Assembly: GCA_012523975.1 (NCBI GenBank)
Contig: JAAYSF010000044.1
Location: forward strand, 1-38,808
Length of the DNA stretch: 38,808 bases
Direction of reading: 5' to 3'
From: Veillonellaceae bacterium
Lineage (GTDB): Bacteria; Bacillota; Negativicutes; JAAYSF01
Part shown: piece after piece, positions 1 through 38,808 of the stretch
Layout of the letters: each line of letters opens with the position of its first letter
Numbering within the stretch: position 1 is the first letter of the stretch
The notes under the pieces: generated by a model
Seen by the model: only the letters and a program-made list of their open reading frames with translations
What the model was told of the DNA's origin: nothing
Database searches by the model: none
Program-made: the position numbers and the translations under genes

Positions 1-126
1 AAATCCCGACTGTCTGAGCCGCAGGCGAGTTTCGGGATTTTAGTAAGTTGTACGGTTTGCCGAGGCTTTTGGAAGACCGGGCCTAGACCTTTTTGGTTAC
101 TTTTTGGGGCAATGCTAAAAAGTAAC
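1..126. repeat. Two inverted repeats before tamB
   Basis: Two separate hairpins are visible. The first pairs AAATCCCGA at 1-9 with TCGGGATTT at 32-40 around a GC-rich loop. The second pairs GTTACTTTTT at 96-105 with AAAAAGTAAC at 117-126. They look like dispersed intergenic repeats, because the arms are long and nearly perfect and no gene is present. The first could also terminate a gene lying to the left of the window. The rest of the gap up to 246 holds no promoter that I can call with confidence. Confidence 0.55.
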
Positions 127-246
127 AACCCCTTCGCATACTGAAAATATTACCGGAAAGAATACTACACTGGGGTACCTCTTCTACAGGAAGGCATAGT
201 CCTTATGTCGAAGTATTTTAAAGCATTTTTTTAGGTTGGAGGAAGT

Positions 247-3200
247 ATGAAAACCAAGGCGATAGTAATTGTAACTCTAATTATCATAGCTCTCACTGTC
301 GTCTCGGCATGGCAGAATAGAAGCCAAGACGTTCTGGCAGGAGTCCGCGATATTGCGGCTGCTGAAATTGCTGCTGCAACCGGTGCTGCAGTGCAGTTTG
401 GCGATATTGAGGTAGTTTCTCTAACTAGACTACTTATACATAATGTTTATGTTTACGATAAAGAGGCTAAGCTGGTAGGGAGCAGTCCTAAGATAACTGT
501 CAGCTATAGCCCGCTTAGTCTGTTTCTTGGCAATAAGGCCGATATGATAAGATCGCTGGAAGTTGATAAGCCTCAGCTTAAACTTACTCAAAAGGTTAGC
601 GGACGTTGGAACTTTGAAGATTTAATTTCAGAGAGCCAGACCACCCCCGCAGAATTTTCCGGTAAGGTGATTTTGAAAGACGGTCAGGCTGAGATTGTTT
701 CAACGGCGGGACAGTGGACTCTAACCTCCGTAAACGGTAGTTTAGATTTTTCTAACCAGCTGTCGACCGGAATCAATATTTCAGCACAATACAATGATAC
801 CCCATTGGCGGTTTTGGGCTCGCTTAATACCGACGGCGATGGCGTCTTCAGCGTTAAAGCCCGCCAATTAGCCCTGGCTGACTTAAAACCGTTGCTGCCG
901 AGTCAAAGTAGTATTCAGCTATTGGACGGTCTTGCAACAACCGTTGACGCAACCATTAAGAAAAAGAGCGGTGAGATTACTGTTGCCGGTCAGACTGAGT
1001 TCAGCAATGTTGCCGCTGAGATTGACAGTGTGCCGGTGCACGAGGCAAGCGGCCATGTGTCTTTTACCAATGAAAAACTATATATATTTGCCAAAGCCAA
1101 GGTCTGGGAGCAGCCAGTAGCAGTGAGAGGCAAAATTGCGCTTAATACCGTTCAGCCGGTGCTCGACCTGGATGTATCTTCGGAAGGCTTTGATCCCAGT
1201 GTCGTTAAAGCTGATTTACCGGTCAGCGGTCTGGTCAAGTTCGATGCTGCGGTAACCGGAACAGCCGACGAAATTGAAGTAAGCGGCGATGTTCGGTTGC
1301 CGGAAGGTCAAATAAGCGGCGTTGCCCTAAAAAACATAGCAGCTCAAGTCCATTTAGCTCAGAATAACTTTACGATCAGTCAATTAAACGGCGGCTTGGC
1401 CGGTGGCCGAGTTTCGGGATCTGGAGTCCTAAATCTCAATGATAACCGTTATAATGTGAAAATTAACGCCCAAAATGTTGACAGTGCAACATTAGGCCAA
1501 TACCTACCCGGTCTTCGCGGCCTTGTCGCTTTCGATGTAGCGGCATCCGGCGCCGGCTCAAACATAGAAGGCGCTTTAGTAAGCGGCACAGCAAGCATAA
1601 CATCAGGAAGTTATCGGGGGATTGCCTTTGATAATGCTGCCGGAAGTTTTTATCTGGCCAACAATGTGCTGACAGTAGATTATGCCAATCTTGGTGTTAA
1701 AGATGGCATGGCTTCAGCCAGCGGGACGGTCAGCAAAGACAAGATTCAGCTAAATGTGCGCGGCTATAGAATTCCGCTTGAACTGCTTGGCGCTAACAAC
1801 AGCAATCTGAAAATTGCCGGCATGGCCGACTTTTCCGGCACTATAAATGGCACAATAGCTCAGCCGGCTGCAATAATTAACTTTACAGCCGTTAACGGGC
1901 AGGCTCTCTATCAACCATTCGCCCATGCCCAGGGCCAGGCGATAATAACGCCATCATTTGTTACTCTGACGGAAATCGTCCTGACTGATGGGCCAACTAC
2001 TCATAGGGCTTCGGGTACTATTGGCCTTGACCGCGCTCAGCAGTTGAACTTGAAGATTAGCTCGCGCCAAGCTCGGGCCGAGAATATTGTTAAGCTAATA
2101 GCGCCCGGTGAAAAACTGACCGGTAACGTTGATAATGACATAATAATAACCGGTCCGCTCAGTAACTTTAACGCCGAAGGGAAGCTTAAGCTGACTGAAG
2201 GAAGTTTCCGCGGCCAGCTCATTGCCAGTGCCCAGGGATCTTACCGGCGTGAAAATGGTTTAACAAGTATCAGCGATCTTCTAATAAAATCCTTAAACAC
2301 TGAGGTTATAATAGCAGGTGTGGTCAAACAGGACCAGGAACTTGACTTGGCTATCACAGCTCGCAACCTTGATATTAGCAGATTCCAGTCTAATCTGCCG
2401 CATCCCGTTACCGGCATGGCCAGTTTCGGCGGTCACCTGACTGGGACACCTCAGCAGCCGCGATTTAGCGGTCAATTAACTGCCGCCAGCTTAACATACA
2501 AAAATCTTGCGATAACCAACGTTAACGGTGATATTAGGGTTATTGACAATGATATTGAGATTCCCTGTTTTAAATTCGAACAAGGGGGCGGCATTTATAA
2601 CTTCACTGGTGGACTGGATTTAGCTTCAGGTATAGTTTATGGCGGACTGGATGTTGAAAAAGGTGATTTGGCCGCCCTCTTCAGCCTGCTTGGCTTGCCC
2701 GCTAAGGAAGTAAGCGGCCAAATGAACGGTCATATCCAGTTAAGCGGAACAATGGACAGACCAAATCTTTGGCTTACTGGCGGAGTAACAAATGGTAAGA
2801 TAAAGAACTATCAGCTTGATACTATCGATATTGACGCCGCGCTGGATAACGAGGTAGTAACCGTTAATAAATTCTTTGCCAAACAGGGCAATGGCGTGCT
2901 AGCGGTGCGCGGCAGTGCTGATTTAAACGGGCCGCTCAACTTTGAAGCCGGCGGCCGTGATATTGATGCCGGACTGCTGACGGCGCTCTTTGCCGTTGAT
3001 GTTAATGTAAAAGGCATGCTCAATTTCGCGGCGCAGGTTACCGGAACGGCTCTAAATCCCCGGGCCGACATTTCCCTTGAAATTTCTGGCGGCGGGGTTG
3101 GCTCCTCAACCTTTGATTCGCTCTATGGACTGCTTATATTGCAGGATAATAGCATCAACATCAATCAGCTGTTTGTCACTAAAGGACCGAACCGGGCCAG

Positions 3201-4563
3201 CGCCTACGGTGTCATTCCGGTAGCGGCGCTGAGCAGTGAAGGCCGCCGCCAGGCAACAACCGCTGACCAAATGGATGTCAGAATGCGATTAGACCAGGCC
3301 GATCTTAGTATTCTGCCGCTTTTAACCAAGGAAGTAGACTGGGCCGTCGGCAAGACGCAGGGTGAACTTACTATTGCAGGGACAATAACTCAGCCTTATC
3401 TTACCGGCAGCATTAACGTAATGAATGGAACGGTTAAGCTGCATGAGTTGAAGGATCCAATCCAGAAAGTGGACCTTGATATTCAATTTAAAGGTGATAA
3501 AATAATTTTAAAAACATTTTCAGGGCGTATGGGGTCGGGCTCCTACCAGATGACAGGCAGTACTGCACTTCTGGGCCTTGATTTTACCGACTATAATTTT
3601 CAACTTAATTTGGATAAAATTGGTGTAGATAGTAAATACTTCAAAGGACCTTTAAGCGGTAATCTCGAATTAACCAGTAAACGGGGCCGTCCCCTGCTGG
3701 CCGGGACACTGCTGTTTGAACATGATACTATTGATATTCCATTTGTGACCGACTTTACTGAGTCTGACCTTAATGTCGGACTGGATATTGAACTTATTGC
3801 CGGCGATAAAGTCCGGCTGTACAATCCGTATATGTACGATATCTGGGCTGAGGGCCGGGTTAAGTTTGCCGGCAGTACCAAGCGGCCTGACCCCTCAGGG
3901 AAATTTACCGCCATCAGGGGAACAGTTAGCTATCTTAGAACGCAATTTAAAGTAAAAGAAGGCAGCGCCGACTTTAACCAGTTCGGAACGTTCGAACCGG
4001 TGCTGCGGCTGTCAGCTAGCACCAAGCTGCACAACACGACCGTCGATCTGGATATTTTTGGTCCAGTATCAGCAATGGACTTGCGGCTTACCTCTGAGCC
4101 GGCGATGAATCAGCAAGAGATTATGTCATTATTGACGCTGCGCAGCCGATATTTTGAAAGGCAGAATAGCGGCAGCGGGGCAAGCGGCAGCGGCTTTGGC
4201 CGAGATGAGCTTGTCGGCCTGCTGGACGCCGGTCTGCAGATGCGCTTTGTTAGTGAGGTTGAAGCAGCTTTCCGCGATGCGTTTGGCCTTGATGATTTTA
4301 GAGTAGTACGTGATACGCTGTGGAACGACAGACATAATACAGCCGAAGACGAAAAGGAATCTGAAATTGGCCGTGAGGTCTACAATCTCGAAATGGGCAA
4401 GTATGTTACTGACCGCCTGATGCTCAACTATACCCAAGGACTTGACAACGAGCATCACAGTTTTGGTTTCCGTTATGACTTGGATCGGAGAATAAGCCTT
4501 ACCGGGTCAGTCAACGATGAAGATGACAGACGGATCGGTATCGAGACTAGGTTTAGATTTTAA
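247..4563 (+). CDS. tamB: TamB-like translocation and assembly module protein
   Basis: This 1438-residue protein has one N-terminal membrane anchor (about residues 4-22), a very long periplasmic region of repeating beta-rich segments, and a C-terminal domain of the TamB/DUF490 family that ends in the aromatic residue F. The family (AsmA/TamB superfamily) forms a hydrophobic groove bridging the inner and outer membranes. It is linked to OM protein insertion with an Omp85 partner and to phospholipid transport. The length is close to the usual 1250-1450 residues. The ATG at 247 follows a strong site, GGTTGGAGGAAG. The gene opens the island, with a sigma factor, a small membrane protein and bamA downstream. 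No separate TamA is visible, so BamA or an Omp85 protein elsewhere may be the partner; that is inference. Family assignment is secure, exact substrate is not. Confidence 0.93.
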   Translation: MKTKAIVIVTLIIIALTVVSAWQNRSQDVLAGVRDIAAAEIAAATGAAVQFGDIEVVSLTRLLIHNVYVYDKEAKLVGSSPKITVSYSPLSLFLGNKADMIRSLEVDKPQLKLTQKVSGRWNFEDLISESQTTPAEFSGKVILKDGQAEIVSTAGQWTLTSVNGSLDFSNQLSTGINISAQYNDTPLAVLGSLNTDGDGVFSVKARQLALADLKPLLPSQSSIQLLDGLATTVDATIKKKSGEITVAGQTEFSNVAAEIDSVPVHEASGHVSFTNEKLYIFAKAKVWEQPVAVRGKIALNTVQPVLDLDVSSEGFDPSVVKADLPVSGLVKFDAAVTGTADEIEVSGDVRLPEGQISGVALKNIAAQVHLAQNNFTISQLNGGLAGGRVSGSGVLNLNDNRYNVKINAQNVDSATLGQYLPGLRGLVAFDVAASGAGSNIEGALVSGTASITSGSYRGIAFDNAAGSFYLANNVLTVDYANLGVKDGMASASGTVSKDKIQLNVRGYRIPLELLGANNSNLKIAGMADFSGTINGTIAQPAAIINFTAVNGQALYQPFAHAQGQAIITPSFVTLTEIVLTDGPTTHRASGTIGLDRAQQLNLKISSRQARAENIVKLIAPGEKLTGNVDNDIIITGPLSNFNAEGKLKLTEGSFRGQLIASAQGSYRRENGLTSISDLLIKSLNTEVIIAGVVKQDQELDLAITARNLDISRFQSNLPHPVTGMASFGGHLTGTPQQPRFSGQLTAASLTYKNLAITNVNGDIRVIDNDIEIPCFKFEQGGGIYNFTGGLDLASGIVYGGLDVEKGDLAALFSLLGLPAKEVSGQMNGHIQLSGTMDRPNLWLTGGVTNGKIKNYQLDTIDIDAALDNEVVTVNKFFAKQGNGVLAVRGSADLNGPLNFEAGGRDIDAGLLTALFAVDVNVKGMLNFAAQVTGTALNPRADISLEISGGGVGSSTFDSLYGLLILQDNSININQLFVTKGPNRASAYGVIPVAALSSEGRRQATTADQMDVRMRLDQADLSILPLLTKEVDWAVGKTQGELTIAGTITQPYLTGSINVMNGTVKLHELKDPIQKVDLDIQFKGDKIILKTFSGRMGSGSYQMTGSTALLGLDFTDYNFQLNLDKIGVDSKYFKGPLSGNLELTSKRGRPLLAGTLLFEHDTIDIPFVTDFTESDLNVGLDIELIAGDKVRLYNPYMYDIWAEGRVKFAGSTKRPDPSGKFTAIRGTVSYLRTQFKVKEGSADFNQFGTFEPVLRLSASTKLHNTTVDLDIFGPVSAMDLRLTSEPAMNQQEIMSLLTLRSRYFERQNSGSGASGSGFGRDELVGLLDAGLQMRFVSEVEAAFRDAFGLDDFRVVRDTLWNDRHNTAEDEKESEIGREVYNLEMGKYVTDRLMLNYTQGLDNEHHSFGFRYDLDRRISLTGSVNDEDDRRIGIETRFRF

Positions 4564-4584
4564 ATGTGGAAAGTCTATCTAGAT

Positions 4585-4620
4585 TGTCATTGCGAGTCGC
4601 GCCAGCGACGCGGCAATCTC
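4585..4620 (+). repeat. Family A repeat, single right arm
   Basis: The segment starts TGTCATTGCGAG and ends CGGCAATCTC, matching the right arm of the family A hairpin found throughout the window. It lies in the 97-bp gap between tamB and the sigma factor gene, with no left arm. Confidence 0.8.
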
Positions 4621-4660
4621 GGTATTGAACCAAGTTCCCGATTAGAAGAGGGTGATTCAA

Positions 4661-5299
4661 ATGCTTTTCAAGCAGTATCTTACTGAATTAAATAAAATCA
4701 AGCTGCTTTCACCGGCAGAGGAAGAGGAGCTTTGGCTTGGGTTTAAAGCCAAGGGAGATCTGGACAGCCGGCGGCGGATTATCGAGAGCTATCAGCCGCT
4801 TGTCTTCAAGGCGGCTATGAGCTGGAAGACGGATGAGCCCACGCTGATGGACATCATTCAGGAAGGTACTGTCGGTCTCATTGAGGCTGTTGAAAATTAT
4901 GACCATACCCGCGGCGTGGCGTTCAGCCTGTATGCTTTTCACCGGATTCGCGGACGTATGCTCAACTTTATGCAGCAGGAAGGCAAGGCTGATTTAGCTT
5001 ATATTGACAGCCCGCTGGATAACGAGCATTCAGTAACCCTGGCCGACTGTCTGATTGACACTAAGGCTGAAGTTGCTCGCCAGGCAGAACAGAATGTGCT
5101 GGTCGAAAAGCTAAAAGACGCTCTTGGGCGGCTGCCGGCTAAGGAGCAAATGGTGCTTAACGGTGTTTATCTTGAAGACCGCGAGCCTAAGCAACTTGCT
5201 GAGACGCTTGATTTAAGCATATCCCATATTTACCGTCTGCAGAAACAAGGCATCCGCCGCATTCGCGGTATGATGTCCAAGTTTATGCAGCACTGGTAA
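4661..5299 (+). CDS. Small sigma-70 family RNA polymerase sigma factor
   Basis: This 212-residue protein has a sigma-70 region 2 (about residues 25-105), with the typical stretch DIIQEGTVGLIEAVENYD followed by a YAFHRIRGRM segment that would contact the -10 element. A region 4 helix-turn-helix lies at about 145-208 (LPAKEQMVL followed by the SISHIYRLQKQGIRRIR recognition part). Region 1.1 is absent and region 3 is reduced, so it is a group 3/4-like alternative factor. A GTG at 4652 is in frame, but it touches the ribosome-binding site AGAAGAGGG. The ATG at 4661 has proper spacing and is preferred. It lies between tamB and the bamA group, which suggests but does not prove a role in envelope gene expression. 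Its target promoters cannot be read from the window. Confidence 0.88.
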   Translation: MLFKQYLTELNKIKLLSPAEEEELWLGFKAKGDLDSRRRIIESYQPLVFKAAMSWKTDEPTLMDIIQEGTVGLIEAVENYDHTRGVAFSLYAFHRIRGRMLNFMQQEGKADLAYIDSPLDNEHSVTLADCLIDTKAEVARQAEQNVLVEKLKDALGRLPAKEQMVLNGVYLEDREPKQLAETLDLSISHIYRLQKQGIRRIRGMMSKFMQHW

Positions 5300-5387
5300 T
5301 CAACGGGCTAACGCCCTCGCGATGTCATGACTGCTGCTGAGTCGTTACTGTCATTGCGAACGAAGCGCAGCGGAGTATGGCAATCTC
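5300..5387 (+). repeat. Family A repeat pair
   Basis: A degenerate left arm (GGGCTAACGCCCTCGCGATG at 5305-5324) is followed by a right arm starting TGTCATTGCGAACG at 5349 and ending GGCAATCTC at 5387. The left arm begins at the stop codon of the sigma factor gene. The 303-bp gap to the next gene contains only this repeat and the promoter-like palindrome at 5481. Confidence 0.75.
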
Positions 5388-5480
5388 ATTGCTTTTACGT
5401 TTAGAGAGAAACGGCGAAGTTTTTCAACAGCCGTTATAGAGGTTTTTAGTAATAAACAGCGAAAACAAGTCAAAACACTT

Positions 5481-5507
5481 AGTAATATTGATATATTACT
5501 ATATAAT
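5481..5507 (+). promoter_or_regulatory. Perfect palindrome abutting a -10-like box
   Basis: The 20-bp sequence AGTAATATTGATATATTACT (5481-5500) is a perfect inverted repeat with 8-bp arms and a 4-base centre. It is followed at once by TATAAT at 5502-5507. The palindrome occupies the spacer, and its first bases fall where a -35 box would lie (TTAGTA at 5479-5484). This layout suits an operator that controls the transcript of the small membrane protein and bamA. The cognate regulator is unknown. Confidence 0.5.
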
Positions 5508-5602
5508 AATCTAAATTCCCGATTTTTTGCCCCTTAGGAGATGCCCATAATCTGGCCTCTTCCCTTGATTATATATTGTGGTCTATAATGGGGGTGGTGA
5601 AT

Positions 5603-6178
5603 ATGGCGGACTTTAAAGACAATATGTATCGGCGTTTGCGTTCAGCCAGGCAATGGCTTAAGCGGGCTGAAGAATCGTTCGATAAAGACCGTGATGTTCG
5701 CGCCGAGCTTGATTTAATGCTGGCCCAGGCTGAGCTTCAGCACGCCAAAGAGGCTAATCGTACCCGCCACTGGCGATATAAGTACTCGCTGCTGACGCAG
5801 GGTACGGCCGCTATAATGGCGATGGTGATAGCTGTCGCTGGTTTTGGCGGCACCTATTGGTGGTTTAACCAGCATCGAACAAGTAATTTTCAGGCTCCCG
5901 CTGCCGTAAGTGAATCATTGCAAAGCCCGCAGCAGCCTGCGGCTGTTAGTAGTTTGCCTGAGCAGCCTAAAGTTCAGCAATCAACGTCAGCAGTTACAGT
6001 TAAAACTGTTTCGGCACCAACCACACTGAAATCAGAGCAACCGCAAAAATTGACTGGAGCAGAAAGCCGCGTCAAGGGTGACGATGGAACGTATCAGGCA
6101 GAACAAGAGGTGGTACTGCCACCGGATGAACTGCAGAAACTGGTACGGGCCGCTGGGAAATCACTGCGTGGTCAATAA
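5603..6178 (+). CDS. Unrecognised single-pass membrane protein before bamA
   Basis: I do not recognise this family. The 191-residue product has a charged helical N-terminal part of about 65 residues rich in R, E, K and Q, including LRSARQWLKRAEESFDKD. One membrane helix follows (about 76-95, containing MAMVIAVAGFGGTYWWF). Then comes an extracytoplasmic stretch rich in P, Q, A, S and T, and a short conserved-looking tail, PPDELQKLVRAAGKSLRGQ. The layout suggests a cytoplasmic helical domain tied by a flexible linker to something in the periplasm. The start at 5603 follows GGGGGTGGTGA; the longer reading from TTG at 5576 has no suitable site. It ends 19 bp before bamA and is probably cotranscribed, so an envelope assembly role is plausible but unproven. 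Confidence 0.75.
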   Translation: MADFKDNMYRRLRSARQWLKRAEESFDKDRDVRAELDLMLAQAELQHAKEANRTRHWRYKYSLLTQGTAAIMAMVIAVAGFGGTYWWFNQHRTSNFQAPAAVSESLQSPQQPAAVSSLPEQPKVQQSTSAVTVKTVSAPTTLKSEQPQKLTGAESRVKGDDGTYQAEQEVVLPPDELQKLVRAAGKSLRGQ

Positions 6179-6197
6179 TTTAATAAGGAGGTAATAC

Positions 6198-7925
6198 ATG
6201 AGAAGAACGAGACGCTATGGGCAAATTTTATTTGCAGCTATCATTAGTCTCAGCATTATCCTTACAGCTGCCGCCCCGGCGTTCGCCACCGACCTTACCG
6301 GTAAGACGGTTACAGCAGTAGAAGTAACCGGCAACTCAGCGGTCGACAAAGCCGCAATCACCAAGGCTATCCAAATTAAGCCTGGTGAAGCGTTAACGCC
6401 GGACAAGGTTAAGCAGGATATGCAGTCTATTTATGATCTTGGCTATTTCTTCGACGTTGTTGCTAACTTTACCGAAGTTCCGGAAGGCGTCAAAGTTGTT
6501 TACACTGTTATGGAAAACCCTGTTGTAAATGACATTGTTATTAAGGGTAATACCAAAGTTACAACGGACAAGCTTAAGGATTTGCTCAAAGTTACTAAAG
6601 GCAAAATCTTAAATACCAAGCAGCTCAACGAAAATGCCCGGGCTATTGAACAGCACTATCATGACGAAGGCTATATTTTGGCCAAGGTCAGCGATGTTTC
6701 AATGAACGGCGGCGTATTAACAATCACCATCAATGAAGGCAAGTTGGAAGGCATTGCCATCAAGGGTAACGAAAAGACCAAGAGCTATGTAATTACCCGT
6801 GAAATGAAGCTCAAACCGGGCGAACCCTTTAATGTCAAGGATGCCCGCCGCAGTATGCAAAAGGTGTACAACCTTGGTTATTTTGAGGATGTAAACATGA
6901 AGCTCAACCCTGGTAAAGAACCTAATGCCATCGTGCTTGAAACCAGCGTTGTTGAGCAAAAAACCGGGATGTTTTCAATTGGGGGCGGTTACAGCAAGAG
7001 TGATGGTCTAATCGGTATCATCGAACTTGGCGATAACAACTTCCGTGGCACCGGCGACAAAGTTAAGCTTCACTGGGAGTTTGGCGGCGAGGCTAGCAAT
7101 CGTAACTATGAAATCGCTTATACTAAGCCATGGCTGGACTCTAAACAAACCTCTTTAGGCTTCACCTTCTATGATATGACTAATGAGTACACCGACTATA
7201 AAGAAGGCGGAGACGAAAAGTCGACCTATGACAAAAATCGTAAGGGCTGGGATATAACCATTGGCCGTCCGCATGGTGAATTCATTCAGAATTATATCAC
7301 CTTCAAACATCGTAACGATGAATATGTCGAACATGTTGAAGGTCCGGAGAATTATACTGAAATTCCGGGATATCTGGATGAAAACTTCGGTTTGACTAAT
7401 AGCGTAACGTTGATGCGGGTATTTGATTCACGTGACAATGTCTTTAGTCCGACAGAAGGCCATCGTTTCTCACTGGCAGCTGAATTTGCCGGCAAGGCCT
7501 TTGGCGGTGACTTTGACTTTAACAAGTACACGGCAGAGAGTCGTAACTATTTCAAGGTAGGCCGATCTCAAGTAGTAGCCCTTAGGGCCACGATGGGTTA
7601 CGCTGATGGGCATATGCCATACAGCGGCAAATTCTCGGTCGGCGGCTCAGATACTTTGCGCGGCTATGAAGACGAACAGTTCAAAGGTGACAAAATGCTA
7701 GCGGCCAGCGTCGAATATCGTTTCCCGGTTGCCAACAAGATTCAAGGCGTAGTATTCAGCGATATTGGTAAGGCTTGGGATGGCGAGCATTATAAACTCA
7801 ATGATCTCGAAGCAAGTGTCGGTGTGGGTATGCGTGTAACAACACCGATCGGACCGATCCGTATTGACTATGCGCAAGGTTCTGATGGCGGCAAGACCCA
7901 CTTTAGCTTTGGCGGCCAGTTCTAA
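6198..7925 (+). CDS. bamA: BamA, outer-membrane protein assembly factor (Omp85)
   Basis: This is the OM beta-barrel insertase. The 575-residue product has a signal peptide cleaved after AFA at residue 30. Three POTRA domains follow (about 36-106, 109-181 and 183-254), each with a GN or KGN turn and the first and third with a YxLGYF-type helix end. The beta-barrel runs from about 258 to 575. The barrel contains LRGYEDEQFKGD, the counterpart of the Omp85 VRGF motif, and the chain ends in F, as barrel proteins do. Enterobacterial BamA has five POTRA domains, so this form is short. The ATG at 6198 follows AAGGAGGTAATAC. A hairpin just after the stop may reduce transcription into the next gene. 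The Omp85 assignment is firm; BamA rather than a TamA-like paralogue is supported by position next to ompH and the lpx genes. Confidence 0.95.
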   Translation: MRRTRRYGQILFAAIISLSIILTAAAPAFATDLTGKTVTAVEVTGNSAVDKAAITKAIQIKPGEALTPDKVKQDMQSIYDLGYFFDVVANFTEVPEGVKVVYTVMENPVVNDIVIKGNTKVTTDKLKDLLKVTKGKILNTKQLNENARAIEQHYHDEGYILAKVSDVSMNGGVLTITINEGKLEGIAIKGNEKTKSYVITREMKLKPGEPFNVKDARRSMQKVYNLGYFEDVNMKLNPGKEPNAIVLETSVVEQKTGMFSIGGGYSKSDGLIGIIELGDNNFRGTGDKVKLHWEFGGEASNRNYEIAYTKPWLDSKQTSLGFTFYDMTNEYTDYKEGGDEKSTYDKNRKGWDITIGRPHGEFIQNYITFKHRNDEYVEHVEGPENYTEIPGYLDENFGLTNSVTLMRVFDSRDNVFSPTEGHRFSLAAEFAGKAFGGDFDFNKYTAESRNYFKVGRSQVVALRATMGYADGHMPYSGKFSVGGSDTLRGYEDEQFKGDKMLAASVEYRFPVANKIQGVVFSDIGKAWDGEHYKLNDLEASVGVGMRVTTPIGPIRIDYAQGSDGGKTHFSFGGQF

Positions 7926-7934
7926 AACAGATCG

Positions 7935-7966
7935 AGAGCCAGGTCCTTCGACCTGGCTCTTATTCA
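7935..7966 (+). terminator. Hairpin after bamA
   Basis: An 11-bp perfect stem (AGAGCCAGGTC at 7935-7945 with GACCTGGCTCT at 7950-7960) encloses a CTTC tetraloop. Only a weak T-containing tail follows, so it may act as an attenuator or an mRNA 3'-end stabiliser rather than as a full terminator. Confidence 0.6.
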
Positions 7967-7983
7967 AATTACTTACTTAGGAG

Positions 7984-9297
7984 GTGCGGGACATAAACTG
8001 TAAGCCTTTTTCTATTCTAGTGGTCGTAACTATTTCCCTGGCGCTGCTTTTTTTGCCCGGAGGAGCGAGCGCAGCCGGCGATACCATCAATAAGATTAAT
8101 GTCAAAGTGACTACAGTGGACGGCGCTCAGCCGCCGCCTGACCGCATCGCCAAACGGATGGCAGCCAGCGTTAACACGGTCGGCGAACATGTACTGATCG
8201 GGCGCAAACCTGCCGATGTTGCCGCTAGCCTAGGCTCATATGAACGAATTGTCAAAGAGGTCTTTGACCGAATTCTCGTCGGTTATACTGTTGAAACCGT
8301 TGTAATTAAACCTGGTGTAGAAACTGATGTTGTTCTGGAATTATCCCCCTGGGGTGAAGTTGTCCGCGAAGTTGACCTTGAGATTGACTATGGCAATATC
8401 TCACCGGAATTAATTCCGCTGCTCACAAGCGATATGGGTGATGTCGAAGAACGGGTGAGCAATGTCCTAATTGGCTTGCCGATAGACGCTGTTGATTGGG
8501 CGAGCGGGGTATCCAAAACGGTAATTCAGGAAATCCTGGCCGAACAGCTCCCAGAATTTCGGACCAACTTTGATATCGAATCAGGAACGCGGACGATAGT
8601 AAAAGTTTCGTTAGTACCAACCGGCGCAACTATTCACGACGTACGAGTTAACTTACTGTCGCACACAATACCGAATGTACTGCTGTCCGGCATCGAAACG
8701 ATATTTGACGATGAGGCGAAAAGATTAAGAGGCCTGCCGGTAGCTTTTGTAGAACGGCATCGCAGCTATTTCACCGAAAAGTTTCAGGCAGCCGCCAGCC
8801 AGCATCATATGGCGCGAAATTACGGCTTGACGCTGACATCCTCTATAACGCCGGGAACTGACACAATAATTAATGTTAAGGCCGAAACCGACAAATATAA
8901 TATCTGGTTGGAAGGCTATCTCGATGTCGGGCGCAACGAGAATGACAATGACAATACCTCGGCCCGCCTGCATGCCGGAAAGTTTTTCAGCAGCCGTGAT
9001 GAGGTTTATCTGGAAGTTGACTTTTTCCCAAGCTCTGTATCTTGGGATTTTATACCCGGCTGGTCCCACCGGATCGGCAATGATACCTTTGCCGGAGTCA
9101 AATATAACTCATCTGACAATGAGGCGATATTAACATTAAACCAAGTTATTGATCCCCGTTGGTCGTTACGGGCTGAACGACGGACTGATGCCGGACTAAA
9201 TGAGGTTGGCCTGAGGTATCGGCTGCATGACCACCTCAGCACCGAATATGTCTTGAGTGATGAGGAATCATGGCTGCGACTTATCGGTCATCTTTAG
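7984..9297 (+). CDS. Unrecognised secreted protein with predicted C-terminal OM barrel
   Basis: I cannot name the family. The product has a signal peptide (hydrophobic run ILVVVTISLALLFL, cleavage near GGASA). An N-terminal half of about 270 residues alternates beta strands and helices, reminiscent of POTRA-like modules. The last 140 residues form eight or nine short amphipathic strands, such as YNIWLEGYLDVG, EVYLEVDFFPS and EVGLRYRLHD, typical of a small OM barrel. The chain ends in WLRLIGHL rather than F. The only standard start is GTG at 7984, but that codon lies inside the ribosome-binding site AGGAGGTG (7979-7986). The codon at ideal spacing is ATA at 7993, so the true start may be the rare AUA. 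Its place between bamA and ompH points to OM assembly or structure. Confidence 0.7.
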   Translation: MRDINCKPFSILVVVTISLALLFLPGGASAAGDTINKINVKVTTVDGAQPPPDRIAKRMAASVNTVGEHVLIGRKPADVAASLGSYERIVKEVFDRILVGYTVETVVIKPGVETDVVLELSPWGEVVREVDLEIDYGNISPELIPLLTSDMGDVEERVSNVLIGLPIDAVDWASGVSKTVIQEILAEQLPEFRTNFDIESGTRTIVKVSLVPTGATIHDVRVNLLSHTIPNVLLSGIETIFDDEAKRLRGLPVAFVERHRSYFTEKFQAAASQHHMARNYGLTLTSSITPGTDTIINVKAETDKYNIWLEGYLDVGRNENDNDNTSARLHAGKFFSSRDEVYLEVDFFPSSVSWDFIPGWSHRIGNDTFAGVKYNSSDNEAILTLNQVIDPRWSLRAERRTDAGLNEVGLRYRLHDHLSTEYVLSDEESWLRLIGHL

Positions 9298-9317
9298 TAG
9301 ATACCATTAGGAAAATG

Positions 9318-9346
9318 TTGAATATAACGGCATTTGTTGGTATAAT
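9318..9346 (+). promoter_or_regulatory. Sigma-A-type promoter for ompH
   Basis: TTGAAT at 9318-9323 and TATAAT at 9341-9346 are separated by exactly 17 bases, a near-consensus vegetative promoter. It lies just after the stop of the preceding gene and about 50 bp before the ompH start, so ompH can be transcribed separately from bamA. Confidence 0.75.
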
Positions 9347-9394
9347 TAAATGGGAAATTTTTATGCCAGATGGCAGAGAAGAGGGGTTTAAGAA

Positions 9395-9865
9395 TTGTTA
9401 AAATTCGGGAAGAAACAAATCAAATTGGTTTCGCTTACAGTTGCAGTCTTATTTGTTCTGGGAATTGTCGGTCTGGCTGTATCACAAACAGGCACAAGTT
9501 ATGCGGCCAATGCAGCAAGCTCTTCTAAAATCGGGGTGGTTGACTTCCAAATGCTCGTTTACCAGCATCCTGATATGAAAAAAGCTGAAGAAACTATGCA
9601 GGCTGAAGTAAAAGCTGCGCAGGAGGACTTTGCAACAAAGTCAGCCGGCATGAATGACAAAGAAAAGCAAGACTATTATATGCAAATTCAACAACGTCTT
9701 AACCTTAAACAGCAGGAACTCAGGGGACCGATTTTTGATAAAATCAATGCTGCCATTAAGTCTGTAGCCGATGCGCGAGGCTTAGCGGTAGTGCTTGATA
9801 AAAACGATGTTGTCTATGGCGGTCAAAATATTACTGACGAAGTATTAAAGAGAATGGGCAAATAA
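9395..9865 (+). CDS. ompH: OmpH/Skp family periplasmic chaperone
   Basis: The 156-residue product belongs to the OmpH/Skp family, whose members hold unfolded OM proteins in the periplasm on their way to BamA. It has an uncleaved or cleavable signal helix (about residues 11-32). The family core IGVVDFQMLVYQHPDMKKAE comes next, then a coiled-coil arm rich in K, E and Q (about 65-115), and the closing strand VVLDKNDVVYGGQNITDEVL. The start is TTG at 9395, placed eight bases after AGAAGAGGGG; no better ATG exists. It is the first of three related genes in a row. The gene has its own promoter before it and a hairpin terminator after it, which suggests a distinct and probably high expression level. 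Confidence 0.9.
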   Translation: MLKFGKKQIKLVSLTVAVLFVLGIVGLAVSQTGTSYAANAASSSKIGVVDFQMLVYQHPDMKKAEETMQAEVKAAQEDFATKSAGMNDKEKQDYYMQIQQRLNLKQQELRGPIFDKINAAIKSVADARGLAVVLDKNDVVYGGQNITDEVLKRMGK

Positions 9866-9897
9866 GCTGAATAATAACTGAATCAGGCATACAATAT

Positions 9898-9933
9898 AGC
9901 CGAGCCGGTATGACCCCAGCTCGGCTCTTTATT
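9898..9933 (+). terminator. Rho-independent terminator after ompH
   Basis: AGCCGAGC at 9898-9905 pairs with GCTCGGCT at 9919-9926, and CTTTATTA follows. This is a moderate intrinsic terminator that isolates ompH from the following lipoprotein gene. Confidence 0.7.
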
Positions 9934-9963
9934 AGAAATCATGGTGCAGGGCACCTAGAATAT

Positions 9964-9991
9964 GAGATTGCCGCGCTGCGCTCGCAATGAC
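9964..9991 (-). repeat. Family A repeat, single arm
   Basis: GAGATTGCCGCGCTGCGCTC at 9964-9983, continuing to GCAATGAC, is the reverse complement of the usual right arm of family A. It stands alone between the ompH terminator and the next gene. Confidence 0.8.
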
Positions 9992-10070
9992 TCCTCCAAG
10001 CTTGTTAGTTGTCATAGTGAAGATTTGCAGTCGACAAGGCTATCCAGATTTATAGAAAGCGGGTGATTTG

Positions 10071-11021
10071 GTGTTCAAGCATAAGTATATGTTGCGGTTT
10101 CTGCTATTAATCGTTTCCGTTGCAGCCTTTACCACCGGCTGTTCACTTGGGAAGACCAACGACACCAAACCCCCTGCGTCCCAGGTTGGGATAATCGATA
10201 TGAATCAAGCTATTAAAGCCCATCCAAGATATGGCGAAGCGGCAAAGCTTGAACAGCAGTATAATACACTGGCGGCCCAAGTCCAAGCCAGTCGGCCCGC
10301 CCCGCAAGTCAATACAGCCGGCCCTGATATGTCAAAGGTGATTGCCGGTATAAATGCTGCTCTGGAGCAAGAATTTAATGCTAAGATGACTGAGAAACAG
10401 GCTCAGCTCAGCGCTGGGTTCCAGGCTAAGGTTGAACAGCTGCGTAGTGATTTAACGGCAGAATTGCAGGCCTATGCCAAGGAACTGGATCAAACATATC
10501 AATCGCAAATTTTCAGCATTCAGCTTAAGCTAAAAACAGTTCACCTAAGCCAGGAAGAAATGACTTTGCTGCAAGATGAATTGGATAAGCTGCAAAAAGA
10601 ACGAGCGGCAAAATTAGCGGCAAAAGAGCAGGAATTGTCGGCAAAAATGGATGAGCAAATGGCACCTGAAAAAGCTGCCATTGAGCAGCAGTTAGCGGCC
10701 TATGCCCAGCAGCTTCATGCCGAACTGGCGCAAAAGGGTGCTGCACAAGCATCAGAGATTGCCAACCGTAATCAGCAATCAGCGGCGAAGATTACGGCCC
10801 AGCCTGCCGGCAGTAGCGAGCAGCAGTTAGCCGCTAAACAGCGTGAAATTGAAATGCTAAAACAGCTGATTGTTGACGATATTCGCAGCAAAGCCGCAAA
10901 GGTTGCCGTTGAACAAGGGCTTGAGGCTGTACTGGCCAAGGTTCAGGTAAATGTCAATGCTGTAGATATTACCGGTGCGGTTATCAGTCAATTTTCAGCT
11001 AATAATATTCAGCTTAAATAA
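10071..11021 (+). CDS. Long OmpH-like coiled-coil lipoprotein
   Basis: The 316-residue product has a lipoprotein signal peptide ending in the lipobox FTTGCS, with the lipidated cysteine at about residue 24. An OmpH-like opening, VGIIDMNQAIKAHPRYGEA, follows. A long Q-, A-, K- and E-rich coiled coil (about 75-245) comes next, and then a tail with the strand and helix pattern of OmpH proteins (about 250-316). It is roughly twice the length of ordinary Skp, mainly because of the extended coiled coil. The start is taken as GTG 10071, after AAGCGGGTGA; TTG 10068 and ATG 10089 are alternatives. A chaperone or spacer role in the periplasm is inferred from the family and from its neighbours. Function is otherwise unknown. 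Confidence 0.75.
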   Translation: MFKHKYMLRFLLLIVSVAAFTTGCSLGKTNDTKPPASQVGIIDMNQAIKAHPRYGEAAKLEQQYNTLAAQVQASRPAPQVNTAGPDMSKVIAGINAALEQEFNAKMTEKQAQLSAGFQAKVEQLRSDLTAELQAYAKELDQTYQSQIFSIQLKLKTVHLSQEEMTLLQDELDKLQKERAAKLAAKEQELSAKMDEQMAPEKAAIEQQLAAYAQQLHAELAQKGAAQASEIANRNQQSAAKITAQPAGSSEQQLAAKQREIEMLKQLIVDDIRSKAAKVAVEQGLEAVLAKVQVNVNAVDITGAVISQFSANNIQLK

Positions 11022-11094
11022 CGATTATAATTAATTAATAGCTTGGGAATAGTAATTTACAACAGCAACAATCGATCAGATTGGAGGATTTGTA

Positions 11095-11520
11095 ATGAAA
11101 AATACAGGTAAATTGGTTGTTTTATTATTGGTTGTCTTTGCGTTCAGCGTGCTAGTCAGCGGCTGCAGCGGTACCGGCGGACAGAATATCGGCGTTCTTG
11201 ACGTAAACAAAGTAATGGCTGAAAGTCCTAAAGTCAAAGGCTTCCAGGAGCAGCTTAATGCTAAAGGTAAAGAACTAACCGATAACTTGGAAAAGGAAAA
11301 AGCCGGCTTAAGTGCTGAGGAATACCAAAAACGGCAAGAGGCGGCTTATAGTGAATTTGTTAAAATTAAACAAGACCTCGAAGGCCAAATCGATGCCAGT
11401 ATTAAGCAAACCCTTGAGCAAGTTGCCCAAGAAAAAAAGTTAAGTGTAGTACTTTATAAGAACGGGGTTGCCCAAGGCGGTACTGATATAACCGACGAAG
11501 TTATCAAGAGAATGCAGTAG
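11095..11520 (+). CDS. OmpH-like small lipoprotein
   Basis: The 141-residue product carries a type II signal peptide with lipobox LVSGCS (cysteine at residue 24). The compact OmpH fold follows: IGVLDVNKVMAESPKVKGFQ, a coiled-coil hairpin (about 55-115), and the closing segment LSVVLYKNGVAQGGTDITDE. This ending is clearly similar to that of the ompH at 9395 (VVYGGQNITDEVL). Lipidation would hold this Skp-like protein at a membrane instead of leaving it soluble. The ATG at 11095 follows TTGGAGGATTTGTA. It lies 15 bp before lpxD and is probably cotranscribed, matching the common skp-lpxD order of other diderms. OmpH family membership is clear; membrane placement is predicted only from the lipobox. 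Confidence 0.85.
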   Translation: MKNTGKLVVLLLVVFAFSVLVSGCSGTGGQNIGVLDVNKVMAESPKVKGFQEQLNAKGKELTDNLEKEKAGLSAEEYQKRQEAAYSEFVKIKQDLEGQIDASIKQTLEQVAQEKKLSVVLYKNGVAQGGTDITDEVIKRMQ

Positions 11521-11535
11521 TCAGGGGGATTTCAA

Positions 11536-12558
11536 GTGAAAATGAGATTAAGTGATATCGCTGAACTTGTTAAAGGCTCGGTGATAGGCGACGGAAGTGT
11601 AGAAATTACGGGTGTATCCGGTATTGACTCCGCCGGCGAAAACGATATCACTTTTGCAGTGCCGCCCCATCTTGATCAGGCGGCATTGACCAAGGCTGCT
11701 GCTGTTATAGTTCCTGAAACAATTACTGAGTTTTCCAAACCGGCCATTCGGGTAGAAAACCCCCGGGTGGCCTTTACTAAGTTGTTGGAAATTTTCGCTC
11801 CGCAGGTACCCATCGTGCGGGGTGTACATAATCTGGCAGTCATGGGCGAAGGTGTCAAACTAGGCAAGAATGTCGCGATAATGGCGTTTGCCGTTATTGC
11901 CGACGATGCTGTTATCGGCGACAATACAATAATTTATCCGCATACTTATATCGGCCACAAAACGGTAATCGGCAGTGATAATATTATCTATCCTAATGTA
12001 ACAATTCGGGAGAACTGCAAGATTGGTGATCGGGTTATAATCCATAGCGGAGCCGTTATCGGCAGTGACGGATTTGGGTTTGTAACAGAAAAAGGCCGGC
12101 ATCACAAAGTACCGCAGGTCGGAAATGTCATTATTGAAGATGATGTTGAAATTGGTGCGAATGTTGGTATCGACCGGGCAACTACTAGCAGCACGGTCGT
12201 CAAACAGGGTACTAAAATTGATAATTTAGTGCATTTGGCTCATAATGTGGTACTTGGGGAAAATTGCTTGCTGGTAGCTCAGACCGGCATTGCCGGCAGC
12301 GTTAAAACCGGCCGTAATGTTACCTTTGCCGGACAATCGGGCAGTAACGGTCATATTACTATCGGTGACAATGTCACCTTCGCCGCCCGATCGGCGCCAA
12401 TCAGTAACGTAGCTTCCGGGTCCTTTTTAGCCGGCTTCCCGGCTCGGCCGCATCGTGAATGGATTAAAGCCGAAGCCTCACTATATAAAGTGCCCGACCT
12501 TATTAAGAAGGTAAGAGAACTCGAAAAACGCTTAGCCGAGCTAGAAAGCGGCAAATAA
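11536..12558 (+). CDS. lpxD: LpxD, UDP-3-O-acylglucosamine N-acyltransferase
   Basis: This enzyme adds the second 3-hydroxyacyl chain, at the amino position, to the UDP-glucosamine lipid A precursor in the cytoplasm. The 340-residue length is standard. It has the N-terminal LpxD uridine-binding domain (about 1-95), a left-handed beta-helix of hexapeptide repeats (about 100-300), and a C-terminal helix that ends in a KKVRELEKRLAELE coiled coil. The catalytic histidine is expected at H236, within LVHLAHNVVLG. The start is GTG at 11536, after CAGGGGGATTTCAA. A strong hairpin terminator follows at 12567, so lpxD closes the transcript that begins with the OmpH-like genes and is separated from the main lpx run by 5.5 kb. 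Confidence 0.96.
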   Translation: MKMRLSDIAELVKGSVIGDGSVEITGVSGIDSAGENDITFAVPPHLDQAALTKAAAVIVPETITEFSKPAIRVENPRVAFTKLLEIFAPQVPIVRGVHNLAVMGEGVKLGKNVAIMAFAVIADDAVIGDNTIIYPHTYIGHKTVIGSDNIIYPNVTIRENCKIGDRVIIHSGAVIGSDGFGFVTEKGRHHKVPQVGNVIIEDDVEIGANVGIDRATTSSTVVKQGTKIDNLVHLAHNVVLGENCLLVAQTGIAGSVKTGRNVTFAGQSGSNGHITIGDNVTFAARSAPISNVASGSFLAGFPARPHREWIKAEASLYKVPDLIKKVRELEKRLAELESGK

Positions 12559-12566
12559 CAACAACC

Positions 12567-12600
12567 AGAAGATCGCCACGACGTGGCGATCTTCTTTTCT
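12567..12600 (+). terminator. Strong rho-independent terminator after lpxD
   Basis: GAAGATCGCCACG at 12568-12580 pairs perfectly with CGTGGCGATCTTC at 12582-12594, with A-T closing at 12567/12595 and TTTCT after. The stem core GATCGCCACGAC is the same sequence as the left arm of repeat family A, so this terminator may be derived from that repeat. Confidence 0.85.
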
Positions 12601-12739
12601 CTATCACGGGGACAGCTCTCTTGACACAACTCAAAATTCGTTTGTCTGTTATTACCTTCCCTTATTCGGCAGGAAAATGGCTGGTTTTGCGGAATAATAC
12701 ATAAATGTGCAAAATTTGTTGTAAAAGGGGATTTATTTG

Positions 12740-13369
12740 ATGAAAAAATTACTGTATGTCGCTATATTTACTTTGTGTTTTGGAACAGTTACTGCTAACG
12801 CCGCGCCGTCAGTAAATGGCTCAACTGGTTTAATCAATACTCCATCAGCTGATGTTTTACAGGAGGGAGACTTCTCGCTTGGCTATTACCATTTAGAAGA
12901 AGGCGAGGTCGGCGTTTTTAACACCAACCTGACAGGACGTCTTGAACTTGGGGTTGCGGGCTTTCGCTATGACGGCGATCAAGATAATGACACAATGCTT
13001 AATGCTAAGTATGGTTTAATACCTGAAACAATTTTGACGCCGGGACTGGCAATCGGCATCGAGGATGCCACCGATAAAAAAGATCGTTCGCTGTACGCAG
13101 TCGCCAGCAAAGGACTGCCGCTCGGGTTTAGAGTGCATGTCGGTACAGGCAACGGACGATATGACGGCCTTTTTGCCGGGATTGAGAAACAAATCAGTCC
13201 CCTTGGAATGATAACCGGCAACAGCGTTTTCCCGGCCACTAGCCTAATTGCTGAATATGACGGAGAAGATATGAATTACGGTGCTCGTATATCGGTAGTG
13301 CCGGGTCTAAAGGTCGATGCCGGATGGCGCAATCACGAGACATATTTCGGGTTCAGTTTCACAAAATAG
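12740..13369 (+). CDS. Short YjbH-like predicted outer-membrane protein
   Basis: The 209-residue product has a signal peptide cleaved near ANA (residue 22). Next comes the opening GSTGLINTPSADVLQEGDFS, which matches the start of the YjbH family. A series of alternating beta strands runs to the end, such as FNTNLTGRLELGVAGF, RVHVGTGNGRYDGLFAG and YFGFSF. Proteobacterial YjbH is about 700 residues and belongs to an exopolysaccharide locus; this is a short one-domain version. A small OM barrel is the best structural guess. The ATG at 12740 follows AAAGGGGA at suitable spacing; the upstream TTG at 12737 is too close. It lies 12 bp before lpxL and probably shares its transcript. No clear promoter was found in the 12601-12739 gap. 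Confidence 0.68.
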   Translation: MKKLLYVAIFTLCFGTVTANAAPSVNGSTGLINTPSADVLQEGDFSLGYYHLEEGEVGVFNTNLTGRLELGVAGFRYDGDQDNDTMLNAKYGLIPETILTPGLAIGIEDATDKKDRSLYAVASKGLPLGFRVHVGTGNGRYDGLFAGIEKQISPLGMITGNSVFPATSLIAEYDGEDMNYGARISVVPGLKVDAGWRNHETYFGFSFTK

Positions 13370-13381
13370 TTGGAGGCCATT

Positions 13382-14248
13382 ATGGTTTACTCATTAGTTA
13401 AAGTATTCAGCTTTATAGTGTCGACGCTGCCATCTCCTGTTCGTCGGATGCTTGGTAACCTGGTAGGAGAAATTTGTTGGCCGCTTGTACCGGAGAAACG
13501 CAAACGGTTGGCGATTGATAATATAAAGCAGGGCTTTGCTATCAGCGAAAGTCAGGCCAAAATTATCGCTAAGCAAAGTACCACCAGATTTGGCCGTATG
13601 TTTATGGAAGTGCTGGCATTTCCGCGAATCAATAAAAATAATATTGCTAAACATGTTCACATGGAGGGTGCCGAGCATTTAACCGAAGCTCTTGCTCAAG
13701 GCCGGGGGGTAGTGTTGGCAACTGCCCATAGCGGCAACTGGGAGCTGCTGGGTGCGGCGCTGGCCATGAATGGCTTTCCGCTTGCTGCAGTTGTTCAAAA
13801 GCAAACTAATGCCGCCATGGATCGGTTTATTAACGAATACCGCAGACTGGTCGGCATGCATATAACCTATAAATCAAGCGCACTTGAAATGGCCAGGCTA
13901 TTAGGGCAAGGCAAAGTTATTGGAATTTTGATGGATCAAGATGCTCATTCCGGCGGAGTATTTGTTGATTTTTTCGGTCGCCCGGCATCGACACCGCAGG
14001 GCTCGGCTGTATTAGCCAGAATGAAGGATTCGCCGATTGTTCCGGCGTTCATTACCGAAAATAGTGACGGCACTCACACCGCGATAATTCACCCATATAT
14101 TATGCCGGAAAAAACTAAAGATAAAGCTCAAGATGTACAAGCCACCACTGCTAAAATCACCAAAATTATCGAACAGCATGTCCGCCAGCACCCTACAGAA
14201 TGGTTCTGGCTACATAACCGCTGGAAAACCAAGCCGCCGCAAAAATAA
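13382..14248 (+). CDS. lpxL: LpxL/HtrB-type lipid A late acyltransferase, copy 1
   Basis: This is a membrane-associated lysophospholipid acyltransferase family enzyme that transfers a secondary acyl chain to Kdo2-lipid A. The 288-residue product shows the HX4E catalytic motif H116-SGNW-E121 inside VLATAHSGNWELLGAAL. It also has the later family segments GILMDQDAHSGGVFVDFFG and the typical ending HPTEWFWLHNRWK. The ATG at 13382 is spaced correctly from TTGGAGG; the TTG at 13370 is in the binding site itself. A second enzyme of this type is encoded at 30612 and shares the motif, so the two probably add different acyl chains. Which is LpxL-like and which LpxM-like cannot be decided by eye. Confidence 0.9.
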   Translation: MVYSLVKVFSFIVSTLPSPVRRMLGNLVGEICWPLVPEKRKRLAIDNIKQGFAISESQAKIIAKQSTTRFGRMFMEVLAFPRINKNNIAKHVHMEGAEHLTEALAQGRGVVLATAHSGNWELLGAALAMNGFPLAAVVQKQTNAAMDRFINEYRRLVGMHITYKSSALEMARLLGQGKVIGILMDQDAHSGGVFVDFFGRPASTPQGSAVLARMKDSPIVPAFITENSDGTHTAIIHPYIMPEKTKDKAQDVQATTAKITKIIEQHVRQHPTEWFWLHNRWKTKPPQK

Positions 14249-14264
14249 AATAAGCTAAAAATCT

Positions 14265-14343
14265 GAGATCGCCATGTCGCTGCCGCTCCTCGCGATGACA
14301 CTAATCTTTGTCATCGTTGTGAGCCTAAGCGGACTGTGGCGAT
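14265..14343 (+). repeat. Family A repeat pair, degenerate right arm
   Basis: The left arm starts GAGATCGCCATG at 14265 and ends GCGATGACA at 14300. A diverged right arm runs from TGTCATCGTTGTGAG at 14309 to GTGGCGAT at 14343. The 325-bp gap from 14249 to 14573 holds this repeat and the promoter-like sequences described next. Confidence 0.75.
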
Positions 14344-14469
14344 TTTTGTTTTGATATATATTTATTACATCAAAATCATTGCCAATCTCACTGTACCCCG
14401 GTTATTGGCCCTTTCTGGAAAAAGCCGTTCCGTAGGATGGAAAACCGTCACTGTTGGAGTAATGACATG

Positions 14470-14498
14470 TTGCAAAACATATCAAAAAGATATATAAT
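14470..14498 (+). promoter_or_regulatory. Promoter-like sequence 1 for the ABC-like pair
   Basis: TTGCAA at 14470-14475 and TATAAT at 14493-14498 are spaced by 17 bases, a good vegetative promoter match. It lies about 75 bp before the start of the 787-residue membrane protein. Confidence 0.65.
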
Positions 14499-14512
14499 AT
14501 TCTCCATCATGC

Positions 14513-14544
14513 GTATATACTTTTATGCATAAAACTGATATAAT
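14513..14544 (+). promoter_or_regulatory. Second -10 box with palindromic operator-like site
   Basis: An extended -10 element TGATATAAT lies at 14536-14544. Just upstream are GTATATAC (14513-14520) and the perfect 14-bp palindrome TTTTATGCATAAAA (14521-14534), which sits where a regulator would block or aid polymerase. The -35 match is poor, so this promoter may need an activator or rely on the extended -10. Confidence 0.5.
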
Positions 14545-14573
14545 ATATCCTTGATGGAAAGAGGTGAGACAAG

Positions 14574-16937
14574 ATGACTAGTTTTATGCAGAAGTCTAAG
14601 AATTTCTTTGCCAGAAGTATTTTAAAAGACACTTTCAATCGCGATATTTTGACCCTTCTTATTGTTAGTATTGTAATTGGCTCATTGTTAGCCAGCGCTT
14701 TGTCGATGTCAGCTAATGCGTATTTTTCCAGTACGCTGAACAGTCTGGTCGGCGATTATGGTGAATATGATTTAGTTCTGCAAGTGCGGGAAGGTATGAG
14801 GGATGATGCATCAGCGCAGATCCAAAAGATCATTGATGATGTATTTCCAGGCTCGCGAATGCAGATTGGACCGACTGTAACCGGTAAAACCAACATTTTT
14901 GTTGCTCTGCCGTCAGAATATAAAAGTAAAAAGGTTTATGAAGAACTTGATAAAACATTCGGCGGTATCCCCGGCGGGGCGAGCGTCGGTGTTATGACCG
15001 AGCCGCGCCTAAACATCCGTGGTGTGCCTGACGGAGCTAAAAATATGCTGATAGACAAAATCATGGAAATCGATGATGTCAGCTTTGCTTTTCGTGACGG
15101 TGGTTCGATTGGTGTCGTTTTGACATCGGTAGAAAAGACAGCAGCGGTCAATAAGGAAGTTGAGGAGCTGCTTAAGCAGTACCAGCTTATCGAAATAAGC
15201 TTCCCGGTCGGCAGTGAGCCGTCCAACCCTATCAAGATGGGTGAAACTATTGCTAATGATATGAAAATGCAACTTAATATCGGTTATGCTGAAAACGTAT
15301 CGACTGACGGTACTAACAGTGACATGAATTACCTGGTAAGTACCATGATGGAATTAAAGCGTTTCTTATCAGCTTATGCCAGCCAAGTGCTTATAACGCC
15401 AACCGGCGGTGCTAATCTAATGAAAGGCGATACCGTTGTATTCCAAGGTACTGCCGCTGCTGCCCCTGCTGCCGGTAATCCGGTGGACAAGGGTAATGTT
15501 GTTGTTCAAGTAACAGCATTGCGCCCGGACGGATCAGCTGAGGGTGTTATTACCCAGGGCGATGCGTCTTTACTAACCAATAATCAAGGTTTTAAGATTG
15601 AAAAGAACGTTGTTTCAACCTTAGTGGGTACGGCTTCTTACCGCAATCCGCGTCAGGAATTGAGCGGTGCGCTTAATGAAACAACTAAGCTGGTCGGTCA
15701 AATTCCCGACTTTGCGAAAGATACCCAAAACGTAAGTCAAATTGCGCTTAATGCGCTTGATAACTACGACAAAAGTGTTAGTGCCATTGAGCAGACTATC
15801 AGCAGTATTCAGGCTGCAAGCGGTACTATTCAAGCCGCTACCAGTGGTTTAGCCCAAATCGATACAAGCTCGATGCAGAATCAAATCACTCACTCCTCCC
15901 GGGCTATCGGTAACTTAAAAAATACTATGCAGATAGTAAGATTGGTGGGCGGTGGCAATACCGCTACTATCGATGAACTTACCGGTACTCAAGCAAGTTT
16001 GGACACTCTAAATTCTAACTTAGCTGCCCTTAACAATGTTGCCGCTAATGCCCGAACTGCTAATGCGGCTATTGACAGTATCGTAGCTAACGGCAGCGGA
16101 ACTGTTGCGGCTCTCAAAAGCTTTGACGCCGCCGGTGCCCGCAGCGGCTTAACGGATGCTGCTGCTAAGATAAATCAAATCCAACAGTTGGATGTTCCGC
16201 TTATTACAACCCAGCTGCAGTATATGGCAGCCGCTGCTCCTAACCTCAAAGACGAGGAAATCAGCCATTCAGTTCAAATCATGGATCAATTCATTGCCGG
16301 TCAGGTTATCCCTGGCGCAAGAATTCAGATTCTGACCACAAGAAATGTTACGAGTGATGCTGTAGCGCCGATTGTGTACGAGCAGGCCGGCCACCAAAAT
16401 ATAGCGCTGTATTCAGCTGATCTGGGGGTTATTGAACCTAATGCCCGCGGTGAGATAATTCAGATCCTTAACGAAGTTCAGGCAGTATTAGCCGGTCTGG
16501 CAGCGATAATTGCAACCCTGCTGTTCCTGGCGCTTGACCATACGGCAATTATGACGGTTATCCGTCGCCGCCGTCTGGCAAACAGAGTAAAAGTAACCGG
16601 TTGGCGCGGTCTGTTAGCCCGGATTACAATAACCTTTACTGCCCCTGAACGCCAATATGGTATGGTAATCGGCGCTGTGATGCTAACGGCCATATTCGCT
16701 ATCTCCGGCGGTGGTATTCCTTATCTGCCATGGCTTGCAGTACCTTTGCTCGGGGCGTTGATTGGTCTGATTGTGGCTAACTACACAGAAAAAATCAGCC
16801 CGATCTCGACTGATGAAGTAACTGCCGGTGAGGCTCTGGGCTTGTCCTTCGACGAAGTCATGCGTGAAATCGTCGTCCCTAGCGCCCGTCCGGGCTTATT
16901 GCAGAAGTTGAATAGACGGAAATTGAAATTTAGATAA
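14574..16937 (+). CDS. Unrecognised membrane protein with C-terminal ABC-permease EAA-like motif
   Basis: I do not recognise this 787-residue family. One membrane helix lies near the N-terminus (about 25-46). A large extracytoplasmic region (about 50-635) includes a Q-, S-, A- and N-rich coiled-coil-like part at about 372-545. Three helices follow (about 637-657, 696-713 and 719-737). The basic loop VIRRRRLANRVK and the C-terminus would both be cytoplasmic. Residues 750-769 have the exact spacing of the EAA motif of ABC importer permeases: T-A-G, x3, G756, x9, I766, x, V768, P769. In ordinary permeases this motif lies in an internal cytoplasmic loop; here it is at the extreme C-terminus. The next gene is an ABC ATPase of the polar amino acid class. 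Together they suggest an unusual envelope ABC system. A YhgE/Pip-like or MacB-like topology is an alternative comparison. Confidence 0.72.
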   Translation: MTSFMQKSKNFFARSILKDTFNRDILTLLIVSIVIGSLLASALSMSANAYFSSTLNSLVGDYGEYDLVLQVREGMRDDASAQIQKIIDDVFPGSRMQIGPTVTGKTNIFVALPSEYKSKKVYEELDKTFGGIPGGASVGVMTEPRLNIRGVPDGAKNMLIDKIMEIDDVSFAFRDGGSIGVVLTSVEKTAAVNKEVEELLKQYQLIEISFPVGSEPSNPIKMGETIANDMKMQLNIGYAENVSTDGTNSDMNYLVSTMMELKRFLSAYASQVLITPTGGANLMKGDTVVFQGTAAAAPAAGNPVDKGNVVVQVTALRPDGSAEGVITQGDASLLTNNQGFKIEKNVVSTLVGTASYRNPRQELSGALNETTKLVGQIPDFAKDTQNVSQIALNALDNYDKSVSAIEQTISSIQAASGTIQAATSGLAQIDTSSMQNQITHSSRAIGNLKNTMQIVRLVGGGNTATIDELTGTQASLDTLNSNLAALNNVAANARTANAAIDSIVANGSGTVAALKSFDAAGARSGLTDAAAKINQIQQLDVPLITTQLQYMAAAAPNLKDEEISHSVQIMDQFIAGQVIPGARIQILTTRNVTSDAVAPIVYEQAGHQNIALYSADLGVIEPNARGEIIQILNEVQAVLAGLAAIIATLLFLALDHTAIMTVIRRRRLANRVKVTGWRGLLARITITFTAPERQYGMVIGAVMLTAIFAISGGGIPYLPWLAVPLLGALIGLIVANYTEKISPISTDEVTAGEALGLSFDEVMREIVVPSARPGLLQKLNRRKLKFR

Positions 16938-16942
16938 AGCAT

Positions 16943-17043
16943 GAGATCGCCACGTCGCTAGCGCTCCTCGCAATGACAGATTATAAGTTCATAGCTAACT
17001 AAACTGTCATTGCGAACGCAGCGTAGCGGAGTGTGGTAATCTC
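16943..17043 (+). repeat. Family A repeat pair
   Basis: The left arm GAGATCGCCACG...GCAATGACA occupies 16943-16978 and the right arm TGTCATTGCGAACG...GTAATCTC occupies 17005-17043, with a spacer containing AGCTAACTAA. It fills nearly the whole gap between the membrane protein and its ATPase and ends ten bases before the ATPase ribosome-binding site. Confidence 0.85.
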
Positions 17044-17065
17044 GCTTTTAACAGGAGGTGATACC

Positions 17066-17839
17066 ATGCTTGCTATTCAGAATCTATTCAAACAGTTCGG
17101 CAATATCAAAGCTATCAATGACCTAAATCTTAATGTTGCGCGCGGTGAGACGGTGGCTCTTATGGGGCCGTCTGGCTGTGGCAAGTCAACGACAATCCGC
17201 AGTATTAACAGGCTGGTTGAACCCGATAAAGGCTCAATCATATTTAACGGAGTTGACATTTTGAAGCTTAATCCTGATGAATTGCGCAATGTGCGCAAGA
17301 AAATCGGCTTTGTGTTCCAGCACTTTAACCTTGTGGACCGTTTGACAGCTGTTGAGAACGTAATGCTTGGCCTGGTTATGGGCGGTATGGCTAAAGACCT
17401 TGCTTATGACAAGGCAATTGATGCGCTGCGCAAAGTTGGTCTGGAAAATTATCATAGCAGCAAGCCTTCTGAAATGTCCGGCGGTCAGCAGCAGCGCGTC
17501 GGTATCGCTCGGGCGCTGGCATTTGAACCTAATCTGATGCTATGGGACGAACCGACGGCATCGCTTGACCCGATTTTGGTACGGGAAGTTCTCGTTGTTA
17601 TGGAGGACCTGGCAAAGTATCGACAAAGCGCAATGTTAGTAGTAACTCACGAAATTGCCTTTGCCCTGCACGTTGCCGACCGTATCGTCTTAATGGATAA
17701 AGGCAAAATAGTAGAAGAAGGAAAACCTTCCGAAGTTTTTGTTAAACCACAGTCGCATATCGGTAAACAATATAAAGAACTCATTGAATATCAAATGAAC
17801 ACTAACGCGCTCACTTTAGCTGGCAAGCGAATTGCGTAA
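17066..17839 (+). CDS. ABC transporter ATPase, polar amino acid (GlnQ/HisP) type
   Basis: The 257-residue product is a complete ABC nucleotide-binding domain. It has Walker A GPSGCGKST (34-42), the Q-loop FVFQHFNL, signature MSGGQQQRVGIARALA, Walker B LMLWDEPTASLDP and the switch VVTHE. Overall sequence is of the polar amino acid importer class. No solute-binding protein or standard permease lies nearby. The partner is most likely the preceding 787-residue protein, which carries a matching EAA-like coupling motif. The ATG at 17066 follows ACAGGAGGTGATACC; the longer reading from 17033 starts inside a repeat and is rejected. A role in envelope building rather than amino acid uptake is inferred from the location among lipid A genes, and is not proven. 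Confidence 0.9.
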   Translation: MLAIQNLFKQFGNIKAINDLNLNVARGETVALMGPSGCGKSTTIRSINRLVEPDKGSIIFNGVDILKLNPDELRNVRKKIGFVFQHFNLVDRLTAVENVMLGLVMGGMAKDLAYDKAIDALRKVGLENYHSSKPSEMSGGQQQRVGIARALAFEPNLMLWDEPTASLDPILVREVLVVMEDLAKYRQSAMLVVTHEIAFALHVADRIVLMDKGKIVEEGKPSEVFVKPQSHIGKQYKELIEYQMNTNALTLAGKRIA

Positions 17840-17843
17840 AAAC

Positions 17844-17933
17844 AAGATCGCCACGGGCTTATGCCCTCGCGATGGCATTCTTAGAAGATATTTAACTAAC
17901 TAAATGTCATTGCGAGCGCAGCGCGGCAATCTC
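17844..17933 (+). repeat. Family A repeat pair
   Basis: The left arm (AAGATCGCCACGGGCTTATG onward) occupies 17844-17876. The right arm TGTCATTGCGAGCGCAGCGC to CAATCTC occupies 17905-17933. It separates the ABC ATPase gene from the lpxC promoter. Confidence 0.85.
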
Positions 17934-17960
17934 AATCTCTCGGATTTTGATTACCAATAC

Positions 17961-17989
17961 TTGCAGGATTTGTTCATATTCTGTAGAAT
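17961..17989 (+). promoter_or_regulatory. Promoter-like sequence for the lpxC operon
   Basis: TTGCAG at 17961-17966 and TAGAAT at 17984-17989 are separated by 17 bases. The site lies 30 bp before the lpxC start codon and immediately downstream of a family A repeat, so lpxC-fabZ can be transcribed independently of the ABC pair. Confidence 0.68.
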
Positions 17990-18019
17990 AAACAAAGGTT
18001 ATCATGTCAGGAGGATATC

Positions 18020-18874
18020 ATGCATTATAATATGTCGCACCAAACTACACTAGCTAAATCTATTGCGTATACCGGTATCGGACTCCATTCAGGCAAAGAA
18101 GTATCAATTACCATGAACCCGGCCCCAGCTGACTCGGGCATTATTTTTGTTCGGGTCGATCTTCCTGGCGCGCCGCAAGTCACTGCGTGTACCGCTAATG
18201 TCACGGCGGCCATGCGGGCCACGACGCTCGAGTGCGGCCTTGCAAAGGTGTTTACCGTAGAACACCTCTTGGCGGCATTAAGGGCAATGGGGGTAGACAA
18301 CTGCCTGATTGAAATCAATTCGGCCGAACCGCCGGTGGCTGACGGCAGTGCCCTGCCGTTTGTCAAGCTGATTGAGTCAGCCGGTATCGCAGAGCAAGTT
18401 GCTCGCCGCCATGTTGTACAGGTGACCGAAGCTCTTGCAGTGCGGCACGAAGATAAATTTATAACTATTTTACCTTATGATGGACTACGAATAACTTTTA
18501 CCTCTGTTAATCCGCATCCGCTGTTGGGGGTGCAGTTCGGCGATTATGAAATAACCCCCGAATTGTTTACCCAAGAAATTGCTCCGGCCCGCACCATCGG
18601 TTTTATGCATGAAATCGAAGCACTGCAGGCTCAGGGGCTAGCGCTTGGCGGCAGTTTGGATAATGCTATTGTCTATGACGACACCTCGGTGCTTACCCCG
18701 CTAAGGTTCAACGATGAACTGGTACGCCATAAAATATTGGACGTCATCGGTGACATAGCGCTAGCCGGCTTTGTTCACGGTCATATCATTGCGGTTAAAT
18801 CAGGTCATGCGCTTAATACTGAATTAGCCGAAAAAATAACATCTCAGGTCACAACTGCTAAGGGAGCTGAATAA
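18020..18874 (+). CDS. lpxC: LpxC, UDP-3-O-acyl-N-acetylglucosamine deacetylase
   Basis: This zinc enzyme catalyses the first committed step of lipid A synthesis. The 284-residue protein shows all key residues in order: the EH pair at E81-H82 in TVEHLLAAL, the zinc ligands H237 and D241 in RHKILDVIGD, and the catalytic histidine H263 in KSGHALN. The length is close to the roughly 300 of the E. coli enzyme. The ATG at 18020 is well placed after TCAGGAGGATATC; the ATG at 18032 is an alternative start but has no better binding site. It heads the run lpxC-fabZ, with only 3 bp before fabZ. In E. coli the enzyme is controlled by proteolysis via its C-terminal tail; the tail here (TTAKGAE) is different, so that control is not expected to carry over. 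Confidence 0.97.
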   Translation: MHYNMSHQTTLAKSIAYTGIGLHSGKEVSITMNPAPADSGIIFVRVDLPGAPQVTACTANVTAAMRATTLECGLAKVFTVEHLLAALRAMGVDNCLIEINSAEPPVADGSALPFVKLIESAGIAEQVARRHVVQVTEALAVRHEDKFITILPYDGLRITFTSVNPHPLLGVQFGDYEITPELFTQEIAPARTIGFMHEIEALQAQGLALGGSLDNAIVYDDTSVLTPLRFNDELVRHKILDVIGDIALAGFVHGHIIAVKSGHALNTELAEKITSQVTTAKGAE

Positions 18875-18877
18875 ACT

Positions 18878-19309
18878 ATGTTGTCTATAACTGATATTCA
18901 AAAAATTATTCCGCATCGGTATCCGTTCTTGCTGGTCGACCGGATTATCGAAATAGAGCCCATGAAACGGGCAGTAGGTATAAAGAACGTAACCGGTAAT
19001 GAAAACTTCTTCCTGGGGCATTTTCCCGGCCAGCCGGTAATGCCTGGTGTGCTTATTCTTGAAGCTATGGCTCAGGTTGGCGGTGTTGCTATGCTTTACC
19101 CGGAAGAGAACCGTGGTAAGCTGGCCTATTTCGCCGGCATGGAGCGCGTAAAGTTCAGAAAGCCGGTTACGCCTGGTGATCAGCTGCGCATGGTTGCCGA
19201 ACTGGTTAAGGTTCGCGGCAATATGGGCAAGCTGTGGGCCGAGGCCTACGTTGACGATCAGGTAGTAGCCGAAGGAGAATTCTTATTCGCTTTGGTAGAC
19301 AGAAGCTAA
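18878..19309 (+). CDS. fabZ: FabZ, 3-hydroxyacyl-ACP dehydratase
   Basis: The 143-residue hot-dog fold enzyme dehydrates 3-hydroxyacyl-ACP in fatty acid synthesis and competes with LpxA and LpxD for the same substrate. The opening [17 protein letters not shown] is typical, and the catalytic pair is visible as H48 ([12 protein letters not shown]) and E62 (LILEAMAQ). The gene starts at ATG 18878, three bases after the lpxC stop, with AAGGGAGC inside the end of lpxC. Its place between lpxC and lpxA is the usual arrangement in diderms and probably helps balance phospholipid and lipid A flow. A gap of 173 bp with a palindromic site separates it from lpxA. Confidence 0.96.
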
Positions 19310-19409
19310 CTTAATGAGAAAAATAGTGCTTTTGCCTTAATAAATTGCGTAAAAGCGATTTCAACTTAAAAAATGGCTGAATTTAACGAAAAATAAATCG
19401 TCACAATCA

Positions 19410-19431
19410 GACTGTATAGTCGGACTATATT
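19410..19431 (+). promoter_or_regulatory. Overlapping palindromes before lpxA
   Basis: GACTGTATAGTC (19410-19421) is an inverted repeat of the form GACT-N4-AGTC. It overlaps the perfect palindrome ATAGTCGGACTAT (19416-19428) and a -10-like TATATT at 19426-19431. The first form recurs before ompM. It is a candidate operator 52-73 bp upstream of the lpxA start codon. No good -35 box is seen. Confidence 0.5.
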
Positions 19432-19482
19432 GTAAGTGAAACAACATGGGCAATGTATTGTACTTGTTTAGAAGGAGTTGAT

Positions 19483-20307
19483 ATGCGAATGAAACCGGAA
19501 AAGGTAATTCCACTGCGTAAGATACATGAAACAGCAGTTGTACACCCTGGAGCCCGCATCGGTAAAGATGTTGAAATTGGGCCTTACGCTGTTATCGGTG
19601 AAAATGTTTTAATCGGCGATGGTACTAAAATTGGTGCCCATGTAGTCATAGATGGATGGACCAGTATCGGTAAAGACTGTATAATTTACCCTAGCGCTTC
19701 AATCGGCGCAGATCCGCAGGATCTTAAATTCGCCGGTGAAAAAAGCTATGTATTTATTGGTGACAATACCAAGATCAGAGAGTTTGCTACCGTTAACCGG
19801 GCAACCGGCGAAGGCGAAGAAACCCGCATCGGTTCAAACTGTTTGCTGATGGCTTACACTCATGTTGCGCACAACTGTATTGTTGGCAATAATGTTGTTA
19901 TGTCCAATGCGGCAACGCTGGCCGGCCACGTAATTGTTGAAGACCGTGCCGTACTAGGCGGTCTATCCGGCGTTCATCAGTTTGTAAAAATCGGCCGCAA
20001 TGCCATGGTTGGCGGCGCGTCCAAAGTGGTGCAGGATGTTCCGCCGTATGTTATTGTTGACGGCCATCCAGCGCATGTGTCGGGTCTTAATAATGTTGGC
20101 ATGGCTCGTGCCGGCATCGGACCGGAAGCCCGCCGCAATCTTAAAAAAGCGTACAAAATTCTCTATCGTTCTAGCTTAAGCCTTGCGCAGGCAATTGCTG
20201 TTATGGAACAAGAACTTGATGCTTGCCCGGAAGTAGAACATTTCCTCCGCTTCCTGCGTAATGCTGAGCGTGGTATTTGCCGTACCCGCCGTGAAGCTGC
20301 TGAATAA
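19483..20307 (+). CDS. lpxA: LpxA, UDP-N-acetylglucosamine O-acyltransferase
   Basis: This enzyme transfers a 3-hydroxyacyl chain from ACP to UDP-GlcNAc, the first step of lipid A synthesis. The 274-residue product is a left-handed beta-helix of hexapeptide repeats (about 15-200) followed by a helical C-terminal domain. The catalytic histidine is H130 in LLMAYTHVAHNC, preceded by H127. The N-terminus is about ten residues longer than the E. coli protein. The ATG at 19483 follows AGAAGGAGTTGAT; the longer reading from 19453 is not supported by a binding site. It has its own upstream gap with a candidate operator, unlike the tightly packed lpxC-fabZ, so its expression may be set separately. Confidence 0.96.
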   Translation: MRMKPEKVIPLRKIHETAVVHPGARIGKDVEIGPYAVIGENVLIGDGTKIGAHVVIDGWTSIGKDCIIYPSASIGADPQDLKFAGEKSYVFIGDNTKIREFATVNRATGEGEETRIGSNCLLMAYTHVAHNCIVGNNVVMSNAATLAGHVIVEDRAVLGGLSGVHQFVKIGRNAMVGGASKVVQDVPPYVIVDGHPAHVSGLNNVGMARAGIGPEARRNLKKAYKILYRSSLSLAQAIAVMEQELDACPEVEHFLRFLRNAERGICRTRREAAE

Positions 20308-20375
20308 TCTTATTGATATTATAAATAATATAAACGGAATCTTGATACTAACAACAACATATAGGGGAAATTGCG

Positions 20376-21179
20376 ATGAAGACGATTGGTTTGTTAGCCG
20401 GTATCGGACGACTGCCGGTAGAATTTGCCCGTGCCGCTCGCGGCATGGGCTTTAAAGTGATAGCAATCGGTGTTGTGCCCGGGGTTGACCCTGAACTGAG
20501 CGAGGCTGCTGACAAGTTTTATTCGATCAGCGTTGGTGAACTTGACAACATTATTAATACCTTACAGAATGAACAGGCTAGCGAAGTCACGATGATCGGC
20601 AAGGTTACCAAAGAGCTAATGTTTGCCGGTACAGTACAGCTTGACGACCGCATCCGCAAAATGCTGGCAAGCCTTCCTGATAACAGCGATGATACCATTA
20701 TGCTGGGGTTTGTGCGTGAAATGGCATCCGAAGGCATCGGTGTGCTCGACCAGACTGCCCTTATTCGGCAATTAATGCCGGGAGCGGGTCAAATCTCTGC
20801 ACGGGTTCCGACTGCCAGTGAAAAGGCTGATATGGAGTTTGGCTTAAAAATGGCCAAGCAGATTGGCGGACTTGATATTGGTCAGACCGTTGTTGTCAAA
20901 AATCTTGCCGTAATGGCGGTAGAAGCCATCGAAGGAACTGACGCCTGCATCTTGCGCGGCGGTGAACTTGGCCGGGGCGATGTTGTTGTGGCCAAAGTAG
21001 CCAAGCCCAACCAGGACTCGCGCTTTGATGTACCCACTGTCGGACCGGATACCTTGGCTGTTATGATTAAGGCCAAGGCCAAAGCCTTGGTAATCGAAGC
21101 CGGGGCAACGCTGCTAGTTGACAAAGCTACTGTCATCAGAATGGCTGATGAGAATGGGATAGCAATAATTGCTATGTAA
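20376..21179 (+). CDS. lpxI: LpxI, UDP-2,3-diacylglucosamine pyrophosphatase
   Basis: LpxI hydrolyses UDP-2,3-diacylglucosamine to lipid X and UMP. It replaces the unrelated LpxH of E. coli. The 267-residue product is of standard length. It opens with IGLLAGIGRLPVEFARAA and holds the C-terminal catalytic domain with RGGELGRGDVVVAKVAKP and DSRFDVPTVGPDT, in which an aspartate is the expected metal-dependent catalytic residue. The ATG at 20376 follows TAGGGGAAATTGCG. It sits in the conserved order lpxA-lpxI-lpxB. A strong hairpin terminator follows, so the transcript that includes lpxA and lpxI may end here. Confidence 0.95.
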   Translation: MKTIGLLAGIGRLPVEFARAARGMGFKVIAIGVVPGVDPELSEAADKFYSISVGELDNIINTLQNEQASEVTMIGKVTKELMFAGTVQLDDRIRKMLASLPDNSDDTIMLGFVREMASEGIGVLDQTALIRQLMPGAGQISARVPTASEKADMEFGLKMAKQIGGLDIGQTVVVKNLAVMAVEAIEGTDACILRGGELGRGDVVVAKVAKPNQDSRFDVPTVGPDTLAVMIKAKAKALVIEAGATLLVDKATVIRMADENGIAIIAM

Positions 21180-21195
21180 CATTTAATGGCACTTG

Positions 21196-21245
21196 GCACT
21201 TGGCGCTAGTACATAGTGCTAAGCGCCAAGTGCTGATTGTTTTTA
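21196..21245 (+). terminator. Rho-independent terminator after lpxI
   Basis: GCACTTGGCGCT at 21196-21207 pairs perfectly over 12 bp with AGCGCCAAGTGC at 21222-21233, followed by TGATTGTTTTT. The stem is long and the T-run clear, so transcription from lpxA-lpxI probably ends here. Confidence 0.8.
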
Positions 21246-21267
21246 GATAAAATACGAGCTGTAAACC

Positions 21268-21420
21268 GAGATCGCCACGACACTTGCGTATCTTGCGAAG
21301 ACATTTTCGATAGCCAGTATACTATTAGTTGTCATTGCGAACGAGCGCCAGCGCAGTGTGGCAATCTCACGCGCCCCCAATCCCCTCTTGAGAGGGGTGC
21401 CTGAAAGGTGGGGTGTATAA
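21268..21420 (+). repeat. Family A pair plus family B repeat
   Basis: The left arm (GAGATCGCCACGACACTTGC onward) starts at 21268 and the right arm TGTCATTGCGAACGAG...GGCAATCTC spans 21330-21368. A family B copy then runs from AATCCCCTCTTGAGAGGGGT at 21379 to GGGGTGTATAA at 21420. It fills the gap between the lpxI terminator and lpxB. Confidence 0.85.
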
Positions 21421-21454
21421 ATCTGCGATTATCTAACTATTAATGGAGGCCGAC

Positions 21455-22603
21455 ATGTACAAAATCATGATCTCAGTAGGCGAAGCATCAGGCGATTTGC
21501 ATGGAGCAAGTGTTGCGAACGCGCTTAAATTAGCCTGCCCTGATATAAAACTGTTTGGCATGGGCGGACAGGCTATGCGCCAAGCCGGGGTTGATATTGT
21601 TTATGATATCGCCGATCTAGGCGTAATCGGTTTAGTCGAAGTTGTTAAAAATTTGCCTCGTCTATTCAAGCTGCGTGATAAGCTGGCCGAGATTATGGAG
21701 CATGAGCGGCCGGATGCGTTAGTTATTATCGACTATCCCGGCTTTAATATGCGACTGGCGAAAGTCGCCAAAAAGAAAGGCATCCCGGTAATTTCATATA
21801 TCAGCCCGTCAGTTTGGGCATGGGGCAAAGGCCGGGCAAAAGGCGTGGCAGAAACCGTCGAAGCGATAGCAGCTATTTTTCCCTTCGAGGCCGAGGCTTA
21901 CAAGGCGGCCGGTGCTAATGTTACCTACGTCGGCCATCCGCTTGTTGATATAGTTAAGCCGTCAATGGAAAAGGCCGACGCTTATCGCCATTTTGGCGCT
22001 GACCCGTCCAAGCCAGTCTTATTATTAATGCCGGGAAGCCGTAAGCAGGAAATTCTCAGCTTGCTGCCTGATATGTTAGGTGCTGCTGAAAAAATTGTCA
22101 AAAAGGTTCCCGACTGCCAGGTTTTTTTGCCGGTAGCTTCGACAATTTCCCGGGAAATGCTGCAGAATATTTTCAATAATTACAGGGTTTCTGTTAAGCT
22201 GACAGAAGGAAATAACTATGATTTGATGAATATTGCCGATGTTGGCATTGCGGCATCAGGTACCGTGACCCTCGAGGCAGCGCTAATGAAGTTGCCTACC
22301 GTTATTGTTTACCGCGTAGTGCCACTTACCTATATGCTTGGCAAGGTTCTTGTCAAGATTCCGCACATCAGCCTGCCAAATATTATCGCTGGGCGCGAAA
22401 TCGTTCCTGAACTGCTGCAGGGGGAGGTTAATCCTGATAAAATTGCCAGATATACTTTGGAGATTCTCCTCAACAAAGGCATGCGCGATCAGATATTAAC
22501 AGACCTTGCGGAAGTAAACAGTAAACTTGGCGAATGCGGCGCGGTGCGTCGGGTAGCCGATGTCATTTTATCAATTGCTGCGAAAGGTCCTGGAGGAAAT
22601 TAA
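21455..22603 (+). CDS. lpxB: LpxB, lipid-A-disaccharide synthase
   Basis: This GT-B glycosyltransferase joins lipid X to UDP-diacylglucosamine to form the lipid A disaccharide at the inner face of the membrane. The 382-residue product has the family landmarks ISVGEASGDLHGA (about 5-17), VIIDYPGFNMRLAK, YISPSVWAWGKGRAK, MPGSRKQEI and IAASGTVTLEAAL. The ATG at 21455 follows AATGGAGGCCGAC; the earlier in-frame ATG at 21443 overlaps that site. Its stop TAA overlaps the ATG of msbA by one base, a sign of tight translational coupling between disaccharide synthesis and export. Confidence 0.97.
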   Translation: MYKIMISVGEASGDLHGASVANALKLACPDIKLFGMGGQAMRQAGVDIVYDIADLGVIGLVEVVKNLPRLFKLRDKLAEIMEHERPDALVIIDYPGFNMRLAKVAKKKGIPVISYISPSVWAWGKGRAKGVAETVEAIAAIFPFEAEAYKAAGANVTYVGHPLVDIVKPSMEKADAYRHFGADPSKPVLLLMPGSRKQEILSLLPDMLGAAEKIVKKVPDCQVFLPVASTISREMLQNIFNNYRVSVKLTEGNNYDLMNIADVGIAASGTVTLEAALMKLPTVIVYRVVPLTYMLGKVLVKIPHISLPNIIAGREIVPELLQGEVNPDKIARYTLEILLNKGMRDQILTDLAEVNSKLGECGAVRRVADVILSIAAKGPGGN

Positions 22604-24330
22604 TGAAGACATACCTTCGCTTATTACAATATATAAAACCATATATACCCCGTCTGATAATCGCGGTCATTTGCATGATCTTTGCATCGGGGGCTAACCT
22701 ATATGTACCATGGATATTAAAAGATGTTATTGATCAAGTATTATCCGAAAAGGATATGATGAGGCTCAATATCATTGCTGGCGGAATTATAGTTATCTAT
22801 TTTTTGCGCGGCATTTTCTTCTATGGCCAAACCTATTTAATGTCGTACATTGGCCAAAGAGTTGTTATTGATATCCGGGAAACAATCTATCGCCATCTCC
22901 AACGCTTGCAGTTGTCTTATTTCGAAAAACGTAAAACTGGTACCGTAATGAGCTATATAACAAATGACGTCACGGCTTTGCAGGGGGCTTTGGTTGATAG
23001 CGTCATCGAACTGGTAACTGAAGGAATGATACTTGTAGGATCGATAGCAGCAATGTTTTACCTGGACTGGAAACTATCGCTTATGACCTTCATTACGATG
23101 CCGCTGGTAGCTCAGACCATGAAAATATTCGGTAAAAGAATGCGTACAGCCAGTTCCGTATTACAGGAACGGACCGCAGATATAACTTCAATTTTACAGG
23201 AAGCAATATCATCAATTCGCGTTATTAAGTCATTTGTTCGGGAAGATTATGAAATCGACCGCTTCAACAGACAAAATATATCTAACTTCCGGGCGCATAT
23301 GAAGACGTCTCAGCTGTCGGCAACCCTGACACCGATGATTGAGTTCTTAGCCGCAATTGGCGTAACCGTTATTATTTGGTTAGGCGGCCGTGAAGTTATT
23401 GCCGGCGAGATAACGGCGGGAGCGCTTATCGCTTTCCTAATGTATGCTGTAAACATATCAAATCCGGTAAAACGTTTGAGTCGTGTATATAGTCATATTC
23501 AGAAAGCGATGGCAGCAGCCGATCGGATTTTTGAAGTGTTAGACACAGAACCTGAAATCAAGGACGCTCCAAATGCAACCGAGCTCCCTCATATAAAGGG
23601 ACATGTCAAATTTGATAAAGTCAGTTTTGAGTATAAGGCTGGCGAGCCTGTCCTTAAAAATGTTGATATCGACGCCAAACCCGGCCAGATGGTAGCCATT
23701 GTCGGGCCGAGCGGGGCCGGTAAGACCACCATTGCCAATCTTATTCCGCGCTTTTATGATGTGACTGCAGGTACAGTTACTATTGACGGATTTGACATTA
23801 GAAAAGTTACTTTGGCTTCGCTTCGTGAGCAGATTGGCATTGTGCCGCAAGAGACTGTACTGTTTAACGGCACTGTCTATGAAAACATTCTCTATGGGGA
23901 TTTTAATGCCTCCGAAGAACAAGTAATTGCGGCTGCAAAAGCCGCCAATGCCCATAAATTTATAACTGACATGCCGGATGGTTACCAAACGCAGATTGGC
24001 GAGCGTGGCTCCAAATTGTCTGGCGGTCAGCGTCAGCGGATTGCGATCGCCCGCGCTATCCTAAAAAACCCGCAAGTCCTTATCCTTGACGAGGCCACGT
24101 CAGCACTTGATACTGAGAGTGAGCATCTTGTTCAAGAGGCTCTGGACAAACTGATGATTGGTCGGACATCCTTCGTCATTGCCCACCGGCTGACAACCGT
24201 CCAGCGCGCCGATGTTATCCTGGTAATGGAACGCGGTGAAATCGTAGAACGCGGCACTCATGCCGAACTGCTTCAGCAAGGCGGTCTGTACAGCAAACTG
24301 CATCAAGTGCAGTTCGGGGACAGCGAATAA
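22603..24330 (+). CDS. msbA: MsbA, lipid A flippase ABC transporter
   Basis: This is a 575-residue half-transporter that combines six membrane helices (about 15-320) with a C-terminal ABC ATPase domain. The motifs are Walker A GPSGAGKTT near residue 367, signature KLSGGQRQRIAIARAILKNP, Walker B VLILDEATSALD and the H-loop VIAHRL. MsbA homodimers flip core-lipid A from the cytoplasmic to the periplasmic leaflet. The start at 22603 follows CCTGGAGGAAAT and overlaps the lpxB stop. Type I multidrug exporters look similar, but the location between lpxB and waaA makes MsbA the clear choice. Confidence 0.94.
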   Translation: MKTYLRLLQYIKPYIPRLIIAVICMIFASGANLYVPWILKDVIDQVLSEKDMMRLNIIAGGIIVIYFLRGIFFYGQTYLMSYIGQRVVIDIRETIYRHLQRLQLSYFEKRKTGTVMSYITNDVTALQGALVDSVIELVTEGMILVGSIAAMFYLDWKLSLMTFITMPLVAQTMKIFGKRMRTASSVLQERTADITSILQEAISSIRVIKSFVREDYEIDRFNRQNISNFRAHMKTSQLSATLTPMIEFLAAIGVTVIIWLGGREVIAGEITAGALIAFLMYAVNISNPVKRLSRVYSHIQKAMAAADRIFEVLDTEPEIKDAPNATELPHIKGHVKFDKVSFEYKAGEPVLKNVDIDAKPGQMVAIVGPSGAGKTTIANLIPRFYDVTAGTVTIDGFDIRKVTLASLREQIGIVPQETVLFNGTVYENILYGDFNASEEQVIAAAKAANAHKFITDMPDGYQTQIGERGSKLSGGQRQRIAIARAILKNPQVLILDEATSALDTESEHLVQEALDKLMIGRTSFVIAHRLTTVQRADVILVMERGEIVERGTHAELLQQGGLYSKLHQVQFGDSE

Positions 24331-24333
24331 TCT

Positions 24334-24470
24334 GAGAAAGCCACGTCGCTGATGCTCCTCGCGTGACATTTTAAATGGCACAGGCATACTAGCTGTCATT
24401 GCGAGCGCAGCGCGGCAATCTCAATCCCCTCTTGAGAAGGGTGCCCGTAGGGCGGGGTGTGTAATTCGCC
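24334..24470 (+). repeat. Family A pair plus family B repeat
   Basis: The left arm GAGAAAGCCACG...GTGACA starts at 24334, four bases after the msbA stop. The right arm TGTCATTGCGAGCGCAGCGC to CAATCTC spans 24394-24422. Family B follows at once, from AATCCCCTCTTGAGAAGGGT to GTGTAATTCGCC at 24470. Confidence 0.85.
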
Positions 24471-24521
24471 GCTTATCCACCAATATATCTATATATTCGT
24501 ATCATAAATGAGGTATCCAGC

Positions 24522-25820
24522 ATGCATATTCTCTATAACATCTTGGCAGTCTTACTTGTCATAATCGCCATGCCGGTATTTGTTTTCCGCTTGATTCGCG
24601 AAAATGGTTTTGGCGAACGGCTCCGCCAGAGTTTCGGCTTTATTCCTGAAGAAACACTGGCTCGTGTGGCAGGCAAGGGCGCAATTTGGCTGCACGCCGC
24701 ATCAGTCGGCGAAATTGTTGCCACTAGCCCGATTGTCAAAGAAATCCGCAAAGAAATACCGGACGCACCCATCATGATTTCGGTTGTGACGGCCAGCGGG
24801 TACACTATGGCCAAACGGATCATCAAGGAGGCGGATGCCATCATATTTTTCCCGATAGATGTTCCGTTTTTGGGCAGCAGAGTAATTGATCGCATCAAGC
24901 CAAGGGTTTTTTTACCTGTCGAGACCGAGCTATGGCCTAACTTTTTAAAATCGGCCCGTAAGCACAAACTGCCTGTTATGATGGTCAATGGCCGCATCAG
25001 CGATAAAAGCGTGGAGCGTTATCGGCATCTAGGCAGTGTGCTTACTGATATGATGAACACTGTCAGCAGATTTTGCATGCAGTCGGATATTGACAAAGAT
25101 TATATCTTGCGGCTAGGCGCTGATCCCAGCCGAGTAGTTGTTACCGGCAACACTAAATTTGATCAGACCTATACAGACGTAAGCCAAGAACAAAAAAACA
25201 AGCTGATTTCTGAAATGGGCCTAGTGGGCAGCGGGCCGGTGATTCTTGCCGGCAGCACCCATAAAGGCGAAGAAGAAATTATTTTTAGATCCTTTATTGC
25301 CATAAAAGAGGCCTTTCCTAAGGCCAAACTGGTTATTGCGCCGCGGGAAATTCTGCGCACTGATGAAATCATAAACTTGGCAGCAAGCCATAATTTTACG
25401 GCGGCGCGCCGAACGGCGCTGCAGCAAAACCCGTCTGCCGGACACGATGTTGTAATATTGGATACTATTGGTGAGCTAGGCAAGATTTACAGCCTTGGTG
25501 ACATTGTTTTTGTCGGCGGCAGTTTAATCCAGCACGGCGGGCATAACATTTTAGAGCCAGCAGCCCATGGAAAACCAATTATTGTCGGCCCCAACATGTT
25601 CAATTTTAAGGACAGTTATTTCCTATTTTCAAACCGGGGCGCATGTGTTACAGTGAGAGATAGCACCGAATTAACAGAACAAACGCTAAAAATCCTAAAT
25701 AATAACGAAATTCGTAAAGCTATGTCGGATGAGACAACTGCCATAATAAATGAAAACCGCGGCGCAGCGCGGAAAAGCGCAGTATATCTCAAAGAGTTGC
25801 TTGAAGCATTCAAATACTAA
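24522..25820 (+). CDS. waaA: WaaA/KdtA, Kdo transferase
   Basis: The enzyme transfers Kdo from CMP-Kdo to lipid IVA. The 432-residue product has an N-terminal membrane anchor (about 3-25) and a GT-B fold. The substrate-facing motif AIWLHAASVGEIVATSPIVK holds the expected catalytic glutamate. LPVETELWPNFL follows, and the C-terminal donor site has QHGGHNILEPAAHGKPIIVG. Most family members add two Kdo residues, though mono- and trifunctional forms exist and cannot be told apart by eye. The ATG at 24522 follows AATGAGGTATCCAGC. The gene follows a repeat-filled gap and leads into lpxK 18 bp later. Confidence 0.95.
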   Translation: MHILYNILAVLLVIIAMPVFVFRLIRENGFGERLRQSFGFIPEETLARVAGKGAIWLHAASVGEIVATSPIVKEIRKEIPDAPIMISVVTASGYTMAKRIIKEADAIIFFPIDVPFLGSRVIDRIKPRVFLPVETELWPNFLKSARKHKLPVMMVNGRISDKSVERYRHLGSVLTDMMNTVSRFCMQSDIDKDYILRLGADPSRVVVTGNTKFDQTYTDVSQEQKNKLISEMGLVGSGPVILAGSTHKGEEEIIFRSFIAIKEAFPKAKLVIAPREILRTDEIINLAASHNFTAARRTALQQNPSAGHDVVILDTIGELGKIYSLGDIVFVGGSLIQHGGHNILEPAAHGKPIIVGPNMFNFKDSYFLFSNRGACVTVRDSTELTEQTLKILNNNEIRKAMSDETTAIINENRGAARKSAVYLKELLEAFKY

Positions 25821-25838
25821 TTAGAAGGCGGAACAAGT

Positions 25839-27053
25839 ATGCGCCAACGTGAAAAATTACAACTGTATTTATATCAATTAGTCCATGGCGAAAAGCCTGG
25901 TATCCTGTCAGCTATCCTGCTTGGGGTATTAAGAATTTTTTCCTTTATCTACGGCTTGGGCGTACGCGTTAAATTGGGCTTATACAGTTGCGGTATAAAA
26001 AAGCAGCATAAACTCGACTGCACAGTTATCAGTCTCGGCAATATCACTGTCGGCGGTACCGGTAAAACCCCGACCGCTCAACAACTGGCGATGATTATTC
26101 GTGATATGGGCTATAAAGTTGTTATTCTCAACCGGGGCTATCGTGCCGGCTGGAAAGGTGATATTGGGCTAGTATCGGACGGTAAAAAGATTTTTATGTC
26201 GGCTAATGAAGCTGGCGATGAAGCCTATTTGCTAGCTAAAAATCTGCCGGGCGTACCTGTTGTTGTGGGTAAGGACCGCGCTGTAACCGGCGAGTATGCG
26301 GTCAAACAGCTTAAAGCCGATGTTGTTATATTGGATGACGGCTATCAGCATTGGAAATTGGCCCGTGACTTAGATATTGTGCTTATCGATACCTTAAATG
26401 TATTCGGCAACAACTTTCTGTTGCCGCGCGGCACGCTGCGTGAACCACTCGCTAACCTTGAACGGGCTCATGCCTACCTTTTAACCAAGGTTGACCAATC
26501 CAGCCACAATGCGCGAAACAATATTAGAAATATCTTGGCTCGTTACAACTGCATTGCTCCGGTGGTCGAAAGCATCCATAATCCCCGAGCGTTCATTGAA
26601 ATCGAAGACTGGTATAAAAAAGGTCTGCGCTGTACAAAAATCAATCTTGAGGTCGTGCGCGGCAAACGGGTAATGGCTTTTTCAGCCATCGGCAACCCAT
26701 CTTCCTTCGAGCAGACAGTTGCCGACACCGGTGCCAGCGCAGTCGAACCTGTACGGTTCCCTGACCATCACAGCTATACAATGGCTGAAATGCAGGATGT
26801 TATGCAGAAAGCCGTCGATCAAGGGGCCTGCGCCCTTATAACAACTGAGAAAGACGCTGTTAAAATTCCCGCTGAGTTCATCCACTCTGATCGTCCATTG
26901 CCGATGTATATTTTAAGTATTGAACTTGACTTTGTTGACGGTATGGAAGATCTAATGCTCTTAATAAAAAAGGCTTTGAAACCTCAGCCGAATTTTAATA
27001 ATGTTGTACCGCTTAGAACCGCACGCCGCCGTGGCATAGAGGCGTCGAAATAA
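25839..27053 (+). CDS. lpxK: LpxK, tetraacyldisaccharide 4'-kinase
   Basis: LpxK phosphorylates the 4' position of the lipid A disaccharide to give lipid IVA, using ATP at the inner membrane. The 404-residue product shows the P-loop SLGNITVGGTGKTPTAQ (about 66-82), NRGYRAGWKG and the family motif VVILDDGYQHWKLARDLDIV. It is about 75 residues longer than the E. coli enzyme. Part of the extra length is an N-terminal hydrophobic helix (AILLGVLRIFSFIYGLGV), and part is a C-terminal tail. The ATG at 25839 follows AGAAGGCGGAACAAG. It lies between waaA and kdsB, which matches the biochemical order. Confidence 0.95.
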   Translation: MRQREKLQLYLYQLVHGEKPGILSAILLGVLRIFSFIYGLGVRVKLGLYSCGIKKQHKLDCTVISLGNITVGGTGKTPTAQQLAMIIRDMGYKVVILNRGYRAGWKGDIGLVSDGKKIFMSANEAGDEAYLLAKNLPGVPVVVGKDRAVTGEYAVKQLKADVVILDDGYQHWKLARDLDIVLIDTLNVFGNNFLLPRGTLREPLANLERAHAYLLTKVDQSSHNARNNIRNILARYNCIAPVVESIHNPRAFIEIEDWYKKGLRCTKINLEVVRGKRVMAFSAIGNPSSFEQTVADTGASAVEPVRFPDHHSYTMAEMQDVMQKAVDQGACALITTEKDAVKIPAEFIHSDRPLPMYILSIELDFVDGMEDLMLLIKKALKPQPNFNNVVPLRTARRRGIEASK

Positions 27054-27092
27054 CTGTACACTTTTTTATAAATGTGTGCCGGAGGGATCCGA

Positions 27093-27818
27093 ATGAAAGT
27101 ATTATGCGTAATACCGGCGCGGTATTCATCTACCCGTCTGCCCGGTAAACCGTTGGCTGATATCGCCGGCAAGCCGATGATTCAGCATGTCTATGAACGG
27201 GCAAGTAAGGCAACGCGTCCGGAAATGGTGCTGGTGGCGACCGACCATCAGCTGGTCTACGATGCTGTAGCCGCTTTCGGCGGCAAAGTTATGCTGACCT
27301 CGCCGGAGCATCCTACCGGAACTGACCGGCTAGCCGAAGTCGCCCAAGCTTATCCCGATATTGACATCATCGTCAATGTCCAAGGCGATGAACCCTTAAT
27401 TGAGCCGCAAATCATCGATGATTTAGCCGGTGCCTTTGATAATGATGACAACTTGAGTATGGCAACGCTTATGACCCTAATGGACGAAAGTGAGTATAAC
27501 AACTCGAGTGCTGTCAAAGTTGTAACTGACTTAAACGGTTATGCAATGTATTTTTCCCGGTCTCTTATTCCCTTCCCACGGGTTAAAAGCGAAGGATTCG
27601 AGGTGTATAAGCATATCGGTATTTACGCCTACCGGCGGGACTTCTTATTAAAGTATGCTAAGCTTCAGCCAACACCTCTCGAAGTTTCCGAATCGCTTGA
27701 ACAGCTTCGTGCCCTTGAACATGGCTATCGGATCAAAGTCCTAAAAACTGATTTCAAATCGATCGGCGTTGATACACCGGAGGATTTGGACCTGATTAAT
27801 AAACTACTCTTGAAATAA
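27093..27818 (+). CDS. kdsB: KdsB, CMP-Kdo synthetase
   Basis: The enzyme activates Kdo with CTP to give CMP-Kdo, the donor for WaaA. The 241-residue product has the nucleotide-binding opening VIPARYSSTRLPGKPL, then LVATDHQ, VNVQGDEPLIEPQ and HIGIYAYRRDFLLKY, all typical of the family. The length agrees with the 248 of E. coli. The start is ATG 27093, after GCCGGAGGGATCCGA; the longer reading from 27072 begins with a codon upstream of that site. It is followed after its stop by a repeat cluster and then kdsA. Confidence 0.96.
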   Translation: MKVLCVIPARYSSTRLPGKPLADIAGKPMIQHVYERASKATRPEMVLVATDHQLVYDAVAAFGGKVMLTSPEHPTGTDRLAEVAQAYPDIDIIVNVQGDEPLIEPQIIDDLAGAFDNDDNLSMATLMTLMDESEYNNSSAVKVVTDLNGYAMYFSRSLIPFPRVKSEGFEVYKHIGIYAYRRDFLLKYAKLQPTPLEVSESLEQLRALEHGYRIKVLKTDFKSIGVDTPEDLDLINKLLLK

Positions 27819-27819
27819 T

Positions 27820-27960
27820 GAGATCGCCACGACACTTACGTGTCTTGTGATGACATACTAGGAAGCTAGTGGCTAACTAAACTGTCATTGCGAGCGCATG
27901 CGCAGCAATTTAATCCCCTCTTGAGAGGGGTGCCCCAAAGGGCAGGGTGTGTAATTCTCC
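27820..27960 (+). repeat. Family A pair plus family B repeat
   Basis: The left arm (GAGATCGCCACGACACTTAC onward) starts two bases after the kdsB stop. A right arm with a damaged end (TGTCATTGCGAGCGCATGCG) starts at 27883. Family B runs from AATCCCCTCTTGAGAGGGGT at 27912 to GTGTAATTCTCC at 27960. An open frame through this repeat extends kdsA falsely. Confidence 0.85.
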
Positions 27961-27989
27961 ATAAAGCAGAATCACAAGGAGGTTCATTG

Positions 27990-28814
27990 ATGAACACCGT
28001 TAAGATAGGCTCAATCGAAGTTGGCGGCAAACAGCCGCTGGCTCTAATCGCTGGACCTTGCGTTATTGAAGGCTATGAACGCTCGCTGAAAATTGGACGG
28101 GCCATTAAAGCTATTGCCGATCGGCTTGGCGTTCCCTATATTTTCAAGGCATCATTTGACAAAGCTAACAGATCATCATATAAATCCTTCCGGGGTCCTG
28201 GTTTGGAAGAAGGACTGGCCATTTTAGATAAAATCAAGGCTGAGCTAAAGGTGCCGGTTGTCAGCGATATTCACTGTATGACTCAAATCGAGTCAGCAGC
28301 CAAAGTGCTCGATATTCTCCAAATTCCGGCCTTTTTAGCACGCCAGACTGATTTGGTCTACAACGCCGCTTTGACCGGCAAACCTGTAAACGTAAAAAAG
28401 GGCCAGTTTATGGCTCCTAACGATATGAAGAATGTAGTAGGCAAAATCCTCGAAGCCGGCAATGAAAACATTCTGCTGACCGAACGCGGTGCCAGTTTTG
28501 GCTACAACAACCTTGTTGTAGATATGCGCGGCTTAGCCATAATGCGTTCATTCGGCTATCCGATCGTATTTGACGCCACTCATAGCGTCCAATTACCGGG
28601 CGGTGCCGGAACATCATCTGCCGGACAACGGGAATTTGTTGAATATCTGACCCGTGCTGCCGTTGGCGTCGGCATTGATGTGCTATTTATGGAAGTCCAC
28701 GACAACCCCGAAGAAGCCCTCTGTGACGGGCCTAATATGCTCTATATCGACCAGCTTGAAGACCTCTTAAAAGATGTCCAAGCTATTGATAATGTAGTGC
28801 GGAAGCATAAATAA
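27990..28814 (+). CDS. kdsA: KdsA, Kdo-8-phosphate synthase
   Basis: KdsA condenses phosphoenolpyruvate with arabinose-5-phosphate. The 274-residue product has the family core PYIFKASFDKANRSSYKSF, RGPGLEEGLAIL, IPAFLARQTDLV and ERGASFGYNNLVVDMRGL. The segment IAGPCVIEG puts a cysteine at residue 24. This cysteine is a metal ligand in the metal-dependent class (Aquifex type), where E. coli has asparagine, so the enzyme is probably metal-dependent. The other expected ligands are visible in DATHSVQLPGG (H), MEVHDNPEE (E) and CDGPNM (D). The ATG at 27990 follows ACAAGGAGGTTCATTG. The much longer open frame from 27888 translates repeats and is rejected. Confidence 0.96.
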   Translation: MNTVKIGSIEVGGKQPLALIAGPCVIEGYERSLKIGRAIKAIADRLGVPYIFKASFDKANRSSYKSFRGPGLEEGLAILDKIKAELKVPVVSDIHCMTQIESAAKVLDILQIPAFLARQTDLVYNAALTGKPVNVKKGQFMAPNDMKNVVGKILEAGNENILLTERGASFGYNNLVVDMRGLAIMRSFGYPIVFDATHSVQLPGGAGTSSAGQREFVEYLTRAAVGVGIDVLFMEVHDNPEEALCDGPNMLYIDQLEDLLKDVQAIDNVVRKHK

Positions 28815-28844
28815 TCCCCTCTTGAGCGGGGTGTGTAATTCGCC
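28813..28844 (+). repeat. Internally deleted family B repeat
   Basis: AATCCCCTCTTGAGCGGGGT at 28813-28832 is joined directly to GTGTAATTCGCC. The middle part of the usual family B unit is missing. The repeat starts within the kdsA stop codon. Confidence 0.75.
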
Positions 28845-28884
28845 ATCAATTATACTTGGTGGCTCTTTCATAAGGAGGTGCCCT

Positions 28885-29859
28885 ATGAACATCATTGAAC
28901 AAGCTCGTGCAGTGCTTAAAATGGAAGCAGAGGCTATTGAGAGCCTCATTCCTCGGATAAATGGCCAGTTTACTTCAGCTGTCAGACACATAATCGAATG
29001 TGATGGCCGTGTTATTGTTACCGGTATGGGAAAATCAGGCCATGTCGGCCGGAAGATTGCCGCTACTCTCGCAAGTACTGGCACCCCGGCCTTTTTTCTA
29101 CATCCGGCCGAAGCTATCCATGGCGATCTAGGCATGGTGACAGCTGATGATATTGTATTAGCAATATCCAATAGCGGCGAAACCGGTGAGATAATTGGCA
29201 TTATCCCGGCTATCAAGCGTATTGGCGCCCATATTGTTGCCATGTGCGGCCGTGAACAATCTACTTTAGTGCAAAATGCCGATGTTTTTTTAGATATCAA
29301 AGTTGAACAAGAGGCTTGCCCCTTGGGTTTGGCTCCTACCTCGAGTACTACAGCTACGCTGGCAATGGGAGACGCCCTGGCGATTGCGCTGTTGTGCGCC
29401 AAAAACTTCACTCCGGAAGAATTTGCTATCTTCCACCCAGGCGGCGCACTAGGCCGCAAGCTGTTGCTGACAGTAGAGAATGTTATGCACGGCGGGCAGG
29501 ATAACCCAACCATTACGCCTGACAAAACGGTCAAAGACGCGTTGTTTGTTATTACCGATAAAGGCCTTGGGGCAACCTCGGTTATTGATGAAACCGGCAA
29601 ACTGATGGGGATTTTGACTGATGGCGACATCCGGCGGGGATTGGAAAGAAAAGGACATGATATCCTTGATGAAAAGATTGGCAGTCTTATGACCAAAACG
29701 CCGCGAACCATTACGCCTGATAAGCTGGCGGCTCAGGCGTTAAACATCATGGAAAAAAATACACCACGGCCAATTACCGTTTTACCGGTAGTAGATAAGG
29801 ACAATAACGCAATTGGTATCATTCACCTTACTGACTTATTGCGCCGAGGAGTGGTATAA
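28885..29859 (+). CDS. kdsD: KdsD, arabinose-5-phosphate isomerase
   Basis: The enzyme converts ribulose-5-phosphate to arabinose-5-phosphate, the first step of Kdo synthesis. The 324-residue product has an N-terminal SIS sugar isomerase domain, with VIVTGMGKSGHVGRKIAATL and LHPAEAIHGDLGMV, as in KpsF/GutQ. Two CBS domains follow (about 205-265 and 270-324), including ILTDGDIRRGLERKG. The ATG at 28885 follows AAGGAGGTGCCCT; the longer reading from 28822 starts in the repeat. Its stop overlaps the ATG of kdsC by one base, so the two are translationally coupled. Confidence 0.95.
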   Translation: MNIIEQARAVLKMEAEAIESLIPRINGQFTSAVRHIIECDGRVIVTGMGKSGHVGRKIAATLASTGTPAFFLHPAEAIHGDLGMVTADDIVLAISNSGETGEIIGIIPAIKRIGAHIVAMCGREQSTLVQNADVFLDIKVEQEACPLGLAPTSSTTATLAMGDALAIALLCAKNFTPEEFAIFHPGGALGRKLLLTVENVMHGGQDNPTITPDKTVKDALFVITDKGLGATSVIDETGKLMGILTDGDIRRGLERKGHDILDEKIGSLMTKTPRTITPDKLAAQALNIMEKNTPRPITVLPVVDKDNNAIGIIHLTDLLRRGVV

Positions 29860-30404
29860 TGGATATTAAGGCCCGAGCCGCTAAAATAAAACTTTTGGTT
29901 TTTGATGTTGACGGCGTGCTTACTGCCGGTCAGTTAGCAATTGGCCCAAACGGCGAAACTATGAAGCAATTCTATGCCCAAGATGGCCTTGGCATATCAG
30001 CGGCTCACCAAGTCGGTATTAAAACGGCCATTATAACCGGCCGTAAAACTGAAATTGTAAAATTCCGCGGCGCCGAATTAAAAATCGGCGACATCTATCA
30101 AGGCTCAGTGAATAAAGTAGAGGCAATGCATGAACTTGCCGCTAAGCACAAGCTAGCTATGGACGAAATCTGTTATGTCGGCGACGACCTCAATGACCTG
30201 GCAGTGCTTTTACAAGTAGGCTTTGCCTGTGCTCCGGCTAATGCAGTATCCGAAGTTAAAGAACGCGTCCATTACATTGCCAGTCACCAAGGTGGTCAAG
30301 GCGCAGTTCGGGAGATAATTGAGCTAATCCTAAAAGCCCAAGGCAAATGGCAGCAAGTAATCGACGCTTACACCAAGCCGGCAAATATAGAAACAAGACA
30401 GTAA
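29859..30404 (+). CDS. kdsC: KdsC, Kdo-8-phosphate phosphatase
   Basis: This HAD-superfamily enzyme removes the phosphate from Kdo-8-phosphate. The 181-residue product has the nucleophile and acid pair D16 and D18 in LLVFDVDGVLTAG, the threonine motif in AIITGRKTEIV, and the metal-binding YVGDDLNDLAVL. There is no cap domain, as expected for the tetrameric KdsC group. The start overlaps the kdsD stop. Together with kdsB, kdsA and kdsD it completes the route from ribulose-5-phosphate to CMP-Kdo inside one 3.3-kb stretch. Confidence 0.96.
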   Translation: MDIKARAAKIKLLVFDVDGVLTAGQLAIGPNGETMKQFYAQDGLGISAAHQVGIKTAIITGRKTEIVKFRGAELKIGDIYQGSVNKVEAMHELAAKHKLAMDEICYVGDDLNDLAVLLQVGFACAPANAVSEVKERVHYIASHQGGQGAVREIIELILKAQGKWQQVIDAYTKPANIETRQ

Positions 30405-30409
30405 AAAAT

Positions 30410-30556
30410 GAGATCGCCACGACACTAACGTGTCTCGCGATGACATGATAGATGGCCGACAGCTAACTAAATTGTCATTGCGAGCGAAGCGCGGCAATCT
30501 CGGTTTTAAATCCCCTCTTGACAGGGGTGCCCACAGGGCGGGGTGTGTAATTCGCC
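30410..30556 (+). repeat. Family A pair plus family B repeat
   Basis: The left arm (GAGATCGCCACGACACTAAC onward) starts at 30410 and the right arm TGTCATTGCGAGCGAAGCGC to CAATCTC spans 30473-30501. Family B runs from AATCCCCTCTTGACAGGGGT at 30509 to GTGTAATTCGCC at 30556. A 70-codon open frame here is repeat-derived and not a gene. Confidence 0.85.
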
Positions 30557-30611
30557 ATAAAGCATACTTGAAGTGTGTTATTTTAGTTATTATTCAGAGA
30601 GGAGGCCCGCC

Positions 30612-31562
30612 GTGTCGAATGAATGGCAATACCACCTACTAAAATCAATTAGCAAAATAGTCTGCCTGCTGCCTTACAGTGCAGTCCTATTCTTAGGCAA
30701 ACTACTCGGCAAGTTGTATTATCATATTGCCGCCAAGCAGAGACGGCGCGCACTCGCGCAGCTCTTAGACGGAACAGGCATATCGCCTGAAGAAGGCAAT
30801 ATCATTATCAAAAAACTATTTCGCAATCTCGGTCAGACCTTCCTAGAAGTGATGTACATACCATCACTAACCCCTGAAAGAATTAAAAAATTTGTTGAAA
30901 TTGAAAATCGTCACTATTTAGCGGATGCGGTTGCCGAAGGGCGCGGGGTAGTATTTCTCACTGCTCATATCGGCAATTGGGAGTGGCTGGGCGCGGCGTT
31001 GTCAATGGAAGGCTTTCCAATGACTACCGTTATCAAACGCCAGCCTAATGATCAGCATACTCGTATTCTAAATGATTACCGCCGAATGGTCGGTATGGAA
31101 ATATTTGCGCGAGGAACTACTGAATTGGTGGCAGCCGCCAAAGCCATGAAAAAAGGTAAGGTGCTTGGCTTTTTGGCTGACCAAGACGGTGGAAAAGATG
31201 GATTATTTATAAAGTTCTTCGGCAAAATGGCATCCACGCCGCTGGGACCGGCTGTTTTTGCCCGCAAGTTTAAAGCACCGGTTGTACCCGCGTTTATTGT
31301 GCGCCGGCCCGAAGGCGGACATCGGATAATAATCCAACCGCCGTTATACTATGAAAATATCGGGGGTGACCCCGAGTCGATAAACAAACTGACTGAACGT
31401 ATGACCAAAATCATTGAAGATACAATCAGACAGTATCCTGATGAGTGGCTTTGGTTCCAGAAACGCTGGAATACACCGTTTCATGAGGAAGCAAGCCAAG
31501 TATCAACCACGTCAGCTGCCCCGTTATGTAAGGAAGGACAGGTGAGCGGGTTTGAAAAATAA
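30612..31562 (+). CDS. LpxL-type lipid A late acyltransferase, copy 2
   Basis: The 316-residue product is a second lysophospholipid acyltransferase for lipid A, with the HX4E motif H119-IGNW-E124 in VFLTAHIGNWEWLGAAL and the family parts GFLADQDGGKDGLFIKFFG and YPDEWLWFQKRWN. It resembles copy 1 at 13382 throughout, so the pair are paralogues and may add two different secondary chains. The start is GTG 30612, after AGAGAGGAGGCCCGCC; the longer reading from 30573 would need a start upstream of this strong site. The last 20 or so residues (TTSAAPLCKEGQVSGFEK) extend beyond the normal family end and may come from a decayed repeat. The 3' end overlaps lptC by 11 bases. Confidence 0.9.
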   Translation: MSNEWQYHLLKSISKIVCLLPYSAVLFLGKLLGKLYYHIAAKQRRRALAQLLDGTGISPEEGNIIIKKLFRNLGQTFLEVMYIPSLTPERIKKFVEIENRHYLADAVAEGRGVVFLTAHIGNWEWLGAALSMEGFPMTTVIKRQPNDQHTRILNDYRRMVGMEIFARGTTELVAAAKAMKKGKVLGFLADQDGGKDGLFIKFFGKMASTPLGPAVFARKFKAPVVPAFIVRRPEGGHRIIIQPPLYYENIGGDPESINKLTERMTKIIEDTIRQYPDEWLWFQKRWNTPFHEEASQVSTTSAAPLCKEGQVSGFEK

Positions 31563-32100
31563 AAAACTTTGGATTATCGCCTGTGCCATTATTTTAGTGA
31601 TTGGCAGCGTGTACTATTTCAGTGCAGACAATGATGATCAGCAGCAGACAGCGCAAGACGCTGGCGATACTAAACCGGTTTTTATCGGTAACGAAATTAT
31701 TGAGGAAGAGAATGGCAAACGCTTATGGGAGCTTAAAGCCGAGCGGACTGAGATAGACCCGCAGACTAAAGCAGTAAAGATGCTTAACCTCAAGGGCACT
31801 TTTTATAAAGACGATGGGAGCAGCATCCAAATAATTGCGCCTGAGGCAAACATAGATCTTAATAGTAAGGATATTTTAATGGTTGGCAATGTAAAAGCCA
31901 TAACTAGCGATGGTGCCACCTTTACTGCTCGTGAAGCCCGGTGGGAAGGTAAGAAACGCTACTTCTACGGGACAGGCGGTGTTACCATGACGAGGGAAGA
32001 TACCGTTATAACAGGTGACAAAATTGAAAGTGATGCCAATATGGAAAAAGTAAAAGTTGAAGGCAATGCCCGGGTAGTAAAAGGAGGGGCTCCTAAGTGA
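31552..32100 (+). CDS. lptC: LptC, LPS transport periplasmic bridge component
   Basis: The 182-residue product has one N-terminal membrane helix (about 5-24) and a periplasmic LptC-type beta-jellyroll (about 40-180). It shows the family pattern ENGKRLWELKAERTEIDP, then IIAPEANIDLNSKDILMVGN and a final VEGNARVVKGG. LptC accepts LPS from the LptB-F/G complex and passes it to LptA. The start is TTG 31552, preceded by a weak site within the end of the lpxL copy 2. It overlaps the following lptA by four bases (GTGA). The order lptC-lptA-lptB is the classical one. Confidence 0.92.
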   Translation: MKNKKLWIIACAIILVIGSVYYFSADNDDQQQTAQDAGDTKPVFIGNEIIEEENGKRLWELKAERTEIDPQTKAVKMLNLKGTFYKDDGSSIQIIAPEANIDLNSKDILMVGNVKAITSDGATFTAREARWEGKKRYFYGTGGVTMTREDTVITGDKIESDANMEKVKVEGNARVVKGGAPK

Positions 32101-32813
32101 AAAAGAAAATCAGCGCAGCCTTAATCGCTGCTTTAGTCACTTTTGGCGCAGCAGCCAGTTTGCAGGCCGAACAAAATAAGCCGGTTGAACTGTCAGCTCA
32201 AACCATCGAATACAATTCATCAACCGGTGTTATGATTGCCCAAGGCGGTGTAAGAATGATCCAAGATAATGCTGTCCTTACCGGTACCAGCGCCGAATAT
32301 AATACAAAGACCAGAGAAGCCTATGTCACAGGCGGAGTTAAAGTTGTCAAAGAAGATGCTACCCTAACCTCGGCCGAAGTCCGCTCCTATGACAATAACC
32401 ATCTTGTTGCTACAGGCAATGCTGTATTGGTCAAGGGGCAGAATACTCTTACCGGACCTAAAATTGACTATTATGCCGATAAACAATATGCTGTCATTCC
32501 CGGCGGCGCTCGTCTTACCATGCCCGACGGCTTTATGACAGCGGATAAGATTGAAGCGTTTATTCAGGAAGATAAAGCTGTCGGCACCGGCAATGTGCAT
32601 ATCGTCAGCGATGTGCGCAAACTTGACGCTGTAGCCGATAATGTAACCTATTATGGCACCAAAGGCGGCGGACAGGGTAAAGCCATCCTGACCGGCAATG
32701 CCCGGGCAGTCCAAGAGGGCAACATCCTGACTGGTGAAACCCTCACCATCCGCTTAAATGACAAAGCTATGGATGCCACCGGCCGCACCAAACTAGTAGT
32801 CCAGCCGCAGTAA
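32097..32813 (+). CDS. lptA: LptA/OstA-like LPS transport protein
   Basis: The 238-residue product has a signal peptide cleaved near LQA (residue 23). Repeating beta strands of the OstA/LptA domain follow: VELSAQTIEYNSSTGVMIAQ, GGVRMIQDNAVLTG, GNAVLVKGQNTLTGPKIDYY and GNARAVQEGNILTGETL. LptA subunits form the periplasmic slide for LPS between LptC and LptD. It is about 50 residues longer than E. coli LptA and seems to hold extra strands. The start is GTG 32097, overlapping the lptC stop, after AAAGGAGGGGCTCCTAA. A repeat-filled gap follows before lptB. Confidence 0.93.
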   Translation: MKKKISAALIAALVTFGAAASLQAEQNKPVELSAQTIEYNSSTGVMIAQGGVRMIQDNAVLTGTSAEYNTKTREAYVTGGVKVVKEDATLTSAEVRSYDNNHLVATGNAVLVKGQNTLTGPKIDYYADKQYAVIPGGARLTMPDGFMTADKIEAFIQEDKAVGTGNVHIVSDVRKLDAVADNVTYYGTKGGGQGKAILTGNARAVQEGNILTGETLTIRLNDKAMDATGRTKLVVQPQ

Positions 32814-32817
32814 AACC

Positions 32818-32915
32818 GAGATCGCCACGAGCTATTATTTGCCCTCGCGATGACAGTCTAGAATGGCAACAGCCAACTCAATGTCATTGCGAGCTAAGCT
32901 AAGCGCGGCAATCTC
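32818..32915 (+). repeat. Family A repeat pair next to the lptB binding site
   Basis: The left arm GAGATCGCCACG...GCGATGACA spans 32818-32855 and the right arm TGTCATTGCGAG...GGCAATCTC spans 32882-32915. The right arm ends three bases before the lptB ribosome-binding site AAAGGAG, so folding of this hairpin could affect lptB translation. Confidence 0.85.
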
Positions 32916-32931
32916 TAAAGGAGTATTCCCA

Positions 32932-33651
32932 ATGTACATTGAAACAAATAACCTTATAAAAACCTATAAAGGCCGCAATGTTGTCAACGGCGTAAGCCTG
33001 CGGGTAGACAAGGGACAAGTCGTGGGACTCCTCGGGCCGAACGGTGCCGGAAAGACTACAACCTTCTATATGATTGTCGGTCTGGAACGTCCCAATAATG
33101 GCAATATCATTGTCAACGGCGAAGATGTCACCTCGATGCCGATGTACAAGCGTTCGCGCTATGGTATCGGCTACCTCCCGCAGGAAGCATCAGTCTTTCG
33201 TAAGCTGACCGTTGAGGATAATTTAATGGCTATTTTGGAGACAACTAATCTCTCAGCGGCTGAACGTAAAGATAAGGCCGAAAGCCTTATTCACGAGTTT
33301 AATGTCGGTCATGTGCGCAAACGGAAAGGTTCTGAGCTTTCCGGCGGTGAACGCCGCCGGGTAGAAATCGCCCGCTGCTTGGCAACCGACCCTAACTTTA
33401 TTCTGCTCGACGAACCCTTCGCCGGCGTTGACCCGATCGCAGTAGCAGATATCCAAGACATTATCGGCTACCTTCGCCAACGTGGCATTGGCATTTTGAT
33501 AACCGACCATAATGTCCGGGAAACACTTAGCATCGTAGACCGGGCGTATATCCTAAACTCAGGCGAAATTCTAATCGATGGCGACAGCGAAACTATCGCC
33601 ACTAGTGAAATTGCTCGTAAGTTCTACCTCGGCGAGAACTTTAGCTTATAA
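32932..33651 (+). CDS. lptB: LptB, LPS export ABC ATPase
   Basis: The 239-residue ATPase drives LPS extraction from the inner membrane by the LptB2FG complex. It shows Walker [10 protein letters not shown], signature [16 protein letters not shown] and Walker [17 protein letters not shown], with the LptB-typical [20 protein letters not shown] and the switch [10 protein letters not shown]. The start is ATG 32932, after AAAGGAGTATTCCC; the open frame from 32863 runs through the repeat and is rejected. The permease gene follows 35 bp later. Confidence 0.96.
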
Positions 33652-33686
33652 TCCCCCTCGACTTAACCTACTATGAGGAGAAATAT

Positions 33687-34775
33687 ATGCGCATACTTGA
33701 TAAATATATAACCAAAGAACTACTCGGTCCATTCATATTCGGCATATGCGCCTTTTCAAGCATATTTATCGGGACAAGCACACTGTTTAAAATTGCGCAG
33801 TATGTCACAAAGTACGGCACACCGCTTATTACAGTAGTCAAGCTGTTTGTATACAGCTTGCCCGGAATTGTTGTTCTGACATTCCCAATGTCAATGCTGC
33901 TGGCATCGCTCATGGCATTTGGCCGCTTATCAGGCTCAAGCGAAATAACAGCAATGAAGTCTGGCGGATTAAGTTTTTACCGGTTAGCAGCTCCGGTGTT
34001 TGTAGTCGCATTTTTTGTCAGCATTTTTGCTGTCGGTTTTAACGAATATGTTGTACCACGGGCTAATGCAGCCTATAACTATATCGTTAAGTATGAAATT
34101 GAAAAAAACACTGCTCCTAAATCACAAGAGCATATTGTTATAAAAGATGTCAGAGGCAATCTGTTAGAACGTCTTACTTATGCAAGAAAGTACGACGAGA
34201 AAACAGGGGCAATGTACGCGGTAACCATGCAGGAGTTTGAAAAAGGCAATCTTGTTCGCGTGGAAAATGCCGAGAAGGCGGTTTGGAAAAGCGACCGCTG
34301 GATTATGTACAACGGCATTATTCACGACTTATCGGTCGAAGGCCAGCTTGAACGGACAATGCGGTTTGAGCAGCAGATAATGCCGCTCAACAAGACTCCT
34401 AAAACCATTTCCCATGAACAGAAAAAACCTGAAGAAATGAGCATCAAGGAATTACGGCAGCAGATAAACATTCTGCAAAAAGAGTATGTGAACATCAGCA
34501 AGCTGGAAGTAGAACTTTATCAGCGGTTTACTATTCCTCTGGCAAGCTTTGTTTTCGCTCTGATCGGGACACCACTTGGCCTTCAGCCGCATCGATCAAG
34601 CTCTTCAATCGGGCTTGGTATTAGTATAATTGTTATCTTTATCTACTATACCATCATGACAGTAAGTTCAGCCCTCGGCCAAGGCGGAGCGATCCCAGCC
34701 CTGCTAGCTGCCTGGCTGCCAAATATCCTCGGAATCATCGCCGGATTCTTCCTGGTAAGAAAGGCATCCCAGTAA
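33687..34775 (+). CDS. LptF/LptG family LPS export permease
   Basis: The 362-residue product belongs to the YjgP/YjgQ family. It has membrane helices near the N-terminus (about 15-35, 55-85 and 100-122), a periplasmic beta-jellyroll (about 140-255), and three helices near the C-terminus (about 272-360). The segment PLASFVFALIGTPLGLQP is typical of the coupling part. Proteobacteria have two such proteins, LptF and LptG. Only one gene lies here, so either the second is elsewhere or one protein works as a homodimer. The ATG at 33687 follows TATGAGGAGAAATAT. A gene symbol is not given because F and G cannot be told apart. Confidence 0.9.
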   Translation: MRILDKYITKELLGPFIFGICAFSSIFIGTSTLFKIAQYVTKYGTPLITVVKLFVYSLPGIVVLTFPMSMLLASLMAFGRLSGSSEITAMKSGGLSFYRLAAPVFVVAFFVSIFAVGFNEYVVPRANAAYNYIVKYEIEKNTAPKSQEHIVIKDVRGNLLERLTYARKYDEKTGAMYAVTMQEFEKGNLVRVENAEKAVWKSDRWIMYNGIIHDLSVEGQLERTMRFEQQIMPLNKTPKTISHEQKKPEEMSIKELRQQINILQKEYVNISKLEVELYQRFTIPLASFVFALIGTPLGLQPHRSSSSIGLGISIIVIFIYYTIMTVSSALGQGGAIPALLAAWLPNILGIIAGFFLVRKASQ

Positions 34776-34814
34776 CTTTCCACTTTCCGACTTAAATAGA
34801 GAGGAGGAACGCAT

Positions 34815-36047
34815 ATGTACGGCATCATCCTAATAGCCGTCATAGCCTTAATGGGTGGGGCTATTGCCTATATCGGCGACAAGCTGGGTACCAAAGTCGG
34901 CAAGAAGAAACTTTCGATTTTCGGCTTGCGCCCTAAGCATACGTCGATAGTTGTCACAATAATCACCGGCATCCTTATCGCCGCCTGTACGCTCGGCATC
35001 CTAAATCTAGTATCACGCGACGTACGTACAGCATTATTTGGCATGGATGAATTAAAGGCCAAACTAGTTTCCCTCTCGCAAGAAGTAACCGCTAAAAACA
35101 CCGAACTTGAAACCAGTCGCAAAGAGTTGGAAGAAAAGACTAAAGAATACTCAGCCTTAAATGAAAAGGTTCAGGCAACTGTAACCAAGCTAAGCGCAAT
35201 CTCCCGCGAATTAGCAGTAGTCACAGCAGAACGCGACAAAACGGTTGCTGCCCTTGCTGCGGCTCGCGGTGATCTTGATGAAGCAGAACAGGAGATTACG
35301 GCGCTTCAAGCTACCAAAACTCAGCTTGATTCCCGCATAAATCAGCTTAATGAAGCTAAAACTTCACTAGAAGAAGATGTAGACCAACTTAATAAACTAA
35401 CTGAAAACCTTAAACAAGGACTGCAGTTTGTCCGCGAAGGCGCTGTTGTATTCAGAGCCGGCGAAGTCTTATATACTGATACGCTGCATTCCGGCAGCAA
35501 TACGGCTGAGATACAGAAAGCGTTTACAGGGATTGTTTATAACGCAAATCAGATTATTATTCACAAACTTGGGATAGAAAACAAAGACCTCGAAGTCTTA
35601 TGGATAGCCAAGTCTGATTTTGACCAAGCCATGGACATTATCAAGGCCAACCCGGGCACGGATATTATTGTCCGGATATCGTCCGCTAGCAATACCGTAT
35701 ACGGTGAGCCGGTCATGGGCCAGATTCAGCTATTCCCTAATAATCTAATTTATGCAAAAGATTCAATAGTCTATTCCGAAGTCGTTGACGTAGGACGGGA
35801 AACACATCAGGCGGAAGAAGCTATATTGGCCTTCCTGCAAAAAGTTAATGTAGCTGCCGTCAAGCAGGGAATCCTGCCAGACCCAATCCAAGGCACAGTC
35901 GGCAGTATGAGCGGCGCACAGCTTTATGGAACCATCAATAAAGCCACTCGCTACGGCGGTAAAGTAGAACTAACCGCCACCGCCAGAACCGACGTCCATA
36001 CAGTAGGACCTTTAAACATAGAAATTAACGTTGAAAAAGTGAGATAG
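34815..36047 (+). CDS. DUF3084-type membrane protein with coiled coil
   Basis: The 410-residue product has two N-terminal membrane helices (about 3-22 and 46-66) joined by the short basic segment KVGKKKLSIFGLRPKHTSI, which is characteristic of DUF3084 proteins. A long coiled coil follows (about 75-205) and then a globular alpha/beta domain (about 210-410). Function is not established for the family. The ATG at 34815 follows AGAGAGGAGGAACGCAT. It is the last gene before the large regulatory gap and ompM, and is probably cotranscribed with the permease 39 bp upstream. A role in envelope spacing or LPS export is only a guess from position and from the coiled coil. Confidence 0.8.
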   Translation: MYGIILIAVIALMGGAIAYIGDKLGTKVGKKKLSIFGLRPKHTSIVVTIITGILIAACTLGILNLVSRDVRTALFGMDELKAKLVSLSQEVTAKNTELETSRKELEEKTKEYSALNEKVQATVTKLSAISRELAVVTAERDKTVAALAAARGDLDEAEQEITALQATKTQLDSRINQLNEAKTSLEEDVDQLNKLTENLKQGLQFVREGAVVFRAGEVLYTDTLHSGSNTAEIQKAFTGIVYNANQIIIHKLGIENKDLEVLWIAKSDFDQAMDIIKANPGTDIIVRISSASNTVYGEPVMGQIQLFPNNLIYAKDSIVYSEVVDVGRETHQAEEAILAFLQKVNVAAVKQGILPDPIQGTVGSMSGAQLYGTINKATRYGGKVELTATARTDVHTVGPLNIEINVEKVR

Positions 36048-36117
36048 ATATAAGACGTAAATAAGAAGTGGAAAGCGTGGTTCGGTATTGTGCCGCATCA
36101 TTGCCTTCCACTTTTTA

Positions 36118-36229
36118 AATCCCCTCTTGAGAGGGGGGGCCACCGTCGCCTACGAAACGTTAATGTTGCCGAAAGACGTACTAATATAACTGGACGTACT
36201 AAAGCAGCATTGTTAGGGTGGGGTGTGAC
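36118..36229 (+). repeat. Family B repeat split by about 70 bp
   Basis: AATCCCCTCTTGAGAGGGGG starts at 36118 and the closing part GGGTGGGGTGTGACT ends at 36229. Extra sequence lies between, including the direct repeat GACGTACTAA at 36175-36184 and 36193-36202. It begins the 826-bp gene-free stretch before ompM. Confidence 0.6.
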
Positions 36230-36311
36230 TCTATTATTTACATAATTTTTTTTGATAACAAGAAGGAATCCCGCAACATTCACCGAATACATATTAACGT
36301 TAAAAATGGAT

Positions 36312-36610
36312 TTATGTTAATCCATAATTTTTTTGATAGATTACGACTGACTAGTCGCCCCAAAAACAAGTGTGAAGAACTTTAAAAAATTTAAAGTCAA
36401 AAAGAAGGAGTTTGTCGTAAAATGTCGAAATAAGTATTATAAGATTATGTTAATCATATATTTTTTTAAAGAAACCTGACTGGATAGTCGACCTAGACGA
36501 ATTGCAATATAATCCGCGATATTAGACGCAACACATTCAGTAGACTTTAAAATTATGTAAATGATGATTAACTAATCTATACTTTTTGACACTACATGAC
36601 CGATTAGTCA
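36312..36610 (+). promoter_or_regulatory. Repeated regulatory modules before ompM
   Basis: Three palindromes of the form GAC(T/C)-N4-AGTC occur at 36345-36356, 36478-36489 and 36598-36609. The first two are each preceded, at exactly the same offset of 33 bases, by TTATGTTAAT (36312 and 36445). A related TTATGTAAAT lies at 36553. The modules are 120-133 bp apart in very AT-rich DNA with runs of T. A -10-like TATAAT at 36508-36513 lies just after the second palindrome. This looks like a duplicated promoter or operator array for the highly expressed porin gene. Confidence 0.6.
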
Positions 36611-36699
36611 AATCACCGACACGTTAAAAGACTTACCAATAATTACATCACACATCACAGCAGGATACAAGGAAGTAGTGTCGAATTATGTAAACAAGA

Positions 36700-36860
36700 A
36701 ACCTGCAAAAAGCGGCAGGTTGGCATAAAGCAGAAACTGAGCTGGACTGGGTATGATACATGAGGAAACGTGGATACTCATCGAAATCATTCCCCCTCTG
36801 GTGAAGCGAAGCCGAAATGCTTTGGTGGCAACACCCGCAAAACAATTATTATAAATTCAA
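36700..36860 (+). other. Possible structured 5' leader of ompM
   Basis: Several hairpins can be drawn. AACCTGC at 36700 pairs with GCAGGTT at 36715. A two-part stem pairs ATGAT (36753) with ATCAT (36786) around ATGAG (36760) and CTCAT (36777). I do not recognise a known riboswitch or RNA family. Long stable leaders are common on abundant OM protein mRNAs, so this may govern stability. Confidence 0.4.
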
Positions 36861-36873
36861 GGGGGATTTCCAA

Positions 36874-38025
36874 GTGAAAAAAAGACTTCTTAAAGCAGCT
36901 GTAGCAACTGCATTAACAGTAGCATTTGCAGTACCTGCATTTGCTAACCCATTCTCTGATGTTCCTGCAAAACACTGGGCATATGATTCCGTAAACAAAC
37001 TTGCTCAAGCTGGTATCGTTGACGGTTACAATGATGGCACTTTCAAAGGCGACAAAACAATGACCCGTTACGAAATGGCTCAAATCGTAGCTAAAGCTAT
37101 GAACAAAGACCTGAATCCTGAACAAAAAGCAACTGTTGACCAACTTGCTCAAGAATTCAGCACTGAACTTAACAACCTCGGCGTAAAAGTTGAAGGTCTG
37201 CAAAAACAAGTTGACGACATGGTTAAAATCTCCGGCGACGCTCGTGTACGTTACGCTGGTACCGAAGATGCTGCTGGCAGCAAACACGACAACACTGATT
37301 TCCGTGCCCGTGTATCCTTCGACGGCAAAATCAGCGACAACCTGAAATTCAATGCTCGTCTCAACAGCGGTAACATCAACTATGATGGCAATACCAACGG
37401 CAGCTTTAAATTAGATACTGCTAACGTAACTGTAGACGCTCTTGGTCTTACTAACACCATTGGTCGTCAAGACGTTCTGCTTGGTGGCGGCTACCTGTAT
37501 GACACTCAAATGAATGCCATTGCCGCTAAAACTGGCAACCTGAAACTTGTAGCCGGTAATACTGTAGATGGCGAAGACGGCAAGCATCGTGTATATGCAG
37601 CTGAATATGGCTTCAACGCTCTGGGTGCTGACTTTGGTGCCAGCTACTACAAAGACGACTCCAATGATCAAGAAATCTATGGTTTGACTAGTGCTTTCAA
37701 ACTTGCTGACAACGTAACAGCTACTGCTTCATACTTCGACAACGACGATGCTAACGCTGATGCAACTGCATTCGGTGTGAAGTTTAACAAAGCTGGTCTG
37801 TCTGTAACTCATAGAGATGTAGAAGCTGCTGCTTTCACTGGTTTCGGCAGCCTGAGCAACGATATGAATGCTAGCGACTTAAACGAAGGTTTCAAAGGTA
37901 TGGAATATCAATTAGACAAAAACCTTGACAAGAACACTGTTCTGACTGTTAAATACCAAGACTTCGAAACTAAAGCCGGCGCTGACCTGAAACGCACTAG
38001 CGCAGCTGTAAACGTTAAATTCTAA
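36874..38025 (+). CDS. ompM: OmpM-type outer-membrane porin with SLH domain
   Basis: The 383-residue protein has a signal peptide cleaved after AFA (residue 24). One SLH domain follows (about 25-75: NPFSDVPAKHWAYDSVNKLA, then GYNDGTFKGDKTMTRYEMAQ). A coiled coil comes next (about 82-118), then a beta-barrel (about 119-383) ending in NVKF. In Selenomonas and Veillonella such proteins bind polyamine-decorated peptidoglycan through the SLH domain and so tether the OM to the wall. The start is GTG 36874, after CAAGGGGGATTTCCAA; a longer reading from 36817 is not supported. Codon use is strongly biased and unlike its neighbours (nearly all AAA lysine, many AAC, CTG and GCT), as in very highly expressed genes. 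A clean terminator follows. Confidence 0.94.
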   Translation: MKKRLLKAAVATALTVAFAVPAFANPFSDVPAKHWAYDSVNKLAQAGIVDGYNDGTFKGDKTMTRYEMAQIVAKAMNKDLNPEQKATVDQLAQEFSTELNNLGVKVEGLQKQVDDMVKISGDARVRYAGTEDAAGSKHDNTDFRARVSFDGKISDNLKFNARLNSGNINYDGNTNGSFKLDTANVTVDALGLTNTIGRQDVLLGGGYLYDTQMNAIAAKTGNLKLVAGNTVDGEDGKHRVYAAEYGFNALGADFGASYYKDDSNDQEIYGLTSAFKLADNVTATASYFDNDDANADATAFGVKFNKAGLSVTHRDVEAAAFTGFGSLSNDMNASDLNEGFKGMEYQLDKNLDKNTVLTVKYQDFETKAGADLKRTSAAVNVKF

Positions 38026-38040
38026 TAAGCTTCAAACCAA

Positions 38041-38064
38041 GGCGCCCAATCCGGGCGCCTTTTT
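38041..38064 (+). terminator. Strong rho-independent terminator after ompM
   Basis: GGCGCCC at 38041-38047 pairs with GGGCGCC at 38053-38059 around AATCC, followed by five T residues. It is a classical intrinsic terminator, suited to a monocistronic ompM transcript. Confidence 0.9.
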
Positions 38065-38068
38065 CGTA

Positions 38069-38145
38069 TGTCATTGCGAGCGCAGCGCGGCAATCTCGGT
38101 TTTAAATCCCCTCTTGAGAGGGGTGCCCGCAGGGCGGGGTGTGTA
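38069..38145 (+). repeat. Family A right arm plus family B repeat
   Basis: TGTCATTGCGAGCGCAGCGC to CAATCTC spans 38069-38097. Family B follows, from AATCCCCTCTTGAGAGGGGT at 38105 to GGGGTGTGTATT near 38145. It directly follows the ompM terminator. Confidence 0.85.
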
Positions 38146-38234
38146 TTTTCTGATGCACCTCGTCTATTTTTTTATTTTCTGCAGGAATATAATCCCTCTC
38201 ATGGAATATACTATTCAGGAACGGAGGTTGTCCC

Positions 38235-38663
38235 ATGGAAGACCTAGTAATCTCTGTCGACCCCGGCCGCGAGAAGTGCGGAATAGCCGTAGTCCATAAG
38301 ACAAAAGGGGTACTACATAAAAAAGTGATCGGAACTATAAAACTTGCTGAAACAATAGCCAAGCTAGCTATTGAGTATAATGTCGCTATTGTTCTTCTAG
38401 GTAACCGTACAACCAGCCGTGAAAGCAAAAATATTCTAGAAAATATAAAGATAAAAAATAGGCCGCTGATTATAAAACTAGTGGACGAGCACCGCTCAAC
38501 CGATGCCGCTCGCCAGCGCTACTGGCAGGAAAACCCGCCGCGCGGCTTAAAGCGTTTAATCCCGGTAACCATGCAAGTCCCGCCGGTTCCCGTCGACGAC
38601 TATGTAGCCGTAATCCTTGCCGAGCGCTATTTTAAATCCCCTCTTGAGAGGGGTGTCACATAG
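38235..38663 (+). CDS. YqgF/RuvX-like RNase H-fold protein
   Basis: The 142-residue product has the RNase H-like fold of the YqgF family, whose members process pre-16S rRNA or resemble Holliday junction resolvases. The acidic residues are seen in SVDPGREKCGIAVV (D9), KLVDEHRSTDAARQRYW (E) and PVDDYVAVILAE (D). It is a divergent member rather than the standard yqgF, so the exact role is uncertain. The ATG at 38235 follows GAACGGAGGTTGTCCC. The last nine or so codons (KSPLERGVT) and the stop are supplied by a family B repeat that begins at 38634, so the natural C-terminus has been replaced or extended. Confidence 0.8.
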   Translation: MEDLVISVDPGREKCGIAVVHKTKGVLHKKVIGTIKLAETIAKLAIEYNVAIVLLGNRTTSRESKNILENIKIKNRPLIIKLVDEHRSTDAARQRYWQENPPRGLKRLIPVTMQVPPVPVDDYVAVILAERYFKSPLERGVT

Positions 38664-38808
38664 TGACGGGGTGTGTAAGTTTCTGAGATCGCCACGTCGC
38701 AAACGCTCCTCGCGATGACATACTAGAAAGCCGACAGCTAACTAATTGTCATTGCGAGCGCAGCGCGGCAATCTCACGTACCTAATCCCCTCTCGAGAGG
38801 GGTGGCGC
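38634..38808 (+). repeat. Repeat cluster B-A-A-B at window end
   Basis: Family B runs from AAATCCCCTCTTGAGAGGGG at 38634, inside the end of the preceding gene. A family A left arm GAGATCGCCACG...GCGATGACA follows at about 38684-38720, then a right arm TGTCATTGCGAG...GGCAATCTC at about 38747-38775. A second family B start AATCCCCTCTCGAGAGGGGT at about 38784 runs off the window. The order shows that the A hairpin and B can be joined on either side. Confidence 0.85.

Follow-up and report, generated by a model that had tools for sequence, protein, structure and literature searches.

What governs transcription of the porin gene ompM, and why three copies of one palindrome should stand in front of it, is the question raised by this locus. 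The gene (36874..38025, + strand; Pfam SLH 54 bits) encodes an SLH-domain outer-membrane porin/tether and lies in the window, that is, the whole stretch of 38,808 nucleotides that was analysed from a genome of 2.47 Mb, where it follows an LPS transport and outer-membrane cluster and a DUF3084 gene. These genes, together with the named relatives that share the cassette described below, point to the class Negativicutes. OmpM serves diderm Firmicutes as the main outer-membrane tether and is among their most abundant envelope proteins (PMC5491611, PMC10665443).

Palindromes and SigH-like elements in front of ompM

Direct reading of the sequence confirmed what the earlier note had described, namely three palindromes, their coordinates, core-to-core steps of 133 and 120 bp, and two identical offsets of 33 bp. 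The operator-like palindromes O1 (CGACTGACTAGTCG; 36344..36357, core start 36345), O2 (TGACTGGATAGTCG; 36477..36490, core start 36478) and O3 (TGACCGATTAGTCA; 36597..36610, core start 36598), to which no strand was assigned, are located approximately 265-530 bp 5' of the GTG start codon at 36874, with a conserved leader in between. The sequence TTATGTTAAT is present in exactly two copies (36312 and 36445), each 33 bp 5' of the GAC of a palindrome. The cassette extends beyond this first description: modules 1 and 2 each go on from TTATGTTAAT with an A/T stretch and seven consecutive T. The left part of cassette 1 (TTATGTTAAT, then CATAATTTTTTTG; 36312..36335, + strand) is kept in relatives, and that of cassette 2 (TTATGTTAAT, then CATATATTTTTTT; 36445..36467, + strand) was identified by reading the sequence. 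Module 3 is looser than the other two because its left part, the TTATGTAAAT of a degenerate cassette (36553..36562, + strand), has an offset of 45.

In the 826-bp gap, GACY-N4-RGTC occurs three times against 0.018 expected, a number reached in none of 5000 shuffles, and the whole window contains seven copies of GACYNNNNRGTC where 1.1 would be expected (none of 100 shuffles reached 7). Genome-wide pattern searches revealed no enrichment of the bare 8-base core (61 strand-wise matches versus 154 for the reversed control) or of the 14-mer TGACYRNNYRGTCA in the own genome (4 versus 3). The signal of the palindromes lies in their position and conservation, and their raw count is weak as evidence. 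A further palindrome, AGACTGTATAGTCG, which deviates from the extended consensus at its outer bases, was seen at 19410-19421 of the window, in a short intergenic gap (19310-19452) of the LPS cluster.

The 826-bp gap also contains three matches to AGGA-N17-GAAW on the + strand, compared to 0.063 expected (0 of 2000 shuffles reached 3). P1 (AGGA-N17-GAAT; 36264..36288, + strand) and P2 (AGGA-N17-GAAA; 36406..36430, + strand) are pattern matches, and the proximal P3 (AGGA-N17-GAAT; 36662..36686, + strand) lies within a GCAGGA-N17-GAAT that is conserved in relatives, where this element stands 5' of the leader and frequently also shares sequence with the terminator arm of the preceding gene. The order of elements is P1-O1-P2-O2-O3-P3-leader-ompM. 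The N17 spacing of the SigH-like elements is that of sigma-H promoters, as in spoVG of B. subtilis, and sigH was found in 60 of 60 genomes (own genome: TIGR02859, 374 bits, cut-off 294.8). The earlier note had offered several regulator sites or tandem promoters as alternatives; in silico, a SigH-like promoter precedes each of O1 and O2 and another follows O3, and since palindromes and promoters alternate in this way both proposals seem to apply. In some loci (e.g., L013, L016 and L019) the -35 part of the SigH-like GCAGGA-N17-GAAT is at the same time the 3' arm (GCAGGATTCTTTT) of the preceding gene's terminator. A sigma-A promoter under the ompM cassette was rejected, because inspection of relatives by eye showed no -35 to match TTATGTWAA/CATAAT.

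A DNA search of 60 relatives returned matches in 24 genomes, and the stretch just 3' of O3 was conserved in many of them. The position of O3 is the counterpart of the single operator of most relatives, approximately 36 bp 5' of the conserved leader block. A conserved box, CCAATAATTACA (36636..36647, + strand; aligned by eye), follows the last palindrome by about 36 bp in most relatives. A palindrome was present 5' of the leader in 16 of the 21 genomes whose leader region was examined, nearly always inside a composite cassette consisting of TTATGTWAA, an A/T stretch, a T-run and TGACYRNNYRGTCA. Conservation in related genomes, which the earlier note had named as a check, was thereby established, the composite cassette being kept 5' of ompM in at least six Negativicutes families (f1, f3, f6, f10, f18 and f26). 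The distance from TTATGT to GAC was 33-35 bp in nearly all copies across relatives, and that from the palindrome to the next SigH-like element was mostly 58-62 bp. Among 84,980 species genomes, a strict cassette pattern matched 13 contigs, all of them in front of an ompM leader; these belong to Pelosinus, Lucifera and other Sporomusaceae/Selenomonadales-type taxa, with one labelled only Bacillota. The cassette is present in the genome of the cultured, non-pathogenic P. fermentans JBW45. The O1 module aligned with that of G002 at 81%. Tandem cassettes recur in other lineages, with two copies in G007, G043, G032 and G019 and three in CTSoil_075, and the triplication is therefore one case of a repeated pattern.

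A candidate TetR-family regulator and its predicted targets

At 10 or more of 30 ortholog loci (families f1, f3, f6, f18 and f26), a TetR-family gene ends 13-26 bp 5' of the same palindrome, which often sits between tetR and an EmrA/HlyD gene. With the site so close to a TetR-family gene that is conserved across the class, the earlier guess of a TetR-type dimer, made from symmetry, is well supported. Orthologs were detected in 33 of 60 genomes at E<1e-60, one per genome and mostly 57-73% identical to the query. The gene of the own genome (G000:C75:18514-19110) encodes a protein with a TetR_N helix-turn-helix (PF00440, 60 bits, cut-off 24) and a TetR_C_24 domain (34.5 bits), and no palindrome adjoins it at one mismatch or fewer. 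In the orthologs, 31 of 65 positions of the helix-turn-helix region are invariant versus 12 of 134 elsewhere. This TetR is encoded in every one of the 16 genomes that carry the palindrome at ompM, and the sole genome with a leader and no TetR (G041) also lacks the palindrome. Four genomes, three of family f23 and G037, have TetR and the ompM leader and no ompM palindrome; palindrome counts per genome did not differ significantly between TetR-positive and TetR-negative genomes (Mann-Whitney P=0.066). A literature search found no report of an OmpM regulator or of a Negativicutes TetR.

Sites matching TGACYRNNYRGTCA were fetched from the own genome and its relatives, and the neighbouring genes were read. 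In two batches, 54 of 80 sites were intergenic, compared to 13.6% for random positions drawn from the stretches concerned (P ~3e-28, although the species are phylogenetically related and such P-values overstate independence). Chance frequency, which according to the earlier note would speak against the motif, thus holds for the bare core and not for intergenic placement. The genes that recurred behind the sites in different families encode TolC (downstream of mlaD), three kinds of membrane-fusion protein, SIMPL proteins, a lipoprotein with GCGGGS..RI.GL, and two small proteins, one RHER-rich and exported and the other an outer-membrane protein (OMP). In the own genome, the tolC, lipoprotein, OMP and SIMPL genes carry sites, some with one or two mismatches. 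The small RHER-rich protein gene was repeatedly seen with an upstream palindrome (L118, L125, L129, L146, L186, L198, L222, L238 and L239), which is often trailed by a TTTTGTCAYATTT element.

The tolC promoters read TTGACA-17/18-TATAAT, or one change from it, which is the sigma-A consensus, and in 11 of 12 loci the palindrome falls in the interval from +3 to +27 (+5 to +18 in the own genome). The macA sites, most lipoprotein sites and the own OMP site cover the -35, mostly from -35 to -21. Both are standard repressor positions, and the sites therefore suit a repressor. Unlike the tolC site, the ompM palindrome overlaps no recognisable core promoter. What was observed in silico comprises the sites with their conservation and spacing, the set of shared targets, the link to the tetR gene and the promoter-overlapping positions at tolC and other genes. 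The site next to tetR and the coherent envelope and efflux targets in many families support the regulator with several sites postulated in the earlier note, but not its dedication to ompM.

Taken together, the palindromes (consensus TGACYRNNYRGTCA) are quite probably operators for a TetR-family repressor that is present in one copy per genome in much of the Negativicutes and controls an envelope and efflux regulon including ompM. With one TetR-type repressor on porin and efflux genes, the two would appear to share one switch in much of the class. Bound to these sites, a TetR dimer would repress ompM together with tolC (as part of the mlaD-tolC unit), several genes for membrane-fusion proteins, and those for envelope lipoproteins and small OMPs. 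In front of ompM, every operator is predicted to act as a roadblock to transcription from the SigH-like promoter about 55 bp upstream, whereas P3, 60 bp downstream of the last operator, would stay free and provide a baseline. A ligand, perhaps an amphiphile exported by the pumps, may release the repressor, and on release the three tandem operators and promoters would add inducible capacity.

Other readings of the palindromes were weighed against this one. That they arose by chance in an AT-rich gap agrees with a bare core at or below chance genome-wide, yet is hardly credible given that no shuffle produced three in the gap and that they are conserved across families with fixed spacing. The triplication could also be neutral debris of tandem ompM duplication, with only the proximal palindrome of consequence. 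Such an origin fits the tandem ompM paralogs and the partial or full leader copies that stand, without a gene, between tandem cassettes in L017, L018 and L087; it is nevertheless unlikely, as palindrome, 33-bp offset and SigH-like element are all retained at O1 and O2 even though the leader RNA is gone there, and module 1 is conserved in G002.

Two further readings concern the protein and its mode of action. In one, a TetR protein binds the sites but at ompM activates transcription or organises the DNA, the site centre being approximately 90-100 bp upstream of the start of the proximal promoter. In its favour are the rigid distance between the palindrome and the proximal SigH-like -35, which is 58-62 bp in most copies, the absence of a core promoter beneath the ompM palindrome and the upstream sites at several small RHER-protein genes; repressor geometry at most other targets, and a palindrome inside the ompM leader of G014, which fits a block and not activation, make it a doubtful reading, which we rate on a par with the debris of duplication. 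In the other, another dimeric envelope-stress regulator, e.g., a LiaR/VraR- or DosR-like response regulator of the NarL family, is responsible, and adjacency to tetR reflects membership of the neighbouring exporter in its regulon. NarL-type regulators bind GAC...GTC-like inverted repeats, a resemblance that serves as a lead only, and the gene beside tetR is often an EmrA/HlyD exporter, a plausible target itself. In G002, however, the site follows tetR though the next gene is a converging lipoprotein gene (L165), and positions at +3 to +27 or over the -35 suit a repressor and not an activating response regulator, so that this reading is improbable, more so than either activation by TetR or duplication debris. 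Repression by a TetR-family protein remains the preferred explanation.

The leader RNA of ompM

P3 and the start codon are separated by a conserved ompM leader RNA of about 190 nt (36687..36873, + strand). It contains the hairpins H1 (CCTGC/GCAGG; 36702..36719), H2 (GAGGAAACGTGGATACTC; 36762..36779), which carries the motif GAGGAAACRYGGNNACTC, and H3 (GGTG-GCAA-CACC; 36824..36835), as well as CCCCCT (36792..36797), which a permutation test predicts to be the partner of the Shine-Dalgarno (SD) sequence AGGGGGA (36860..36866), all on the + strand. The stem-loop motif GAGGAAACRYGGNNACTC was found in 134 of 200 Negativicutes genomes versus a handful of matches for the reversed control. In the fetched loci (n=42), 35 copies were directly 5' of an SLH porin gene and three stood before a porin-like protein without SLH, the remainder being at contig ends or unclear. 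A covariance model of the leader matched in 71 of 200 genomes, and an Rfam search of the leader returned no family above the gathering threshold.

Folding of a single leader sequence gave no useful signal (z -0.65), and the leader structure is supported by covariation instead. Two hairpins showed both-sided changes, such as CG to UA in H1, in 13 cells versus 3.6 in shuffles, and 96.5% of cells were paired. The helix between SD and anti-SD had -13.8 kcal/mol within sequences versus -12.7 between sequences (0 of 2000 permutations), with compensatory cases in L085 and L089. This conserved pairing with compensatory changes suggests translational control of ompM. As the variants ACACGGTCA and ACACGGCCA show, the GGA of H2 is not conserved, and a CsrA site there was rejected on this ground; a T-box was rejected because the GGTGGCAACACC loop varies. 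The leader RNA, whole or in part, was also seen tandemly duplicated 5' of ompM with no gene between the copies (L087, 430-1500; L017; L018).

The chances are about even that two control layers meet at ompM in much of the Negativicutes, a global TetR repressor and a class-wide porin leader RNA. In the first layer, the porin/tether would be coupled to TolC-Mla and efflux genes through tandem units of SigH promoter and operator, and in the second, the conserved GAGGAAACRYGGNNACUC stem-loop and a helix hiding the SD would act post-transcriptionally. The leader RNA may be the more novel element of the two, compared to the palindromes. A candidate regulator with its operators and predicted regulon makes the tuning of permeability and outer-membrane attachment versus efflux testable, and the adjoining leader RNA is a second testable control point, common to the porin genes of the class.

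Comparison with known systems

The arrangement resembles the TetR efflux repressors of the AcrR, MtrR and TtgR type, in which a small TetR regulator lies beside or before an exporter gene and a palindromic operator covers the core promoter of tolC and adaptor genes. It differs from them in that a single ortholog seems to control a large set of envelope genes, the major porin/tether gene among them, in much of a class, and in that the porin gene has tandem promoter-operator units. The best NCBIfam match of the candidate is Bacillus FadR (YsiA), which is of the TetR family and shares its helix-turn-helix (63-67 bits; equivalog NF053878, 66.8 and 63.2 bits, far below the 200-bit cut-off). The operator of Bacillus FadR is of the TGA...TCA type and resembles the operators described here, whereas the predicted targets are envelope and efflux genes and not those of fatty-acid degradation.

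As in the MarA/SoxS/Rob and OmpR control of enterobacteria, a porin and TolC-type efflux would stand under a common regulator; in contrast to enterobacteria, the regulator family is unrelated, and porin and efflux appear to be repressed together instead of being controlled in opposite directions. The SigH-like elements have the GCAGGA-N17-GAAT spacing of Firmicutes sigma-H (Spo0H) promoters, with sigH present, and differ from the known ones in that their predicted use, if any, would be for an outer-membrane porin. Repression by a TetR protein is the known kind to which this system would belong; new would be its reach over an envelope regulon across the class and over a porin gene with tandem units.
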